A stretch of 64,000 bases of DNA from an uncultured Clostridia bacterium. GTDB lineage: Bacteria > Bacillota > Clostridia > Lachnospirales > CAG-274. The notes beneath the pieces were generated by a model. The model was not told the origin of the DNA. It did not search any database and worked only from the letters and a program-made list of their open reading frames with translations. Position numbers and translations under genes: made by a program. Where the stretch lies: the NCBI GenBank assembly GCA_947630475.1, contig CANRHR010000006.1, forward strand, positions 62,001 to 126,000, read 5' to 3'. Shown piece by piece: positions 1 through 64,000 of the stretch (the first letter of the stretch is position 1; each line of letters opens with the position of its first letter).

Positions 1-603
1 GGGCATTATTATATAATCACCCGAATAATTTATAAGGGAATTTTCGCCCAAAATATCAAAGCCTGCATTGCAGAAAGCTGATACAGAATGAAATATTCCG
101 TTTATAAGCGCATCCTTAAAACCATAATCCTTTAAAAAGCCGACCGTCAAAAAAGCTGCGCCTATACTTTCTATAAAAAAAGTTGCCTTAATAACAGTTC
201 TGATAAATGAAACCATACCGCTTATTGTATTTAGGTTAAAAGATTCTTGTATAATTATTCTATCTCTAAGGGTTATCTGTCTGCCTAAAAAAACAAGTAT
301 GCTCATCATTATGCTTACAAATCCAAGCCCTCCAACCTGTATAAGTATAAGTATAACAGCCTTGCCAAAAAACGTCCACTGTGAAGCTGTGCAAAGAGTT
401 GTAAGCCCTGTTACGCATACGGCTGATGTAGCCGTAAAAAGAGCATCGACAAATTTTGGGGATTCTCCGGTTTTGTCGGCAAAGGGCAGCATTAATAAAA
501 CAGCGCCTATAAAAATAACAAAAGCAAAACCCATAACAATTATCTGAGTCGGATTAAACTTATATCTTATTTTTTGAAAAAACATTTTTATCTTTATATT
601 CAT
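1..603 (-). CDS. TrkH/KtrB-type K+ uptake membrane subunit (3' end outside window)
   Basis: This is the N-terminal 201 codons of a potassium-translocating subunit of the TrkH/KtrB family, running off the left edge of the window. The reading frame starts at ATG 603 and has no stop. A basic start is followed by a membrane helix with the FxPTQIIVxGFAxVI pattern. Next come the first pore-loop region (DALFTATSAVCVTGL, near residues 52-66) and a second helix pair ending in the SAFCNAGFD pore motif. Both motifs are typical of K+ selectivity loops. KtrB/TrkH normally works with a cytoplasmic KtrA/TrkA RCK subunit, which is not in view. The ribosome binding site is weak, and an in-frame ATG at 585 is an alternative start. 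TrkH and KtrB cannot be told apart from this fragment. Confidence 0.88.
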   Translation of the reverse strand, partial: MNIKIKMFFQKIRYKFNPTQIIVMGFAFVIFIGAVLLMLPFADKTGESPKFVDALFTATSAVCVTGLTTLCTASQWTFFGKAVILILIQVGGLGFVSIMMSILVFLGRQITLRDRIIIQESFNLNTISGMVSFIRTVIKATFFIESIGAAFLTVGFLKDYGFKDALINGIFHSVSAFCNAGFDILGENSLINYSGDYIIMP

Positions 604-644
604 TTTTTTACACCGGCTTTAATTTTTTATTAATTTTTTTAATT

Positions 645-735
645 TATAACTTCGTTTAATCGAGCGCCCGCCTCTTAGGCGGTGATTACTCACATTGACT
701 GTAAGCTAAGTACGAGTATTGTCGCTTACATTATA
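645..735 (+). repeat. Family A intergenic repeat, copy A1
   Basis: This lies in the 273-base gap between the divergent trkH and aroC genes. It contains the perfect hairpin CCGCCT-CTT-AGGCGG (668-682) followed by a TACGAGTAT-type tail like the other family A copies near 2.0, 10.5, 35.0, 41.4, 50.6, 51.8 and 62.4 kb. The rest of the gap is AT-rich and must hold the two divergent promoters, but no clear -35/-10 pair stands out. Confidence 0.6.
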
Positions 736-876
736 TCACAAACAACTATCATAAAAAATATATTTTGCAAAAATGTTTTATGAAAGTTGTAATGGGGTTA
801 AAAAAATGATAAAATAAAATTACTTATTTTTTTACATAAAATAATATGGCAGTCTTAAACAAGAAAGGAGCTAAAT

Positions 877-1983
877 ATGTCAGGCTCAGTATTTGGAAAT
901 ATATTTAAAATCTCAACCTGGGGCGAATCCCACGGAAAAGCTCTTGGAGTTATAATAGACGGATGCCCTGCCGGAATAGAAATCTCTGAGGATTATATAC
1001 AAAAAGATCTTGACAGAAGAAAACCCGGACAAAACAAATACTCGACCCAAAGAAAAGAAGCCGACAGAGTTGAAATAATGTCAGGAGTTTTTGAAGGAAA
1101 AACTACGGGAACTCCTATTTCTCTCATTATTATGAATACCGATCAGCGCTCTAAGGATTACTCCGAAATCTCAAATATATTTAGGCCCGGTCATGCCGAT
1201 TATGGCTATGAGTCAAAATATGGATTCAGAGATTACAGGGGCGGAGGACGATCTTCCGGAAGAGAAACAGCGGCAAGGGTAGCGGCAGGCGCCGTTGCAA
1301 AAAAGCTTCTGTCAATTCTCGGCATAAGCATAACAGCCTATACGCTTTCTATCGGAAGCATTGTAATAGATAAAGCAAATTTTGATAAAAACGAAATTTT
1401 TGAAAATCCATTTGCCATGCCCGATATGGCGGCGGCAAACAAAGCCGCTCTTCTTTTGGACAGGGCTGTAAAAAATCAGGATTCGGCAGGCGGTATAGTC
1501 CAATGCGAAGTATCCGGCATAAAACCCGGAATAGGAGAGCCTGTTTTTGACAAGCTTGACGCCTGCCTTGCCAAAGCAATATTATCTATAGGCGCAACAA
1601 AGGGTATAGAATTTGGGCTTGGCTTTGATGCATCAAGGGTAAGCGGCTCCTTTAACAATGATGAGTTTTTTATGAGCGGCGAAAAAATTGTTAAATACAC
1701 AAACAATTCGGGCGGTATACTGGGCGGTATATCGGACGGCGCTCCTATTGTTTTCAGAACCGCATTCAAGCCTACGCCCTCTATTGCTCAAAAACAAAAA
1801 ACCGTAACCTCAGACGGCAGAAACACCTCTGTTGAGATTAAAGGCCGCCATGATCCTATAGTTGTGGCAAGGGGCGTTATTGTGGTTGAAGCCATGACTG
1901 CCATAACGCTTGCGGATCTCATTCTTCTTAATATGTGTTCAAAAATGGAAAATGTTAAAAAATTTTATGATTCAATTCAATGA
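877..1983 (+). CDS. aroC: Chorismate synthase
   Basis: AroC converts 5-enolpyruvylshikimate-3-phosphate to chorismate with reduced FMN, the last step of the common aromatic pathway in the cytoplasm. The 368-residue product has the usual length. It shows the family signatures: GESHG at residues 16-20, the FRPGHADY block, the GGGRSSGRETAARVA block, and GGISDGAPIVFR and GRHDPIVVARG towards the C-terminus. A good ribosome binding site (GAAAGGAG, six bases before ATG) supports the start. The gene stands alone between two copies of family A. No other shikimate-pathway gene is in the window, although an orphan TrpD-like gene lies near 52 kb. Confidence 0.97.
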   Translation: MSGSVFGNIFKISTWGESHGKALGVIIDGCPAGIEISEDYIQKDLDRRKPGQNKYSTQRKEADRVEIMSGVFEGKTTGTPISLIIMNTDQRSKDYSEISNIFRPGHADYGYESKYGFRDYRGGGRSSGRETAARVAAGAVAKKLLSILGISITAYTLSIGSIVIDKANFDKNEIFENPFAMPDMAAANKAALLLDRAVKNQDSAGGIVQCEVSGIKPGIGEPVFDKLDACLAKAILSIGATKGIEFGLGFDASRVSGSFNNDEFFMSGEKIVKYTNNSGGILGGISDGAPIVFRTAFKPTPSIAQKQKTVTSDGRNTSVEIKGRHDPIVVARGVIVVEAMTAITLADLILLNMCSKMENVKKFYDSIQ

Positions 1984-1989
1984 TATTTC

Positions 1990-2047
1990 TGTCCAGTTTA
2001 CGCTTCGTACTCATAACCAACGGCTAAAAGGCGGTGCTTGCTTGTCG
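1990..2047 (-). repeat. Family A intergenic repeat, copy A2
   Basis: Between aroC and lysA. Read on the minus strand it has the family order: CAAGCA end, CCGCC-TTTTA-GCCG hairpin (imperfect), GTTGGTTATGAGTACG, then GCGTAAAC. It is more diverged than the copies at 10.5 and 35 kb. Confidence 0.5.
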
Positions 2048-2143
2048 ATCAAATAATACAAATTATTTTGCTTATATTGCAAAAATAAATTATTTTTGTT
2101 ATCCTAATATAAAGTCAGAATAACTATACAGAGGAGATATAAT

Positions 2144-3409
2144 ATGCAAAAGCTTAATTCCAAAGTAACAGATGAATTAAATTTTTTTGAGGGAAATGAC
2201 CCTTATAAACTTGCCGAAGAATTTGGAACGCCTCTTTATGTTTACAACGAAAGAATTTTAAGACAAAGATGCAGAGAAATGAAAAATCTTGTTTCATACG
2301 AAAATTTTTCGGTAAACTATTCCGCAAAAGCAAACAGCAATCTTGCTTTTCTTGAAATTGTAAACGAAGAAGGTCTTAATGTTGACGCAATGTCACCCGG
2401 AGAAATTTATACAGAGCTTAAAGCAGGCTTTAAACCGGAGCAGATTTTTTACATAAGCAACAATGTTTCCGAAGAAGAAATGCGCTTTGCCATTGACAGA
2501 GATATTTTAATGAGCGTTGATTCTCTCGCCCAGCTTGAACAATACGGAAAGCTTAACCCCGGCGGAAAAATTGCCGCACGCTTCAACGGCGGAATAGGCG
2601 CAGGCCATCACGAAAAGGTTATAACTGCCGGCAAAAAGACAAAATTTGCCATAAACCCCGAGTATATACCTGAGTTTAAAGCCATAATAAAAAAATATAA
2701 TCTTGATCTTGTCGGCATAAATCAGCACATAGGCTCTCTTTTTATGGATGGCGAAAAATACATAGAAGGCGTTAAGGCTATACTTAATATAGCAAAACAA
2801 TTTGAAAACATTAAATTTGTAGACCTCGGCGGAGGATTCGGCATACCTTACGAAAAGCAGGCGTCTCAGCCAAGGCTTGATCTTAAATCTCTCTCAGCTA
2901 TGCTTGATGAAGTTTTTGAAAGCTTTGCCAATGAATACGGAGAAAGAATAACCTTTAAAATAGAACCTGGAAGATACATATCAGCCGAATGTGGATTGAT
3001 TTTAGGGAAGATTACCGCCGTTAAATACAACGCAAGCCATAAATTTGCCGGAACAGATATAGGATTTAACGTTCTGCAAAGACCTATTATGTATGATTCT
3101 CATCATGATATCGAGATTTACAGACAATCAGATTTTAAATCCGATAAGCAGGAAGAAATCACCGTTGTTGGAAATATATGTGAAAGCGGCGATATCTTGG
3201 CAAAAGACAGAGTTTTGCCGGAGATTGTTACGGGTGACATGATAGCTGTTTTGGATGCTGGAGCTTACGGATATTCAATGTGTTCAAACTATAACAACAG
3301 ACTTAGGCCCGCAGAAGTGCTTATAAGAGAAAACGGCAGTGCCATACTCATTCGCAAAAGAGATTGTCTTGAAGATTTAGTAAGTCATTTTATTTCTATC
3401 AAAGCTTAA
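2144..3409 (+). CDS. lysA: Diaminopimelate decarboxylase
   Basis: LysA is a PLP enzyme that decarboxylates meso-diaminopimelate to L-lysine. The 421-residue product begins with the alanine-racemase-like TIM barrel. The probable PLP lysine is K62 in YSAKAN. The INQHIGSLF block and the glycine-rich phosphate-binding loop LGGGFGIPY follow, then EPGRYI. The C-terminal domain has the active-site cysteine in NICESGD and the GAYGYSM substrate-binding block. A GAGGAG ribosome binding site sits seven bases before ATG 2144. It is transcribed alone, with a hairpin just downstream. The FFEGNDPYKLAEEFGTPLYVY-type N-terminus matches DapDC rather than the related arginine or carboxynorspermidine decarboxylases. 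Confidence 0.95.
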   Translation: MQKLNSKVTDELNFFEGNDPYKLAEEFGTPLYVYNERILRQRCREMKNLVSYENFSVNYSAKANSNLAFLEIVNEEGLNVDAMSPGEIYTELKAGFKPEQIFYISNNVSEEEMRFAIDRDILMSVDSLAQLEQYGKLNPGGKIAARFNGGIGAGHHEKVITAGKKTKFAINPEYIPEFKAIIKKYNLDLVGINQHIGSLFMDGEKYIEGVKAILNIAKQFENIKFVDLGGGFGIPYEKQASQPRLDLKSLSAMLDEVFESFANEYGERITFKIEPGRYISAECGLILGKITAVKYNASHKFAGTDIGFNVLQRPIMYDSHHDIEIYRQSDFKSDKQEEITVVGNICESGDILAKDRVLPEIVTGDMIAVLDAGAYGYSMCSNYNNRLRPAEVLIRENGSAILIRKRDCLEDLVSHFISIKA

Positions 3410-3428
3410 ATTTATAAAAAACATTAAT

Positions 3429-3464
3429 AAAAGCCGCAGGCGGATATCGCATTTTGTGGCTTTT
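3429..3464 (+). terminator. Hairpin after lysA, possible terminator
   Basis: A 10-bp stem (AAAAGCCGCA with TGTGGCTTTT, one G-U pair) has its 3' arm ending in TTTT. The T-run is short, so termination may be partial. A second small hairpin (CCGA/TCGG) lies between it and thiD. No TPP riboswitch core is visible in this gap. Confidence 0.45.
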
Positions 3465-3538
3465 GTTAACCCGACTAAAAATCGGCGCTAAGTAATTAAG
3501 CCGTTACGGAATAAACGAATATAAGGAGATTATTTAAA

Positions 3539-4348
3539 ATGATTAAAAAAGCCCTTTGCATAGCCGGCTCGGACTGCAGCGGAGGCGCCGGAATACAGGC
3601 TGATTTAAAAACTTTTTCGGCGCATGGTGTTTTTGGCATGAGCGTTATAATTTCTGTTGTTGCCGAAAATACGAAAGGGGTTATCGGCATAGAAAATATC
3701 AGCCCCGATATGATAAAAAAACAAATCGAAGCTGTTTTTGACGATATAGGAGCCGATGCCGTAAAAATAGGAATGTTGGCTGATAAGGAGCATATGCTTG
3801 CCGTATGTGAAAGCTTAAAGAAATACAAACCCCAAAATATTGTTATAGATCCGGTTATGTATGCAAAAGACTCAAGCCCTCTTATGGATCCAAATTCCGC
3901 AGATTTCTTTATAGATGAAATTCTTCCGCTTGCGGATGTAATAACGCCAAATATTCCGGAAGCCCAAAGGCTTTCGGACATTAAAATTTCAGATATAAAC
4001 GATATGAAGAAAGCCGCAGATATAATTCATTCTATGGGGGCGAAAGCTGTTCTTGTAAAAGGCGGTCACTCAAACGATGATAACTGCGCCGATATTTTAT
4101 TTGACGGAAAAGATTTTCACAGCTATTCAGCCGAAAGAATTTTTACCAAAAACACTCATGGAACAGGCTGCACGCTTTCCTCTGCGATAGCCGCAAATCT
4201 GGCGTTGGGAAAGAATATATCTCAGGCTGTTTTAAAAAGCAAAATATATATAACAAACGCCATTAAAAATTCTCCGGCAATAGGAACCGGTTACGGGCCT
4301 TTGGATCATTTTTACAATTTTCGAAAATCTATGGGAGATCTTAAATGA
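3539..4348 (+). CDS. thiD: Hydroxymethylpyrimidine/phosphomethylpyrimidine kinase
   Basis: ThiD phosphorylates HMP and HMP-P to HMP-PP, the pyrimidine half of thiamine. The 269-residue ribokinase-fold protein begins with the [18 protein letters not shown] signature (residues 8-25). It contains [14 protein letters not shown] and ends with the anion-hole/catalytic motif [14 protein letters not shown]. An AAGGAG site precedes the ATG. It is the first gene of a tightly coupled trio: its stop overlaps the thiE start (ATGA, four bases). The phenylalanine/histidine-type N-terminal variants of bifunctional ThiDE fusions are absent; here thiD and thiE are separate genes. Confidence 0.95.
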
Positions 4349-4989
4349 AAAATAAAATCGATTACAGCTTATATGTTATAACAGACAGACAGCTTATGAC
4401 AAGCGAAAGCATAGAACAAAGCATTGAAGATGCCATACTGGGCGGAGCCGGCATAATTCAGATCAGAGAAAAAAATATAACCTCAAAAGAATTTTATCTG
4501 ACGGCAAAAAATGCAAAAGCTATATGCTCAAGGCTTGGCGCAGCGCTTATAATAAATGACAGAATAGATATTGCCCTTGCCTGCGATGCCGACGGAGTTC
4601 ATTTAGGGCAAAAGGATATTCCTGTGGATACAGCAAGGCGCATAATGGGTAAAAATGCCATTATCGGCGCATCGGCCGCCACCGTGAAAGAAGCTGTTCA
4701 AGCGCAGAGGCTTGGCGCAGATTATCTTGGGGTTGGCGCCATATTTACAACAGAAACAAAAAAAGACACCCGCAGTGTTTCAAAAGAGCTTCTTAAGGAT
4801 ATATGCTCAGCCGTAAGTATTCCCGTTGTCGCAATAGGCGGCATAAACAAAGAAAGAGCATATATTCTTGAGGGCAGCGGAGTTAAAGGCGCCGCCGTTG
4901 TTTCCGCCGTTGTGGCGCAAAACGACATTAAAGCGGCTGCAAAAGAAATGAAAGCTGAAATATTAAAATATATCGGAGAGAGCTTATGA
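4345..4989 (+). CDS. thiE: Thiamine-phosphate synthase
   Basis: ThiE joins HMP-PP with hydroxyethylthiazole phosphate to give thiamine phosphate. The 214-residue TIM barrel has the expected motifs in order: YVITDR near the N-terminus, GGAGIIQIREKN (pyrophosphate-binding region), IINDR, DGVHLGQKD, IGASAAT, DYLGVGAIFTTETK and VAIGGI. It overlaps thiD by four bases and the following HAD gene by four bases, so the three are translationally coupled. No thiM, thiC or thiG is present in the window, so the operon supports pyrimidine salvage and the joining step only. Confidence 0.95.
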   Translation: MKNKIDYSLYVITDRQLMTSESIEQSIEDAILGGAGIIQIREKNITSKEFYLTAKNAKAICSRLGAALIINDRIDIALACDADGVHLGQKDIPVDTARRIMGKNAIIGASAATVKEAVQAQRLGADYLGVGAIFTTETKKDTRSVSKELLKDICSAVSIPVVAIGGINKERAYILEGSGVKGAAVVSAVVAQNDIKAAAKEMKAEILKYIGESL

Positions 4990-5624
4990 ATTATAAAGCT
5001 GTTATTTTTGATCTTGACGGAACAATTATAGACTCTGCCTATGTTTGGAAAAAGGTAGACATCGATTTTTTTAAAAAACTTAATATGCCCGTCCCAAAGG
5101 ACTACACAAAAAAAATAAGCGCCTTAAGCTTTGAACAGGCAGCTGTATTTACAAAAGACGAATATGGTCTTGCTCAAAGCATAGAGCAGATAAAAAATGA
5201 ATGGTTTGATATGGCTGCATTTGAATATGCAAATAACGTAAAGCTTAAAAAAGGGGTTTATAATTATATAATCAAGCTTAAAAAATCGGGAGTAAAAATC
5301 GCCCTTGCCACGGCATCTCCGCCCACGCTGTATATACCGGCTCTTAAAAACAACAAAATATATGATTATTTTGATGCTTTTACCTGCTGTGATGAAGTAA
5401 AAAAAAGCAAGGCTTTTGGTGATATATATATTATATGCGCCAAAAAGCTGGGCGTTAAAACAAATCAATGCATTGTTTTTGAAGATGTTTTAAAAGCTGT
5501 AAAAAGCGCAAAATCAGCAGGAATGGATGTATGCGCCGTATATGACAAGCAAAGCGAAGCAGATAAGGCTGAGATTATGCGTATTGCCGATAATTATATT
5601 TACAGCTTTGACGAAATGCTTTGA
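4986..5624 (+). CDS. HAD-superfamily phosphatase in the thiamine operon
   Basis: A 212-residue HAD hydrolase of the beta-phosphoglucomutase/phosphatase-like subfamily. Motif I is FDLDGTIIDS (residues 8-17), with the Asp nucleophile and the Asp+2 acid/base. An alpha-helical cap follows. Motif II is the Thr/Ser of ALATASP, motif III the Lys of KKSKAFGD, and motif IV is FEDV. Its start overlaps the thiE stop (ATGA), so it belongs to the thi operon. By position it may dephosphorylate a thiamine intermediate such as thiamine phosphate or HMP phosphate, or remove toxic pyrimidine phosphates. That role is inferred from context only, because HAD sequence alone does not fix the substrate. Confidence 0.8.
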   Translation: MNYKAVIFDLDGTIIDSAYVWKKVDIDFFKKLNMPVPKDYTKKISALSFEQAAVFTKDEYGLAQSIEQIKNEWFDMAAFEYANNVKLKKGVYNYIIKLKKSGVKIALATASPPTLYIPALKNNKIYDYFDAFTCCDEVKKSKAFGDIYIICAKKLGVKTNQCIVFEDVLKAVKSAKSAGMDVCAVYDKQSEADKAEIMRIADNYIYSFDEML

Positions 5625-5728
5625 TTTTGGGTTTTTATGCTTAACAGCTAAATTTGCCCTCCTCCTAAAATGTGAGGGATTTACTTATTGATTAAGCAAT
5701 CAATTTAAATACAAGGTGGTTTTTTATT

Positions 5729-7324
5729 ATGACATTTCCTATTATTATAGCGTCAGCCGTTATTATTTGCTGTGTTATGGCAAATCGTTTTTCAACAAAA
5801 ATGGGTATGCCCGCCTTAATTTTATTTATGGCTCTCGGTATGATATTCGGTTCCGACGGCATATTTAAAATACCGTTTGATAATTTTAATCTGGCACAAT
5901 GGATATGTAATATTTCTCTTTTATTTATTATGTTCTATGGCGGATTCTGCACAAAATGGTCTACGGCAAAGCCTGTTGCGTTAAGGGCAGCCGTACTTTC
6001 CACATTCGGCGTTGTTATAACCGCTCTGTTAACGGCGGTATTCTGTTTTTTTGTGTTAAAATTTACATTTATAGGAAGTCTTCTTGCCGGAGCGGTAATA
6101 AGCTCAACAGATGCAGCGTCCGTATTTTCTATACTTCGTTCAAAAAAGCTTAACTTAAAATACGGAACAGCTTCTCTTTTGGAAATCGAAAGCGGAAGCA
6201 ACGACCCCGTTTCATTTATGCTTACAACAATCGGTTTATCTCTTATAAACACAAGCGGTGAAAAAAATATATTGTTTATGATATTCAGCCAAATAATTTT
6301 CGGTATCTCTTCAGGTATAGTTGTCGCCGCATTCGGAAATTACTTTTTATGCAAAAAAAAGCTTATTCCAAGCGGAATGGAAAACATATTTATGATAGGG
6401 CTGGCGCTTTTGGGTTACGGTGCGGCTGATTTAATAGGCGGAAACGGCTACTTAAGCGTATATCTTATGGGAATAATCTTAGGAAACTGCAGAATTAAAA
6501 ATAAAAAAGATCTTGTCCTCTTTTTTGACGGAATAACAGGCTTAGCGCAAATTATTCTTTTCTTCCTGCTTGGTCTTCTTGCCTTTCCTTCAAGGCTCCC
6601 GCAAGTTTTGCCTGCGGCTATAGCTATTGCGCTTTTTCTTCTTTTTGTGGCAAGGCCTGCCGCTATATTTCTGCTGCTTAAGCCGTTTAAGGCAACAAAC
6701 AGCCAATGCCTTTTAATATCTTGGGCAGGGCTTAGGGGTGCGGCTTCAATTGTTTTTGCAATATCGGTTATATCCGGAGGCGGAATACAAAGTGTTCATT
6801 ATGATATATTCCATATTGTTTTTATGATTTCACTTTTGTCAGTTGCCTTTCAAGGCTCTCTTCTTCCTCTTGTTGCAAAAAAGCTGGATATGGTTGATGA
6901 AGAAAGCGACGTAAGAAAAACATTTAACGACTATCAGGAGGAATCCGCTATCACATTGATGAGAATATTTGTGCCAAAAGGGCATAACTGGGCAAACAGA
7001 CCTATTAAAGATGTAAGCCTTCCGACAGATTCTCTTGCAATTATGATAAAAAGAGCAGGTGAAACCGTAATCCCAAACGGCGATACAATTATTCTCGAGG
7101 GCGACAGCGTTATACTGAGCGTACCAAGCTATGACGCTTCGGGTGAAGCAAACTTAGATGAAATAAAAATAGATAAAAACCATGAATGGTGTGAAAAAAA
7201 GATTGCCGATTTGGATATACCCGAAAATACTCTTATAGTTATGGTAAGAAGAGGAGATGAAACTATCATACCAAGAGGAAAAACCGTTATACATAAAGAT
7301 GATGTAGTTATAACCTATCAATAA
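5729..7324 (+). CDS. K+/H+ (or Na+/H+) antiporter, NhaP2/CvrA type with two TrkA-C domains
   Basis: A 531-residue CPA1-family antiporter. Residues 1-385 form about twelve membrane helices. The conserved transport-site motifs STDAASVF (near 125) and LEIESGSNDP (near 150) match the CvrA/NhaP2 pattern of TDAA and SGSNDP. The cytoplasmic tail holds two TrkA-C-like (RCK-C) domains, near residues 395-465 and 470-531, each with the pattern of a hydrophobic strand, a RxGExxIPxG turn and a G/D-rich strand. Such domains often bind a nucleotide or c-di-AMP. Export of K+ would complement the K+ uptake gene at the left edge. The ion specificity is not determined by sequence. Confidence 0.88.
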   Translation: MTFPIIIASAVIICCVMANRFSTKMGMPALILFMALGMIFGSDGIFKIPFDNFNLAQWICNISLLFIMFYGGFCTKWSTAKPVALRAAVLSTFGVVITALLTAVFCFFVLKFTFIGSLLAGAVISSTDAASVFSILRSKKLNLKYGTASLLEIESGSNDPVSFMLTTIGLSLINTSGEKNILFMIFSQIIFGISSGIVVAAFGNYFLCKKKLIPSGMENIFMIGLALLGYGAADLIGGNGYLSVYLMGIILGNCRIKNKKDLVLFFDGITGLAQIILFFLLGLLAFPSRLPQVLPAAIAIALFLLFVARPAAIFLLLKPFKATNSQCLLISWAGLRGAASIVFAISVISGGGIQSVHYDIFHIVFMISLLSVAFQGSLLPLVAKKLDMVDEESDVRKTFNDYQEESAITLMRIFVPKGHNWANRPIKDVSLPTDSLAIMIKRAGETVIPNGDTIILEGDSVILSVPSYDASGEANLDEIKIDKNHEWCEKKIADLDIPENTLIVMVRRGDETIIPRGKTVIHKDDVVITYQ

Positions 7325-7341
7325 AAAAGGAGTTGTTAGCT

Positions 7342-7977
7342 ATGACACCCAAGCAAAAATATAACGAAATAACCGCAAACAGAGTTATACAAGCCTTTAA
7401 GAAAAGAAATATCGAAGGCTATTACTGCGCTGATAAAGCCGAGGCTTTAAAAAAGGCTCTCGAGATTATTCCCGAGGGAAGCTCCGTAACATGGGGAGGC
7501 TCTCAGTCTATCGCTGAAATAGGACTTTGCGACAGCCTTAAAAACGGAAAATACGAGCTTTATGACAGGGCTCAAGCCAAAGACAGCGCTCAGCTTGATG
7601 AAATTTACAGAAAAGCTTTTTCATGCAATTTTTATATATCAAGCTCCAATGCCGTTACATTAGACGGAAAGCTCGTAAACATAGACGGAATAGGCAACAG
7701 AGTTTCCGCAATAATATTCGGCCCCGACAATGTTCTTTTAATAGTAGGAATAAACAAAGTATGCGATGACGAAGCCGACGCCCTAAAAAGAGTAAAAAAC
7801 AAAGCCGCTGTTATGAACGCTTACAGGCTAAATTTAAATACGCCATGTTCAAAAACAGGCTCTTGTGTTGACTGCTTAAGTGATGAATGTATTTGCAGCG
7901 CCATCGTTGTAACAAGAAGAGCAAGCCGACCGGGAAGAATAAAAGTAATCATTGTGGGCGAAGAGCTTGGCTATTAA
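7342..7977 (+). CDS. LUD-domain protein (LutC/YkgG-like)
   Basis: The 211-residue product belongs to the LUD (DUF162) family, which includes LutC and LutB of lactate utilisation. It has the conserved GSSVTWGGSQSIAEIGL region and a C-terminal cysteine cluster (C-x5-C-x2-C-x4-C-x-C, near residues 172-186). The start is placed at ATG 7342 rather than the in-frame TTG at 7333, because AAGGAG at 7327-7332 is nine bases from the ATG and directly abuts the TTG. Free-standing members without lutA/lutB partners are common in anaerobic Clostridia and have no defined role. Here no lactate gene is nearby. The antiporter stop is 17 bases upstream, so the two may be cotranscribed. Confidence 0.82.
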   Translation: MTPKQKYNEITANRVIQAFKKRNIEGYYCADKAEALKKALEIIPEGSSVTWGGSQSIAEIGLCDSLKNGKYELYDRAQAKDSAQLDEIYRKAFSCNFYISSSNAVTLDGKLVNIDGIGNRVSAIIFGPDNVLLIVGINKVCDDEADALKRVKNKAAVMNAYRLNLNTPCSKTGSCVDCLSDECICSAIVVTRRASRPGRIKVIIVGEELGY

Positions 7978-7987
7978 CAACTAATAT

Positions 7988-8166
7988 CGAAAAAGTCCCT
8001 ACGGGACTTTTTCGAGAAAAAACAGATGTATAAACAGCTCATTCCATCGGAATTAAAAATCCCTTGAAACTCGCTGTTTTCCTCGGCGGAAGTGAATTCC
8101 GCCTGCGGATTATAAGTTTGTGACGCTTTAAGTTACTTATTCAAAGCAGGGCTTTTAACAGTCTGA
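7988..8166 (+). repeat. Family B structured MITE-like element, copy B1
   Basis: This fills the gap between the convergent LUD and amidohydrolase genes. It starts with a bidirectional terminator-like hairpin (7988-8014; AAAAAGTCCC/GGGACTTTTT). Next come the hairpin AAACAGC/GCTGTTT enclosing GGAATT/AATCCC, then GGCGGAA/TTCCGCC, a conserved tail containing GACGCTTTAAGTTACTT, and the end ACAGTCTG. It is almost identical to the copy at 35.1 kb. It is followed at once by another hairpin (AAATTTCC/GGAAATTT plus TATTT, 8166-8190) that looks like the original terminator of this gene pair. Confidence 0.75.
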
Positions 8167-8193
8167 AATTTCCCCAAACGGAGGAAATTTTAT

Positions 8194-8919
8194 TTAAAGC
8201 TTCATCAATGCCGCAGCATTATTATAAAAAATATCCTCTAATTTTTTTTCATCAAGCCCACAGGTTAATACCTTTTGAATCTCTACGCTCGGGTGATGAA
8301 AAGGCATATCCGTTCCAAACATAATTTTTTTGCTTCCGACAGTTTCGTATGCTTCTTTTATTTTGGACGGCATAGGCATACCGCTCATCTCAAGGTAAAT
8401 ATTATCATATTTTTTCGCCATTTTTAATGCCGCATCTATATAAACTCCATGGCCATGCCCCATATGTATCATAACTACCTTAACATTTGGGAATCTTTCA
8501 GCCAGCATAGCTATGCTCCATGGAAGAGAATAAGGCGGATGCCCGCTATGTATAAAAACAGGAATATCTTTTTTTTCCGCTTCATTCATAATTGGATCTA
8601 AAATTTCAGAATCGGCTACATAGGCATGCTTAAGCGGATTAAGCTTTATTCCCAAAAAGCCATAGTCAATATAACGCTTAAGCTGCTCAACAGCCTTTTC
8701 GCCGTCAAACGGTGAAAGATATACCAAAGGAAGCACCCTATCAGTATATTTTTTGTATGCATCCAAAACCTCGTCATTTGTTTCCGGCCCCGAAGAGCAT
8801 AAAACAGTTTTTTCTATTTCATATTCATCCATTTTATTTATTAAAGACCCAATATCCGTTTCAACCCCTGCCCAGCCGCCAAAGCTGCCGATATGTGAAT
8901 GAGCATCTATTTTTTTCAT
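8194..8919 (-). CDS. Amidohydrolase-family metal-dependent hydrolase
   Basis: A 241-residue amidohydrolase-2 (COG2159-like) TIM-barrel enzyme, short for the family. The metal ligands expected for the fold are visible: HSH at residues 7-9, a Lys in LGIKLNPLKH, His in IHSGHPP and HMGHGH, and the C-terminal Asp in MFGTDMPFHHP. The substrate is unknown; relatives include decarboxylases and hydrolases of ring or lactone compounds. It starts three bases after the stop of the ECF S component and is surely in the same transcript. This suggests, without proof, that it acts on the imported ligand or a product of it. Confidence 0.8.
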   Translation of the reverse strand: MKKIDAHSHIGSFGGWAGVETDIGSLINKMDEYEIEKTVLCSSGPETNDEVLDAYKKYTDRVLPLVYLSPFDGEKAVEQLKRYIDYGFLGIKLNPLKHAYVADSEILDPIMNEAEKKDIPVFIHSGHPPYSLPWSIAMLAERFPNVKVVMIHMGHGHGVYIDAALKMAKKYDNIYLEMSGMPMPSKIKEAYETVGSKKIMFGTDMPFHHPSVEIQKVLTCGLDEKKLEDIFYNNAAALMKL

Positions 8920-8922
8920 TCC

Positions 8923-9435
8923 CTAAACCTCCCTTATTTTTTTTATTATTCCGGATCCATTTAAAACAGCGGCAATTGCTATTGATATCACAATACCGCA
9001 TACGGTCTGAACAATAAGCCCCGGCAGCCTAACCATGGCATAAGCCATTCCAAAAATAGGTATCTTAACCAATGTATAGCAAATAACCTGAAAAGCTCCT
9101 CCTACCGAAGCGCCTAATGCCATTGTGATTAATCCAAAACCTTTATCGCCCTTTTTGCATATATAAAACATGATGACAGCCATAAGGGCTTTGATTATAA
9201 ACGTCGGCACAACCCAAATCATATAACCGCCCAAGGCATCAGCGAGAGCAGCGCCTATTCCTCCTGCCAAAGCGGCATCTTTTCCTCCCAAAACCAAAAC
9301 GGCAATAAAAATCATACAATCACCAAGATGTGTATATCCATTTGGCGATGGGATTTTAAAAAAATATGTTCCCAAAAAAACAAGAGCAGCCATAACAGCC
9401 GTTTTACAAAGTCTTACTGTTTTATCGTCATTCAT
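8923..9435 (-). CDS. ECF transporter S component, substrate unknown
   Basis: A 170-residue, very hydrophobic protein with about five or six membrane helices. It has the conserved GYTHLGD block near residue 34 and the AGGIGAALADALGGY segment typical of vitamin-type S components in the DUF1393/ECF-S group. The S component captures the vitamin and docks on a shared EcfT-EcfA module, which is not encoded here. It is the first gene of a two-gene unit with the amidohydrolase. A good AAGGAGG site precedes the ATG. Its own upstream region (9436-9642) is shared with the divergent tRNA promoter. No riboswitch is recognisable, so the ligand cannot be named. Confidence 0.75.
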   Translation of the reverse strand: MNDDKTVRLCKTAVMAALVFLGTYFFKIPSPNGYTHLGDCMIFIAVLVLGGKDAALAGGIGAALADALGGYMIWVVPTFIIKALMAVIMFYICKKGDKGFGLITMALGASVGGAFQVICYTLVKIPIFGMAYAMVRLPGLIVQTVCGIVISIAIAAVLNGSGIIKKIREV

Positions 9436-9571
9436 AATATTGCCTCCTTAAAATATGATATTCTTAATATATCACAGTTTAATAGCAAAAAACACAAAAA
9501 CCAATAATTGTACCGATACACTTTTGCGAAATATAAATTTATAATAAATTTATATTTTTTAAAAAAAATGC

Positions 9572-9600
9572 TTGACTTATTTAAAATGTCGTTATATAAT
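9572..9600 (+). promoter_or_regulatory. Sigma-A type promoter of tRNA-Ser
   Basis: TTGACT (9572-9577), a 17-base spacer and a perfect TATAAT (9595-9600), ending 43 bases before the tRNA. This is one of the clearest promoters in the window. Confidence 0.85.
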
Positions 9601-9642
9601 AATCTTGTAGTTGATTTTAACTCATCTTTTGACATTTTTTTA

Positions 9643-9730
9643 GGAGAAGTACTCAAGTGGCTGAAGAGGCTCCCCTGCTAAGGGAGTAGGTCGTTTGCGC
9701 GGCGCGGGGGTTCAAATCCCCCCTTCTCCG
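9643..9730 (+). tRNA. tRNA-Ser (anticodon GCU)
   Basis: An 88-base class II tRNA. Acceptor arms GGAGAAG (9643-9649) and CTTCTCC (9723-9729) pair perfectly, with discriminator G at 9730. The anticodon stem CTCCC/GGGAG encloses a loop with anticodon GCT at 9677-9679, which reads AGC/AGU. A long variable arm, as in serine tRNAs, and a perfect T-arm (GGGGG-TTCAAAT-CCCCC) follow. The 3' CCA is not encoded. It is a single-gene transcript with its own promoter and terminator. Confidence 0.96.
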
Positions 9731-9732
9731 CT

Positions 9733-9758
9733 ACCGCCAGATATCTGGCGGTTTTTTT
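9733..9758 (+). terminator. Rho-independent terminator of tRNA-Ser
   Basis: A perfect 20-base palindrome centred on ATAT (stem ACCGCCAGAT/ATCTGGCGGT), running into seven T. It lies only a few bases from the stop of the converging bioY gene. Confidence 0.93.
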
Positions 9759-9763
9759 ATTGC

Positions 9764-10297
9764 TTAATTTCTTATATATCTCTTTATTCTTTGCCCTATA
9801 GTATAAGCTATTATAATTTTAATCATATCCGCCGGTATGTAAGGAATAACCCCTATAAAAAATGCCTGCATAAAATTCATATGCGCAGAAAATGAAAGCC
9901 ATATCGTTCCTAACGCATAACATATAGCGGTACCCAAAATCATGCCTAAAATATTGATAAAAGCCTTATCTTTAAATATATCGGCAAAAATTCCCGTAAA
10001 AAGAGCTATAAAAATATAACCTATTGCATACCCTCCCGTAGGACCCATAAGCTTGCCCAAGCCTCCGGAAAAATCCGTAAAAACAGGCAGGCCCACAGCC
10101 CCCAAAACCAAATAAAGCCCAACACCGACAATAGCTTTTTTTGCTCCCAAAATTATCGAAAACAAATAAATAACAAATAACGCCGCAGAGATAGGCACAG
10201 GCGAAAACGGCAAATGAATACTGAATGGAGCTATTATACACAGCGCAGCGCTCATAAGAGCAGTGAATGTCATGTTTCTGATTTTAGAGTTATTCAT
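9764..10297 (-). CDS. bioY: Biotin transporter BioY (ECF S component)
   Basis: BioY is the biotin-binding S component of an ECF transporter and may also work alone. The 177-residue protein has six predicted membrane helices. Family motifs are visible: the early PFSPVPISAALFVIYL segment, the glycine-rich GGLGKLMGPTGGYAIGY block (residues 79-95), and a C-terminal segment with YIPADMIKI. The transcript begins at a strong promoter overlapped by a BirA-type operator (10387-10439), which fits biotin-dependent repression. No biotin biosynthesis gene is present here, so the organism probably relies on uptake, at least in part. Confidence 0.93.
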   Translation of the reverse strand: MNNSKIRNMTFTALMSAALCIIAPFSIHLPFSPVPISAALFVIYLFSIILGAKKAIVGVGLYLVLGAVGLPVFTDFSGGLGKLMGPTGGYAIGYIFIALFTGIFADIFKDKAFINILGMILGTAICYALGTIWLSFSAHMNFMQAFFIGVIPYIPADMIKIIIAYTIGQRIKRYIRN

Positions 10298-10386
10298 TTT
10301 AATATCCTCCCGAATGTTTATTTTTTGCCAATTACCGTGAAAAATATGCTTTTTGCCGCAAATTATTTCACAATAAAAGCAATAAC

Positions 10387-10439
10387 ATTATAAAATAAAA
10401 AAAAATAAATGTCAACTATGATTAAATATACAGTTTACA
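10387..10439 (-). promoter_or_regulatory. bioY promoter with BirA-like operator
   Basis: On the minus strand, TTGACA (10410-10415), a 17-base spacer and TATAAT (10387-10392) form a consensus sigma-A promoter. Overlapping the -35 is an inverted repeat, TGTAAACT-N14-AGTTGACA on the minus strand (plus-strand half sites 10410-10417 and 10432-10439). The half-site sequence and 14-base spacing resemble the BirA operators of Firmicutes (TGTtAAC-type arms). Confidence 0.75.
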
Positions 10440-10447
10440 TTCTTGTC

Positions 10448-10482
10448 AAAAAAAAGATGCTGAAAAAAATCAGTATCTTTTT
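10448..10482 (-). terminator. Terminator of the 3D-domain protein gene
   Basis: On the minus strand a stem of about 11 bp (AAAGATACTGA/TCAGCATCTTT, one G-U pair) runs into a T-rich tract. It separates the 3D-domain gene from the bioY promoter. Confidence 0.75.
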
Positions 10483-10497
10483 GTTAATTATTATTCA

Positions 10498-10550
10498 TTT
10501 ACGCTATTACCTATCCGTTATCCACCGCCTAACAGGCGGTGATTTACTTG
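10498..10550 (-). repeat. Family A intergenic repeat, copy A3
   Basis: On the minus strand: CAAGTAAATCA, then the perfect hairpin CCGCCTGTTAGGCGG, then TGGATAACGG and TAATAGCGTAAATG. It lies directly after the stop of the 3D-domain gene and before its terminator. Confidence 0.6.
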
Positions 10551-10559
10551 TTTAACAAA

Positions 10560-11597
10560 TTATGCAATCTGTTCGCCAAGTACATAAACTGTAACGTCTT
10601 TAACTCCGTATCTTATACATTCACTGTAGCTGTCAAAATATAAATCAACTTTGTTTCCTTTAATGGCGCCGCCTGTGTCACCTGCAACAGCATAGCCATA
10701 ACCCTCTATATAAAGCTTAGTTCCAAGAGGTATTACATTTCTGTCTACGGCAACGACACCGTATTGAGCTTTCATTCCTGAGGCTGTTATTCCATAACCT
10801 CTGTCGCCGGGGTTTTTGCCTGTACAGGCGCTTGCGCTTGTGTAGGCTGTAGATCTCATAGAAATTGTTTTTGTTGTTAAAAAACTTCCTCTGTCTGTTT
10901 TTATAACCTTTGCTGTACCCTTTTCAACAACTTCATTAACAGGCTGCTTTGTTAAAACATCACTTATAACCTTTGTAGAATCAAGGCTGCCGCCTATATA
11001 GGTTTTAAGTGTAGAAATTTCTCTTTCGCCCTTAACACCCTCTGTTAAAACTCTTGTTGTTCCTTCGGGAAGCTTTTCATTTTCCACAACATTTACATCA
11101 AAATCAACCGGAACCTTTTCAACCGTAATATCTTCGCTTACAGTCATAACATTGATAACCATATCTTTTTCAATTTTGGATGATGATGAAAGACCGTCAC
11201 AAAGCCTATAGTCTATGCCATCTTCCTTTTTAAGCTCAACCAAAACTCTTCCTACCGTAACTTCGCCTGTTTTAAAGATTCTTTCTTCACTGTTGTCAAT
11301 AACGATTTTTACAGCCACAGCTCTGTTGATTATAACTCTCATATTATTATCTATTTTATCGTTTAGGGCATAATTAATGTTGTCATTAGAATCAAGCTCA
11401 ATGTTTTCATTTTCCAACAGCTCGCCGACTGTAATTTCAGAGGTTCTGTAAAACCTGCTTTCTCCGTCTACAATAACTCTTACATTATTTACGGGTACTT
11501 CTGCGGCTTTTGCAACCCCTGTAAAGATTGAAGAAATCAATACAAGAAAGATTGCCACTCTTAATTGCTTCGGTATTGCATGTAATTGTTTAGACAT
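10560..11597 (-). CDS. YabE-type cell-wall protein (DUF348-G5-3D)
   Basis: A 345-residue exported protein resembling B. subtilis YabE and resuscitation-promoting factors. A signal peptide covers about residues 1-31 (hydrophobic core AIFLVLISSIFTG, cleavage near AKA-AE). Two DUF348 repeats follow (near 36-80 and 88-135), each with an IVDG/IVIDN start and a TVGxxL motif. A G5-like region spans about 155-235, and a C-terminal 3D domain spans 245-345. The 3D domain keeps the catalytic-type aspartates of AGDTGGAIKG and VDLYFD, and starts with MRSTAYTSASACTGK. 3D domains occur in lytic transglycosylases acting on peptidoglycan. As in Bacillus, it lies beside tatD and metG, but rnmV is absent and rsmA is 27 kb away. 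Confidence 0.88.
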   Translation of the reverse strand: MSKQLHAIPKQLRVAIFLVLISSIFTGVAKAAEVPVNNVRVIVDGESRFYRTSEITVGELLENENIELDSNDNINYALNDKIDNNMRVIINRAVAVKIVIDNSEERIFKTGEVTVGRVLVELKKEDGIDYRLCDGLSSSSKIEKDMVINVMTVSEDITVEKVPVDFDVNVVENEKLPEGTTRVLTEGVKGEREISTLKTYIGGSLDSTKVISDVLTKQPVNEVVEKGTAKVIKTDRGSFLTTKTISMRSTAYTSASACTGKNPGDRGYGITASGMKAQYGVVAVDRNVIPLGTKLYIEGYGYAVAGDTGGAIKGNKVDLYFDSYSECIRYGVKDVTVYVLGEQIA

Positions 11598-11607
11598 TTT
11601 AATATTT

Positions 11608-11674
11608 CCTCCTTAGGACAGCAATCCTTAATAAAAAGATAATAATTTCATTCGATGAAATGAAATTCTGTCCT
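11608..11674 (-). other. Structured 5' leader of the 3D-domain gene
   Basis: On the minus strand AGGACAG (11674-11668) can pair with CTGTCCT (11621-11615), enclosing a second hairpin with 7-bp arms (ATTTCAT/ATGAAAT, loop CGA region). The lower arm ends exactly where the ribosome binding site AAGGAGG (11614-11608) begins. This could be a simple stabilising structure or a translational control site. It matches no riboswitch class I know. Confidence 0.45.
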
Positions 11675-11801
11675 TATGCGGTTATATTAAGCTCTTTTCT
11701 TAATATATTACGCAAATTTTAAGGATATATTCAAATTTTTCATATCCTTAATTAACATTTACAGTATATATATTAACATATTTGCAACAATTATGCAACA
11801 A

Positions 11802-12563
11802 TTATTTTATGTCGAATAAGCTGATTGAGTTTTTTCGAGTTATTTCCGCCACTTTTTCGGGTAAAATTTGTTTAATTTGTGCAATTTTTTCCACTATATA
11901 TTTCAAATTTTGTGAATTATTACGAGTACCTCTCACAGGCACAGGAGATAAATATGGTGAATCTGTTTCGATTAAAATTCGCTCCAGAGGGATATTTTCA
12001 ACCACCTCGATAAGTTTTCTGGCGTTTTTAAATGTTACAATTCCTCCAACCCCTATAAAGAAGCCCATTTTAATATATTCTTCAGCCATTTCAACGCTGC
12101 CGGAAAAGGCGTGAATAACGCCTTTTCTGATACCGCTGTCTTTAATTATATCAAAACATTCCTGTGATGCCTCTCTTGAATGAATTATTACAGGTTTTGT
12201 AACATTTTCGCAAATTTTTAATTGTTTTTTAAAAACTTGTCGCTGAATATCTCTCGGAGAAAAATCATAATGATAGTCAAGCCCTATTTCTCCAACCGCA
12301 ACTGTTTTATCTTCCTTTAAAAAATTAATAAGCTTATCATAATCCTCATCGCTTACATTTTGAGCTTCGTGCGGGTGGATGCCTACGGCGGCATAAACAA
12401 AATCATATTTTTTGCTTAATTCTACACTAACCTCGGAGGATTTTATATCTGAGCCTATATTTATAATATAATCGATACCACTTTTTTTAAGCTGCTCTAT
12501 AAGCTCATATCTGTCACCATCAAACTGTTCGCTGTCATAATGAGCATGTGATTCAAAATACAT
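11802..12563 (-). CDS. tatD: TatD-family deoxyribonuclease
   Basis: A 253-residue metal-dependent TIM-barrel hydrolase of the TatD/YcfH family, with DNase activity in studied members. The metal-binding motifs are complete: ESHAHYD (H6, H8), the Glu of VGEIGLDYHYD near residue 93, His in IIHSREA and IHAFSGS, and the Asp of IETDSPYL. The start codon overlaps the metG stop by one base (TAATG), so the pair is translationally coupled. The metG-tatD-yabE order is conserved in Firmicutes. Confidence 0.94.
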   Translation of the reverse strand: MYFESHAHYDSEQFDGDRYELIEQLKKSGIDYIINIGSDIKSSEVSVELSKKYDFVYAAVGIHPHEAQNVSDEDYDKLINFLKEDKTVAVGEIGLDYHYDFSPRDIQRQVFKKQLKICENVTKPVIIHSREASQECFDIIKDSGIRKGVIHAFSGSVEMAEEYIKMGFFIGVGGIVTFKNARKLIEVVENIPLERILIETDSPYLSPVPVRGTRNNSQNLKYIVEKIAQIKQILPEKVAEITRKNSISLFDIK

Positions 12564-14512
12564 TATCTAACCTCAGCTCCGTTTCCTATTTCTCCGTCTG
12601 CGGTGATTATTTTAAGGCTTCCGTCTTTATCCTGCGCCGCAAGTATCATTCCCTGAGAAAGCTCCCCGCAAAGCTTAACGGGCTTAAGATTTGTTACTAC
12701 AACCACCTTTTTGCCTTTCATCTCTTCGGGTGAATAATAATCGGCTATTCCGGAAACAATCTGCCTTGTTTCATCTCCTATTTTAATCTGTGATTTTAAA
12801 AGCTTTTTGCTTTTTTTAATTTTTTCACATTCAATAACCTCACCTATCTTCATTTCAAGCTTTTCAAAATCTTTAAATTCAATCTCCTGCTTATTAGGCT
12901 CGGCTTTTTTCTCAGGGTTCTCCGGGCTTTCATTAAGCTTCAAAGATGCTTCAAGCTCTTCAAGCTCTTTTTTTATGTCTATTCTGGGGAAAATAACGTT
13001 TCCTTTATTAATTTTAACCTCTCTTTTAAGCATACCGAATTTTTTAGCGCTGTCCCACTGCTTAAGGCTTTCATCATCTATGGATAATCGGCTGTATATC
13101 TCATTGGGAGTATTCGGCATAGCCGGGCTTATAAGCACGGCAATAATCCTAAGCCCCTCGGCAAGGGTATACATAACATCGGCAAGCTCCGCTTTTTTGC
13201 TTTCATCCTTTGCCATAACCCATGGCGTTGTTTCATCAATGTATTTGTTAAGACGTCTTATAAAATTCCATATCTCAACGAGGGCATTGCTGAATAACAT
13301 TTTATCCATATTTTCTTCAACCCTAAGCGCTGTTTGGTAAGCAATTTCAATTATTTCATCATCAAGAGGGTTTTTAACCTGCTCGGCAGGAAGCTTAGAG
13401 TTGAAGTATTTTTCAATCATTCCCTCTGTTCTCGAAATAAGATTGCCGAGGTCGTTTGCCAGGTCTGAATTTATTCTGTTTATAAGGGCTTCGTTTGTAA
13501 AATTTCCATCTTGACCGAAAGCGATTTCTCTTAAAAGGAAATATCTTATAGAATCCACTCCGTATTTATCGACTAAAATTTTCGGGTCTACAACATTTCC
13601 TATTGATTTGCTCATTTTGCCTCCATTTATAACAAGCCAGCCATGGCCGAATATCTTTTTGGGAAGAGGAAGATCAAGCGCCATAAGCATAGCAGGCCAT
13701 ATAATGGTATGAAAACGAACAATCTCCTTGCCGACAACATGGACGTCTGCGGGCCAATACTTTTTAAAATCAGAGTCGTCATCGGAGCCATAACCGAGGG
13801 CGGATATATAGTTTGAAAGCGCATCTACCCAAACATAAACAACGTGTTTTGGGTCAAACTCAACGGGTATTCCCCATTTGAACGAAGTACGGCTTACACA
13901 AAGATCTTCAAGCCCCGGCTTTAAAAAATTATTAATCATTTCATTTTTTCTTGACGGCGGCTGAATAAAATCAGGGTTTGATTCTATATGCTCTATTATT
14001 CTGTCTTGATATTTGCTTAATCTAAAGAAATAACTCTCCTCCTTAAGCTTTTCAACCTCACGATGACAGTCGGGGCATTTTCCGTCTTTATCAAGCTGAG
14101 TTTGTGTATAAAATGTTTCGCATGGCGTACAGTACCAGCCCTCATATTCACTTTTATAAATATCACCGTTATCATATAGCTTTTTAAAAATTTTCTGCAC
14201 AGCCTTAATATGCTTTTCGTCTGTTGTGCGTATATAATAATCATAGCTTATATCCATAGTTTTCCAAAGCTCTTTTATCCACTTTACTATACCGTCAACA
14301 TATTCCTTGGGGCTTATGCCGTTTTGTTTTGCTATTCTTTCTATCTTTTGACCATGCTCATCGCTTCCCGTCAAAAATTTAACATCATAGCCCCTCATTC
14401 TTTTGTATCTTGCCATTGTATCCGTAGCAACGGTACAATATGAATGTCCTATGTGAAGCTTATCACTTGGATAATAAATTGGCGTTGTAATATAAAATTT
14501 TTCCTTTTCCAT
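12563..14512 (-). CDS. metG: Methionyl-tRNA synthetase
   Basis: The 649-residue class I synthetase charges tRNA-Met. It shows LHIGHSY (HIGH-like motif, residues 20-26) and a zinc knuckle with four cysteines (CTPCETF and CPDCHR, near 127-148). The anticodon-binding helical domain is preceded by GGKMSKSIGN (KMSKS). The C-terminal 110 residues form an OB-fold tRNA-binding domain (FEKLEMKIGEVIECEKI, SGIADYYSPEEMKGKKVVVVTNL). The start has a TGGAGG site. Two hairpins upstream (14624-14653 and 14671-14743) separate it from pgsA. No T-box element is visible. Confidence 0.97.
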   Translation of the reverse strand: MEKEKFYITTPIYYPSDKLHIGHSYCTVATDTMARYKRMRGYDVKFLTGSDEHGQKIERIAKQNGISPKEYVDGIVKWIKELWKTMDISYDYYIRTTDEKHIKAVQKIFKKLYDNGDIYKSEYEGWYCTPCETFYTQTQLDKDGKCPDCHREVEKLKEESYFFRLSKYQDRIIEHIESNPDFIQPPSRKNEMINNFLKPGLEDLCVSRTSFKWGIPVEFDPKHVVYVWVDALSNYISALGYGSDDDSDFKKYWPADVHVVGKEIVRFHTIIWPAMLMALDLPLPKKIFGHGWLVINGGKMSKSIGNVVDPKILVDKYGVDSIRYFLLREIAFGQDGNFTNEALINRINSDLANDLGNLISRTEGMIEKYFNSKLPAEQVKNPLDDEIIEIAYQTALRVEENMDKMLFSNALVEIWNFIRRLNKYIDETTPWVMAKDESKKAELADVMYTLAEGLRIIAVLISPAMPNTPNEIYSRLSIDDESLKQWDSAKKFGMLKREVKINKGNVIFPRIDIKKELEELEASLKLNESPENPEKKAEPNKQEIEFKDFEKLEMKIGEVIECEKIKKSKKLLKSQIKIGDETRQIVSGIADYYSPEEMKGKKVVVVTNLKPVKLCGELSQGMILAAQDKDGSLKIITADGEIGNGAEVR

Positions 14513-14623
14513 TTTAAAACCTCCATTTTTATATTATAAAATTTTTATTTTTCTTAAGCTTACAAAAATCAATTTTTGATATTAATAAAAAATTGCAGGC
14601 TTTTTAATTCAGCTTTTAAAAGT

Positions 14624-14653
14624 AAAAAACTCCTGCCCCAAAACGGGCGAGAG
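14624..14653 (-). terminator. Second terminator-like hairpin between pgsA and metG
   Basis: On the minus strand CTCTCGCCC pairs with GGGCAGGAG (one mismatch) across a GTTTTG loop, followed by six T. It lies about 20 bases after the main pgsA terminator and could act as a backup terminator or an attenuator for metG. Confidence 0.65.
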
Positions 14654-14670
14654 CAAAGGCTTAAATATAC

Positions 14671-14743
14671 AGAAAAAATATTCAGACTGTCAATAATCCG
14701 GCTTTATTTATATGCCAATTAATTTTTCGGCAGTCTGAATATT
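14671..14743 (-). terminator. pgsA terminator formed by a mini family B element
   Basis: A 13-bp perfect stem (AATATTCAGACTG with CAGTCTGAATATT) is followed by six T on the minus strand. The 55 bases from CAGACTG to CAGTCTG begin with the GACTGcCGAAAAA and end with the TTATTGACAGTCTG of the family B elements at 28.7 and 35.1 kb. The structure is therefore either an internally deleted copy or an ancestral form of that element. Confidence 0.7.
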
Positions 14744-14756
14744 ATAAAAGTTTATT

Positions 14757-15320
14757 TTATCTTTGGTCCTTAAGCACATCTTTATTTTTAACCATATAAT
14801 CAACAGCCGAAATAACGGTAAGCAAAACAGATGCCGCAACCAATACATAGCCTGTATAAATAAAAAACTTGCCTTTAAAATTAAGCAAAAGCACAATTAT
14901 CATAATCATCTGAGCAATTGTCTTAAGCTTTCCCCAAAAACCTGCGGCTATAACTATATTTTGTTCAACAGCAAGCGTCCTAAAGCCTGTTATCATAAAT
15001 TCTCTTGCAATAATCAATATCGCAGCCCACACCGGAAAAACAACATATGAATCCTTAAGAGAGGTTAAAGCTATAAGGGCGGAGCTTACCAAAAGCTTAT
15101 CAGCCAAAGGATCCATAAATTTTCCGAAATTGGTAACAAGGTTGTATTTTCTGGCTATATATCCATCCGCAGCATCGGATGCGGCGGCAACAGAAAAAAT
15201 TAAAGCCGAAATATAACGTCTTATTTCCGGCTCCGCCGGCAAAGCATCGCAAAGCAGCACAACCAAAAAAACAGGAATTAAAATTATTCTGAATACAGTA
15301 ATTTTATTCGGCAAATTCAT
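14757..15320 (-). CDS. pgsA: CDP-diacylglycerol-glycerol-3-phosphate 3-phosphatidyltransferase
   Basis: PgsA makes phosphatidylglycerol phosphate, the committed step to anionic phospholipids, at the cytoplasmic membrane. The 187-residue protein has about five membrane helices and the CDP-alcohol phosphotransferase motif D-x2-DG-x2-AR-x8-G-x3-D-x3-D, seen as DAADGYIAR then FGKFMDPLADK. The start is ATG 15320 with GGAGAG seven bases upstream. A longer frame from TTG 15335 would start inside that site. It overlaps the 3' end of rimO by 17 bases and is translated from the same message. A strong hairpin terminator follows. Confidence 0.93.
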   Translation of the reverse strand: MNLPNKITVFRIILIPVFLVVLLCDALPAEPEIRRYISALIFSVAAASDAADGYIARKYNLVTNFGKFMDPLADKLLVSSALIALTSLKDSYVVFPVWAAILIIAREFMITGFRTLAVEQNIVIAAGFWGKLKTIAQMIMIIVLLLNFKGKFFIYTGYVLVAASVLLTVISAVDYMVKNKDVLKDQR

Positions 15321-16665
15321 CGCAAATCTCTCCAATCAAGTCATAATCAGACGACTGAGTAATTTTAACATTATAAAAATCTCCTGCGATAAGCTCTTTT
15401 TCACTTTCAAAAAAAACAAAGCCGTCAATTTCATAGCAATCCCTATAGCTTCTTGAGCAGTAAATATTATCTTCTCCTTCAATTTTGCCCTCTATAATAA
15501 CCTTAAGCACTTTGCCGACAAAATCAAGCCCCTTTTGGGCTGAAATGTTTTTTTGAAGCTGCATTATAAAATCCTTTCGCTTAAGCTTAATATCCTCATC
15601 AACCTGATTTGGCATATTATACGCAGGAGTTCCTTCTTCCCTTGAATACGCAAAAACGCCAAGCCTGTCAAATTTCATTTTTTCGACAAAATCCACAAGG
15701 CTGTTAAATTCAGCTTCTCCCTCTCCGGGAAAGCCCGTTATAAGAGTTGTCCTTATGCAGATATCGGGTATTTTTTCCCTGAGCGTTTTTATAATAAGCT
15801 CAAGGCTTTTTCTGTCTGTCTTTCTTCCCATTGCCTTTAATATTTTATCATCGCCATGCTGTACAGGCATATCTATATAATGGCAAAGCTTAGGGTTTTT
15901 CGCCATCTCTTCTATGGTTTGCTCCGTTATATGCTCCGGATAACAGTACATAAGCCTTATCCATTGTATATCCTCAATCTCGGATATACTGCAAATAAGC
16001 TCATGCAGTCTGTTTCTGCCATAAAGATCAGTTCCGTAAAGCGAGGTATCCTGAGCAACAAGTATTATTTCTCTGACACCTTTTTCGGCCATAATTTCCG
16101 CCTCTTTCACAAGGCTTTCAAAATTTCTGCTTCTGTATTTTCCTCTAAGGCTCGGTATTGTGCAGTAAGTACAGAAATTGTCGCAGCCCTCGGCTATTTT
16201 TAAATAGCCAAAGCCTCCGGCTGTTGTGATAATTCTTTTATAGCTGTTATTCTCATCAGGTCTTTTATTTTTATCCTCAACAATTTTTATTTGTCTTTCA
16301 CCGTCAATAAGTCTTTTTATAACCTCTCCTATACGCTCAAAATCACCTGTTCCCACAACAGCGTCAACCTCGGGCAGAGATTTAAAAATCTCATTTTCAT
16401 ATCTTTGAGCCATACAGCCTGTAACTATAATCGCCTTAAGTTTTCCTGATTTTTTGTAATCGGCTATTCTTAAAACATTTTCTATGGCCTCTTCATTGGC
16501 ATTCATAATAAAACCGCAGCTATTTACTATCACAATATCGGCATCTTCTTCATTTGGCACTATTTTATAGCCATACTCATCGATAATGCCAAGCATAATT
16601 TCACTGTCAACAAGATTTTTATCACAGCCGAGAGATATAAAAGCTATTTTTGTTTCGGATATCAA
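15304..16665 (-). CDS. rimO: Ribosomal protein S12 methylthiotransferase RimO
   Basis: RimO is a radical-SAM enzyme that methylthiolates an Asp of ribosomal protein S12. The N-terminal UPF0004 domain carries three cysteines (SLGCDKNLVDSE, VNSCGFI, VTGCMAQR). The radical-SAM core has C-x3-C-x2-C in EGCDNFCTYCTIP, and a TRAM domain ends the protein. The GCDKNLVDSE form distinguishes RimO from MiaB. The start is placed at TTG 16665, because a near-perfect GGGAGGTGAT site lies seven bases before it; the longer frame from 16680 would start within that site. The protein is then 453 residues. Confidence 0.94.
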   Translation of the reverse strand: MISETKIAFISLGCDKNLVDSEIMLGIIDEYGYKIVPNEEDADIVIVNSCGFIMNANEEAIENVLRIADYKKSGKLKAIIVTGCMAQRYENEIFKSLPEVDAVVGTGDFERIGEVIKRLIDGERQIKIVEDKNKRPDENNSYKRIITTAGGFGYLKIAEGCDNFCTYCTIPSLRGKYRSRNFESLVKEAEIMAEKGVREIILVAQDTSLYGTDLYGRNRLHELICSISEIEDIQWIRLMYCYPEHITEQTIEEMAKNPKLCHYIDMPVQHGDDKILKAMGRKTDRKSLELIIKTLREKIPDICIRTTLITGFPGEGEAEFNSLVDFVEKMKFDRLGVFAYSREEGTPAYNMPNQVDEDIKLKRKDFIMQLQKNISAQKGLDFVGKVLKVIIEGKIEGEDNIYCSRSYRDCYEIDGFVFFESEKELIAGDFYNVKITQSSDYDLIGEICDEFAE

Positions 16666-16704
16666 AAGATCACCTCCCAAAAATCACCCCAAAAAATTTT
16701 TTAA

Positions 16705-17559
16705 TTAAGCCATCCTTTGAATACGGCAAGCCTCCAGACAGTTTTTCATAAGCATTGCTATTGTCATAGGACCTACGCCGCCCGGAACGGGAGTAATAAA
16801 GCCCGCTTTTTCTTTGCAGGCCTCAAAATCAACATCACCGCAAAGTTTTCCGTTTTCGAGCCTGTTTATGCCAACATCTATAATAACCGCTCCATCTTTT
16901 ATCATGTCGGCTTTAATAAATTTAGGTATTCCTACGGCGGCAACTATAATATCTGCGCCAAGGCATACGTCCTTTATATTTTTTGTTTTTGAATGACAAA
17001 CGGTAACCGTTCCGTTTTCAGCCAAAAGCAGCATCGAAACGGGCTTGCCTACAATATTGCTTCTTCCCACAACAACGCAGCTTTTGCCCTGTATATCTAT
17101 TCCGCTTCTTTTTATAAGCTCTATACAGCCGGCGGGAGTACAGGCTTTAAGCCTTGCGCTGCCTATGCTTAAAAGGCCGACATTGTAAGGGTGAAAACCG
17201 TCGACGTCCTTATCCGGACGGATAGCAAGAAGCACCTTTTGCTCATCGATATGCTCCGGCAAAGGCAGCTGAACTAAAATTCCGTTACATTCTTTATCAT
17301 TGTTAAGCTTTTCTATAAGCTCTAAAAGCTCCTGCTGAGATGTTTTTTCCGAAAGCTCATAGGAAAGTGACTTTATGCCCACATATTCGCAGGCTCTTTT
17401 TTTATTTCTTACATAAACCCGGCTTGCAGGGTCATCTCCAACCAAAATAACAGCAAGGCACGGCTGTATTCCATCGGCATTAAATTCAGCCGCAAGGCTT
17501 TTTGCCTCATCTTTTATCTGCGCTGAAATCTTTTTGCCATCTATTATGACTGCACTCAT
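16705..17559 (-). CDS. folD: Methylenetetrahydrofolate dehydrogenase/cyclohydrolase
   Basis: FolD interconverts 5,10-methylene-, methenyl- and 10-formyl-tetrahydrofolate using NADP+ or NAD+. The 284-residue protein has the expected catalytic and cofactor motifs: YVRNKKRACEYVGI with the catalytic Lys, GILVQLPLPEHI, DVDGFHPYNVG, the dinucleotide loop VVGRSNIVGKPVSMLL, and the C-terminal PVPGGVGPMTIAMLM. It lies 20 bases downstream of fhs on the same strand, forming a two-gene unit that links formate to methylene-THF. This pair is typical of acetogens and many purine- or glycine-fermenting Clostridia. The rest of the methyl branch is not in the window. Confidence 0.96.
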   Translation of the reverse strand: MSAVIIDGKKISAQIKDEAKSLAAEFNADGIQPCLAVILVGDDPASRVYVRNKKRACEYVGIKSLSYELSEKTSQQELLELIEKLNNDKECNGILVQLPLPEHIDEQKVLLAIRPDKDVDGFHPYNVGLLSIGSARLKACTPAGCIELIKRSGIDIQGKSCVVVGRSNIVGKPVSMLLLAENGTVTVCHSKTKNIKDVCLGADIIVAAVGIPKFIKADMIKDGAVIIDVGINRLENGKLCGDVDFEACKEKAGFITPVPGGVGPMTIAMLMKNCLEACRIQRMA

Positions 17560-17579
17560 TTTAAAACCCTCCCATTTTA

Positions 17580-19250
17580 TCAGAAAAGACCTGTAATCTT
17601 TCCATTTTCATCAACATCTATATTTTCCGCCGCCGGAGATTTAGGAAGACCGGGCATAGTCATAATATCTCCTGCCAAAGCAACAATAAAGCCTGCCCCT
17701 GCGCTAAGCCTTATCTCCTTTATTGAAACGCTGAAGCCCTGAGGTTTTCCCAAAAGCTGAGGATTATCGGAAAGAGAATACTGCGTTTTGGCTATGCATA
17801 CCGGAACCTTGTCCAAGCCCATTTTTTCTATCCTTTTAATTTCCGATTCGGCTTTTGATGTATAATCAACCGAATCTGCGCCGTAAATCTCTTTGCATAT
17901 TATCTCTATTTTTTCCTTTATGGGCAGTTTTTCATCATATAAAGGCTTAAAATCGCTTTTATTTTCATTTAAAACCTTAATCAGCTTATCAGCGAGAGCC
18001 TTGCCGCCCTCACCGCCCTTTGCCCATACCTCGGAAAGAGCGAACTCGGCTCCGTTTTCGGCGCATTTATTGCTGATATATACAATTTCATCAATAGTAT
18101 CCTCCGCAAAGGCATTAAGGGCAACAATAACAGGAACATTGTATTTGCGCAGATTTTCTATATGCTTTTCAAGATTGGCAAATCCCTTTGCCGCAGCCTC
18201 AAGATTAGGCTTGCTTAAATCCTCTTTTTTAATGCCGCCGTTGAATTTAAGGCTTCTAAGAGTAGCTACCAACACAACCGCATCGGGCTTTAAACCTGCT
18301 TTGCGGCATTTTATGTCAAAAAACTTTTCTGCGCCCAAATCAGCGCCAAATCCCGCTTCCGTTATAACAACATCGGCAAGCTTCATGGCAAGCTTTGTTG
18401 CCTTAATACTGTTGCAGCCATGGGCTATGTTTGCAAAAGGCCCTCCATGAATTATAGCCGGCGTATGCTCCAATGTCTGCACAAGGTTTGGCTTTAAGGC
18501 ATCCTTTAAAAGTGCGCACATTGCGCCGTCAGCCTTAAGATCAGCCGCCGTTATCGGCTCGCCGTCATAGCTGTAGCCGATTATAATTTTGCCTAATCTG
18601 TTTTTTAAATCTCTTATATCTTCGCTTAGGCATATTATTGCCATAATCTCTGATGCTACGCTTATCATAAAGCTTTCTTCTCTCGGTACGCCGTTCATCT
18701 TTCCGCCAAGGCCCGATACAATATTCCTAAGCGCCCTGTCATTCATATCCATAGCCCTTTTCCAAACTATGTTTTTTGGGTCAATACCTAGGCTGTTGCC
18801 ATGCTGAAGATGATTATCAATCATTGCGCTTAAAAGGTTATGCGCTGTTGTTATGGCATGAATATCACCGGTAAAATGAAGATTTATATCCTCCATCGGC
18901 ACAACCTGAGAATATCCGCCCCCTGCGGCTCCGCCCTTAACCCCCATGCATGGCCCAAGCGAAGGCTCTCTGAGGGCAACTATTGTTTTTACGCCTATCT
19001 TATTAAGGCCTTGCGCAAGACCTATGGTAGTGGTGGTTTTGCCCTCTCCTGCAGGGGTAGGATTAACGGCAGTAACCAAAACAAGCTTTGCATCGGGGCA
19101 ATTTTTTGTTTTTTCAAACAAGGTGTCGGAAATTTTAGCCTTGTACTTTCCGTAAAATTCAAGATAATCCGAATCTATTCCAAATCTTTCGGCAACCTCG
19201 GCAATAGGAAGCATAGGCGTTTGTTGAGCAATTTCAATATCAGTTTTCAT
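17580..19250 (-). CDS. fhs: Formate-tetrahydrofolate ligase
   Basis: Fhs makes 10-formyl-THF from formate, THF and ATP. The 556-residue protein has the family length. It contains the P-loop-like [19 protein letters not shown] (near residues 57-75), [23 protein letters not shown], the [14 protein letters not shown] block, and a C-terminal [22 protein letters not shown] block. It is the first gene of the fhs-folD unit, with a TAAGGAGG-type site before ATG. In Clostridia it serves acetogenesis, formate assimilation or, in reverse, ATP formation during purine breakdown. Sequence alone does not show the direction. Confidence 0.97.
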
Positions 19251-19304
19251 TTTTAATCCTCCTTTTTGTCAAAAAGCCGTATTCAATAATCGGACAGCTG
19301 TCAG

Positions 19305-22300
19305 CTATCGTGCATTTCTTGTAAAATATTCTTCCATCTGATACTTATCCATCAAAACTTCTCTTGGTTTGGAGCCGTTTTCCGCTCCGATAATTCCCCT
19401 GTCTTCAAGCTCTTCAACTATTCTTGCCGCTCTGTTATAGCCCAATCTGAATTTTCTTTGGATAAGCGATGTAGAGCATTTTTTGCTTCTTACTATAAAG
19501 CTTATTACTTCATCTATAAGCTCGTCGCTGCCGCCGGAGCTGTCTGATCCGGAAGAGCCGTCAGAGTCCTTAAGCTGAGAAATTTTATTTATAACCTCGT
19601 TGTCATATTCGGCAGGGTTATTTTCCTTAAGGAAAGCTACTATTCTTTCAATCTCCTTATCGGTAACGAAAGCGCCCTGTATTCTCAAAGGCTTATTCAT
19701 ATCAACAGCCTTAAAAAGCATATCGCCTTTTCCCAAAAGCTTTTCTGCTCCTACAGTATCTATTATTGTTCTGGAATCCATTCCGCTTGAAACTGCAAAA
19801 GCAATTCTTGATGGTATGTTTGCCTTTATAAGACCTGTTATAACATCAACAGACGGCCTTTGTGTAGCTATAATCAGATGAATGCCTGCCGCTCTTGCCA
19901 ATTGAGCAAGCCTGATTATAGCTGCTTCAACAGCCTTTGCCGCAACCATCATAAGATCCGCCAGCTCATCGATTATTATAACTATCTGAGGAAGCTTCTT
20001 TTCGCCCTTTGATTCCAAAAATTCGTTATATGCCTCCAAGCCTCTTGTTGATGCTTTGGCAAATTTATCATAACGTTCCATCATTTCGCTGACAGCCCAG
20101 TTTAAAGCCCCCGATGCTTTATCGGGCTCTGTTACGACAGGTATAAGAAGATGCGGTATGCCGTTATATACGCTTAATTCAACAACCTTCGGATCAATCA
20201 TAATAAGCCTTACCTCATCGGGAGCCGCCTTATAGATTATGCTTGTTATAAGGGTGTTTATACAAACCGATTTTCCCGAACCCGTGGCGCCCGCAATAAG
20301 CATATGAGGCATTTTGGCAATATCCGTAACAACAACATTGCCCGCAATATCCTTGCCTATGCCGAATGCCAGTTTAGACGGAAATTTTCGAAATTTCTCA
20401 TCGCAAATAACCTCTGAAAGATATACGCTTGTTACCTCTTTATTGGGTATCTCTATGCCAACCGCCGATTTGCCCGGTATAGGCGCTTCAATTCTTATAG
20501 ATGTTGCCGCAAGGCTAAGCGCAAGGTTATCTGCAAGAGATAATATTTTGCTTACCTTAATGCCGTCTACAATGCTAAGCTCATATCTGGTAACGGCAGG
20601 GCCTTTGCTTATTTCAATAACGCTTGCCTCAACATTAAAGCTTGCAAGGGTTCTGACTAGTATTTTTGAGTTTTCCAAAAGCTCTATATCATCATTTCTT
20701 GCAGCGGCAAGCATAGGATTTTTTCTTAAAAACTCTGTTTTTGGAAAAATATACTCAGCGTTATCATTCGTTTTTTCACTATCATTTACTATCCTTGCTT
20801 CATCGGGCTTTATTATTATAGGCTGAGGAGCCTGCTCAGGCTTGTCCGTTTGCTGTTTCGGTGCAATGTTTTCAATTTCATTTTTTAATTTGGGGCTGAA
20901 CTGCTCTTTAGGGTATAATTCAGGCTCATTAATTTCTTCTTTTATTTCATTTTCTTCATTTAAAACCGTTTCGCTATGCAAAGCCTTTTCAAAATTATTG
21001 TAATAATCCTCTTCGATTTCATCATAATAAGGCTCTCTTTCTGTTTCTTCATTGGCGCTGCTTATAGAGCTTACATCTAAGACAATCTCCTGCTCGGCAT
21101 CGAAGCGATCGCCCAAATTAACGACATTTTCTCCTGCGGTATTCTCAATATTTTCCTTTTCATATTCGTAAATACTGTTTTTATCTTCGGCAAAATCAGT
21201 TTCTCTGAAATCATCGAAATAATGCTCTGAATACATATTGTTGTCAATATCACTTTGTATGTTGTATTGCTCGCCGATATATAAGTCATTTTCTCCATCA
21301 TTCCCCTGCTGGCCTTTTTCAAGAAACTTTTCATATTCAAACCTTTCCCTGTTTTTTATAAAAGAGGGAAGATTAGGTTCTATTTTTTTACTTTTGGCAG
21401 GCTCCATATTTTCATGCTGAGCCGCCATAACGGTGTCATATGCAAGCTCTATTTTTCTGCGAGGCTTATTATTTGCGGCGTTCGGCTTAATTTCTATAAC
21501 GGTAGGCTTGGGAATGTTTCTTTGCTCTGTTTTTTGTTTTGCCATTTTTTGGGCGTGAGCCCTTTCATTTAAAATCATTCTTTCATTTTCAAGCGCTCTT
21601 TCGCTTTTAACCTTCTGCCTTATGCTAATTTCCGGTGTATCGGAAAGTATATCTTCTTCTTTTTCTTTGTTTCTTTTTTTAAAAAAAGATAAAAAATCAA
21701 AACTTTTGTTTTGTTTTTCTTCTTGAAGGAGTTCTTCTTCGTCTTCATAATATTCTTCGTTTTCGGATTCAAAAACAAAATATTGCGAAATTTTATTCCA
21801 AAGGTTTTTAACGGCAGCAAAAAATGATTTTCCCGTTATAAATACGCTTATGCCTATAAAGGCAAGTATTATCAAAATAATGGAAGCAACCCTGCCTATT
21901 AGCTTGGATAAAAGGCTTCCCAAATATGCGCCAAAAAGACCTCCGTTAAAATAGCTTCCGTTTTTATACATTGCCTTTGAAAAAGCGCCAAAGCTCAAAT
22001 TTTCCGATTGATGATCGAATTGTATTATATGCAAAAACGCTATAAGCAAAAAAAACATAACAAAAATCAATATCGTTTTGTTGGCACTTAATACTTTTTT
22101 TTCCGAAAAAAACATATAGATGCAAAATCCTATCAAAATAAACGGAAGAATATATGCTCCAAAGCCGAGAAAGCCTTTTAATGCTCCTCCTATAACCTGC
22201 CCGGCAATTCCTCCGCCGCCGAAATAAACGCCTATCACAGTTAAAATGCACAAGCCTATAATCGCTATCGAAGCTACCTCTGCAACTATCTCTTTATTTT

Positions 22301-22517
22301 TTTCTTCACTTTTTCTTTGTGCCAATGCTCTCTTTGAAAGAGCGGCATTTTTTGAAGAAGGCGCTTTTTTGGTCTGCTTTGCGCCGGTTTTTCCCTCTCT
22401 TGTTTTTTTATCCGCCTTTAAAGATTCATCTTTTTTATTTTCTTTATTTTCTTTATCCTCCTTTGCCGCATTATTAAGCGCTTTTAATTCTTTTGCTTCT
22501 TCTTTTTTATCATCCAT
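19305..22517 (-). CDS. ftsK: DNA translocase FtsK/SpoIIIE
   Basis: This is an ATP-driven septal DNA pump. The 1070-residue protein starts with a Lys/Glu-rich cytoplasmic segment (1-60). Four membrane helices follow (about 70-235), then a very long acidic linker (about 255-620). The RecA-like motor has Walker A GATGSGKSVCIN near 735, Walker B VIIIDELADLM, and a TQRPSVDVITG block. The C-terminal gamma winged helix starts at DELIDEVISFIV. The usual Firmicutes SpoIIIE/FtsK is about 750-900 residues, so the linker is unusually long. It could serve both vegetative chromosome segregation and forespore DNA transfer. The upstream gap carries no obvious control element. Confidence 0.95.
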   Translation of the reverse strand: MDDKKEEAKELKALNNAAKEDKENKENKKDESLKADKKTREGKTGAKQTKKAPSSKNAALSKRALAQRKSEEKNKEIVAEVASIAIIGLCILTVIGVYFGGGGIAGQVIGGALKGFLGFGAYILPFILIGFCIYMFFSEKKVLSANKTILIFVMFFLLIAFLHIIQFDHQSENLSFGAFSKAMYKNGSYFNGGLFGAYLGSLLSKLIGRVASIILIILAFIGISVFITGKSFFAAVKNLWNKISQYFVFESENEEYYEDEEELLQEEKQNKSFDFLSFFKKRNKEKEEDILSDTPEISIRQKVKSERALENERMILNERAHAQKMAKQKTEQRNIPKPTVIEIKPNAANNKPRRKIELAYDTVMAAQHENMEPAKSKKIEPNLPSFIKNRERFEYEKFLEKGQQGNDGENDLYIGEQYNIQSDIDNNMYSEHYFDDFRETDFAEDKNSIYEYEKENIENTAGENVVNLGDRFDAEQEIVLDVSSISSANEETEREPYYDEIEEDYYNNFEKALHSETVLNEENEIKEEINEPELYPKEQFSPKLKNEIENIAPKQQTDKPEQAPQPIIIKPDEARIVNDSEKTNDNAEYIFPKTEFLRKNPMLAAARNDDIELLENSKILVRTLASFNVEASVIEISKGPAVTRYELSIVDGIKVSKILSLADNLALSLAATSIRIEAPIPGKSAVGIEIPNKEVTSVYLSEVICDEKFRKFPSKLAFGIGKDIAGNVVVTDIAKMPHMLIAGATGSGKSVCINTLITSIIYKAAPDEVRLIMIDPKVVELSVYNGIPHLLIPVVTEPDKASGALNWAVSEMMERYDKFAKASTRGLEAYNEFLESKGEKKLPQIVIIIDELADLMMVAAKAVEAAIIRLAQLARAAGIHLIIATQRPSVDVITGLIKANIPSRIAFAVSSGMDSRTIIDTVGAEKLLGKGDMLFKAVDMNKPLRIQGAFVTDKEIERIVAFLKENNPAEYDNEVINKISQLKDSDGSSGSDSSGGSDELIDEVISFIVRSKKCSTSLIQRKFRLGYNRAARIVEELEDRGIIGAENGSKPREVLMDKYQMEEYFTRNAR

Positions 22518-22776
22518 AACAGTGAATTTCCTTTCTGTTTCAGGATTCGCCTGACTTTAAAAATTTATTTCTTAATACTTCAACAAAAATCTATTTTTTT
22601 ATTATAGCAAATATTGCTTTTTATTACAAATAAAATTTAACAGCCGCAATCTGCAAAGGATATCAAAAGTTTTATTAATAGATTTATTTAACAAAAAATA
22701 TATGTTATAATACAAATAAATAATGTTTGCCGATACGCTTGGCAGTAAAGTATATTATTGGGAAAGGAGATTAAAA

Positions 22777-23979
22777 ATGGATTACAGGAAAACAGCAATG
22801 GAAAAACACGCCCAATGGAGAGGAAAGATAGAGGTCGTTTCTATACCAAAACTTGAAACTGCGGAGGATCTTGCTATAGCTTACACCCCCGGCGTAGCCG
22901 AGCCATGCATAGCGATAAAAAAAGATCCCGATCTGTCCTATAAGCTTACAAGGCGTTGGAATACGGTAGCAGTTATTACAGATGGCTCCGCTGTTTTGGG
23001 CCTTGGCGATATAGGCCCCGAAGCAGGTATGCCCGTTATGGAGGGAAAATGCGTACTTTTTAAAGAATTTGGCGGAATTGACGCCATACCTCTTTGTGTG
23101 CGTTCTAAAGACCCTGATGAATTTGTTAAGGCGATAAGCCTTATTGCAGGCTCTTTCGGCGCAATAAATCTTGAGGATATCTCAGCTCCCAGATGCTTTG
23201 AAATTGAAGAAAAATTAAAAAAAGCAACGGATATACCGATATTCCACGATGATCAGCACGGCACGGCAGTTGTTGTATTATCCGGAATGAAAAATGTGCT
23301 TAAGATAAAAAACAAAAAACCAAACGAAGTAAAAATAGCAATCTCAGGCGCAGGCGCAGCAGGCACAGCTACGGCAAAGCTTCTAATTCACGCAGGCTTT
23401 AAAAATATAACAATCTGCAATATAGACGGTATAATAAATAAGCAAAACAGCGTAGGAAACCCATACCTTGCAGAGCTTGCGGCGGCTACAAATCCTCAGA
23501 ACAAAGCCGGAAAGCTGGAAGATGCCGTTAAGGGAGCGGATATATTTATCGGCGTTTCGGCTCCGAATATTTTAACGGAAGAAATGATAAAAACAATGAA
23601 CAGTGAGCCTGTTATTTTTGCAATGGCAAATCCAATACCCGAAGTTATGCCGGAAACCGCAAAAAATGCCGGCGCTTCAATAATCGCTACGGGCCGTTCC
23701 GATTATCCCAATCAGATAAACAATGTTCTTGCTTTCCCGGGAATATTAAGAGGCGCCTTGGATGTAAGGGCAAACGACATAAACATAGAAATGAAAATTG
23801 CGGCAGCCAATGCCATAGCCGGTCTTGTTACGGAAGATGATCTTAAAAACGGCATAATAATACCATCTCCATTCAACAAAAACATAAGCTCCGATGTGGC
23901 AAAGGCAGTAGCTTCAGCCGCTGTAAAATCAGGCGCCGCAAAGGCAAAAGAATATATAATAAACAATATATTATGGTAA
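22777..23979 (+). CDS. NAD(P)-dependent malic enzyme
   Basis: This enzyme decarboxylates malate to pyruvate and CO2 and reduces NAD(P)+. The 400-residue, short bacterial form has the motifs YTPGVAEPC, VITDGSAVLGLGDIG, AGMPVMEGK and FHDDQHGTAV, and the dinucleotide-binding AISGAGAAGTATAKLL. No phosphotransacetylase extension is fused. The start is ATG 22777, with GGAAAGGAG eight bases upstream; a longer frame from 22723 lacks a ribosome binding site. A TATAAT at 22706-22711 is the likely -10. A clean terminator follows. Confidence 0.94.
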   Translation: MDYRKTAMEKHAQWRGKIEVVSIPKLETAEDLAIAYTPGVAEPCIAIKKDPDLSYKLTRRWNTVAVITDGSAVLGLGDIGPEAGMPVMEGKCVLFKEFGGIDAIPLCVRSKDPDEFVKAISLIAGSFGAINLEDISAPRCFEIEEKLKKATDIPIFHDDQHGTAVVVLSGMKNVLKIKNKKPNEVKIAISGAGAAGTATAKLLIHAGFKNITICNIDGIINKQNSVGNPYLAELAAATNPQNKAGKLEDAVKGADIFIGVSAPNILTEEMIKTMNSEPVIFAMANPIPEVMPETAKNAGASIIATGRSDYPNQINNVLAFPGILRGALDVRANDINIEMKIAAANAIAGLVTEDDLKNGIIIPSPFNKNISSDVAKAVASAAVKSGAAKAKEYIINNILW

Positions 23980-23992
23980 AGCAGAAGCTTTT

Positions 23993-24027
23993 AAGTCCCC
24001 TTATAAAAGAAGGGGACTTGTTTATTT
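23993..24027 (+). terminator. Terminator of the malic enzyme gene
   Basis: AAGTCCCC (23993-24000) and GGGGACTT (24012-24019) form an 8-bp stem with an 11-base loop, followed by GTTTATTT. Confidence 0.85.
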
Positions 24028-24108
24028 CAATCAAAGGAATATTATATTTTTTCTTTCATATATTTTAGATAAGCTTATAACATTCATGCTTTTATTATCG
24101 GAGGAATA

Positions 24109-24666
24109 ATGAAAAGAAAAAAAATAAAAACGCCCAATAAAGTTTCTGTTAATATTTTTTCGTTAATTTTTGTTACAGGAGCATTATTGGGTACTTCAAT
24201 CGCTTTTTTATCTCAAAAAAAGCTTGAGCTAAATAATATTCAGCTTATAGCCGATGCTGATTTCTCAAGCTTTTTTTCTCTTTGCTTTAAATATTTAAAG
24301 CTTCCATTGGCAATATGGTTCTGCGCTTTTGCAAAAATCGGTATGCCCGTTATCTGCTTTTTAATTTTAATAAAAGCGGCCGGGCTAAGTTTTACCGCCG
24401 CCGCTGTTGGGGCAGGACAAGGCTTAACCGGCGTATTTTATTCGTTTTTTTATATATTTATGCCAAGCCTTGCCGTTATGCCGGCTTATCTTTTTTTAAG
24501 CGAAGCCGCCGTTAATTTTATTAAAAAGAAGCTTGCTCTTAAAAGCTATATATTTTGCTTTGTAATTTCATTAATATTTATTTTTTTAGCCGTATTTACG
24601 GAAATGTTTGTTTCGCCGACAATAACAATCTTACTGCATGGCTCTTTTGCTGCGGCAAAATTATAG
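24109..24666 (+). CDS. Probable SpoIIM-like (DUF95) membrane protein
   Basis: A 185-residue protein with a basic N-terminus and about five hydrophobic helices. The pattern of the centre matches what I know of stage II sporulation protein M: an IWF/AFxKIGMPVICFLIL helix, an aromatic-rich loop with AAGLSFTAAAVGAGQGLTG, and a helix with a PSLAVMPAYL turn. SpoIIM is part of the engulfment peptidoglycan-degradation machine with SpoIID and SpoIIP. The similarity is by pattern, not search, and a general membrane protein remains possible. Its neighbour, a LysM-GH18 spore-type enzyme 54 bases downstream, supports a sporulation role. Confidence 0.5.
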   Translation: MKRKKIKTPNKVSVNIFSLIFVTGALLGTSIAFLSQKKLELNNIQLIADADFSSFFSLCFKYLKLPLAIWFCAFAKIGMPVICFLILIKAAGLSFTAAAVGAGQGLTGVFYSFFYIFMPSLAVMPAYLFLSEAAVNFIKKKLALKSYIFCFVISLIFIFLAVFTEMFVSPTITILLHGSFAAAKL

Positions 24667-24720
24667 CACTTTTTTAATGCTTTGAATAAAATATAACATC
24701 AAGCTTTAAGGAGTGATTTT

Positions 24721-25857
24721 ATGATTATACACGTTGTTGAAAAAGGTCAGACAATTTATTCGATAGCAAAGCAGTATGATCAAAATCCCGAAACCATTAT
24801 AAGAGAAAATGAAATAACAGACCCGGAAAAACTTGTTGTTGGGCAGACAATAGTAATAGAAGAGCCTAATGAAACAAAACTTCGCTCCGTAACCATAAAT
24901 GGATATGTTTATCCCAATGTATCGGAAAGTACTCTCAATAAAACCTTGCCAAATCTTTCTATGATAACAATATTTACCTATGGCTTTACAGACGAGGGTG
25001 AGCTTATAGGAATATATGACGAAAACGTTATAAACAAAGCAAAACAATACAGCGTTGCTCCCATTATGCTGATCTCTACCCTAAGCTCGGAGGGAGTTTT
25101 CAGCAACGAGCTTGCTCACACTCTTCTAAACAATCCCGATCTTCAGGATGTTCTTATAGATAATATACTTCAAACCCTTTCGGAAAAAGGTTATTTTGGC
25201 CTTGATATCGATTTTGAATTTGTCCCTCAGCAGGATAAAGAGCTTTATTCAGATTTTATAGCCAAAATAACACAAAGGCTAAATGCCTCTGATTATCCTG
25301 TTATAGTTGCCCTTGCGCCAAAAACCTATGCCGAACAGCCCGGTCTTTTGTATGAAGCCCATGATTATGCCGCCATCGGCGAAGCCGCAAACGCCGTTTT
25401 GATTATGACGTACGAATGGGGCTACACTTACGGGCCTCCAATGCCTGTAGCGCCTATAAATAAGGTAAGAGAAGTTTTGGATTATGCCGTATCCGAAATA
25501 GAATCAAGCAAAATTTTTATGGGTATACCAAACTACGGTTACGACTGGACTCTTCCGTATATAAGAGGAGAGAGCGCCGCAAAATCTCTTTCGCCCACCG
25601 AGGCGGTAAAGCTTGCCTCCGATTACGGAGCCGAAATAAAGTATGATCAGCTATGGCAAAGCCCCTATTTTAATTATTATGATGAATACGGAAACGAGCA
25701 TATTGTTTATTTTGAAGATGCCAGAAGCATATTTGCAAAGCTTTCACTTATAAATGAATATTCTTTAGCAGGAGCAAGCTATTGGAACTTGATGAAATTT
25801 TTCCCGCAAAATTGGCTTGTTTTAAATTCAATGTATGATGTATATAAAATTTATTGA
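24721..25857 (+). CDS. LysM-GH18 spore cortex-type hydrolase (SleL/YaaH-like)
   Basis: A 378-residue protein with one N-terminal LysM domain (residues 2-46, VEKGQTIYSIAKQY...LVVGQTIVIEE) and a GH18 domain (about 55-370). The catalytic motif DxxDxDxE appears as LDIDFEF near residue 160, with the Glu as acid/base. YEWGYTYGPPMPVAPI and the C-terminal GASYWNLMKFFPQNW complete the TIM barrel of the YaaH/SleL subfamily. These are N-acetylglucosaminidases acting on cortex muramic-lactam peptidoglycan during germination. There is no signal peptide, as is usual for proteins deposited from the mother cell. Bacillus members have two LysM domains; this one has one. Confidence 0.88.
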   Translation: MIIHVVEKGQTIYSIAKQYDQNPETIIRENEITDPEKLVVGQTIVIEEPNETKLRSVTINGYVYPNVSESTLNKTLPNLSMITIFTYGFTDEGELIGIYDENVINKAKQYSVAPIMLISTLSSEGVFSNELAHTLLNNPDLQDVLIDNILQTLSEKGYFGLDIDFEFVPQQDKELYSDFIAKITQRLNASDYPVIVALAPKTYAEQPGLLYEAHDYAAIGEAANAVLIMTYEWGYTYGPPMPVAPINKVREVLDYAVSEIESSKIFMGIPNYGYDWTLPYIRGESAAKSLSPTEAVKLASDYGAEIKYDQLWQSPYFNYYDEYGNEHIVYFEDARSIFAKLSLINEYSLAGASYWNLMKFFPQNWLVLNSMYDVYKIY

Positions 25858-25867
25858 CACTTAAAAG

Positions 25868-25890
25868 GTCCGCGCCTTTAAGGCGTGGAC
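25868..25890 (+). terminator. Terminator hairpin after the GH18 gene, separated from its T-run
   Basis: GTCCGCGCC and GGCGTGGAC form a 9-bp stem with one G-U pair around TTTAA. AAAA precedes the stem, but no T-run follows, because family B copy B2 begins two bases later. This fits insertion of the element directly behind the stem. Confidence 0.6.
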
Positions 25891-25891
25891 A

Positions 25892-26043
25892 CAGGCTGTC
25901 AAAAAAACCTGCTTTGAACAAGTAACTTAAAGCGTCGCAGACTTATAATCCACAGGCGGAATTTACTTCCGCCGAGGAAAACAGCGAATTTCAAGGGATT
26001 TTTAATCCTGATGGAACGAACTGTTTATACATCTGTTTTCGAC
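25892..26043 (-). repeat. Family B structured MITE-like element, copy B2
   Basis: Read on the minus strand: GTCGAAAACAGATG, hairpin AAACAG/CTGTTT around GGATT/AATCC, hairpin GGCGGAA/TTCCGCC, GACGCTTTAAGTTACTTG, and end TTGACAGCCTG. It lacks the 5' AAAAAGTCC hairpin of other copies. It lies upstream of the amino acid ABC transporter operon and directly behind the terminator hairpin of the GH18 gene. Confidence 0.75.
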
Positions 26044-26154
26044 AATTACTCTTCCATGAGTTTTATTATTTTTAATCTTTATTTTTTATGTAAATTGTGT
26101 TAAACTATATAAGATAATTAATATTGAATAAATGTTGAATGGAGGAATATTTTA

Positions 26155-27066
26155 ATGAAGCTTAAAAATTTGGCTCTGCTTTTTGCGGCAGGCGTTATGG
26201 CTTTATCTATGTCCGCCTGCGGCGCCAAAACAGACGAACAAAATGCGGCAGGCTCTCAAGAGATTTCTGAAAGCTCTCAGCAGGACGATTCTGCGGATAC
26301 CCAAAAAGTTATTACAAACACAGAGGGTAAGCTTATTTGGGCAACAAACGCAGAATTTCCGCCTTATGAATTTAGGGGCGATGACGGCAAAGTTACAGGA
26401 ATAGATGCCGAAATAGCACAATATATCGGAGATCAGCTTGGCCTTGAGGTTGAAGTTGAAGATATGAATTTTGATTCTATCGTTGCGGCTGTTCAAAGCG
26501 GAAAAGCTGACCTTGGCATAGCCGGCATGACTATTGAAGAGGACAGACTTGCAAGTGTTAATTTTTCAATACCATATGTAAATGCAGGACAAGTTATAAT
26601 TGTTAAAAATGATTCCGATATTAAATCCGCACAGGATCTTGCAAATAAAACAATAGGAGTTCAGCTTGGCACTACAGGTGATTCCTATGTTACAGACAAT
26701 ATCGAAAACTCAACCCCGGAGCGTTATAACAAAGGTTTTGAGGCTGTTCAGGCTCTTATACAGGATAAGGTTGATGCTGTTGTTATAGATGGAGAGCCTG
26801 CAAAATCTTATGTAAAAGCAAATGAAGGCGCTATTAAAATTCTTGACGAGCAGCTTACGGAAGAAGAATATGCAATTGCAGTAAACAAAGATAATGAATC
26901 TCTTTTAAATGCAGTTAATTCTATTCTTACAGAAATGAAAGACAATGGCAAAATAACCGAAATATCAAACAAATATTTAAACAGCGGAGATACCGCCGAC
27001 GAAGAAACCAATGAAGAAGCCAACGAAGAAACCGAAACACAAATAGAACAAACAGACGAAGAATAA
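26155..27066 (+). CDS. Polar amino acid ABC transporter, substrate-binding lipoprotein
   Basis: A 303-residue family 3 solute-binding protein. A signal peptide ends in the lipobox LSMSAC (lipidated Cys near residue 22), followed by an Asp/Gln/Ser-rich linker. The SBP fold (about 55-270) shows ATNAEFPPYEFRGDDGKVTGIDAEIA, DLGIAGMTIEEDR and GVQLGTTGDSYV. This is the cystine/glutamine/polar amino acid group. The last 25 residues are an unusual Glu/Thr-rich acidic tail. It is the first gene of an operon with the permease and ATPase genes; the 115-base gap to the permease carries no strong terminator. The exact amino acid cannot be assigned. Confidence 0.92.
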   Translation: MKLKNLALLFAAGVMALSMSACGAKTDEQNAAGSQEISESSQQDDSADTQKVITNTEGKLIWATNAEFPPYEFRGDDGKVTGIDAEIAQYIGDQLGLEVEVEDMNFDSIVAAVQSGKADLGIAGMTIEEDRLASVNFSIPYVNAGQVIIVKNDSDIKSAQDLANKTIGVQLGTTGDSYVTDNIENSTPERYNKGFEAVQALIQDKVDAVVIDGEPAKSYVKANEGAIKILDEQLTEEEYAIAVNKDNESLLNAVNSILTEMKDNGKITEISNKYLNSGDTADEETNEEANEETETQIEQTDEE

Positions 27067-27181
27067 AATTTATTAAGGTTAGCTTAAAGCTGTATTAATC
27101 AGCCGATTTAAGCAAGAGGTGCGGCAATGAAGTTAAATTTTTGTTGCCGTACCTTTTTTACTATACAAAAAGGAGTAAGCT

Positions 27182-27958
27182 ATGAATTGGTTTTACAATC
27201 TTGAAACTAAAATTATGCTGCTTAATCTTGAAGATTTTAAGGCAAGATTTATACTTAACTTTATTAAGAAAAACAGATGGCAGTATATAACAAGAGGATT
27301 AAGGCTCACTGTCGAAATTACAATTTTTGCCCTTATATTAGGTCTTATTTTGGGTTCTCTGGCGGCGGTTATACGTTCAAGCTACGATTTAACGCATACA
27401 AAAAAATGCTCGGGGCTAAGCCAAAAAATTTATCAGTTTATTTTAAGCGTTTTAAATATTATATGCAAAATATACCTAACCGTTATAAGGGGTACTCCGA
27501 GCGTAGTTCAGCTTCTTATTATTTATTTTGTAATATTCGGAGATGTAGCCGTTGATAAAGTATTTGTCGCTGTTGTGGCATTTGGCATTAATTCGGGCGC
27601 TTACGTTGCTGAAATTATAAGAAGCGGAATTATGAGCGTAGACAAGGGTCAGTTTGAAGCCGGACGAAGCTTGGGCTTTGGTTATTTTTCCACTATGAGA
27701 TACATAATACTTCCACAGGCGGTTAAAAACATTCTCCCTGCTTTGGGCAACGAATTTATTGTGCTTTTAAAGGAAACCTCCATATCGGGATATATTGCCC
27801 TTGAAGATCTGACAAAAGGAGCCGATATCATAAGAAGCCGCACATATGATGCTTTTATGCCTTTAATTGCAATAGCTCTCATTTATCTTGCAATGGTTAT
27901 GCTTTTAAGCTGGGCGGTTGGAATCCTTGAAAGGAGATTGAGAAGAGATGAGCGATAG
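27182..27958 (+). CDS. Polar amino acid ABC transporter permease
   Basis: A 258-residue HisM/GlnP-family permease. The family start pattern ([22 protein letters not shown]) is followed by [50 protein letters not shown] with the EAA ATPase-docking loop, [25 protein letters not shown], and about five membrane helices. It has an N-terminal extension of about 40 residues before the first helix. The stop overlaps the ATPase start by 11 bases. Confidence 0.93.
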
Positions 27959-28688
27959 CCGAGCTTTGATAGAGGTAAAAAATGTCGATAAAATTTTCGG
28001 CAAAACAAAGGCTCTTAACAATGTATCAGCCGAAATAAAAGAAGGTGAGGTCGTTGTTGTTGTAGGCCCTTCCGGATCGGGTAAAAGCACATTTTTAAGG
28101 TGTCTTAATCTGCTTGAAGAGCCTGATAAGGGGCAAATCTTTTTTGAGGGAACAGATATTACAGACCCAAAAAACAATATCAACAAACACAGGCAAAAGA
28201 TGGGAATGGTATTTCAGCAATTTAATCTTTTTCCGCATATGACTATTTTAAAAAATCTCATTATAGCCCCTATGAAGCTTCAATCTGTAAGCCGTGCCGA
28301 TGCCGAAAAATATGCTATGGAGCTTTTGGGCAGAGTAGGTCTTGCAGACAGAGCCGATGCGTATCCCAACCAGTTAAGCGGCGGTCAAAAACAAAGAATA
28401 GCCATCGTCAGAGCACTGTGTATGAAGCCCGAGGTTATGCTTTTTGATGAGCCTACATCTGCTCTTGATCCCGAGATGGTAGGAGAGGTTTTAGAGGTTA
28501 TGAAAGCTCTTGCAAAAGAAAATATGACTATGGTTGTAGTTACCCATGAGATGGGCTTTGCAAGAGAGGTTGCAACAAGAGTTATATTTATGGAAAACGG
28601 CACTATTATCGAACAAAACAAGCCTGACGAATTTTTCGCCAGCCCAAAAACAGACAGGCTTAAAGAATTTTTGAATAAGGTTTTATAA
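27948..28688 (+). CDS. Polar amino acid ABC transporter ATPase
   Basis: A 246-residue GlnQ/HisP-type ATPase. Walker [10 protein letters not shown] (near residue 44), Q-loop FQQFNLFPH, signature LSGGQKQR, Walker [15 protein letters not shown] and the switch His in VVTHEMGF are all present. It is the last gene of the SBP-permease-ATPase operon, with the start inside the permease 3' end. A terminator and family B copy B3 follow directly. Confidence 0.96.
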
Positions 28689-28693
28689 GCAAA

Positions 28694-28718
28694 TCGAAAA
28701 AGCCCGTTAGGGCTTTTT
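28694..28718 (+). terminator. Terminator of the amino acid ABC operon
   Basis: AAAAAGCCC-GTTA-GGGCTTTTT stem-loop right after the ATPase stop. A near-copy of the same sequence (one base different) recurs at 28908-28926 on the far side of element B3, an apparent duplication of the insertion site. Confidence 0.88.
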
Positions 28719-28906
28719 GACTGTCGAAAAAGTCCATTCGGACTTTTTCGAAGTTAAACAGATGAACAAAAGGCTCATTCCAGCGGCTTTAAAAGCCTTG
28801 AAACTCGCCTTTTCCCTCGGCGAAAATGCGATTTCCGCCTGCGGATTTGATGTATAGCTCCTAAAAACTTATAAGCTCAACAAAATTTAGGTTTATTGAC
28901 AGTCTG
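28719..28906 (+). mobile_element. Family B structured MITE-like element, copy B3
   Basis: This copy is bounded by GACTGTC (28719) and GACAGTC (ending near 28905) as inverted ends. It contains the CGAAAAAGTCC/GGACTTTTTCG hairpin, a long hairpin AAAAGGC/GCCTTTT around GGCTT/AAGCC, and an imperfect GGCG/CGCC hairpin. The arms differ from B1, B2 and B5 but still pair. Both flanks carry the host terminator sequence AAAGCCCGTTAG-GCTTTTT. It lies between the convergent ABC operon and sigK. Confidence 0.75.
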
Positions 28907-28956
28907 AAAGCCCGTTAGAGCTTTTTCGACACTCAAACACAGATTAGCAATACCTT

Positions 28957-29637
28957 TCATCTAAAATCATCCATAGCCTTATTCATTTTTGAGAGAGCCT
29001 TTTTTTCTATTCTTGAAACATAACTTCTTGATATTCCCATTTTTTTTGCAATCTCTCTTTGTGTTTGCTCCTCGCCTGTTTTTATTCCATATCTCATTTC
29101 TATTATTTCTCTTTCTCTTCCCTTAAGAACGCTTTGAAGCTTTTCATACATATTTTTTATTAAAAGCTTTTGGCTTACCTGCTCATCGACGTCGCTGCTT
29201 TCATCGGCTACCTTATCCTGAAGAGTTACTTCGTTTCCATCTTTATCAATCCCTACCGTATCCTGAAGATAAAGATCATTTTGACGCTTTTTGCTTGAGC
29301 GAAGACTCATAAGGATTTCATTTTCTATACATCTGGCGGCATATGTGGCAAGCTTTGTTCCCTTTGTGCTTTTAAATGTCATTATAGCCTTAATAAGTCC
29401 GATCGTTCCTATAGAAATCAAATCTTCGCTGTCTTTGTTATAATTGGTATATTTTTTTACAATGTGAGCAACAAGACGTAAATTTCTTTCTATCAGTATG
29501 TTTTTAGCCTCTTCGCTTCCGTTTTGGAGCTGTTGTATATATTTTTCTTCCTCCTTGGCGGTTAAAGGCTTTGGAAATGAATTGACTTCGGAAATGTAAG
29601 AAAATAAAAAAAAGAAATGAAGCAGGGATAATAACAC
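28957..29637 (-). CDS. sigK: RNA polymerase sporulation sigma factor SigK
   Basis: A 226-residue sigma factor very close to B. subtilis pro-sigma-K in pattern. A short hydrophobic pro-sequence (about residues 1-20) precedes FPKPLTAKEE, region 2 (LIERNLRLVAHIVKKY, EDLISIGTIGLIKA, GTKLATYAARCIENEILM) and region 4 (TQREIAKKMGISRSYVSRIEKKAL). LVAHIVKKY and FPKPL favour SigK over SigE. GTG at 29637 is the start, with GGAGG seven bases upstream. SigK directs late mother-cell transcription after cleavage of the pro-sequence. The gene is intact, without a skin-like insertion. It is flanked on both sides by family B elements. Confidence 0.92.
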   Translation of the reverse strand: MLLSLLHFFFLFSYISEVNSFPKPLTAKEEEKYIQQLQNGSEEAKNILIERNLRLVAHIVKKYTNYNKDSEDLISIGTIGLIKAIMTFKSTKGTKLATYAARCIENEILMSLRSSKKRQNDLYLQDTVGIDKDGNEVTLQDKVADESSDVDEQVSQKLLIKNMYEKLQSVLKGREREIIEMRYGIKTGEEQTQREIAKKMGISRSYVSRIEKKALSKMNKAMDDFR

Positions 29638-29713
29638 ATAAACACCTCCGACACATCATTTTATATAATATTTCATTCGAAAGTGATTTGTGCATGTATA
29701 CAACATAAAAAAC

Positions 29714-29862
29714 GTGTCGAAAAAAACATTCATTCTTTTTCGGCATCAGCCAAAAGTATAAAAGGTGAGTTCCATCGGGCTAAAAGCCCTTAAAACTCAC
29801 CTTTTTTCGCCTAAGATTAATTTTGTCCGCCAACGCTAAACACTTATAACCCACAGGCCTTT
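29714..29862 (+). repeat. Family B structured MITE-like element, copy B4 (diverged)
   Basis: This copy starts with GTGTCGAAAAA and a weak hairpin. It then has the longest version of the central stem: AAAAGGTGAGTT (29760-29771) pairs perfectly with AACTCACCTTTT (29794-29805) around GGGCT/AGCCC. The tail (CACTTATAACCCACAGGC) is truncated, with no GACAGTCTG end. It occupies most of the 232-base gap between sigK and fprA. Confidence 0.65.
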
Positions 29863-29869
29863 TATATTA

Positions 29870-31051
29870 TTATTTTAAGCTTTCGGCAAAGCTTTTTCCA
29901 AACTCGCAGCAGCGCTTTTTCTGCTCATCGGATGGCTTAAACATTATTTTAAGCCCTGCAACCGGCACCTTAAATTTTAACTGTGAATATCTTCCCTCTA
30001 TATTTGCAACAGCCTCTCCGCTCCAGCCATATGAGCCAAATGCGCCTGCGATGAGAGATTTGTTTATTGTAGGATTAAGAGATGTTAAAATTGCCCAAAC
30101 AGGCGCAAGAGCATCATTTACAATCGTAGGAGAGCCAAGCAAAAGCCCCTTTGCCGTATAAATTTCATCCATAACGACAGATTTATCGGCGGTTTCAAGA
30201 TCGAAAAGCTTAACTTCAAAGCCCTCTTGCTCAATCGCTTTGCTTATCTCCTGTGCCATTGCCTTGGTATATCCGTATGCAGAAACATAGGCGATAACAA
30301 CCTTATTTTCTTTTTTAACCTCAGACCAAGCTTCATAAAGATTTAAGTATTTATCTATATTCTTTCTCAAAACAGGCCCATGACCCGGGCATATTATTTC
30401 AGGGCTGAGTGCTCTTACCTTTGGAAGAGCTTTTAAAACATTATCTTTAAAAGGGCCCATTATGCAGTCAAAATAGTATTTGTATGCATCAATAAAATCA
30501 CCCTCGATTTTGTCATTAAACACTTTTTCATCGCAGTAATGGCAGCCGAAAGAATCACAGGTAAACAAAACCTTATCCTCTTCGGCATAAGTATACATAG
30601 AATCCGGCCAGTGAAGAAACGGCGCAGAAACAAATTTTAATGTTTTGCCGCCCAAATCAATGCTGTCGCCCTCTTTAACAATCATACTTTTAAAATCTTT
30701 GTTTGCTATTTCCTTTAAAAATTTTATGGCTGAAACAGAGCCTACAACGGTAACATTCGGTATTATATCGAGAAGAGCTTCCACCGAACCGGAATGATCC
30801 GGCTCTGTATGATTTACTATTATATAATCTATCTTTTCGACATCGGTTACTGTTTTTACTCTTTCCAAAAATTCATCAAAAAATTTATCCTTAGCTGTTT
30901 CTATAAGAGCTGTTTTTTCTGCGCCCTTTACTATATATGCATTGTATGTTGTGCCATAATCTGTATGCATAACTATATCAAAGGTTCTTATATCAAAATC
31001 AAGAGAACCTACCCAAAAAATATTATTTTTTATTTCAAGTGAATTTTTCAT
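29870..31051 (-). CDS. fprA: Flavodiiron protein (A-type flavoprotein, O2/NO reductase)
   Basis: A 393-residue cytoplasmic flavodiiron protein. The N-terminal metallo-beta-lactamase-like domain carries the diiron ligands HTEPDHSG (near 81-88), an LHWPDS block and CPGHGPVL. The C-terminal flavodoxin domain (about 250-393) starts with AYVSAYGYTKAMAQEI (FMN phosphate loop) and contains LLLGSPTIVNDALAPV. In Clostridia these enzymes reduce O2 to water and protect against air. No rubredoxin domain is fused. Its own promoter overlaps a palindrome (31117-31147), which suggests regulation, probably redox- or peroxide-linked. Confidence 0.94.
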   Translation of the reverse strand: MKNSLEIKNNIFWVGSLDFDIRTFDIVMHTDYGTTYNAYIVKGAEKTALIETAKDKFFDEFLERVKTVTDVEKIDYIIVNHTEPDHSGSVEALLDIIPNVTVVGSVSAIKFLKEIANKDFKSMIVKEGDSIDLGGKTLKFVSAPFLHWPDSMYTYAEEDKVLFTCDSFGCHYCDEKVFNDKIEGDFIDAYKYYFDCIMGPFKDNVLKALPKVRALSPEIICPGHGPVLRKNIDKYLNLYEAWSEVKKENKVVIAYVSAYGYTKAMAQEISKAIEQEGFEVKLFDLETADKSVVMDEIYTAKGLLLGSPTIVNDALAPVWAILTSLNPTINKSLIAGAFGSYGWSGEAVANIEGRYSQLKFKVPVAGLKIMFKPSDEQKKRCCEFGKSFAESLK

Positions 31052-31116
31052 TTTAACCTCTCTTCCTGATTTTAACTTTTAATAAAAGCCTTAATCATTA
31101 TTTTTACAATATAAGG

Positions 31117-31147
31117 TCATTTTAATATTTTAAAATGAAAAAGTCAA
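31117..31147 (-). promoter_or_regulatory. fprA promoter overlapped by a perfect palindrome
   Basis: On the minus strand TTGACT (31147-31142), a 17-base spacer and TAAAAT (31124-31119). The half sites TCATTTTAA (31117-31125) and TTAAAATGA (31130-31138) form a perfect 9-bp inverted repeat with a 4-base centre, covering the -10 and half the spacer. This is the arrangement of a repressor operator. The sequence is not an exact Fur, PerR or Rex box. Confidence 0.6.
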
Positions 31148-31160
31148 CAGTTGCATTTAT

Positions 31161-32279
31161 TTATCGACTGGAGCCTGCCGATTTGATTTTTACTTTTACA
31201 TCCAAATCAAGCTTAGCCTGTTCAAATGCTTTTTGGGTATCCTCCTGCATATATAAATAATCTTTATAATAATTTTTTCTCAGCATTTCGCCAAAGCCCA
31301 AAACATCGGCTTTATATTTTTTTTGGATAAGCTCAAATGCGCTTTGCGCTTCTTTTTTTATATTCTCTGCATATTCATCCTGCAAAATTTTATATTTATC
31401 GCTGTTTAAAAATACATTTTCCGATAGAGTATATTCTTCAATATTACCCTCTATATCAACAGTACAATTTAATATATAATTCCCCAAATCATTTTTATCA
31501 AGCTTAATATGTGAAGTTTTTTTTGTTATCTTAAGCGCTGTGTTGGTATCCTCAAACGGTATTGTTATCTCTCCCCCTGCGGGATAATTGCCAAGATATA
31601 AAAACCCTCTGCTTTGCTCTTCATTTAAAAAGCCTTCAAGCTCATAGTTTTTTAAAACAGCGATAGAGCTTATTTTAAGCTTTTCATCTTCATTTTTTAT
31701 TATCGGCAAAACTGTATTGGAGGATTCCAAAAGCTGTTTAATAACGCCCTCCAAATCCTGCCTAAAGGTTATGCTCAGCGACTTTATATTATTTTTATAA
31801 AAATCGTTTATAAAAATGCCTGTCGGAATATTATTGTCAGTCTTTGCCGAATATATCTCATTGGCATAGCTGTCGGAACACATAATAATCAGCTTTCTGC
31901 TTATTTCTCTGTTTCTTTCAAGGGCATCTATCGTTTCTTTAAACAGCTTAGGATCCTTTATAACATCATTTCCGATTATACATACCTTTGTATGGCCATA
32001 ATAAAGCTTAGGCCCGGAATAAGAGTCTATTTCTCTCATAGCGGAGCTTACGGAAGACGATGCCGCCAGCTTTAAATTCTCTGCATTATCCTCATCTTTG
32101 CTCTCAAGCTCTTTGGGTATTTCCATAGAAAGCAAAAATTCGTCGTCCTGCCTGTCTATGCCCATAGATATAACAAGAGCCCTGTCCTCAAGCTCAATTT
32201 TATCATAACAGGCGGTTAAAATAACAGGAATAAGCAAATACAGCGCAAAAAGCTTAAAAAATTTATATCTCATCTTCAT
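31161..32279 (-). CDS. gerC: Spore germination lipoprotein, GerC type
   Basis: The 372-residue Ger(x)C-family C subunit of a germinant receptor. The signal peptide ends in the lipobox VILTAC (Cys near 24), followed by the family start YDKIELEDRALVISMGIDRQ. Conserved middle blocks such as GPKLYYGHTKVCIIG are visible. It sits in the inner spore membrane with the A and B subunits. Its start overlaps the gerB gene by 17 bases, and it is the last gene of a complete gerA-gerB-gerC operon. Confidence 0.92.
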   Translation of the reverse strand: MKMRYKFFKLFALYLLIPVILTACYDKIELEDRALVISMGIDRQDDEFLLSMEIPKELESKDEDNAENLKLAASSSVSSAMREIDSYSGPKLYYGHTKVCIIGNDVIKDPKLFKETIDALERNREISRKLIIMCSDSYANEIYSAKTDNNIPTGIFINDFYKNNIKSLSITFRQDLEGVIKQLLESSNTVLPIIKNEDEKLKISSIAVLKNYELEGFLNEEQSRGFLYLGNYPAGGEITIPFEDTNTALKITKKTSHIKLDKNDLGNYILNCTVDIEGNIEEYTLSENVFLNSDKYKILQDEYAENIKKEAQSAFELIQKKYKADVLGFGEMLRKNYYKDYLYMQEDTQKAFEQAKLDLDVKVKIKSAGSSR

Positions 32280-33372
32280 TCACCCCTATGCCTTTTATTT
32301 TTGTTGCAATAAGCAGCACAATAGGAATTAAAAATGTATATATCCATCCTGTCCATACATTCATTTTATCCAAAAAATAATAAAGCGATGATATATTTGG
32401 CGGTATAAATGAGATTATATAAACCAAAATAAGGCTTAAAACAATAAAAAAAGTATGGGTTCCTTTTTGTACAATATCCTTTAAAACAAGTGAAGAAAAA
32501 AACATACCCGCATTAATAATTATAAATATCGAAATTATCCAAAAGCTCATAATAAGAGCATCTTGTCTTTCTATAAAAGAGCCGGGCAAATCTATTGTAT
32601 CCATTATTTCCAGCACGGGCCACATCTGATGCAGCATATCGAATATTCCAAACCTGGCTATGGTTAATGCTGTTATAACGCTTAAAATCATACCTGATAA
32701 AAAGACGCACAATATAATTCTTTTTCCTGCCTTTTGCTTATCCTTATTTAAATAGGGATAAGCAAGCAAAATAAATTCTATCGGCGAAAAGCTTAGACAG
32801 CTTATAAAAGCTGCCTTTAAAAGCTTTATTTTATCAGAGGCAAAAACAGGCTTAAGGTTTGAAAAATCAACATCGGTTAAAGCAATTAAAAATACAAATA
32901 TAAGAGGTATAAATACAACAAAAATTAATATTTCGGCAATTCTTCCCCTTGCCTCATAACCCTTGCTTGCGGCGTATGAGCCTAAAAGCAGCATACAAAG
33001 GCTTATAAGCCATATCGGGGTTTCAAAAAGCATAAGCTGCTTTATAATTTCTGAAAATATTCTAAGCTGCATAGACAATGCGGCAATTATTTTTAAAACA
33101 AGCCCCAAGCTTAACAGAGTGCCTATGGGATATGACAAAAGTTTTCTTGAATACCGTACAAAACCTTCTTCCGGAAACACAGAACAAAGCCTTGTTATCA
33201 AAAAAGCCGAAAAACAAGCCGGCAGAGTGCCTATTATTAAAGCAAGCCAGCCGTCCTGCCCTGCCGTTTCAGTCATTTTTCCGGGCAGAGAGGTTATTCC
33301 CATGCCAAAAATATCTAAAATCAAAAGAGTCTGAAGCTGTCTTACGGAAATTTTATTATTTGTTGAAAACAT
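32263..33372 (-). CDS. gerB: Germinant receptor B subunit (GerB, APC-family)
   Basis: A 369-residue integral membrane protein with ten predicted helices, of the GerAB/ArcD/ProY family (amino acid permease fold). The family start (KISVRQLQTLLILDIFGMGITSLPG) and the SxxPIEF-like block LSFSPIEFILLAYPYL are visible. The B subunit forms the germinant-binding site, typically for amino acids, in receptors studied in Bacillus. An AAGGAG site precedes the start, and it lies 19 bases after gerA. Confidence 0.92.
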   Translation of the reverse strand: MFSTNNKISVRQLQTLLILDIFGMGITSLPGKMTETAGQDGWLALIIGTLPACFSAFLITRLCSVFPEEGFVRYSRKLLSYPIGTLLSLGLVLKIIAALSMQLRIFSEIIKQLMLFETPIWLISLCMLLLGSYAASKGYEARGRIAEILIFVVFIPLIFVFLIALTDVDFSNLKPVFASDKIKLLKAAFISCLSFSPIEFILLAYPYLNKDKQKAGKRIILCVFLSGMILSVITALTIARFGIFDMLHQMWPVLEIMDTIDLPGSFIERQDALIMSFWIISIFIIINAGMFFSSLVLKDIVQKGTHTFFIVLSLILVYIISFIPPNISSLYYFLDKMNVWTGWIYTFLIPIVLLIATKIKGIGVNEDEI

Positions 33373-33391
33373 TTTCTTCTCCTTTACGTTT

Positions 33392-34900
33392 TTATGGCTT
33401 AATGCGCTTTTTAACTTTCATCCTTGTTCTTTGATTGGGATTTGAAAAAATAGGTCTTTTCTTCATAGCAAAGATAGGCAGCCTTAAAATTGTATCTTTC
33501 AGATCGGAATAATTACCCTCGGTTATCGATGTAAACGGAAAAAGATATGGTATTCCAAAGCTTTTAAGCGTTACAAGATGAATAAGCATAATCAGCATAC
33601 CAAGCCAAAAGCCAAAAAGCCCAAGCAAAGACGAAAGAAATATAACAAGATATTTAGTAAGCCTATACCCCGAAACAAGAGCTATATTAGGTATGGCAAA
33701 AGAACATATTCCCGTCATCGAAATAATTATCACCACCAACGGGCTTACCAAGCCTGCATCAACAGCCGCCTGCCCTATAATTATCCCGCCTACTATGCCG
33801 AGAGTGCTTCCGACAGCGGCAGGAAGCCTTATTCCCGCTTCTCTGAGGGTTTCAAAGGCAAGCTCCATTAAAAGGATTTCCATAACGGCAGGTATAGGCA
33901 CGGTTTGCCTTGCCAAAGACATTTTAAATATCAGCTCCATAGGTATCATAGACGGATGATACACAGCCGTGGCAATATACAGCCCCGGAAGACTCACTGC
34001 CAAAAAACCGGCAATATATCTTAAAATCCTCACAAAGCTCATTATTTCCCAACGCTGATAATAATCCTCCGCCGATTGATAAAAGCTCGCCAAAATCGCA
34101 GGCGCTATCAAAACAAACGGAGTATTATCCACAACAATGGCTATTCTGCCTTCCAATATTGCAGATGCCGCCTTATCCGGTCTTTCCGTCATCTGAAGCT
34201 GGGGAAAGGCGGACATCCAGTCATCTTCTATAAACTGTTCTATATATCCGCTGTCAAGCACAGCATCTATATCTATTTTATCAAGCCTTTTTTCAAGCTC
34301 GTCTACAATTTCCTTTCTGGCGATATCTTCTATATACATAAGGGCAATGTCAGTTTTCGAGCGTTTTCCTATTTTAAGCTGCTTAACCTTAAGTCCTTTA
34401 TCTCTTATTCTCCTCCTTATTAAAACAGTATTCACTCTTATTGTTTCTGTAAACGCCTCCTTAGAGCCTTGAACAACAACCTCTGTATCCGATTCCGATA
34501 CGCTCCTTTTTGGAAAGCCCTTAGTAGAAACAATAAACGCTTCACTAAAGCCATCTATAAAAAGTAAAGTGTTGCCTGATAGAATCTCTACAACCGCAAG
34601 ATCCATATCGTTTGTTTCTTTAAAATCAGCCGTTGTAAGAGCGCCGTTTTTAAGAGTATTGTATATTCCCGTTTTAATATCAGACGCCTTAGGCGGAACC
34701 TTTCTTACTTCCATCATAAGGCTGTCCATAATTGCGGTATCTATAAGAGCTCTGTTTGTCATATCATCAACATATATAACATAAAGCCATACATCATTGT
34801 TAAGGCCCAGCGGAAATTTCCTTTTTACAATATCTCCGCAGTCTGAAAATATTTCTTCAAGATATTTAATATTTTCATCTAAACTTTTATAAATATTCAA
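33392..34900 (-). CDS. gerA: Germinant receptor A subunit (GerA)
   Basis: A 502-residue GerA-family protein. A hydrophilic N-terminal domain of about 240 residues has the blocks VEILSGNTLLFIDG and VVVQGSKEAFTETIRVNTVLIRRRI. A membrane domain of about five helices follows, with RQTVPIPAVMEILLMELAFETLREAGIRLP and GQAAVDAGLVSPLVVI. The C-terminal tail is basic. GerA oligomers form the ion-conducting part of the receptor. The start is TTG 34900, with GAGGTGA seven bases upstream. A forespore (SigG) promoter is expected in the 50 bases above but is not clear by eye. Confidence 0.94.
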   Translation of the reverse strand: MNIYKSLDENIKYLEEIFSDCGDIVKRKFPLGLNNDVWLYVIYVDDMTNRALIDTAIMDSLMMEVRKVPPKASDIKTGIYNTLKNGALTTADFKETNDMDLAVVEILSGNTLLFIDGFSEAFIVSTKGFPKRSVSESDTEVVVQGSKEAFTETIRVNTVLIRRRIRDKGLKVKQLKIGKRSKTDIALMYIEDIARKEIVDELEKRLDKIDIDAVLDSGYIEQFIEDDWMSAFPQLQMTERPDKAASAILEGRIAIVVDNTPFVLIAPAILASFYQSAEDYYQRWEIMSFVRILRYIAGFLAVSLPGLYIATAVYHPSMIPMELIFKMSLARQTVPIPAVMEILLMELAFETLREAGIRLPAAVGSTLGIVGGIIIGQAAVDAGLVSPLVVIIISMTGICSFAIPNIALVSGYRLTKYLVIFLSSLLGLFGFWLGMLIMLIHLVTLKSFGIPYLFPFTSITEGNYSDLKDTILRLPIFAMKKRPIFSNPNQRTRMKVKKRIKP

Positions 34901-34950
34901 AATCTCACCTCTTTTAGCTTTTTGTAAAAACCGACAATAACTTTAACCAA

Positions 34951-35018
34951 CAAGTAAGTTCTCCGCCTCTTGGGCGGCGGATACTTAGCGTAAGCTGAGT
35001 ATGAATATCATTAACTTG
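34951..35018 (+). repeat. Family A intergenic repeat, copy A4 (best preserved)
   Basis: This copy runs from CAAGTAAGTT to ATTAACTTG, which are imperfect inverted ends. Inside are CCGCCTCTTGGGCGG and a second hairpin, TACTTAGC-GTAA-GCTGAGTA (8 bp, one G-U pair). It lies 50 bases upstream of gerA, in the 552-base gap that also holds copy B5 and a 45-residue ORF. Confidence 0.7.
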
Positions 35019-35087
35019 TTTTCCTAAATTTATATTGCATTATTTCAAAAAAATTATTCAAATAAAAAAAACCGTTAAAAACGGTTT

Positions 35088-35274
35088 CAGACTGTCAATA
35101 AATCCTATTTTGCTTAAGTAACTTAAAGCGTCGCAGACTTATAATCCGCAGGCGGAATTCACTTCCGCCGAGGAAAACAGCGAGTTTCAAGGGATTTTTA
35201 ATCCCGATGGAATGAGCTGTTTATACATCTGTTTTCTCTCGAAAAAGTCCCGCAGGGACTTTTTCGACACTCAA
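35088..35274 (-). mobile_element. Family B structured MITE-like element, copy B5, inserted in a terminator
   Basis: This is nearly identical to B1 when read on the minus strand. From 5' to 3' it has: GTGTCGAAAAAGTCCC hairpin, AAACAGC/GCTGTTT stem around GGGATT/AATCCC, GGCGGAA/TTCCGCC, GACGCTTTAAGTTACTT, TTGACAGTCTG. It is flanked by an 11-bp direct repeat, AAAAACGGTTT (35077-35087 and 35275-35285). The flanks joined without the element would form a normal terminator hairpin (AAACCGTT/AACGGTTT plus T-run on the minus strand) for the upstream small ORF/trmB unit. Confidence 0.8.
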
Positions 35275-35297
35275 AAAAACGGTTTTTTTGTAACATT

Positions 35298-35435
35298 TTA
35301 ATGTTTGGGCCTGCACTTTTCAAGCTCTTTCTCTATTTCGTTAAGCTTTTTTATCGCAACGCCAATATTTATTTTGCATTTATACGGTTTGTAAAGAATC
35401 TGCAAAAGCTTATTTTTTATGATGTAATTTTTCAT
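35298..35435 (-). CDS. Small ORF of 45 residues downstream of trmB
   Basis: An ATG-to-TAA frame encoding a basic, Lys/Glu-rich peptide, MKNYIIKNKLLQILYKPYKC at its start and KKLNEIEKELEKC near its end. The ending could form an amphipathic helix. Base composition is like that of the neighbouring genes, and it lies 17 bases after the trmB stop in the same direction, followed by the remains of a terminator. The ribosome binding site is poor, and I do not recognise the family. It may be a real small protein or a chance frame. Confidence 0.35.
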   Translation of the reverse strand: MKNYIIKNKLLQILYKPYKCKINIGVAIKKLNEIEKELEKCRPKH

Positions 35436-35452
35436 ACAATAATCAACTCGCT

Positions 35453-36097
35453 TTATTTTTTATAATATGCTTCAAGTCTATAAATAGGCATGCCATTTGA
35501 AGAAAATTTTTCTTCATATTCTGTCATAACATTATCTTCAAAATTACTTTTATGCAGATCCAAACAAATATTTTTCATTCTCCAGCCATCTCTTGCTTCA
35601 AACTCGTTAAGTGAAAATTCAAAAAGCCCCCTGTCATCGGTTTTAAAATTTATTTCTCCTCCGTTTAAAAAAAGCTTTTCGTATATGCTTAAAAAATTGC
35701 TGTGAGTAAGTCTTCTTTTTGCCCATTTTTTTCTGGGCCATGGGTCGCAAAAATTTATATAAAGCCTTTGTGCTTCATTAGGCTCAAAAAATTGAAGAAG
35801 CTCGCTTACATCGGCACAAATAAATCTTAAATTATTATTTGTCTGCATCTGTCTGCTTTTTCTCAGGGCAAAAACTATAACAAGCCTTTGCTTTTCAACT
35901 GCGATATAATTAATATTGGGGTTTTTAATACTCATTGTTGAAATAAAACGTCCTTTGCCACATCCTATTTCAATATGAATAGGATTATCATTGCCAAAAA
36001 GCTCGTTCCATTTGCCCTTAAACTCATTTGGATTTTCAATAAGCTTATCGTTTATCTCAAACTCTTTATCCGCCCATGGCTTTTTTCTTAAACGCAT
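35453..36097 (-). CDS. trmB: tRNA (guanine-N7-)-methyltransferase
   Basis: TrmB methylates G46 of tRNAs using SAM. The 214-residue Rossmann-fold protein has the SAM-binding motif IHIEIGCGKGRFI (residues 42-54), the YIAVEKQ acidic loop, the characteristic INFCDPWPRKKWAKRRLTH block (near 128-146), and FKTDDRGLFEFSL. The C-terminal TEYEEKFSSNGMPIYRLEA pattern is also typical. It is transcribed towards the 45-residue ORF. The ATG start is preceded by AAGGAG. Confidence 0.95.
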   Translation of the reverse strand: MRLRKKPWADKEFEINDKLIENPNEFKGKWNELFGNDNPIHIEIGCGKGRFISTMSIKNPNINYIAVEKQRLVIVFALRKSRQMQTNNNLRFICADVSELLQFFEPNEAQRLYINFCDPWPRKKWAKRRLTHSNFLSIYEKLFLNGGEINFKTDDRGLFEFSLNEFEARDGWRMKNICLDLHKSNFEDNVMTEYEEKFSSNGMPIYRLEAYYKK

Positions 36098-36218
36098 TTT
36101 AAAAACTCCTTTTGAGATTTATCCTAAAAAATTATTATTTTATAAGCCGGCATTGCTGCCGATTATCGTTTTATCAAGCAAATTTATTATACTAAAATCA
36201 GACTTTTCTGTCAAATTT

Positions 36219-37331
36219 TCAGTCAACGTCCAAAAGCCAATAGCCCATATCGCCATTTTCAAGCTTTTTGCAGCTTTTTGGCATAAATCTGTCGAAGCCC
36301 TGCTTTTTTGCTTCGTCAGAGAAGCTTTCATCATATATTTCAGGCACGCCTATTATATATTCTCCATCATTTTTTACGCCTAAAATAAGATGCTTATATT
36401 TTTTAAAGCAGCCGTTTATAAAAGGGCTGTTTAAATGACGCCAAAGCTTAGAGCTGACCGATGTTAATTCACAGGGTAAAATTTTATACCATTGTACGTC
36501 TGATTCCCAGTTTTCAAACGGCTTTATTTTTTTATTGTAATTTTTTATATAATCTATGCCATGAATACCTTTTCCTCTTACTATAGGCTTATCAGCCTCG
36601 GTCATAAGCGCATAATGTTCAAGCTCAAGCATATTTTGACGGAATTTTTCCAAAAATGAATCAAAATCCGCAATTTTTCCGTTTTTGTCTGTCAGCTTAA
36701 ATTTTTCATCTTTAACATCATCCGAGGTATCCTTTTCGGTTTTACAATCATCCGGAGATAACAAATTATCCGGTTTTTCATCAGAAGATAAATTATTTTT
36801 AAAATCTTGTTCATCTTCTTTTTGCTCCTCGCAATTAAAGGCTTCGCTTGTAATTTCGCTGTCTTTAGCGCTGTTTGTTTTATTATTCTCATATTCAGTC
36901 TTATTTGTATTATGTAATATCTTAAAATTATTTTTCCAAACAAAGTTTTCACCCGTAAAGCCTACTAAGGGGGCTGCAATTTCATCTATTCCATCTACAA
37001 TAATTAATATTGCTGCTATGCTTTCTATCGTTGCGCCGCTTAAAAGCACATCATCCGGGTCAAATCCAATGCTTAAATTTCCTTTCCCCCTGTCATCAAT
37101 ATTTATAAGACCGGCATTTATGCCAACTGAACCGTCAGCCTCAGCTTTAACAAGAATTATTCTGTATAATACGCCCGGCTTAAGCCCCTGCGCAAAAATC
37201 ATAAGCTTGCCGCTGTTATTTCTTATTTCTATAATACATCTGCCCATTGCCGGCCTTAAATCATAGCAAAAATCACCTCTGTCCTGCTTCAGGTCTATAA
37301 AAAGCCTGCTGTAGCTCCTTGAATAAATCAT
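36219..37331 (-). CDS. Uncharacterised two-domain protein with acidic linker
   Basis: A 370-residue protein without signal peptide or membrane helix. Residues 1-130 form a beta-rich domain (RCIIEIRNNSGKLMIFAQGL, YRIILVKAEADG, GIDEIAAPLVGFTGENFVWK). Residues about 135-225 are a Glu/Asp/Lys/Asn-rich low-complexity linker. The C-terminal 100 residues have the pattern W-x-ILPCELTSVSSKLW, FINGCFKKYKHLILGV, YIIGVPEIYDE, GFDRFMPKS and GYWLLDVD. That pattern resembles a family of clostridial proteins of unknown function (DUF6128-like, from memory). The gene follows the SLH/CAP gene across a 65-base gap. In that gap a hairpin buries its ribosome binding site, so expression may be low or conditional. 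Confidence 0.7.
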   Translation of the reverse strand: MIYSRSYSRLFIDLKQDRGDFCYDLRPAMGRCIIEIRNNSGKLMIFAQGLKPGVLYRIILVKAEADGSVGINAGLINIDDRGKGNLSIGFDPDDVLLSGATIESIAAILIIVDGIDEIAAPLVGFTGENFVWKNNFKILHNTNKTEYENNKTNSAKDSEITSEAFNCEEQKEDEQDFKNNLSSDEKPDNLLSPDDCKTEKDTSDDVKDEKFKLTDKNGKIADFDSFLEKFRQNMLELEHYALMTEADKPIVRGKGIHGIDYIKNYNKKIKPFENWESDVQWYKILPCELTSVSSKLWRHLNSPFINGCFKKYKHLILGVKNDGEYIIGVPEIYDESFSDEAKKQGFDRFMPKSCKKLENGDMGYWLLDVD

Positions 37332-37336
37332 AAAAA

Positions 37337-37381
37337 CCTCCGGAATAAAGCTTTATATGAATATATGCTTTATTCCGAAGG
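37337..37381 (-). promoter_or_regulatory. 15-bp hairpin sequestering a ribosome binding site
   Basis: On the minus strand CCTTCGGAATAAAGC pairs over its whole length with GCTTTATTCCGGAGG (one G-U pair), loop of 15 bases. The 3' arm ends with GGAGG, the ribosome binding site of the 370-residue gene, followed by TTTTT and ATG. The same structure can serve as a terminator for the upstream SLH/CAP gene. Confidence 0.7.
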
Positions 37382-37396
37382 TTTATTCAATAATTA

Positions 37397-38614
37397 TTAT
37401 CTTACATAAATAACGCACCATCTGCCGTTGTAATAGCCTATTCCCGCTCTTTCAAAGTTTGGCATCATCATTTTATCATATTTATCGCTATTAGATTCCA
37501 AAATAGATATAACATCCTCACCTCGTGTAACTCCGCTTGCATTGAATTGATCGACAGCGGCATATTTTACTCCCTTTTCAATAAGCATATTATCTATTGT
37601 GCCATATGTTGGGGAAACTATATCATCTATATTCTTTTCAGCCATTTCAACAGCCTTAAGCATTGCTATTTCATTTAAATCGTCTTCTAATCTTAATGAA
37701 TTGATTCCTTCTTCACTTCTTTTGTTGTTAATGCACTCTAAAAGCTCTTCAGCTTTCTGTTTATCAACGGTAATTGTTTCGCTGTCTGAGGATTCGTCAT
37801 CAGAAGTTTTGTCATCTGACTTCGTTGTCTTTTCGGTTGTTGTTTTGTCGGTTTCAGTTGTTTGCTCACTTGTTTGCTCGGTAATTGTTTCTGTGGTTAT
37901 TTCGTCAGTTGTTGCTTCTGTAGTCTTTTCTGTGGTTTTCTCGGTTGTTGTTTCTTTGCCAACATTTTCAGAAGGTAAAGATATTCCCCCCTGCTTAATC
38001 GCAGCTTCATTAAATTCAGAGAGATTATTAAGCATTACAATTATTTCTGCTCTTGTTATATTGTTGTCTGCGCCAAACGTATTATCCGCATAGCCTTTGA
38101 TAATACCTGCTCTGGCGCATCTTTCAATGCTGACAGATGCCCATGGCGGAAGTTCATCTTTAAAGCCGTAAAAATCATTTGTAAGAGGAGCGTCATATAT
38201 AAGCTGAGATACAATTACTGCCGCTTCTGCTCTTGTAATATCTCCGTTGGGCTTGAAAGAAGCATCATTATAGCCGCTGATAAGAGAGTTGCCTGCCAAA
38301 ACTTCAACAGCATCTTTATATTTTGCGTCTATATTTGCTCCGTCTGTAAAGCTTTTTACGCTCTTAGTCTTGTTTTTGTCAATCTTATAGTTTTCAAGCT
38401 CTGACATATAAACCATATAAACAACTTCCTGACGAGAAGCATTATCATTGGGATAAAAAAGATTTCCTTCCTTAATATCAAGCCAGCCCTCGGCATTGGC
38501 ATTTTCTATATATGTTTTTGCCCAATGATCATTACTGTCTTCAACGGAAGCAAGAGTATTCACTCCTAAGGCTGAAATTAAAACAGCCGACATAACTGCA
38601 ATAATTTTTTTCAT
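37397..38614 (-). CDS. SLH- and CAP-domain surface protein
   Basis: A 405-residue exported protein. A signal peptide (1-22) is followed by three SLH domains (about 25-75, 85-140, 145-205). Their typical endings are seen as FYPNDNASRQEVV, FKPNGDITRAEAAVIV and FGADNNITRAEIIVML. These domains anchor proteins to pyruvylated secondary cell-wall polymer. A Thr/Glu/Ser-rich linker (about 218-285) then leads to a C-terminal CAP (SCP/PR-1) domain. That domain has ECINNKRSEEGINSLRLEDDLNEIAMLKAVEMAEKN and ends ERAGIGYYNGRWCVIYV. The CAP His/Glu pairs are incomplete, so a catalytic role is doubtful. The function is probably structural or ligand-binding. Confidence 0.88.
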   Translation of the reverse strand: MKKIIAVMSAVLISALGVNTLASVEDSNDHWAKTYIENANAEGWLDIKEGNLFYPNDNASRQEVVYMVYMSELENYKIDKNKTKSVKSFTDGANIDAKYKDAVEVLAGNSLISGYNDASFKPNGDITRAEAAVIVSQLIYDAPLTNDFYGFKDELPPWASVSIERCARAGIIKGYADNTFGADNNITRAEIIVMLNNLSEFNEAAIKQGGISLPSENVGKETTTEKTTEKTTEATTDEITTETITEQTSEQTTETDKTTTEKTTKSDDKTSDDESSDSETITVDKQKAEELLECINNKRSEEGINSLRLEDDLNEIAMLKAVEMAEKNIDDIVSPTYGTIDNMLIEKGVKYAAVDQFNASGVTRGEDVISILESNSDKYDKMMMPNFERAGIGYYNGRWCVIYVR

Positions 38615-38653
38615 AATTTTAACCTCTCCTTTAATTTATGATGTTTTATCGTC

Positions 38654-39529
38654 TTAAAGCTGTTTTCCTATTATTTCAGTTAATAACGCAAAGTCTTTTA
38701 AATTAAGCGTTTCTCCTCTTATTTTTTCATCAAAGCCGGCTTTTGCCAATATTTCGGCAATTTCTGCTTTATCAAAATTAAACTCTTTGCTGTTAAAAAT
38801 ACAGTTAAGCAAAGTTTTTCTTCTTTGTGAAAACGCCGCTTTAATAATCCTAAAGAAAAGCTCTTTGTCATACACATCCACGGCAGGCTTATCAAACACC
38901 TTAAGCTGTATAAGTGCAGAATCCACGTTGGGCCTTGGCATAAAGCAATTTTGAGGAACATTCGCCGCAAGATATACCTCGCTGTAATACTGAACGGCAA
39001 GACTTAATGCACCGTAATCCTTTGAATTTGGCAAAGCCTTCATTCTGTATGCAACTTCCCTTTGAACCATAACCGTAATGGTATCTATGGGAAGCCTTTC
39101 TTCAAGAAGCCCCATTATAATAGGAGTAGTTATATAATAAGGAAGATTGGCGGCAATTTTTATCTTTTGGGCATTATTTTCTTCTGCAATTTTTTTAATA
39201 TCGGTTTTTAATATATCGTTGTTGATAATTTCAACATTATCAATGCCCTCTAAGGTTTCTTCCAAAATAGGTATTAAGGTTTTATCAATCTCAACCGCAA
39301 TAACCTTTCCTGCCGAAGCAGCCAACGCCCTTGTAAGAGTACCGATTCCCGGCCCTACCTCTATAATGGTATCATTTTTTGTAAGTTCGGTGCAAGCTAT
39401 AATTTTATCCAAAACCCTTTCATCAACAAGAAAATTTTGACCGAAACGCTTTTTAAAAATAAAGTCGTATTTTTTTATTATTTCCTTTGTTTTGTATGCT
39501 AATGACGCTTCTATTTTCAGCCCTCCCAA
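38654..39529 (-). CDS. rsmA: 16S rRNA dimethyladenosine transferase
   Basis: RsmA (KsgA) dimethylates A1518/A1519 of 16S rRNA. The 291-residue frame has KKRFGQNFLVDERVLDKI, the SAM motif IIEVGPGIGTLTRALA, AVEIDKTLIPIL, the catalytic ANLPYYITTPIIM (NLPY) and SAFSQRRKTLLN. The start is unclear: the frame opens at TTG 39529, but the only good ribosome binding site (GGGAGGG) lies just inside it. Suitable spacing then points to CTG 39520 or ATA 39514 as the first codon; there is no ATG or GTG nearby. It is separated from glmS by 32 bases. Confidence 0.93.
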   Translation of the reverse strand: MGGLKIEASLAYKTKEIIKKYDFIFKKRFGQNFLVDERVLDKIIACTELTKNDTIIEVGPGIGTLTRALAASAGKVIAVEIDKTLIPILEETLEGIDNVEIINNDILKTDIKKIAEENNAQKIKIAANLPYYITTPIIMGLLEERLPIDTITVMVQREVAYRMKALPNSKDYGALSLAVQYYSEVYLAANVPQNCFMPRPNVDSALIQLKVFDKPAVDVYDKELFFRIIKAAFSQRRKTLLNCIFNSKEFNFDKAEIAEILAKAGFDEKIRGETLNLKDFALLTEIIGKQL

Positions 39530-39561
39530 TAATTATATTAACCGGCTTATCGTAAGCGCAA

Positions 39562-41397
39562 TTATTCAACAGTTACGCTCTTTGCAAGGTTTCTGGGCTT
39601 ATCAACATCATTGCCAAGCCCAAGCGCAACATAATAAGCAAAAAGCTGCTGGGGAATATTTGCCAAAAGCGGAGCAAGCATCCAATGGGTTCTCGGTATA
39701 TAAAACACATCATCGGCATATTTTTCTATTTCTCTGTTGCCTTTCATAGCAATTGCAAGCACTTTCGCCCCTCTTGCCTTAACTTCTCTTATATTGCTTA
39801 CGGTTTTTTCAAAAAGCTCCTCTTGAGTTACAACGCCTATAACCAATGTTGATTCTTCAATAAGGGCAATAGGACCATGCTTTAATTCTCCGGCGGCATA
39901 AGGCTCCGAATGGAGATAAGCTATTTCCTTAAGCTTAAGGCTGCCCTCCATTGATACTATATAGTCAAGGCCTCTTCCTATATAAAACACATTTTTTGAA
40001 TTAATGTATTTCTGCATAAACCTTTTTATGACCGGCGCTTTTGTAAGAATGTTGTTTACGAGCGAAGGAAGATTTTCCATTTCATTTTTTATGGTTAAAA
40101 ACTCATCATGGCTGATTTTATCAAGCTCCATAGCTATATGAAGCGTCAATAAAAACATTGCCGTAACCTGAGCTGAAAATGCTTTTGTGGAAGCTACGGC
40201 AATTTCCGGCCCTGCCAAGGTATAAAGCACATCGTCGGCTTCTCTTGCTATACTGCTGCCCACAGCGTTTACAACCCCCAGCACTCTTGCTCCGTTTGCC
40301 TTGGCAAGACGCATAGCCGCAAGGGTATCCGCCGTTTCGCCTGATTGTGAAACAACTATCACAAGAGTCTTTTCGTCAATCAGCGGCTGCTTGTATCTAA
40401 ATTCACTTGCAAGTTCACTGTTTACAGGTATCCTTGCAACCCTTTCTATAAGATATTTGCCTACAAGGCCGGCATAGTAAGCAGTGCCGCACGCAACTAT
40501 ATAAATTTGGCCAATATCCAAAAGCTCTTTTTTATCAAGCTTAATTGTATCAAGCTGAACGCCGGAGTCATCCTCCTTAAATCTTCTGCTCAAATTTTCT
40601 TTAACAACCTTTGGCTGCTCAAAAATTTCTTTAAGCATAAAATGATCGTAGCCGCTCTTTTCAGCCGCTTCAATATCCCAATCCACCTTAAATACTTCTT
40701 TTTTTATCTCATTTTTGTTTTGATCAAAAATCTTTATCTCATCGGCAGTTAAAAGAGCAACCTCATTATCATCTATAAGATATACATCTCTGGTATAATT
40801 GAGTATGGCAGGCATATCGGATGCTATAAAATTTTCTTCCTTTCCGATACCTATAACCAACGGGCTGTCCTTTCTTGCGGCAATGAGCTGATTTGGAAAA
40901 TCTCTGCATATAATGCCCAAAGCATATGAGCCTTCTATTCTTTCGACAGTTTTAAACACCGCATCAAGAATATCCATTCCGCTCTTATAATAATAATCTA
41001 TAAGATGAGCGACGCTTTCCGTATCCGTTTCAGAAATAAAATTATAACCTTTTTGCTCAAGCTCTTCTTTAATTGCCATATAGTTTTCTATAATACCGTT
41101 ATGAACAACGGCAATTTTTGAATCGTCACTAAACTGAGGGTGAGCGTTTCTGTAAGACGGTATACCATGCGTTGCCCATCTTGTATGCCCTATGCCAATC
41201 TTACCTTTAAGGGGGTTAACAAAAAGTTTATCCTGAAGATTTTGAATACGTCCTTTAGTTTTGCAGATTTTTATTTTGCCACAATCAAAAACAGCCACTC
41301 CGGCGGAATCATATCCTCTGTATTCAAGCTTTGAAAGGCCGTTTATCAAAATGGGAATAGCATTATTTTTACCTACATAACCCACAACACCACACAT
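39562..41397 (-). CDS. glmS: Glutamine-fructose-6-phosphate aminotransferase
   Basis: GlmS makes glucosamine-6-phosphate for peptidoglycan. The 611-residue protein starts MCGVVGYVG, with the Cys2 nucleophile of the glutaminase domain, followed by TRWATHG and HNGIIENY. The isomerase half has two SIS domains (ACGTAYYAG, VSQSGETADTLAA, AVASTKAFSAQV) and ends in the conserved NLAKSVTVE. It is downstream of glmM, separated by 74 bases that hold a family A hairpin. There is no room for a glmS ribozyme, so regulation differs from the Bacillus mode. Confidence 0.97.
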   Translation of the reverse strand: MCGVVGYVGKNNAIPILINGLSKLEYRGYDSAGVAVFDCGKIKICKTKGRIQNLQDKLFVNPLKGKIGIGHTRWATHGIPSYRNAHPQFSDDSKIAVVHNGIIENYMAIKEELEQKGYNFISETDTESVAHLIDYYYKSGMDILDAVFKTVERIEGSYALGIICRDFPNQLIAARKDSPLVIGIGKEENFIASDMPAILNYTRDVYLIDDNEVALLTADEIKIFDQNKNEIKKEVFKVDWDIEAAEKSGYDHFMLKEIFEQPKVVKENLSRRFKEDDSGVQLDTIKLDKKELLDIGQIYIVACGTAYYAGLVGKYLIERVARIPVNSELASEFRYKQPLIDEKTLVIVVSQSGETADTLAAMRLAKANGARVLGVVNAVGSSIAREADDVLYTLAGPEIAVASTKAFSAQVTAMFLLTLHIAMELDKISHDEFLTIKNEMENLPSLVNNILTKAPVIKRFMQKYINSKNVFYIGRGLDYIVSMEGSLKLKEIAYLHSEPYAAGELKHGPIALIEESTLVIGVVTQEELFEKTVSNIREVKARGAKVLAIAMKGNREIEKYADDVFYIPRTHWMLAPLLANIPQQLFAYYVALGLGNDVDKPRNLAKSVTVE

Positions 41398-41415
41398 ACT
41401 TTAAACCTCCTAAAT

Positions 41416-41480
41416 CAAGTTAATGATATTCATCGCTTACGCCTCACAACCGACGGCTTATTATAAAGCCGTCAGTTAAG
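41416..41480 (-). repeat. Family A intergenic repeat, copy A5, between glmM and glmS
   Basis: On the minus strand: CTTAACTGACGGCTTT-ATAAT-AAGCCGTC hairpin, GGTTGTGAGGCGTAAGCGATG, AATATCATTAACTTG. Its first bases supply the glmM stop codon (TGA at 41474-41472). The hairpin sits in the middle of the operon and could affect glmS readthrough. Confidence 0.6.
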
Positions 41481-42821
41481 CTCCTCTTCAATCAGTTTAG
41501 CAAGGCTTTGAGCCTCTCTAAGCAAAACATCCTTATCTCTGCCCTCGATCATAACTCTTACAATAGGCTCTGTACCGGAAGGACGTATTAAAACTCTGCC
41601 GTTTCCTTCAAATTTTTTTTCAAGCTTATCAATCTCCGCTTTTATAACAGGGTTAGAAAGGTAATCATTCTTCTTTTTGTTGTCAACCTCTGCATTTACA
41701 AGCACCTGAGGAAGAACTTCTATAATTTTTTTAAGCTCGGAAAGTTTTTTCCCTGTTTTTTTCATGATGCTTAAAAGCTGGATTGCCGTACATATTCCAT
41801 CGCCTGTTGTATTATGCTCCAAAAATATTATATGCCCGGACTGTTCACCGCCAAGACATTCCCCGCCCTCAAGCATACGCTCAAGAACATAGCGATCGCC
41901 TACGTTAGTTTTTTCTATATTAATGCCTTTATCTCTGCCCATTATAAAAAGCCCCAAATTGCTCATAACGGTAGCGACAACGGTATTATTTTTAAGCTTT
42001 CCAATCTCTTTAAGATAATTTGCACAGACAGCCATTATTTGATCGCCATCGACAATTTCTCCGTTTTCATCAACCGCAAGGCATCTGTCGCCGTCACCGT
42101 CAAATGCTATTCCTACATCTGCTTTTATTTCTTTAACATATTCCACAAGGCTTTCCATATGAGTTGAGCCGCAGTTAAAATTTATGTTTGTTCCGTCAGG
42201 CTCTCTGTGTATGGCGTATATCTCGGCGCCAAGGGCATTTAACGTAAGCGGAGCCGCCTTATATGTCGCGCCGTTTGCACAGTCTATGGCTATTTTAAGG
42301 CCTTCAAGCTTAACATCGGTTGTAGATGAAAGAAATTTTACATAATCCTCAACGGCATTTTCAGATACCGTTTTTGTTCCTACCTCAACACCTATAGGAC
42401 GTGGAAGCTCATCAGGCGCATCGTCCATAACCTTTTCAATTTCATACTCAAGCTCATCTCTGAGCTTAAAGCCACTGCTGTTAAAAAATTTTATCCCATT
42501 ATCCTTAACGGGATTATGGCTTGCGCTTATAACGACACCGGCGTCGGCATTATATTCCCTAACCAAATGAGCCACAGCAGGGGTAGGTATAACGCCAAGG
42601 CATACAACCTGAGCGCCGACAGAACACATTCCTGCCGTAAGCGCCGCCTCAAGCATATCACCCGATATTCTCGTATCCATTCCGACGATAATTTTAGGTG
42701 CATGACATTTTTCTTTTGTTAACACATAAGCGCCTGCTCTTCCAAGCTTAAAAACCAGCTCCGGCGTAAGCTCGGTGTTTGCCACGCCCCTTACGCCATC
42801 TGTTCCGAAATATTTACCCAT
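41472..42821 (-). CDS. glmM: Phosphoglucosamine mutase
   Basis: GlmM interconverts glucosamine-6- and -1-phosphate. The 449-residue alpha-D-phosphohexomutase has YFGTDGVRGVAN at the start. The phosphoserine loop VVISASHNPVKDNGIKFF is near residue 100. The Mg-binding DGDGDRC is near 240, followed by GGEQSGHIIF (sugar-binding) and IRPSGTEPIVRVMIEGRD (phosphate-binding). It heads the glmM-glmS pair for UDP-GlcNAc supply. Its stop codon lies within a family A repeat. Confidence 0.97.
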   Translation of the reverse strand: MGKYFGTDGVRGVANTELTPELVFKLGRAGAYVLTKEKCHAPKIIVGMDTRISGDMLEAALTAGMCSVGAQVVCLGVIPTPAVAHLVREYNADAGVVISASHNPVKDNGIKFFNSSGFKLRDELEYEIEKVMDDAPDELPRPIGVEVGTKTVSENAVEDYVKFLSSTTDVKLEGLKIAIDCANGATYKAAPLTLNALGAEIYAIHREPDGTNINFNCGSTHMESLVEYVKEIKADVGIAFDGDGDRCLAVDENGEIVDGDQIMAVCANYLKEIGKLKNNTVVATVMSNLGLFIMGRDKGINIEKTNVGDRYVLERMLEGGECLGGEQSGHIIFLEHNTTGDGICTAIQLLSIMKKTGKKLSELKKIIEVLPQVLVNAEVDNKKKNDYLSNPVIKAEIDKLEKKFEGNGRVLIRPSGTEPIVRVMIEGRDKDVLLREAQSLAKLIEEELN

Positions 42822-42906
42822 TTATAAATCCTCCTAAAGAGCATTTTTTATTTTATCCATATTATTTTGCCGCAAAGCGGCTTATATTATATCCTATTAT
42901 TTATGT

Positions 42907-42934
42907 AAAAAAGCGTGCCGACTTTATCGGCACG
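42907..42934 (-). terminator. Terminator of the atp operon
   Basis: On the minus strand CGTGCCGA-TAAAG-TCGGCACG (8-bp perfect stem), then GC and six T. It follows a larger palindrome at 42945-43004. Confidence 0.9.
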
Positions 42935-42944
42935 ATACAATTTT

Positions 42945-43004
42945 GAACTGCCCATCATCATAAGCTGTCGGGCTTGCCGATTAACAGACATAAGCGGGCA
43001 GTTC
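42945..43004 (-). other. 60-base palindromic structure after atpC
   Basis: GAACTGCCC (42945-42953) and GGGCAGTTC (42996-43004) pair perfectly. The enclosed 42 bases contain a direct repeat of CATAAGC and further short pairs (CGGGC/GCCGA region), so the arms can form a branched hairpin. It lies between atpC and the operon terminator and could stabilise the mRNA 3' end or be released as a small RNA. Confidence 0.45.
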
Positions 43005-43040
43005 CTTTTAAATATTTTTGAGGCAGCATTTTATTGTATC

Positions 43041-43445
43041 TTATTTTTCATTTTTACATTCAAGTCGTATCAATGCCCTTCTGAGCGCAAGCTCAGCTCT
43101 CAAAATATCTATATCATCTCTGCCGCTTTTAATCCTGTCTTCGGCACGCTGCTTAGCCGCTCTTGCCCTTTCAACATCAATATCTTCAATCCACTCCGAA
43201 GCATCGGTAAGAAGAGTAACGCTTTCGGGAGTAACGCTGACAAAGCCTCCAAAAATCGTTGATTTTATCTCCTTGTCACCGTTTATTATTCTTAAAACGC
43301 CATAATCCAAGGTTGTTGTAAGGGGCTGATGAGAGGCAAGAATGCCGATATCACCTACAGATGTACGCATAATCACCATTTCCGCTTCATCGTTGTAAAG
43401 CTCACCGGTGGGTGTAACAATACGCAAGCGAGTTTTTTTTGCCAT
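43041..43445 (-). CDS. atpC: ATP synthase F1 subunit epsilon
   Basis: A 134-residue epsilon subunit. The N-terminal beta-sandwich (LRIVTPTGELYNDEAEMVIMRTSVGDIGILASHQPL) is followed by a helical C-terminus (DVERARAAKQRAEDRI) that can regulate ATP hydrolysis. It is the last gene of the atp operon, 19 bases after atpD. Confidence 0.95.
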   Translation of the reverse strand: MAKKTRLRIVTPTGELYNDEAEMVIMRTSVGDIGILASHQPLTTTLDYGVLRIINGDKEIKSTIFGGFVSVTPESVTLLTDASEWIEDIDVERARAAKQRAEDRIKSGRDDIDILRAELALRRALIRLECKNEK

Positions 43446-43464
43446 AACAAATCATTCCTTTCGC

Positions 43465-44862
<1,398 letters not shown>

Positions 44863-44873
44863 TCACTCCTTTT

Positions 44874-45737
44874 CTAATCATAAATACCGCTGCCGCTGAC
44901 AATTTCGGTAATTTCCTGAGTAATTGCGCCTTGTCTTGCCCTATTATACATAAGGTTAAGATAATCTATCATTTCAGATGCGTTTTCGGTAGCGGAATCC
45001 ATAGCTGTCATTCTTGCCCCAAGTTCGCAAACTGAAGATTCAACCAAAGCGCCGAATATAACGGTATTTACATATTTTGGAATAACATAATTGAGTACCG
45101 CCTCTTCATTAGGCTCATAAATTGTAAGAGCATGACTTTTGGCAGCGGCATTATCACTTTTAAATTCGTCAACGTCAACGGGAAGAATTTTTATAACCTT
45201 AGGCTCACTTGTAAGGGTAGAAATAAACTCGGTATAAGCAAGATAAACCTCATCAGCCTCGCCGCTTAAAAACAGCTCAAGCGCCTTGCCTGCAATCTTA
45301 GAGGCTGTTTCGTAGGATGGCTTTTCGGAAACTCCTGTATATGAATCAACAATGCTTTTATTTCTTGCCTTAAAATATTCCCTTGCCTTTGAGCCAACAG
45401 AAATGATTTTGGCGTCTTTTGAGGCATTTGCTCTTTCAAGCGCAGCCTTGCTTACATTAACATTATAGCCTCCGCAAAGGCCTCTGTCGCCTGCCAAAAC
45501 AATAACTGCGCTGCTTTTAACCTCTCTGCGCTCAAGCAGCGGATGCTTAATTCCCTTTGAACCGCTGAGTATGTCGGCAATAGCCTTTCTTGTTTCGTTA
45601 AAGAAGGGGCGGGTATCGTTAAGCCTGTTTCTTGCCCTCGTAAGCTTAGAGCTTGCAACAAGATACATAGCTTTTGTAATCTGCTGGGTGCTATTGACAC
45701 TTTTTATTCTGCGCTTAATATCACGCATTGACGCCAT
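44874..45737 (-). CDS. atpG: ATP synthase F1 subunit gamma
   Basis: The 287-residue rotor shaft. Conserved ends are visible: N-terminal MRDIKRRIKSVNSTQQITKAM and C-terminal ARMTAMDSATENASEMI, then NRARQGAITQEITEIVSG. ALAGDRGLCGGYN is also conserved. It lies between atpA and atpD in the standard order. Confidence 0.97.
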   Translation of the reverse strand: MASMRDIKRRIKSVNSTQQITKAMYLVASSKLTRARNRLNDTRPFFNETRKAIADILSGSKGIKHPLLERREVKSSAVIVLAGDRGLCGGYNVNVSKAALERANASKDAKIISVGSKAREYFKARNKSIVDSYTGVSEKPSYETASKIAGKALELFLSGEADEVYLAYTEFISTLTSEPKVIKILPVDVDEFKSDNAAAKSHALTIYEPNEEAVLNYVIPKYVNTVIFGALVESSVCELGARMTAMDSATENASEMIDYLNLMYNRARQGAITQEITEIVSGSGIYD

Positions 45738-45758
45738 AATATCACCTTTCCCTCTCTG

Positions 45759-47270
<1,512 letters not shown>

Positions 47271-47280
47271 TTACACTCCT

Positions 47281-47829
47281 TTACTGTACAAGCTGAATAT
47301 CGGCAAGGCGCTTTTTAAGCTCGCTTATCTGCTTTTTGACGGTGCCGTCTATAACATGCCCGTCAACCAAAATGCGCACGCCTCCGATAAGCTCCGGATC
47401 GACACTTGCCTCGATATTAACCTGTTTATTTAAATTTTGTGACAATTTAACTTTTATTTCTTTAAGCTGATTTTCGTTTAAAGGCTTTGCTGAGAAAACA
47501 TAAGCTGTTGTTATACGTTTAAACTCTCTTACCTTATCGATAAAAATGCTTAATATTTCAATTAGCTCAGCTTCTCTGTTTTTTCTTAAAACAAGCTGAA
47601 GCAAACCTAAAATATCCTCACAAACGCTTTGCCCAAAAATTTTTTTAAGCATAGCTGATTTTTCTTCGATACTTATCTGAGGATGATTTAAAACAACACG
47701 AAATTCTTCATTATTGATTATAGAGCCATAAACCACCTTAACCTCTTCGTCAAAACGGTCGATTTGATTTTTTTCCTGAGCCAGTTCAAAAAGAGCGTTG
47801 GCATATCTTCGGGCGATCAGCTTTGCCAT
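47281..47829 (-). CDS. atpH: ATP synthase F1 subunit delta
   Basis: The 182-residue OSCP-type subunit joining F1 to the b stalk. It has the N-terminal helical domain (IARRYANALFELAQEKNQ) and the C-terminal segment VNIEASVDPELIGGVRILVDGHVIDGTVKKQI. Its start overlaps the end of atpF by 13 bases, indicating coupling. Confidence 0.94.
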   Translation of the reverse strand: MAKLIARRYANALFELAQEKNQIDRFDEEVKVVYGSIINNEEFRVVLNHPQISIEEKSAMLKKIFGQSVCEDILGLLQLVLRKNREAELIEILSIFIDKVREFKRITTAYVFSAKPLNENQLKEIKVKLSQNLNKQVNIEASVDPELIGGVRILVDGHVIDGTVKKQISELKKRLADIQLVQ

Positions 47830-48356
47830 TTAATTTCCCCCAAATCTGCGATTACCTCATCCACAAGCCTATTTTGTGTTGCCTCGTCCATTGATGACGC
47901 TATAAAGCGGCTTGCCATAAGAGAGGATACCTCTATAATTTGTTTTTTAATTTCATCCTTCGCCTTTTCCTGTTCTCTTTGAATATCAAGCATGGCTCTG
48001 TTTTTAATTGTTTCCGCTTCCCTTTTGGCATCGGAGATAATTTGCTGCTCTGTCTGTTTGCCTTGGCTGCGGGCATTGTCTAAAATTGCGTTACGTTCCT
48101 TTTCGATCTCGCTAAGCTTCATTTCATATTGGGCCTTAAGCTTTTGAGCATCTTCAAGCTGTGCCTTTGCTCCGTCTATCTGCTTTGCTATTTTTTCTTT
48201 TCTGTCCGCCAAAAACTTTTTAACGGGCTTATAAAGCAGTTTTGTAAGAATAAAGCACAAAACGGCAGTATTAAAAAGCTGCCAGCAAAGCTGAATAATA
48301 AACTGCTTATCGAAATTCATCACGTACGCCAAGCCTTTTAAATAATTTGCGTCCAA
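47817..48356 (-). CDS. atpF: ATP synthase F0 subunit b
   Basis: The 179-residue peripheral stalk subunit. An N-terminal membrane helix (FIIQLCWQLFNTAVLCFILTKLLY) is followed by a long charged coiled coil (KPVKKFLADRKEKIAKQIDGAKAQLEDA). The start is TTG 48356, because GGAGG lies eight bases upstream; the internal ATG at 48320 has only a distant AAGG. A single b gene is present, so the stalk is a homodimer. Confidence 0.93.
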   Translation of the reverse strand: MDANYLKGLAYVMNFDKQFIIQLCWQLFNTAVLCFILTKLLYKPVKKFLADRKEKIAKQIDGAKAQLEDAQKLKAQYEMKLSEIEKERNAILDNARSQGKQTEQQIISDAKREAETIKNRAMLDIQREQEKAKDEIKKQIIEVSSLMASRFIASSMDEATQNRLVDEVIADLGEIKWQS

Positions 48357-48396
48357 GGAATAAGCCTCCTTTCATTTATTCTGCCTTGTAGGATTA

Positions 48397-48747
<351 letters not shown>

Positions 48748-48753
48748 TTAGGC

Positions 48754-49428
48754 TTAATCGCCAATTTTATCTTTTATAAATGTCATGCTTAACATAACAA
48801 ATATAACCGTTTGGATACATCCGGCAAAGACATCAAAATAAATATGAAGCACACCGGGAATAGCAATCCTGAATATAGCGGGAAGGCTGTAAACCATACC
48901 CATAATTATGCTGCCGCCAAGAATATTTCCGAAAAGACGGAAGCTTAAAGATATTGGCGTTGCAATTTCGCTTATTATATTCATAGGAAGCATTATAGGT
49001 ATAGGCTCTATATATCCTTTAAAATAGCTGCCTTTTTGCTTTAATATTCCCATAAAATGAATAAGCACAAAGGTTGAAAGAGCCAAGCAGGCTGTGGTGG
49101 CATAATCCGCCGTGGGCGGCCTAAAGCCAAGAAGTCCGCTTAAGTTTGAAATAAGAATAAAAACAAAGACACCGAAAAACCAATTCGCAAAATACGAATA
49201 TTTTTCTCCCATAGCGCTTATAACAAAATTATCCATACTTTCTATTACAAGCTCGATAACATTTTGGACACCGGAAGGCTTTTCGCTGAATTTTTTCAGT
49301 TGAAGCCTGGCAAGAAAAGCAATAATAATCAAAATTGCCATCAAAACCCATGTTGTTACTATTGTCTGAGTTATCCAAATCTCCTGTCCGAATATATGGA
49401 TTATGCCATAAACATCAATTTCATTCAT
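48754..49428 (-). CDS. atpB: ATP synthase F0 subunit a
   Basis: The 224-residue stator channel subunit with five or six membrane helices. It has the conserved Arg helix segment in SEIATPISLSFRLFGNILGGSIIM (Arg of LSFRLFGN) and a C-terminal helix with YFDVFAGCIQTVIFVMLSMTFI. It has no signal extension. It follows a 282-base gap from atpI that contains a small MITE-like palindrome. Confidence 0.96.
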   Translation of the reverse strand: MNEIDVYGIIHIFGQEIWITQTIVTTWVLMAILIIIAFLARLQLKKFSEKPSGVQNVIELVIESMDNFVISAMGEKYSYFANWFFGVFVFILISNLSGLLGFRPPTADYATTACLALSTFVLIHFMGILKQKGSYFKGYIEPIPIMLPMNIISEIATPISLSFRLFGNILGGSIIMGMVYSLPAIFRIAIPGVLHIYFDVFAGCIQTVIFVMLSMTFIKDKIGD

Positions 49429-49572
49429 TTAGGATATTCCTCCTTTCCTTATTGATAATACTTACAAGGCACAGCAAATATTTTTAAAACAACAGAGCAA
49501 ATATAACGCTCCTAACAAAGCCGTTTTATAATTTACGGCAAAAACAGTTTTAAAAATTATTATTAATAATAT

Positions 49573-49629
49573 TAGGGTGCATCTGAAAAACTTCTTACAT
49601 TTATTGTAAGAACTTTCGGACACGCCCTA
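49573..49629. mobile_element. Small MITE-like palindrome inside the atp operon
   Basis: TA-GGGTG...TCTGAAA at the left and TTTCGGA...CGCCC-TA at the right form a long imperfect inverted repeat, around an inner perfect hairpin TTCTTACA/TGTAAGAA. Flanking TA dinucleotides would fit a TA target duplication, as made by Tc1/IS630-type transposases. It lies in the 282-base atpI-atpB gap. Confidence 0.5.
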
Positions 49630-49710
49630 AATTGTGCTTGCCTTTAATTAGCTATGAATGTGTTAGATATTGCGCCAAGCGGCGAAATAAGCAAAAAACA
49701 TTCATTATAT

Positions 49711-50124
49711 TTAAGGCTGCTGTTTTTCGGCTTCCGCTCTTTTTTCAAGCTTTGCTGCGGCATGAACAGCCGGCCAAAGCGCTGCCAAGGCTAAAACCGT
49801 ACCAAAAAGGCTTACCTTGGTATTAACGGCGGCAACGGCAACAACGGCTCCCGTCAAAATATATCTCAGCGTATAATGAAGCCTTGTATAATTAACAGCC
49901 TTTTCCTTTGGCATATCAACAGCCTTTTGCACTGTTTTTTCAAGCAGCATAATTTTTAGGACAGTAAACGCCGTGCCAAAAATCATACCCAAAGTAAAGC
50001 TTAAAATATTCAATTTAAAAAAATCATTAAAAAATATTGCGGCAAATATACCGATTCCAAAAAAAATAAGGCTTACCGCTATATCCGACAAAATCAATCT
50101 TTTGCAGGTTTGAGATTTAAACAT
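49711..50124 (-). CDS. atpI: ATP synthase subunit I (AtpI)
   Basis: A 137-residue membrane protein with four predicted helices in two pairs and a charged C-terminus (KLEKRAEAEKQQP). Position between atpZ and atpB and the helix pattern identify it as AtpI, an assembly factor for the c ring, and in Na+-type enzymes possibly for ion supply. ATG 50124 is chosen over the upstream in-frame TTG at 50136, since neither has a strong ribosome binding site and ATG is the better codon. Confidence 0.75.
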   Translation of the reverse strand: MFKSQTCKRLILSDIAVSLIFFGIGIFAAIFFNDFFKLNILSFTLGMIFGTAFTVLKIMLLEKTVQKAVDMPKEKAVNYTRLHYTLRYILTGAVVAVAAVNTKVSLFGTVLALAALWPAVHAAAKLEKRAEAEKQQP

Positions 50125-50155
50125 AAAAACACCCAATATTTTATAATTTTATAAA

Positions 50156-50362
50156 TTATTTACAATAATCCTTTGTTATCATATACAATGTTCTGAATGA
50201 AGCGATAACGCCCATTATAATAAAAATTATAAGAAAAACAGGAGAACAGCCAAAAAATTTATCGATTAAAGAGCCGATAAAAACACTGATTAAAATAGGA
50301 ACCAGCATAGATATCCCAATTTGAGTTAAAAGCCCCAATGCCTTTAAAATTTCTTTTCTCAA
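50156..50362 (-). CDS. atpZ: AtpZ-like protein, first gene of the atp operon
   Basis: A 68-residue protein with two membrane helices (GLLTQIGISMLVPILISVFIG and FLIIFIIMGVIASFRTLYMI), the hairpin pattern of AtpZ/ATPase gene 1. AtpZ and AtpI assist c-ring assembly and may form a cation channel together. TTG 50362 is the start, with GAGAGGTG seven bases upstream. A TATAAT at 50483-50478 on the minus strand is the probable operon -10. Confidence 0.8.
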   Translation of the reverse strand: MRKEILKALGLLTQIGISMLVPILISVFIGSLIDKFFGCSPVFLIIFIIMGVIASFRTLYMITKDYCK

Positions 50363-50544
50363 ACTTAAACACCTCTCTTTAAATCAGCAATATTGTCGAC
50401 AAAATCAACCGTAAATTTTTAAATCCAAAAATATAAATTCATTATTTTGCACAAAACAATTTACTTTATCATTTATATTATAAACTATTTTTTTTATAAA
50501 TGCTATCCTTTTTTTTACGTTATTTACAATTATTTTTAAACCTG

Positions 50545-50600
50545 CCGATAAGGCTCCGTTTCTTGGGCGGCAGACGCTTATCATAGATATAAACACGGGG
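50545..50600 (+). repeat. Family A intergenic repeat, copy A6
   Basis: GCCGATAAGGCT-CCGTTTCTTGGGCGG-CAGACGCTTATCATAG resembles the family core, with a degraded first arm. It lies in the 348-base gap between atpZ and the lipoprotein gene. That gap also contains the atp promoter region and a terminator. Confidence 0.5.
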
Positions 50601-50631
50601 TATACAAATAATAATAACGGTTTGGGCAAAT

Positions 50632-50692
50632 AAAAAGCGCCTTATCTGCATCAATTTATTAAGATTCAATAAGCATTGTGCAGACAAAGCGC
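50632..50692 (-). terminator. Terminator of the lipoprotein gene
   Basis: On the minus strand GCGCTTTGTCTGCA pairs with TGCAGATAAGGCGC (14 bp, two G-U pairs), followed by TTTTTATTT. Confidence 0.88.
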
Positions 50693-50710
50693 CTCAATCA
50701 TAAATAAATA

Positions 50711-51385
50711 TTATGAAACAAGCCCATCTTTATTATAGGTTTCTGTTTTAAATTCGCTGCCGTTTGAATTATCAACAATATGAACAGTCGCCTTTAAATC
50801 ATCAAGAGCCACTTCGCTAAAGCTTTGATAGCTAAGGCATCTGTTTGCAAGGGTTTCAAATGAAATGTCAGTCTGCTCTTCATATTCAGCCTTGTCAACC
50901 TTTACTGTCATTTCTGTAAGATCATCGTTTAAAGTGATTTCCTTAATAAATGGATATTGGCTTTTTTCGCTTGAAAGCGTATCACAGTCTTCAAGCAAAT
51001 CACTTTTAATTAATTCTATCTCCTTTTGCTGAGCCTCTCTGGTCATTGTGTAAACAACCTCAGAGCCGTTTACAACTGCCTTTGCGCCCATTGTGGCTGC
51101 CTGCTTATTTATTTCTTTTTCATCCAAATTGCTGAATGCTGAAGCAGGGAAAATAACTTGAACGGCATCTTCCTGCGGTATAACAACTTCAGTTTCTTCT
51201 TCTCCAACAGCAGCGCCGTCATTTAAAGCCTCTGATGAAAGCTCCTCAGCCTGCTCATCCTCACTTGACGGTACTGCCGTACCTGTTTCAACAGGTATGT
51301 TGTTTTCCTTTCCATCATTGCCGCAGCCTGTTAAAGCTGACATAATCAAAACGCCGGCAAAAGCTGCTGTTAAAAATTTTTTCAT
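50711..51385 (-). CDS. Lipoprotein of unknown function
   Basis: A 224-residue lipoprotein: signal peptide with lipobox SALTGC (Cys near 21), then an acidic Glu/Asp-rich linker to about residue 75, then a folded region. The folded region has KAVVNGSEVVYTMTREAQQKE, LNDDLTEMTVKVDKAEYEEQTD and a conserved-looking end. I do not recognise the family. The gene is alone, with its own terminator. It probably sits on the outer face of the membrane; the role is unknown. Confidence 0.8.
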   Translation of the reverse strand: MKKFLTAAFAGVLIMSALTGCGNDGKENNIPVETGTAVPSSEDEQAEELSSEALNDGAAVGEEETEVVIPQEDAVQVIFPASAFSNLDEKEINKQAATMGAKAVVNGSEVVYTMTREAQQKEIELIKSDLLEDCDTLSSEKSQYPFIKEITLNDDLTEMTVKVDKAEYEEQTDISFETLANRCLSYQSFSEVALDDLKATVHIVDNSNGSEFKTETYNKDGLVS

Positions 51386-51845
51386 TTTTATTCCTCCTTA
51401 AAGTTTTCAGCATCTTTATTTGTTTACGCAATTAAATCCATCCTAAAAATTATCGGACAGCTTTTAAGCGCATATCCCGATTATAGCGGGAAATAGTTTT
51501 GTCTTAACCGATTAAGCGCTATTATCCGTTGTGAGCAGACATTCGCTTTTTATTTATCGGAAGCATATGTTAATTTTAAAAATGATACCTCATAGCGTTG
51601 GCTTAAATCATTTTTAATATTCAGCAAAAGCTTTAAACAAACCTACCGTTCTTATTATAATACATAATTTACATTTTTGGAAGAAATTATTAAAAATGAA
51701 ATAATTTTTTTAACCAACATAAAAAACCTTGATTATCATTTATGCAGCGTAAACGCAGTATGAATATCATTAACTTCGCTGTGAAAGCGGCGAATATGCG
51801 TCGGAATAAATCGGTTAAAAATAAAATTTTCCGCCGAAACAATAT
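51386..51845. repeat. Intergenic region with partial family A copy (A7) and palindromes
   Basis: This 460-base gap holds no convincing gene. It contains a TCCCG/CGGGA hairpin (51475-51491), an inverted repeat AAAAATGAT/ATCATTTTT (near 51580-51620), and near 51750-51800 the sequence GCAGCGTAAACGCAGTATGAATATCATTAACTTCG in pieces, matching the second half of family A copies A4 and A5. Confidence 0.45.
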
Positions 51846-52880
51846 TTAACAATTTTTAAATCTGTTTGTAATTTCAATTGCTTTTTCAAGTTTTTCATAT
51901 GCTTTGCCACTGTCTATTGTTTTTTCGGCAAGGCTTATTCCCTCGGCTATATCTTTTGCAGCATCGCCAATATACAGGGCGGCGCCTGCATTTAAGCATA
52001 CAATATCTCTTTTTGCTCCTTTTTCTTCGCCCTTTAATATTCTTTTTGTGATATCTGCATTAAATTTGCCGTCACCCCCCGAAAGATCTTCGGGCTTGCT
52101 TATATTCATGCCAAAATCTTTAGGATTTATAACATAGCTTATAATTTCATCGTCTTTTATCTCGCTGACATAAGTATCGGAAGTTGTCGTAATTTCATCC
52201 ATACAATCTTTTCCGCTGAAAACCATGCCTCTTTTAACGCCAAGCATTTTCATAGCCTGGGCAAAAAGCTCAACAAGATCTTTGCTGAAAACGCCTATAA
52301 CCTGTCTTTTGGCATTGCTCGGATTGGAAAGAGGGCCTAAAATATTAAATATCGAACGAATACCCATCTCTCGCCTTGCCTGCCCTACATTTTTCATGCT
52401 CTTTATAAAAACCTGAGCAAACATAAAGCCAAGACCTATTTCATCAACACACTTTTCAACCTCTTCATTTTCAAGCATTACATTAAGGCCAAGCTCTTCC
52501 AAAACATCTATAGAGCCGCTTTTTGAAGAAATAGCTCTGTTGCCGTGCTTGCATATATCAACGCCTGCGGCGGAAACAACAAAAGCTGACGTTGTGGAAA
52601 TATTAAATGTATTTGTTCCGTCACCGCCTGTGCCCACCATATCCATATATTCTCTTGTTGTTTTAGGGCTTACATGCAGAGCCTTTTCTTTTAAAACCAT
52701 TGCGCTTCCAACTATCTCGTTAAGAGTTTCGCCTTTCATTCTCAGCGCCGTAAGATAGCTGCCTATTTGTGCCTGAGAAGCTTCTGCTCCAAGCATTATT
52801 TCCATAACTGTTTTTGCTTCTTCTATTGTCAGATCTTCTCTTTTTACAACTTTTGCAATAGCTTCTTTCATAGTTATCAT
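51846..52880 (-). CDS. Anthranilate phosphoribosyltransferase-like protein (orphan, divergent substrate loop)
   Basis: A 344-residue TrpD-fold enzyme. The PRPP/metal motifs are intact: GTGGDGTNTFNIS (83-95) and KHGNRAISSKSGS (111-123). The block that binds anthranilate in true TrpD, normally FAPxHHPAMKxVxPVR, reads FAQVFIKSMKNVGQAR (154-169), with Pro, both His and the second Pro replaced. No other trp gene is present. The protein is therefore a phosphoribosyltransferase of the TrpD superfamily whose acceptor may not be anthranilate; it would usually be annotated trpD. An in-frame ATG at codon 4 is an alternative start. Confidence 0.8.
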   Translation of the reverse strand: MITMKEAIAKVVKREDLTIEEAKTVMEIMLGAEASQAQIGSYLTALRMKGETLNEIVGSAMVLKEKALHVSPKTTREYMDMVGTGGDGTNTFNISTTSAFVVSAAGVDICKHGNRAISSKSGSIDVLEELGLNVMLENEEVEKCVDEIGLGFMFAQVFIKSMKNVGQARREMGIRSIFNILGPLSNPSNAKRQVIGVFSKDLVELFAQAMKMLGVKRGMVFSGKDCMDEITTTSDTYVSEIKDDEIISYVINPKDFGMNISKPEDLSGGDGKFNADITKRILKGEEKGAKRDIVCLNAGAALYIGDAAKDIAEGISLAEKTIDSGKAYEKLEKAIEITNRFKNC

Positions 52881-52951
52881 AATCTCAAGCCCTTTCTTAA
52901 TTAATTTATTAGTTAATAACTTTTTGCCGATGAATGTTTATCGGCTGCAAA

Positions 52952-52990
52952 TTTTAAGGCAATACCGCAATACACGGCATTACCTTAAAA
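52952..52990 (-). terminator. Terminator of the giant surface-protein operon
   Basis: On the minus strand TTTTAAGGTAATGCCG pairs with CGGTATTGCCTTAAAA (a few mismatches), followed by TTT. It lies ten bases after the stop of the 1441-residue gene. Confidence 0.7.
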
Positions 52991-52999
52991 CCAAAAACT

Positions 53000-55900
53000 T
53001 TAATAATTGCTGTCCGCCAAAACGATATTTGTCATATAGAACAATTCGTTCAAACTCATAACATCTTTAGGCCTTACGCCGTTTGATGTATCAAAAAATC
53101 CCAAATCCGCCGCCTTAAGCAGTGAAATGCGATATATATCGCTTGCGGAGCCTATTTCGGAAGCGTATGAGCTTGATTCAAGCGGTGTATAATATGTTAT
53201 CTGTCTGCCGGTTTTTGCTTCATAAAGCTTTATCAGAGCATTAACTGCCTGTTCACGGCTCACAACAGAGCCTGTTAAAAGTATTCCTTTTTTGCTTAAG
53301 GCATTATAATCCTCGGTTGATAAAGCTGAGCTTAACGCAACGTCCTTTCTGCCGGCAGCAATAGCCGCCGCAATATTATTAAACTGAACAACTGAAACCA
53401 CGCCGTCCGGTTTATAACTTGTCATATCGGTTATATTAAGTCTGCTTGCAACGGAGCCTATGTTGCTGTTGGCAAGTGAATTAGCCTCGCCTGCGGCAAG
53501 AGGAGCCGCCGAAGCAATAACGGAATATGTGGCAAGCCTTGCGGATTCCGCATTATATGAGCCTGTCGCATTATCATACGAAAATTCCAGCCTATTCCAC
53601 AAATCAGATGTATTAGTATCATAATATAAACCAACATTGCTGTCAATTGAAGAATATCTGTTATCAAGCTTCATTGAAATGCCGAGATTTTCTCCCAAGG
53701 ATTCCAAAATAGTTATATTGGTAGGCGTACTTACAGTTACAGAAACATTCTGTGGAGCTGAAAGATAGCCTTGATTGCTTGATAAAGCAGGCGTGCCTGA
53801 TGGTTTTTCCGTTATAATTATTTTAACATCTGCGCCCAAGCCGTAATTGCTGATATTATCAAACTGCGCCGTATCCAAAAATCCGGGCTTAAATGTAAAG
53901 GTTGCATTGTTTGCCGTTACCTTAAGGCTTATTTTTCTTTCTTTAAAAGCTGTCATAACCGTATAAGGAATGTCAACTATTCTTTGTTTAATCTCGCCGC
54001 CAAGATAGCTTGTTAAATCAAGCGGAAATACAAATACATTATTTGAGGCAAGTCTTGATATAAATCTTTGGTCAACAAGATTGTCGTCCATTCCGTCGGA
54101 ATCTTCTTTATCAGAGCGAAAACGATAAGTAAGGCTTCTTGTCGGATAATCGTAAATTACCTCAAAGTCCTCATCGGGAAGCGGATAAAAATCGGGATTT
54201 TTATCTGAATTATATTCATCATCCGATGGCTCTGTATAGAGATTAACCGTATCGCTCCATTCGGATTCCGAAACATAAAATCTTTCCGCTGTGTTTGTTT
54301 TATTGCCTTTGTCTTCCGGCACAATAACCTCAACAGGATTTTCAAAATCATAATTATCCGCCATCTGAAGTATGTAGGAATACTCCTTAACAGAGCCGCC
54401 TTCACCATCCATACTTACAGTCAGTCTTGTCTTTACCCTAAAATAATAAACCTGATTGGGGTTAAGCTCGCTGAACATAACCATATAGCTGTTGTCAAAA
54501 TTTTCATTATCCAAAACATTATAGCCGTCGCCGCTTTTATTTTCGGCTTCTTTATAAAGCTTATCTCCGTAAACCTTAAGCCATTCTACTATAAGATAGT
54601 CATAATTTGTGGCAATGTATTCTGTTGAATTTGCCGTATTGTATATCTTAAGATTTTCGGAGGACGCAGGGCCAAGGCCATCGGGAGCGTCCGGAGGAAG
54701 AAGCTCATCGGTTTCTATATAAATCGGGTTTGACCATTGCGAATATATCATATCGCCGTCATCACTTTGAGATATTGCCCTAAGCCATACATAATAGCCT
54801 GTTTGAGGGAAAAGATTTGTTACGGTGTAATGCAGGAAAATTCTTTCCTCTTCAACCTTTTCTATTCCGTTTTCCGCAATATCCTCGCTTGTTTTCACCA
54901 AAGCGGCTGAAGCGGGATCATCGAGAAGTATTTCGTTTACGGCAAGTTCATAGCTCATAGAAGAGCCTTGTTTTTCCCATTTTACCTCAAAAGAAACGTC
55001 ATCATGCTCAACCTCTTGAAGAGTAGGCACAGTAGGCTGAACTTCAACAGCAGTTTCATCTGGAAGCGTTGTTCCTATAACATAAGTAGGATACGCCTGC
55101 TTTGTTCCATCGGAAAGTATTCTGTAAGGCCTTAAAATTATTACATAAGCCGTATTTTTTTCAAGCCCTGTTACCGCATATTCAAGGTATCCGCTTATGT
55201 TGGTTCCCGGCTCTATTTGGGTCCAGCCCTGATCTTCACTGTTTAAAAGGGTCTTAAGATATGTGATATATCCTCCCTCTTGATTTATGGAATTAAATGT
55301 AAGGCATTTAAGCTCATATTTTATATTTTCAGCCGAAAGATCGATTTCTCTAAGCTCAAGATTATTCGCGCTGTCCTCGTCAAGCCCAGCCGCTTTAAAC
55401 AGCTCTCTTGCTTCGCCCTCATCTCTTGCGGAATATAGGCTGATAAGAGTATCATTATCCTCATCTATATTATCCACGCCGTAAATGAGCTGAGAATCTC
55501 TCAGGCTCACTATGGAATACCAATCATCAGTCTGGCTGTCATATACCTCATACCATTTAGAATTCCATTCCACAGTAATCGAACTTTGATCGATTACCTT
55601 TTCGCCGTTTTCGTTTCTTTTTATTCTAAGCGGAGGCTTATTAAGGGATTGAGGAGATGAAATATCCTCATCTGTCGGAACATAAACCGAAATATATACC
55701 GGCTCCGCCATTTTATCAACATCTTCGCAAGGCTTAATTGCAACAAGTTTGATATAATAAGTTTTGTTTTTTTCTATGCTTGCTGTTGTGTATCCTCCCT
55801 GACCGTCTGATGTGGCATATTGATTTAAAACTGTGTTATAACAGGGCAGATCTAAATTTTCATTTTCCGTAAGATTAAGATCCGCCGCCGGAACTCTTGA

Positions 55901-57325
55901 AAGCGCCTTTATGTTTAAATTAACATCATGTATGGCCTCAAGGGTATCAGCCACCCAAAGATCATAAACAACATTTGTATCTACATAGGTTCCGTCCTCT
56001 CTTACAAAAGCTTCTTCATTTTCGTTGTAAGGAGATCTTACAAACGCCTCCCAATATACATCTAACGAAGCTCTGTTATTGCTTAAATCCACCCCAACAT
56101 AAACATCGGGCTTATTAGGGGTTATATTAACCAGCGATGGATCGTAAACGGCAACCGCCGATTCAATAGGAGTATCTTTCCCATCAACATAAATCAAAAG
56201 TTTATAATATTTTTTTATTGTAGGCTTATCTATCTGCCAAGTATTTACATAAATTGCCTGAGGAGAAAATATTGTACCTATTTTATTGCCTATATCGGTT
56301 TCGGAATCGCCATCATAAATTTCTATCCTGGAAATAGAACCTATTGTATTTGAAATTCCCCACCAATGGAGCTTAAGAAATTCTTTGCCGTCTTCATAAA
56401 CCTCAAGAGGTATGGCAATACTTGCTTCATTTGTTCTGTATTCTTTATCTGTCATATATCTGAATGACATTCTGTAAGTATCGTCGCCTATTGAAATATT
56501 TCTGTAACTCTGCCCTGTCAAGCTGAGATCTCTGACAGGGACGCTGTTATAAAGCGGCTCGACTTTTACGGCGTAGTATTCGCCCTGTATAAGATTTTCA
56601 TCGTAAATATCATAAGATAATATCTGAACGCCGTTTCTTGTGTTGTCTGTTCTTGTTCTTATAGCTTCATCATCAATATTTATATCTTTATAGGTATTAA
56701 AAGCGGTTACTATGCTGCCGCCCCTTTGATAGTATATCCTATAACCGTTAAAAATATTTCTTCCCTTATACTGAGGGTTATCCCAATTAACGGTAAGAAT
56801 ATTTCCGGAACCGGATGCATTTACTTGGATATCCGTCATAAAAAGCACCTTTTCGGGATCATTGTTTTCATAAGGAGCATTTTCCTTAACTGTTGTTGAA
56901 TTTGGCAGTTCATATGTATGTTCATGGTGAGGCATAACTCTAAACTCGTATATACTGCCCGATGTAAGAGGTACCTGAGGATTAATAACAGCCGTAAGGA
57001 CATTATTTCCGTCTATATCATCATATTCGGTATACTTGGTTTCGTTTGCGGTTGCATTAAGGCCCTCTATGAGGTAGCCCGCAGGCTCATGGATATCTGC
57101 GCCGTTAAGCGCCTGAGGGTCCTCTGTTGTAGACCAGTTATTGGGATTATTCCAGCTTAAGCTTATTCTATAATTTGTATCGCTTGTAGGAATAGAAGCA
57201 ATTGTAAGGTTTGATATATGCCTTTGAAGGTTGGCAAATACCAAATTCGGCGGAAGCAGCGACGCTGAAATCGAGCCTACAATGCAAACCGAAGCAAGCC
57301 TTTTTAATATTTTCTTTAATTTCAT
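53000..57325 (-). CDS. Giant secreted FN3-repeat surface protein (1441 aa)
   Basis: The signal peptide spans about 1-31 (SVCIVGSISASLLPPNLVFA). Next are at least six fibronectin type III-like beta-sandwich modules up to about residue 1010, recognisable from strands such as YRISLSWNNP, NILTVNWDNP, LDVYWEAF, FEVKWEKQ and YLIVEWLKV. A beta-rich module typical of proteins carrying SLH domains follows (VFVFPLDLTSYLGG, ATFTFKPGFLDTAQFD). The end has SLH-like helices (VVSREQAVNALIKLYEAKTG, VRPKDVMSLNELFYMTNIVL). It starts 12 bases after the stop of the 1613-residue gene; that stop is directly followed by the GGAGG of this gene. It probably decorates the cell surface, with an unknown ligand. Confidence 0.8.
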   Translation of the reverse strand: MKLKKILKRLASVCIVGSISASLLPPNLVFANLQRHISNLTIASIPTSDTNYRISLSWNNPNNWSTTEDPQALNGADIHEPAGYLIEGLNATANETKYTEYDDIDGNNVLTAVINPQVPLTSGSIYEFRVMPHHEHTYELPNSTTVKENAPYENNDPEKVLFMTDIQVNASGSGNILTVNWDNPQYKGRNIFNGYRIYYQRGGSIVTAFNTYKDINIDDEAIRTRTDNTRNGVQILSYDIYDENLIQGEYYAVKVEPLYNSVPVRDLSLTGQSYRNISIGDDTYRMSFRYMTDKEYRTNEASIAIPLEVYEDGKEFLKLHWWGISNTIGSISRIEIYDGDSETDIGNKIGTIFSPQAIYVNTWQIDKPTIKKYYKLLIYVDGKDTPIESAVAVYDPSLVNITPNKPDVYVGVDLSNNRASLDVYWEAFVRSPYNENEEAFVREDGTYVDTNVVYDLWVADTLEAIHDVNLNIKALSRVPAADLNLTENENLDLPCYNTVLNQYATSDGQGGYTTASIEKNKTYYIKLVAIKPCEDVDKMAEPVYISVYVPTDEDISSPQSLNKPPLRIKRNENGEKVIDQSSITVEWNSKWYEVYDSQTDDWYSIVSLRDSQLIYGVDNIDEDNDTLISLYSARDEGEARELFKAAGLDEDSANNLELREIDLSAENIKYELKCLTFNSINQEGGYITYLKTLLNSEDQGWTQIEPGTNISGYLEYAVTGLEKNTAYVIILRPYRILSDGTKQAYPTYVIGTTLPDETAVEVQPTVPTLQEVEHDDVSFEVKWEKQGSSMSYELAVNEILLDDPASAALVKTSEDIAENGIEKVEEERIFLHYTVTNLFPQTGYYVWLRAISQSDDGDMIYSQWSNPIYIETDELLPPDAPDGLGPASSENLKIYNTANSTEYIATNYDYLIVEWLKVYGDKLYKEAENKSGDGYNVLDNENFDNSYMVMFSELNPNQVYYFRVKTRLTVSMDGEGGSVKEYSYILQMADNYDFENPVEVIVPEDKGNKTNTAERFYVSESEWSDTVNLYTEPSDDEYNSDKNPDFYPLPDEDFEVIYDYPTRSLTYRFRSDKEDSDGMDDNLVDQRFISRLASNNVFVFPLDLTSYLGGEIKQRIVDIPYTVMTAFKERKISLKVTANNATFTFKPGFLDTAQFDNISNYGLGADVKIIITEKPSGTPALSSNQGYLSAPQNVSVTVSTPTNITILESLGENLGISMKLDNRYSSIDSNVGLYYDTNTSDLWNRLEFSYDNATGSYNAESARLATYSVIASAAPLAAGEANSLANSNIGSVASRLNITDMTSYKPDGVVSVVQFNNIAAAIAAGRKDVALSSALSTEDYNALSKKGILLTGSVVSREQAVNALIKLYEAKTGRQITYYTPLESSSYASEIGSASDIYRISLLKAADLGFFDTSNGVRPKDVMSLNELFYMTNIVLADSNY

Positions 57326-57337
57326 TCAATTGCCTCC

Positions 57338-60300
57338 TTATACAAGGTTGGCTTTTTCAGCCAACCTTGCAAGCATATTCAAAAACTCCTTAACGGTTAT
57401 AGTGCCGTTGGGATTCATATTTGCATTGCTGTAAATGCCTGTTTCGAAAGCCGCCTGCACCGATTTTTTATAAGCATTCGCAATGCCGTTAATCGCAGCA
57501 GTCAAGCCGTAATTTCTTATTTGAATGGTATCTATCTTTGTATTTGTTCTTATTTGGTATGCCATCATTGTAAAATGTACGGCCTCCTGAGCGGAAATAT
57601 TTGTTTGCGAGCTTCTGCCCACAACGGATATTCCTTTGGATATTAAATAATTTTGAGGATCGTCAGTTTTTGCTGCTCCCGATATTCTGGCTATGCAGCC
57701 CAAAACTTCCGTTCTTGTAAGCGGTGCGTTAATGTTTATGCTTCCCTGCTTTCCAAGGTAGTCCTCAAGGCCGAATCTTGCCACAAGATTGGTTATAATT
57801 GTTCCGTCCTGTTCACCTGTTACTCCGGGTATTGTTATAACATAACCAGTAAAGGCATATATGCCGGGATACAATGTATATATAGCCTTTCTTGCGCCGT
57901 AATCAGCTATATCCTGGCTTATCCATGAGCCGTTGTACTGTCTGTTTCCTTTAACGTTTTCATCCGCTGAAGCAGGATATGTAATTATCATATTGGCATG
58001 AAGAGTAAGAGAAACATAATTGCTCCTTGTTACCTTATCAAACTCATCATCAAGAGTTTTTTCAAAATTTCTCTTGTAAGTTTCTATTTTATCCTTAATA
58101 AGCTTAACAAACTCCTCGCTTGCTTCTTCTTCGCTTATAAGATCTTCAAGGTCGTCAAGAAGCTCTTCCATGTCATCTTCATCAACAGATTTTTCTATAA
58201 GCTTTACAATCATTTCAGAATCCCATATGTTAGTATCCTTTTTACTTCCTACGGTTTCAACGGTAACGTTAACAACCGGACTTATTGGATTTTCATCGTT
58301 TATCTGATAAGATACATTATTGAAATCCGCCGTTATTTTAACATAATAATCTTTAACATCGTTTGTTTTAATCTTATCTTTAATATCTATTATTGCATCG
58401 TTAAATGTAGGATCGATACTCTTAGGGCCAAAGATAACTTCCATATCGCCATATTTTAATCTAAAGCCCTTATTTGCATTATATGCCTGCTCGATAGCGC
58501 TGCCCGGCAGATAATATGTTTTTTTCTGGCCGCCTATTCCATCCGCAAGATCGATAACTCCTTCGGGGGTTGAGGCAATAAGAGCGCTGAAAGGACCCGG
58601 ACGATAAATTGCCGTTGTAACAACGTTTGTATCCTCAACAAGCCAATAAGGTTCTTTAATCAAATCATTAACAAGGTCTTTATAATGATCAACCCAAGAA
58701 TTTTTTTCATGATTTTCATCATAATCATCTTGATCCATATTTGTTCTGTGAGAAACAACATTTGAATATAATGAAGCATCATTCAAATTTTTATCAAAAA
58801 GCCTTAATTTTATCTGATAACGGCAGCCTGCTTCCAGGTTTTTGATTGTATAAAGGCAGGTCACGGTTCCATCTTCGGCTTCGGTATAGCTGAATCTGCT
58901 CATATCGATAGGCTCCGGCTCGCTCCATGCTTCGCCATCTTTTTTGATGGAATACTGAAGTTCAAATGTATTGCCTACTCTATCCATATCGATATCTTTA
59001 AGTTTAAATCTTACGGCAACTTCAGACAATTTATCATAGTCTTCATCTAAGGCAACTTCCAAATCATATGGGCCTTTAACGGGATCTGTGGTTAACGTAA
59101 GAGGAACCCAAACCGAATAAGCCATATCCCCTTTATCGGAAACTCTAACCGTCCTTATATAGTAAAAATAAAGATGATTGGGTGAAAGGGTATTGTCTGT
59201 CAAAGTACCTATATCGTAATTTGAATTATCGTATGCAAATTCTTCAATGCTGTTTTCCTCTGAGGAAAATCCGCTTCCTGTGTATGAATATGTATTTATT
59301 GCATCGGTTCTCAAGCCTTGCTTTTGGACATTCTCAGGAAGTTTTTGCCATGTTTCATCATAGCTTAACTTGGATTTAATAAGAGAATCGTCCATTTTTT
59401 CGCCCATAAGCCTTATAAACTGATATTCGAGCTTTGAGCCTGAAGCCGGATCCGAAATCTCGTGAACATTATCCCAAAACAGCTTTGCGGAGCTTTCCGT
59501 TATTTCGCTCTTATCAAAATTTGTCGGCGCCGGAGGATCATTTTCATCATCTTGGGGGCTTTCATCGTCATTAAGCGTTGTTACAGAAACCATCTTGCAA
59601 TAACTTGAGTTATCAAAACTTTCGTATTTATATTCTCCGTCGCTTTCATTGTACGGAAGCATAGTTGTTTCTGCTATTATATAGTAATCTTGGTTTTTAT
59701 CCAATCCGCTCAACAGCATAACCTGATTTGATTCATCAGGCGTTTGAAGCACATTTTCAATTTTAGCTATCTTTCCATCTCTCAATTCGCTTCTGAGATC
59801 TTTGCCGCTTGAATCGAGAGCTGAGGACAGATCAAGCCCGTTATCCGGAGTTTTGTCGCCGTAATCATAACTGCGTATAAGATCTGCTATTTCGGCAGGC
59901 ATATTTTGTCTGTCGGTATCATAGCTTATAAGATTATCCAACAGAGCTTTATCCTGAGAAATATATAAATTATATTTAAGCGATTTTTCGCCTATGGAAA
60001 GACCAAACGGCTCAAGCATAGCCTTTATATAGCTGTACAAATCTGAATTTACGCTTACTCTTGTCAATGCTCTCCAGCTAAGCTCAAAGCTTGTTGTTTT
60101 TCTGTAATTTTCATCAATATTAAGCCCCTGAGGCTGAGGAAGCTCAAGGTCTACTATATCATCAAGCGTTATATCTATAGGCAGTGATGCCGCTGAAACA
60201 TACTGGGTGTTTCCTATATGATATTCAGCGTGATTATTTATAAAATAAACGCTCGGATACAAAAATTGTTCTGTTTTTTCATCAACGCTTGAAACAGGGA

Positions 60301-62179
60301 ATCTGAATGTAGCGCTTGCCAAAGTTGTTACATATTCATCACCGCTTATAACCTGACGTCTTTCGGTTATATCATAAGCTTCAAGCGTTCCCTCGCCCTG
60401 CGTCATGGATGCGACCAACTCACCGTTGGCATCAAGGCTGAAATTAAGCGTAACTCTTGCAAATTTTTCTTCATTTTCGTCATAAGGCACATCGCCTTTA
60501 TTAAATATATAATCAACATCAAGGCTTCCGCCGTTTCTTTTAACAAGGTTCTCCAAAACAGATTTATATGCTACATCCCATTGCAGAGTAATTAGCATTT
60601 CCTTTTTTTCCGTATTTGGATCCTTAACTATAAACAGGCTTGTAACCTCAAGATTTTCCGGCGCACCGATTATAATATCAGACTCATCGGGAGTAAATTT
60701 AAGAATCTGAGAAGTTGTTTTTATACTCACCGCGCCGGGTGTATTATCCGGAGGGGTAACCTCAAATTCCACCCTTAAGAATCTGGTTTTGTTGTTGATT
60801 GCATTTAAATCAACAGGGAGATAGATAGAAGATGCTCCCTTTGTTTTATCTTCATATTCAGCCCATTGTGACAAAGTTTCTGATGTAGAGCCTTGATAAA
60901 CCGTATAAAAGCCCGAATATCCAACATATGGTTCTATTTTTATATAAAACTCATCGCTTGAGGTTGAAACTATGCTAAACTCAGGATAGGTATATACCGT
61001 ACCAAGAGCAAGCTCTGATGCCGTTGAAAGGAAGTCCTCTTCGTTAGGCTTATAAAGCGATATTTCCACAGGATTATAAATAGTGCCTGCCTGAAGATTT
61101 TTAATATTGACATTTACTCTGTTTGACGCCACATCGGCAATAACCTCGGCATCGCTTGCGGTTGATATTGTTGTTTCCGAATTGATATCATCAGAATAAA
61201 TATTGTCAATATTGATCTGCATTTTCTTTTTATCCGAATCATTGCTCAAATCAATAATAACAGATGTTTTATCATCATCATTTTTCATATCCGATATATC
61301 GGGATATTCATACTTGTATGTATCTTCATTCCAAACCCTAGGCATATCAAACGAAAGAACAAGCTCAGGCTCAAAGCCCGGGTTCTCTTCGGTAAGCGGC
61401 CTTTTTGTATGGTCTATGGGATTTGTCCTTTCGCCTGTCCTGTTGTTTGCATAAGGCGTTGAAGTGAAGGTGTCGGTATTTATTCCGGTAAAAATTTCAA
61501 GCTCTTCCGTCGTATCCACGGCGCTGCTTCCGGTAAGGGTCAAATCAAGTGAAATATCATAAATATTTCCTGTTCTTAATCCATCGGTAACAAAATAAAA
61601 TAAGTTGCCGTTTCCTCCGATAACCCATTTAAATTTTACATTTCTGTTGTCAAATTTAAAACTGAAGCCTGTATTTTGAATAATATTGAAAGAAACTTCT
61701 TCAGCTTCTCCCGCTTCGTTGTAATTTACCCTAAAATTTTCATCGGCAACAGGATAAGATGTTGCATTAGGTTTTACATAATTTCCTGTTGCTGTGCTGT
61801 AAACCTGATAAACACTGTCGCTTACGTCGATATATTTTTTTTCGGCATAGTTATATACCTTATATGTAACCGTTGCAACCTCAGATCTTTTTTCAACGGT
61901 AAAATCAACCCTTTTGTTATCGGTTATATTATAGCTTAATTCATATTTTCCGCCATCGAAAGAAATTCCGTTATTTACTCCGAAATCCCACCAAAAAAGC
62001 GCCTTATCATAATTAGAACCTCTTTCGGTAAGATTAAGCGAATCATCGAGTATCATATTTTTATCCCACTCGAAAGTAAAGCCGGAGCCTTCTTCGGCAT
62101 ATGCATTATTAAAGCCAAAGCACAAAAAAGCATTGACAAGCATAATAACCGACAGAATTCTGGCTAAAAATCTACTCAT
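57338..62179 (-). CDS. Giant secreted FN3-repeat surface protein (1613 aa)
   Basis: The signal peptide spans about 1-28 (ILSVIMLVNAFLCFGFNNAYA). A 450-residue N-terminal beta-rich region is unlike the downstream gene product and has several EFEWDKN- and DFTVEKRSE-like strands. Four FN3-like modules follow (ITLQWDVA, FELSWRAL, AKLFWDNV, VAVRFKLKD). A pre-SLH module (KKTYYLPGSAIEQAY, MEVIFGPKSID) is interrupted by an acidic coiled segment (EDDMEELLDDLEDLISEEE). Three degenerate SLH repeats form the end (NAPLTRTEVLGCIARISG, ISAQEAVHFTMMAY, NPNGTITVKEFLNMLARL). It is the first gene of a two-gene unit with the 1441-residue protein, and the two share architecture. Confidence 0.8.
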   Translation of the reverse strand: MSRFLARILSVIMLVNAFLCFGFNNAYAEEGSGFTFEWDKNMILDDSLNLTERGSNYDKALFWWDFGVNNGISFDGGKYELSYNITDNKRVDFTVEKRSEVATVTYKVYNYAEKKYIDVSDSVYQVYSTATGNYVKPNATSYPVADENFRVNYNEAGEAEEVSFNIIQNTGFSFKFDNRNVKFKWVIGGNGNLFYFVTDGLRTGNIYDISLDLTLTGSSAVDTTEELEIFTGINTDTFTSTPYANNRTGERTNPIDHTKRPLTEENPGFEPELVLSFDMPRVWNEDTYKYEYPDISDMKNDDDKTSVIIDLSNDSDKKKMQINIDNIYSDDINSETTISTASDAEVIADVASNRVNVNIKNLQAGTIYNPVEISLYKPNEEDFLSTASELALGTVYTYPEFSIVSTSSDEFYIKIEPYVGYSGFYTVYQGSTSETLSQWAEYEDKTKGASSIYLPVDLNAINNKTRFLRVEFEVTPPDNTPGAVSIKTTSQILKFTPDESDIIIGAPENLEVTSLFIVKDPNTEKKEMLITLQWDVAYKSVLENLVKRNGGSLDVDYIFNKGDVPYDENEEKFARVTLNFSLDANGELVASMTQGEGTLEAYDITERRQVISGDEYVTTLASATFRFPVSSVDEKTEQFLYPSVYFINNHAEYHIGNTQYVSAASLPIDITLDDIVDLELPQPQGLNIDENYRKTTSFELSWRALTRVSVNSDLYSYIKAMLEPFGLSIGEKSLKYNLYISQDKALLDNLISYDTDRQNMPAEIADLIRSYDYGDKTPDNGLDLSSALDSSGKDLRSELRDGKIAKIENVLQTPDESNQVMLLSGLDKNQDYYIIAETTMLPYNESDGEYKYESFDNSSYCKMVSVTTLNDDESPQDDENDPPAPTNFDKSEITESSAKLFWDNVHEISDPASGSKLEYQFIRLMGEKMDDSLIKSKLSYDETWQKLPENVQKQGLRTDAINTYSYTGSGFSSEENSIEEFAYDNSNYDIGTLTDNTLSPNHLYFYYIRTVRVSDKGDMAYSVWVPLTLTTDPVKGPYDLEVALDEDYDKLSEVAVRFKLKDIDMDRVGNTFELQYSIKKDGEAWSEPEPIDMSRFSYTEAEDGTVTCLYTIKNLEAGCRYQIKLRLFDKNLNDASLYSNVVSHRTNMDQDDYDENHEKNSWVDHYKDLVNDLIKEPYWLVEDTNVVTTAIYRPGPFSALIASTPEGVIDLADGIGGQKKTYYLPGSAIEQAYNANKGFRLKYGDMEVIFGPKSIDPTFNDAIIDIKDKIKTNDVKDYYVKITADFNNVSYQINDENPISPVVNVTVETVGSKKDTNIWDSEMIVKLIEKSVDEDDMEELLDDLEDLISEEEASEEFVKLIKDKIETYKRNFEKTLDDEFDKVTRSNYVSLTLHANMIITYPASADENVKGNRQYNGSWISQDIADYGARKAIYTLYPGIYAFTGYVITIPGVTGEQDGTIITNLVARFGLEDYLGKQGSININAPLTRTEVLGCIARISGAAKTDDPQNYLISKGISVVGRSSQTNISAQEAVHFTMMAYQIRTNTKIDTIQIRNYGLTAAINGIANAYKKSVQAAFETGIYSNANMNPNGTITVKEFLNMLARLAEKANLV

Positions 62180-62382
62180 TACAAAACCTCCTTAAACATT
62201 TAATTTTAATTTCTCTTTAAGGCGCAAATAAGCGCCGCCTTAAGCAATGAGCAAAACTCAAAACATTGTTATTTACTATTATATCTCTAATTCTTCAAAA
62301 TTAAAATAGGTTTATATTAAAATTTCTTTACAATTTTGTTGGGTTGTCAAAAAATTCATTTTTATTTTTAAAATTTAACCGA

Positions 62383-62420
62383 CAAGTCAATGATATTCGT
62401 ACTCTGCTATACTTGCTTAT
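62383..62420 (-). repeat. Family A intergenic repeat, copy A8 (partial)
   Basis: CAAGTCAATGATATTCGTAC at one end and TATACTTG at the other correspond to the tail half and inverted ends of family A. The CCGCC hairpin is missing. It lies in the 299-base gap upstream of the DUF1349-like gene and the divergent giant-protein operon. Confidence 0.45.
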
Positions 62421-62478
62421 CAATAAATATTTGTTATAATAAATAATCAGATAAAACACAAAATTGGGAGGTTAGACT

Positions 62479-63084
62479 ATGTTTGATATTAACAAGCTTA
62501 AATGGATAAGAGAGCCTAAAGATTATAATATCGGCGCCGATAAAACAGTTATTATAACCAAGCCATACACCGATTTATGGCAGAGAACTTATTATCATTT
62601 CAGAAACGACACTGCGCCGGTGCTTCAGATGAAAACATCCGAAAAATATTTTTCATTTACAGTAAAAACCGAATTTGAAAGCAATTGGCGTTTTGACCAA
62701 TGCGGCATTGTTATGTATCTTGACAGTGACAATTGGCTTAAATGCTCTGTTGAATATGAAAACGATAAATTTCAGTATTTGGGAAGCGTTGTAACCAACA
62801 ACGGATATTCAGATTGGGCAACGATTAAAATCGATGCTTGCGTTAAATCCATGTGGTACCGCTTAAGCCGAAGAGAATCTGATTTTTGCATTGAATATTC
62901 CGAAAATGGATCTGATTTTTCTCAAATGAGAATATGTCATATGTGGAACGCAGACAACGAAATCAGCTTTGGCATCTATGCGTGCAGCCCGGAAAATTCA
63001 TCATTTAAAGCGGTATTTACAAATATGGACGTTACTGAATGTAAATGGCATGCCCACGATGGACAACAGCCCGATGAAAAATAG
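62479..63084 (+). CDS. DUF1349-like concanavalin A-fold protein
   Basis: A 201-residue soluble beta-sandwich protein matching the DUF1349 pattern: WIREPKDYNIGADKTVIITKP start, a TDLWQRTYYHFRNDTAPVL strand pair, FESNWRFDQCGIVMYLDSDNWLKCSVEYEND, a WYRLSRRESDFCIEYSENG segment, and an end near ISFGIYACSPENSSFKAVFTNM. Members are often annotated as 'regulation of enolase protein 1' relatives and probably bind or act on sugars. No catalytic residue can be named. GGGAGG lies ten bases upstream of ATG. It stands alone on the plus strand and converges with the last gene. Confidence 0.75.
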   Translation: MFDINKLKWIREPKDYNIGADKTVIITKPYTDLWQRTYYHFRNDTAPVLQMKTSEKYFSFTVKTEFESNWRFDQCGIVMYLDSDNWLKCSVEYENDKFQYLGSVVTNNGYSDWATIKIDACVKSMWYRLSRRESDFCIEYSENGSDFSQMRICHMWNADNEISFGIYACSPENSSFKAVFTNMDVTECKWHAHDGQQPDEK

Positions 63085-63121
63085 TCACTTTGGCATCAAA
63101 CAGTATTCTTCTGTTATATAA

Positions 63122-64000
63122 CTATTCGTTTATAAGTGAAATAATCCAGTTTATCCAACCTTTAACACTTGAAGAACGGCGTTTATATGTGCTCTCACTT
63201 TTTACTTGGCAAAGATTTGATTGTTTCATTATACCGATTATATCGTTTGTTGACGGCATTACGCCGGATTGTAAATACAAGCGCAAAGAAGTATTGAAAA
63301 CCTTGTGTGACAATATTCTGCCACAATACGCTAATTGACGCTGCTTAAAGCCTAAGTTCAATATGCGCTGCCCTGTTTCACTTATTGAATATATAGGTGT
63401 TCTGCTTTCTTTTTTCTTTTCAAGCAATCCTAAGTAACGGGCAGCATCGGTATAATAATTAGTTTGTCTTGCATCAAAATCATATCTTTGCGTTACATCG
63501 GTTCTGCTTAATTTTTGTACGCTGACAAGTTCACAAAGATTAATAACTCTTTCAAATTTATCTGCCTGAGGGAAAGGAATTTTAGGCTCATCAACAATAA
63601 CAGCATTTTCTAAAACCGACTGAATATCAGACACAGAAATCGCCGTATCTTCAACAGAATAATTTCTTTGCTTTACTAATCGCAAAGAACTATAATTGTT
63701 AGGCTCATCAAATGCATATTCATACAGTCTGTAAATTCCATTGGAATAAACAAGAAAAACAGGTTTTACAGGTTTTGTAATACGGCTTTGCCACACACGA
63801 AACGGATAATATAATTGTCTTATTAAAAAATCTTCTGAAAGATCTCTTTTTGCCTCAAATAAAGCCAAAGACGAAATGCCTTCATATGCTGCATCAATTT
63901 CAATCTGTGAATTATTTACGCTAACCCGACGAAGACGCCCTGTTTTTGTATCTCCGATATTAAACGAAAAAGCGCCGGAACTCATACGGCCCGAAACAGT
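63122..64000 (-). CDS. PD-(D/E)XK nuclease-like protein with winged-helix end (5' part outside window)
   Basis: The frame is open to the right edge; the visible part is 292 residues. An in-frame ATG at 63985 exists, but it lacks a ribosome binding site and the frame continues upstream (TVSGRMSSGAF), so the true start probably lies beyond the window. Counting from that ATG, EIDAAYEG (D31) and LFEAKRD (E44, K46) fit a D-x12-E-x-K nuclease core, followed by DFLIRQLYYPFRVW, which resembles restriction-type endonucleases. The C-terminal half has a winged-helix-like region (LSRTDVTQRYDFDARQTNYY, LGLLEKK, YSISETGQRIL). It may be a restriction enzyme or part of a defence cluster continuing to the right. 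Confidence 0.6.
   Translation of the reverse strand, partial: TVSGRMSSGAFSFNIGDTKTGRLRRVSVNNSQIEIDAAYEGISSLALFEAKRDLSEDFLIRQLYYPFRVWQSRITKPVKPVFLVYSNGIYRLYEYAFDEPNNYSSLRLVKQRNYSVEDTAISVSDIQSVLENAVIVDEPKIPFPQADKFERVINLCELVSVQKLSRTDVTQRYDFDARQTNYYTDAARYLGLLEKKKESRTPIYSISETGQRILNLGFKQRQLAYCGRILSHKVFNTSLRLYLQSGVMPSTNDIIGIMKQSNLCQVKSESTYKRRSSSVKGWINWIISLINE

Follow-up and report, generated by a model that had tools for sequence, protein, structure and literature searches.

A MITE family with IS1182-type ends and duplicated flanking stem-loops in a Clostridia genome

The window, a 64,000-nucleotide stretch of DNA (contig C6, positions 62001-126000), comes from a 2.18 Mb Clostridia draft genome in 48 contigs (G000, below its own genome). 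It contains several copies of a repeated element of about 190 bp, which lie among hairpins, B3 after an ABC operon and B2 near a GH18 gene (Table 1). As a sequence-only reading of the window had proposed, B3 sits in a duplicated terminator, an 18-bp palindrome whose two copies differ by one mismatch. The stems which that reading had placed beside other long copies are also present: B1 touches a hairpin flush, B2 is one base off and B4 has one whole and one half hairpin, so that four of the long copies in the window adjoin a stem.

Table 1. Copies of the element and adjoining hairpins in the window
Feature	Position	Strand	Remark
MITE copy B1, left end degraded	7980..8165	+	
Hairpin AAATTTCCCCAAACGGAGGAAATTT	8166..8190	.	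Flush with B1; second copy gone
Hairpin GTCCGCGCCTTTAAGGCGTGGAC beside B2	25868..25890	.	One base from B2
MITE copy B2, left-end subterminal hairpin missing	25892..26045	-	
Left palindrome copy AAAGCCCGTTAGGGCTTT (terminator stem-loop) beside B3	28699..28716	.	Flush with element edge
MITE copy B3, full length (TTGACTGTCGAAAAAG ... TTTATTGACAGTCTG)	28717..28906	+	190 bp; divergent subfamily within the family
B3 subterminal hairpin CGAAAAAGTCC-attc-GGACTTTTTCG	28725..28752	+	Terminator-like; matches subterminal hairpin of IS1182-family ends
Right palindrome copy AAAGCCCGTTAGAGCTTT beside B3	28907..28924	.	One mismatch; flush with element edge
TTCGACACTC	28925..28934	-	With 28695-28716, probable remnant of an older family member's left end
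Partial MITE copy, HMM positions 1-121	29715..29835	+	
Intact hairpin AAACCGTTAAAAACGGTTT	35069..35087	.	Flush with B4
MITE copy B4, full length	35088..35274	-	
Half hairpin at the other side of B4, AAAAACGGTTT only	35275-35285	.	3' part of the B4 palindrome

The same reading took the target of B3 to be the terminator of the ABC operon. The hairpin is there, but it looks less like a private terminator than like one end of an earlier copy of the family: read on the minus strand, TCGA-AAAGCCCGTTAGGGCTTT-TTCGACACTC is identical to the family's own left end, GAGTGTCGAAAAAG... This identity suggests that B3 most likely landed in an older copy, inside its subterminal hairpin, and that only the end of this copy is left.

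The stop codon of the GH18 gene lies within TTTATTGACACTT (window 25850-25867), a sequence similar to a family element's right end. By this resemblance, what remains of such an element may form the end of the gene.

Palindromes flanking the element

We sampled stretches totalling 1.256 Mb (57% of the genome) and the flanks of seven further copies, about 1.28 Mb altogether. This sample holds 87 non-overlapping family matches including fragments, 45 of them full length, and at least 40 scored copies were found among 148 candidates in the element's own genome. The element is short (~190 bp), non-coding and multicopy, and its boundaries are constant. Its terminal inverted repeats are conserved; since the left terminus (TTGAGTGTC) differs from the right one (CAGACTGTC), they are imperfect. 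With its target duplication, described below, the element thereby resembles bacterial MITEs in general, which are short and non-coding, have terminal repeats, many copies and target duplications, and need an IS in trans (PMC10969869). Plasmid and phage collections gave no DNA match to the MITE.

A strong palindrome lies no more than 1 nt from the element edge in 31 of the 45 full-length copies compared to 1.4% of 3183 random intergenic positions, which makes flush palindromes about 49 times commoner at elements. With a lower palindrome threshold, the figures are 36 of 45 copies and 3.3%. Strong hairpins are found on both sides of 16 copies, on the left only of 11 and on the right only of 4. 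Copies that keep a single strong hairpin fit the decay of a redundant second one. The other 14 of 45 copies have a strong hairpin on neither side; some of these show decayed or A/T-rich palindromes and a few show no visible palindrome.

The flanks themselves are repeated. Flank repeats scoring at least 8 occur in 27 of the 45 full-length copies, where they measure 11-33 bp, compared to 0.3% of 1980 mismatched left/right pairs. For the 24 copies with clear repeats we reconstructed the target site, and here the repeat is 18-31 bp long (mean 24.5). Its centre coincides with the axis of the palindrome in 18 of 24 sites and falls within half a base of it in 22. What is repeated is thus the entire stem-loop, not a short target duplication beside a hairpin: with the element read as TTGAGTGTC...GACAGTCTG, the palindrome adjoins it directly on either side, as in AGCCTGCCGTTAAAAACGGCAGGCT, AGGCGAGCTTACAATAAGCTCGCCT and AACAGGATAGGTTTATCCTGTT.

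Accordingly, where a copy is flanked by two strong hairpins (16 copies), the centre of the hairpin is equidistant from the two edges (r 0.93). The mean difference in edge-to-centre distance is 0.28 bp compared to 1.47 bp in permuted pairs (0 of 20000 permutations, p value < 5e-5). The span of the palindrome correlates weakly with repeat length over the 24 target sites (Spearman 0.40, p value 0.05), in part because A/T runs leave the span ill-defined. The palindromes have many different sequences with nothing evident in common except symmetry, and in 20 of the 24 sites the palindrome is followed by a T-rich stretch or preceded by an A-rich one, as in terminators.

The enrichment over random intergenic sites and the duplication lengths, the two checks put forward with the sequence-only reading, both bear out its suggestion of a mobile, non-coding element with terminators as targets and with target duplication, except that the duplicated unit is the whole stem-loop.

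In the copy at G000:C5:21370, the two hairpin copies differ in the loop (CCTTTTAGG and CCTAAAGG) as if one had been inverted; a cruciform intermediate or hairpin flipping could be the source.

Ends and empty sites in the IS1182 family

We identified IS1182-family transposases (P0001 and P0002) in related genomes of the same taxonomic family, with NF033551 scores of 417 and 400 bits (cut-off 270) and matches to PF13751 and PF05598. The IS ends in these relatives consist of CAGACTGTCAAAAAAG followed by a hairpin, and of CAGTCTGTCAATAAACC. At locus L102, the ends of the IS match those of the MITE in place, with 13 of 13 bases of GGTTTATTGACAG at one end and 13 of 14 bases of TGTCGAAAAAGTCC at the other, while at locus L104 one end is shared in place (14/14). 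The match of the two MITE ends to two distinct IS ends includes the hairpin just inside. Several other IS1182-family elements in relatives (L105, L128, L130 and L143) have a terminator-like hairpin immediately inside one terminal repeat or both. Such hairpins could protect the transposase gene against transcription from outside and also offer targets for nested insertion.

Locus L102 also contains a 25-bp perfect palindrome, ACCGCCGCATTATAAATGCGGCGGT, in three copies around the IS and an adjoining MITE of a related family, in the order hairpin-IS-hairpin-MITE-hairpin. Two rounds of insertion into a single hairpin, with one copy added each time, gave this arrangement. Sister species lack both the IS and the MITE at this locus; one of them has a single but different terminator hairpin there, which is supportive only. 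MITEs in other relatives (L091, L095 and L099) are likewise surrounded by whole-hairpin repeats.

Whole-hairpin direct repeats are also found around ISEfa7-type elements on enterococcal plasmids and around an IS1182-family element in Rhizobium, and for these we looked at empty sites. The flanks of one enterococcal IS (L182), joined with one hairpin, match AP026606.1 and NZ_AP026602.1 over 208 of 208 bases; a letter-for-letter check found one hairpin in AP026606.1 and two in the filled plasmid. The joined site of another (L180) is matched by at least 10 plasmids at 99.6% over 232 bases (232/232 positions). Two enterococcal IS1182-family elements have thus inserted with duplication of the whole stem-loop. 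A Sinorhizobium plasmid matches the Rhizobium site through the joint at 78.5%, and an ISCfr1 element (L183) has a 10-bp repeat only. A scan for sister species by way of a neighbouring protein yielded relatives at no more than 63% protein identity, too distant for MITE empty sites, and by the anatomy it has in common with the two IS elements the MITE would have duplicated its stem-loops in the same way.

In its own genome, we found no IS1182-family, DDE_Tnp_1_6 or DDE_Tnp_1 protein (PF13751, NF033551, PF01609 and tblastn searches were all empty), and pairing of element ends gave no longer, gene-bearing version. Dozens of MITE copies are therefore present in G000 yet no DDE_Tnp_1-type transposase was found, and this 48-contig draft offers no cognate transposase for a derivative of the IS1182 family. 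A cognate transposase in the same genome is usual for MITEs, not defining, as a MITE may outlive its source. A multi-copy IS could also be missing from a draft in 48 contigs. These MITEs may accordingly be orphans, or the draft assembly may have lost the IS.

Insertion at stem-loops

Taken together, the results very probably describe a ~190-bp MITE that is a non-autonomous IS1182-family derivative, inserted at palindromes by a transposase acting in trans with duplication of the whole stem-loop. Such a MITE would retain both parental ends and no gene, and an IS1182-family DDE transposase would insert it at palindromes, mostly intrinsic terminators. Each element end would be joined to one 5' foot of the stem-loop, the two feet being on opposite strands, and gap repair would then copy the palindrome lying between the joined feet, leaving a whole stem-loop on each side. 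As the hairpin is left whole on each side, insertion need not destroy the terminator. A new MITE family with a stem-loop-duplicating mode of IS1182-family transposition is well supported.

Palindromes could be found at the edges without being targeted, if insertion occurs anywhere between genes, terminators merely tolerate it, and the repeats are ordinary target duplications of fixed length in which a stem is included by chance. We consider this very improbable. Convergent gene pairs, between which insertion harms least, do surround 19 of the 39 copies with neighbours called, but tolerance does not account for the 49-fold excess of flush palindromes, and fixed-length duplication predicts neither repeats ranging from 18 to 31 bp nor their centring on the axis, which contradicts it. 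Transposition could even be dispensed with: the paired hairpins would then be terminators in their own right or would stem from local tandem duplication, and recombination would have spread the 190 bp as a regulatory or structural cassette. In its favour, the core of the element is structured and conserved in distant relatives and one-copy hairpins do occur. Nonetheless it is exceedingly improbable: dozens of different hairpin sequences are each doubled around one common element, the IS of relatives are similarly arranged, and the exact single-hairpin empty sites in sister plasmids refute it for the IS. There is also a slight chance that a transposase outside the IS1182 family mobilises the MITE and that its likeness to IS1182 ends is convergence. 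The lack of an IS1182 transposase in its own genome agrees with this, but that genome has no DDE_Tnp_1 match either, both MITE ends match two distinct IS ends, by position as well as by the subterminal hairpin, and one palindrome at L102 is occupied by both a MITE and an IS1182-family IS. We therefore infer that an IS1182-class transposase moved the MITE in trans.

A further question, compatible with this explanation, concerns how the palindrome is recognised. The sequence evidence gives about an even chance that the DDE transposase reads an extruded hairpin or cruciform instead of symmetric double-stranded DNA and joins at its 5' feet, so that the hairpin would set the length of the duplication (18-31 bp) and a working terminator would remain on both sides. 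A symmetric transposase dimer could instead read the palindrome as double-stranded DNA and cut on either side of the dyad at a nearly constant distance of ~12 bp. The axis-centring is exact and the correlation between repeat length and palindrome span is weak, which a dimer measuring from the dyad also fits. This dimer is nevertheless rather unlikely, as the repeat length varies over 13 bp, the edges lie at the stem foot or no more than a few A/T pairs away, the targets have no common motif beyond symmetry, and IS1272, too, has been described as structure-directed (PMC4923244, PMC5678879). If the cruciform reading is true, such MITEs would be natural recorders of palindromes extruding in living cells.

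Known systems and the element core

The sequence-only reading had held a non-coding element targeting terminators to be new, and had likened it to group IIC introns. IS1272 and TnSha1 of the IS1182 family in staphylococci are already described to target inverted repeats and terminators with no sequence consensus (PMC4923244, PMC5678879), which makes the phenomenon less new than supposed; the unusual part is the duplication of the whole hairpin. The MITE is like IS1272 and TnSha1 in its IS1182-family link and in its palindrome and terminator targets without consensus. Those elements delete or replace the stem-loop at the target and leave no target duplication (PMC4923244, PMC5678879), whereas the MITE has its whole stem-loop duplicated and not replaced. 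The comparison is clear in that transposase family and target are common and the outcome is opposite. In the model of PMC5678879, joining at the 5' feet would duplicate the whole stem-loop, but only as a theoretical 'pathway b'. As cited by PMC4923244, Siguier et al. 2015 describe palindrome targeting by some IS1182 members, and that work or ISfinder may already record whole-hairpin duplications.

The closest likeness is to ISEfa7 and other IS1182-family elements (Enterococcus, Rhizobium sp. WYJ-E13 and clostridial relatives), which also have ends that begin with CAGACTG/CAGTCTG, subterminal hairpins and whole-hairpin repeats. These elements have a transposase gene and are ~1.5 kb long, whereas the MITE in the window is gene-less, 190 bp long and present in high copy. 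The IS1182 family is listed with long direct repeats of variable length. Typical MITE target duplications are short and fixed in length, in contrast to the 18-31 bp palindromes seen here, and annotation pipelines that seek short fixed duplications will miss such elements. Whole-hairpin duplication would explain how an element at high copy number can persist in terminators at no read-through cost, and why some genomes have doubled terminators.

Group IIC introns, which are retroelements with catalytic RNA, are also inserted next to intrinsic terminators. The MITE is like them in its position only: its DNA-transposon ends match IS1182-family elements and it is flanked by target duplications, which sets the intron analogy aside. 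A group II intron was also rejected by the lack of an Rfam match. Indeed, no Rfam family matched the element at the gathering threshold, with chance-level matches only at the locus, and consensus folding gave compensatory change in 2 pairs only, so we make no claim of a functional RNA.

The MITE has a core of ~50-90 bp (consensus CCTCGGCGGAAGTGAATTCCGCCTGCGGATTATAAGTCTGCGACGC; L092, L094, L095 and window copies) that is 84-94% identical in other genera. This core is more conserved than the element ends; it is even present in a second family of the order (G040), and the elements that contain it differ in their ends.
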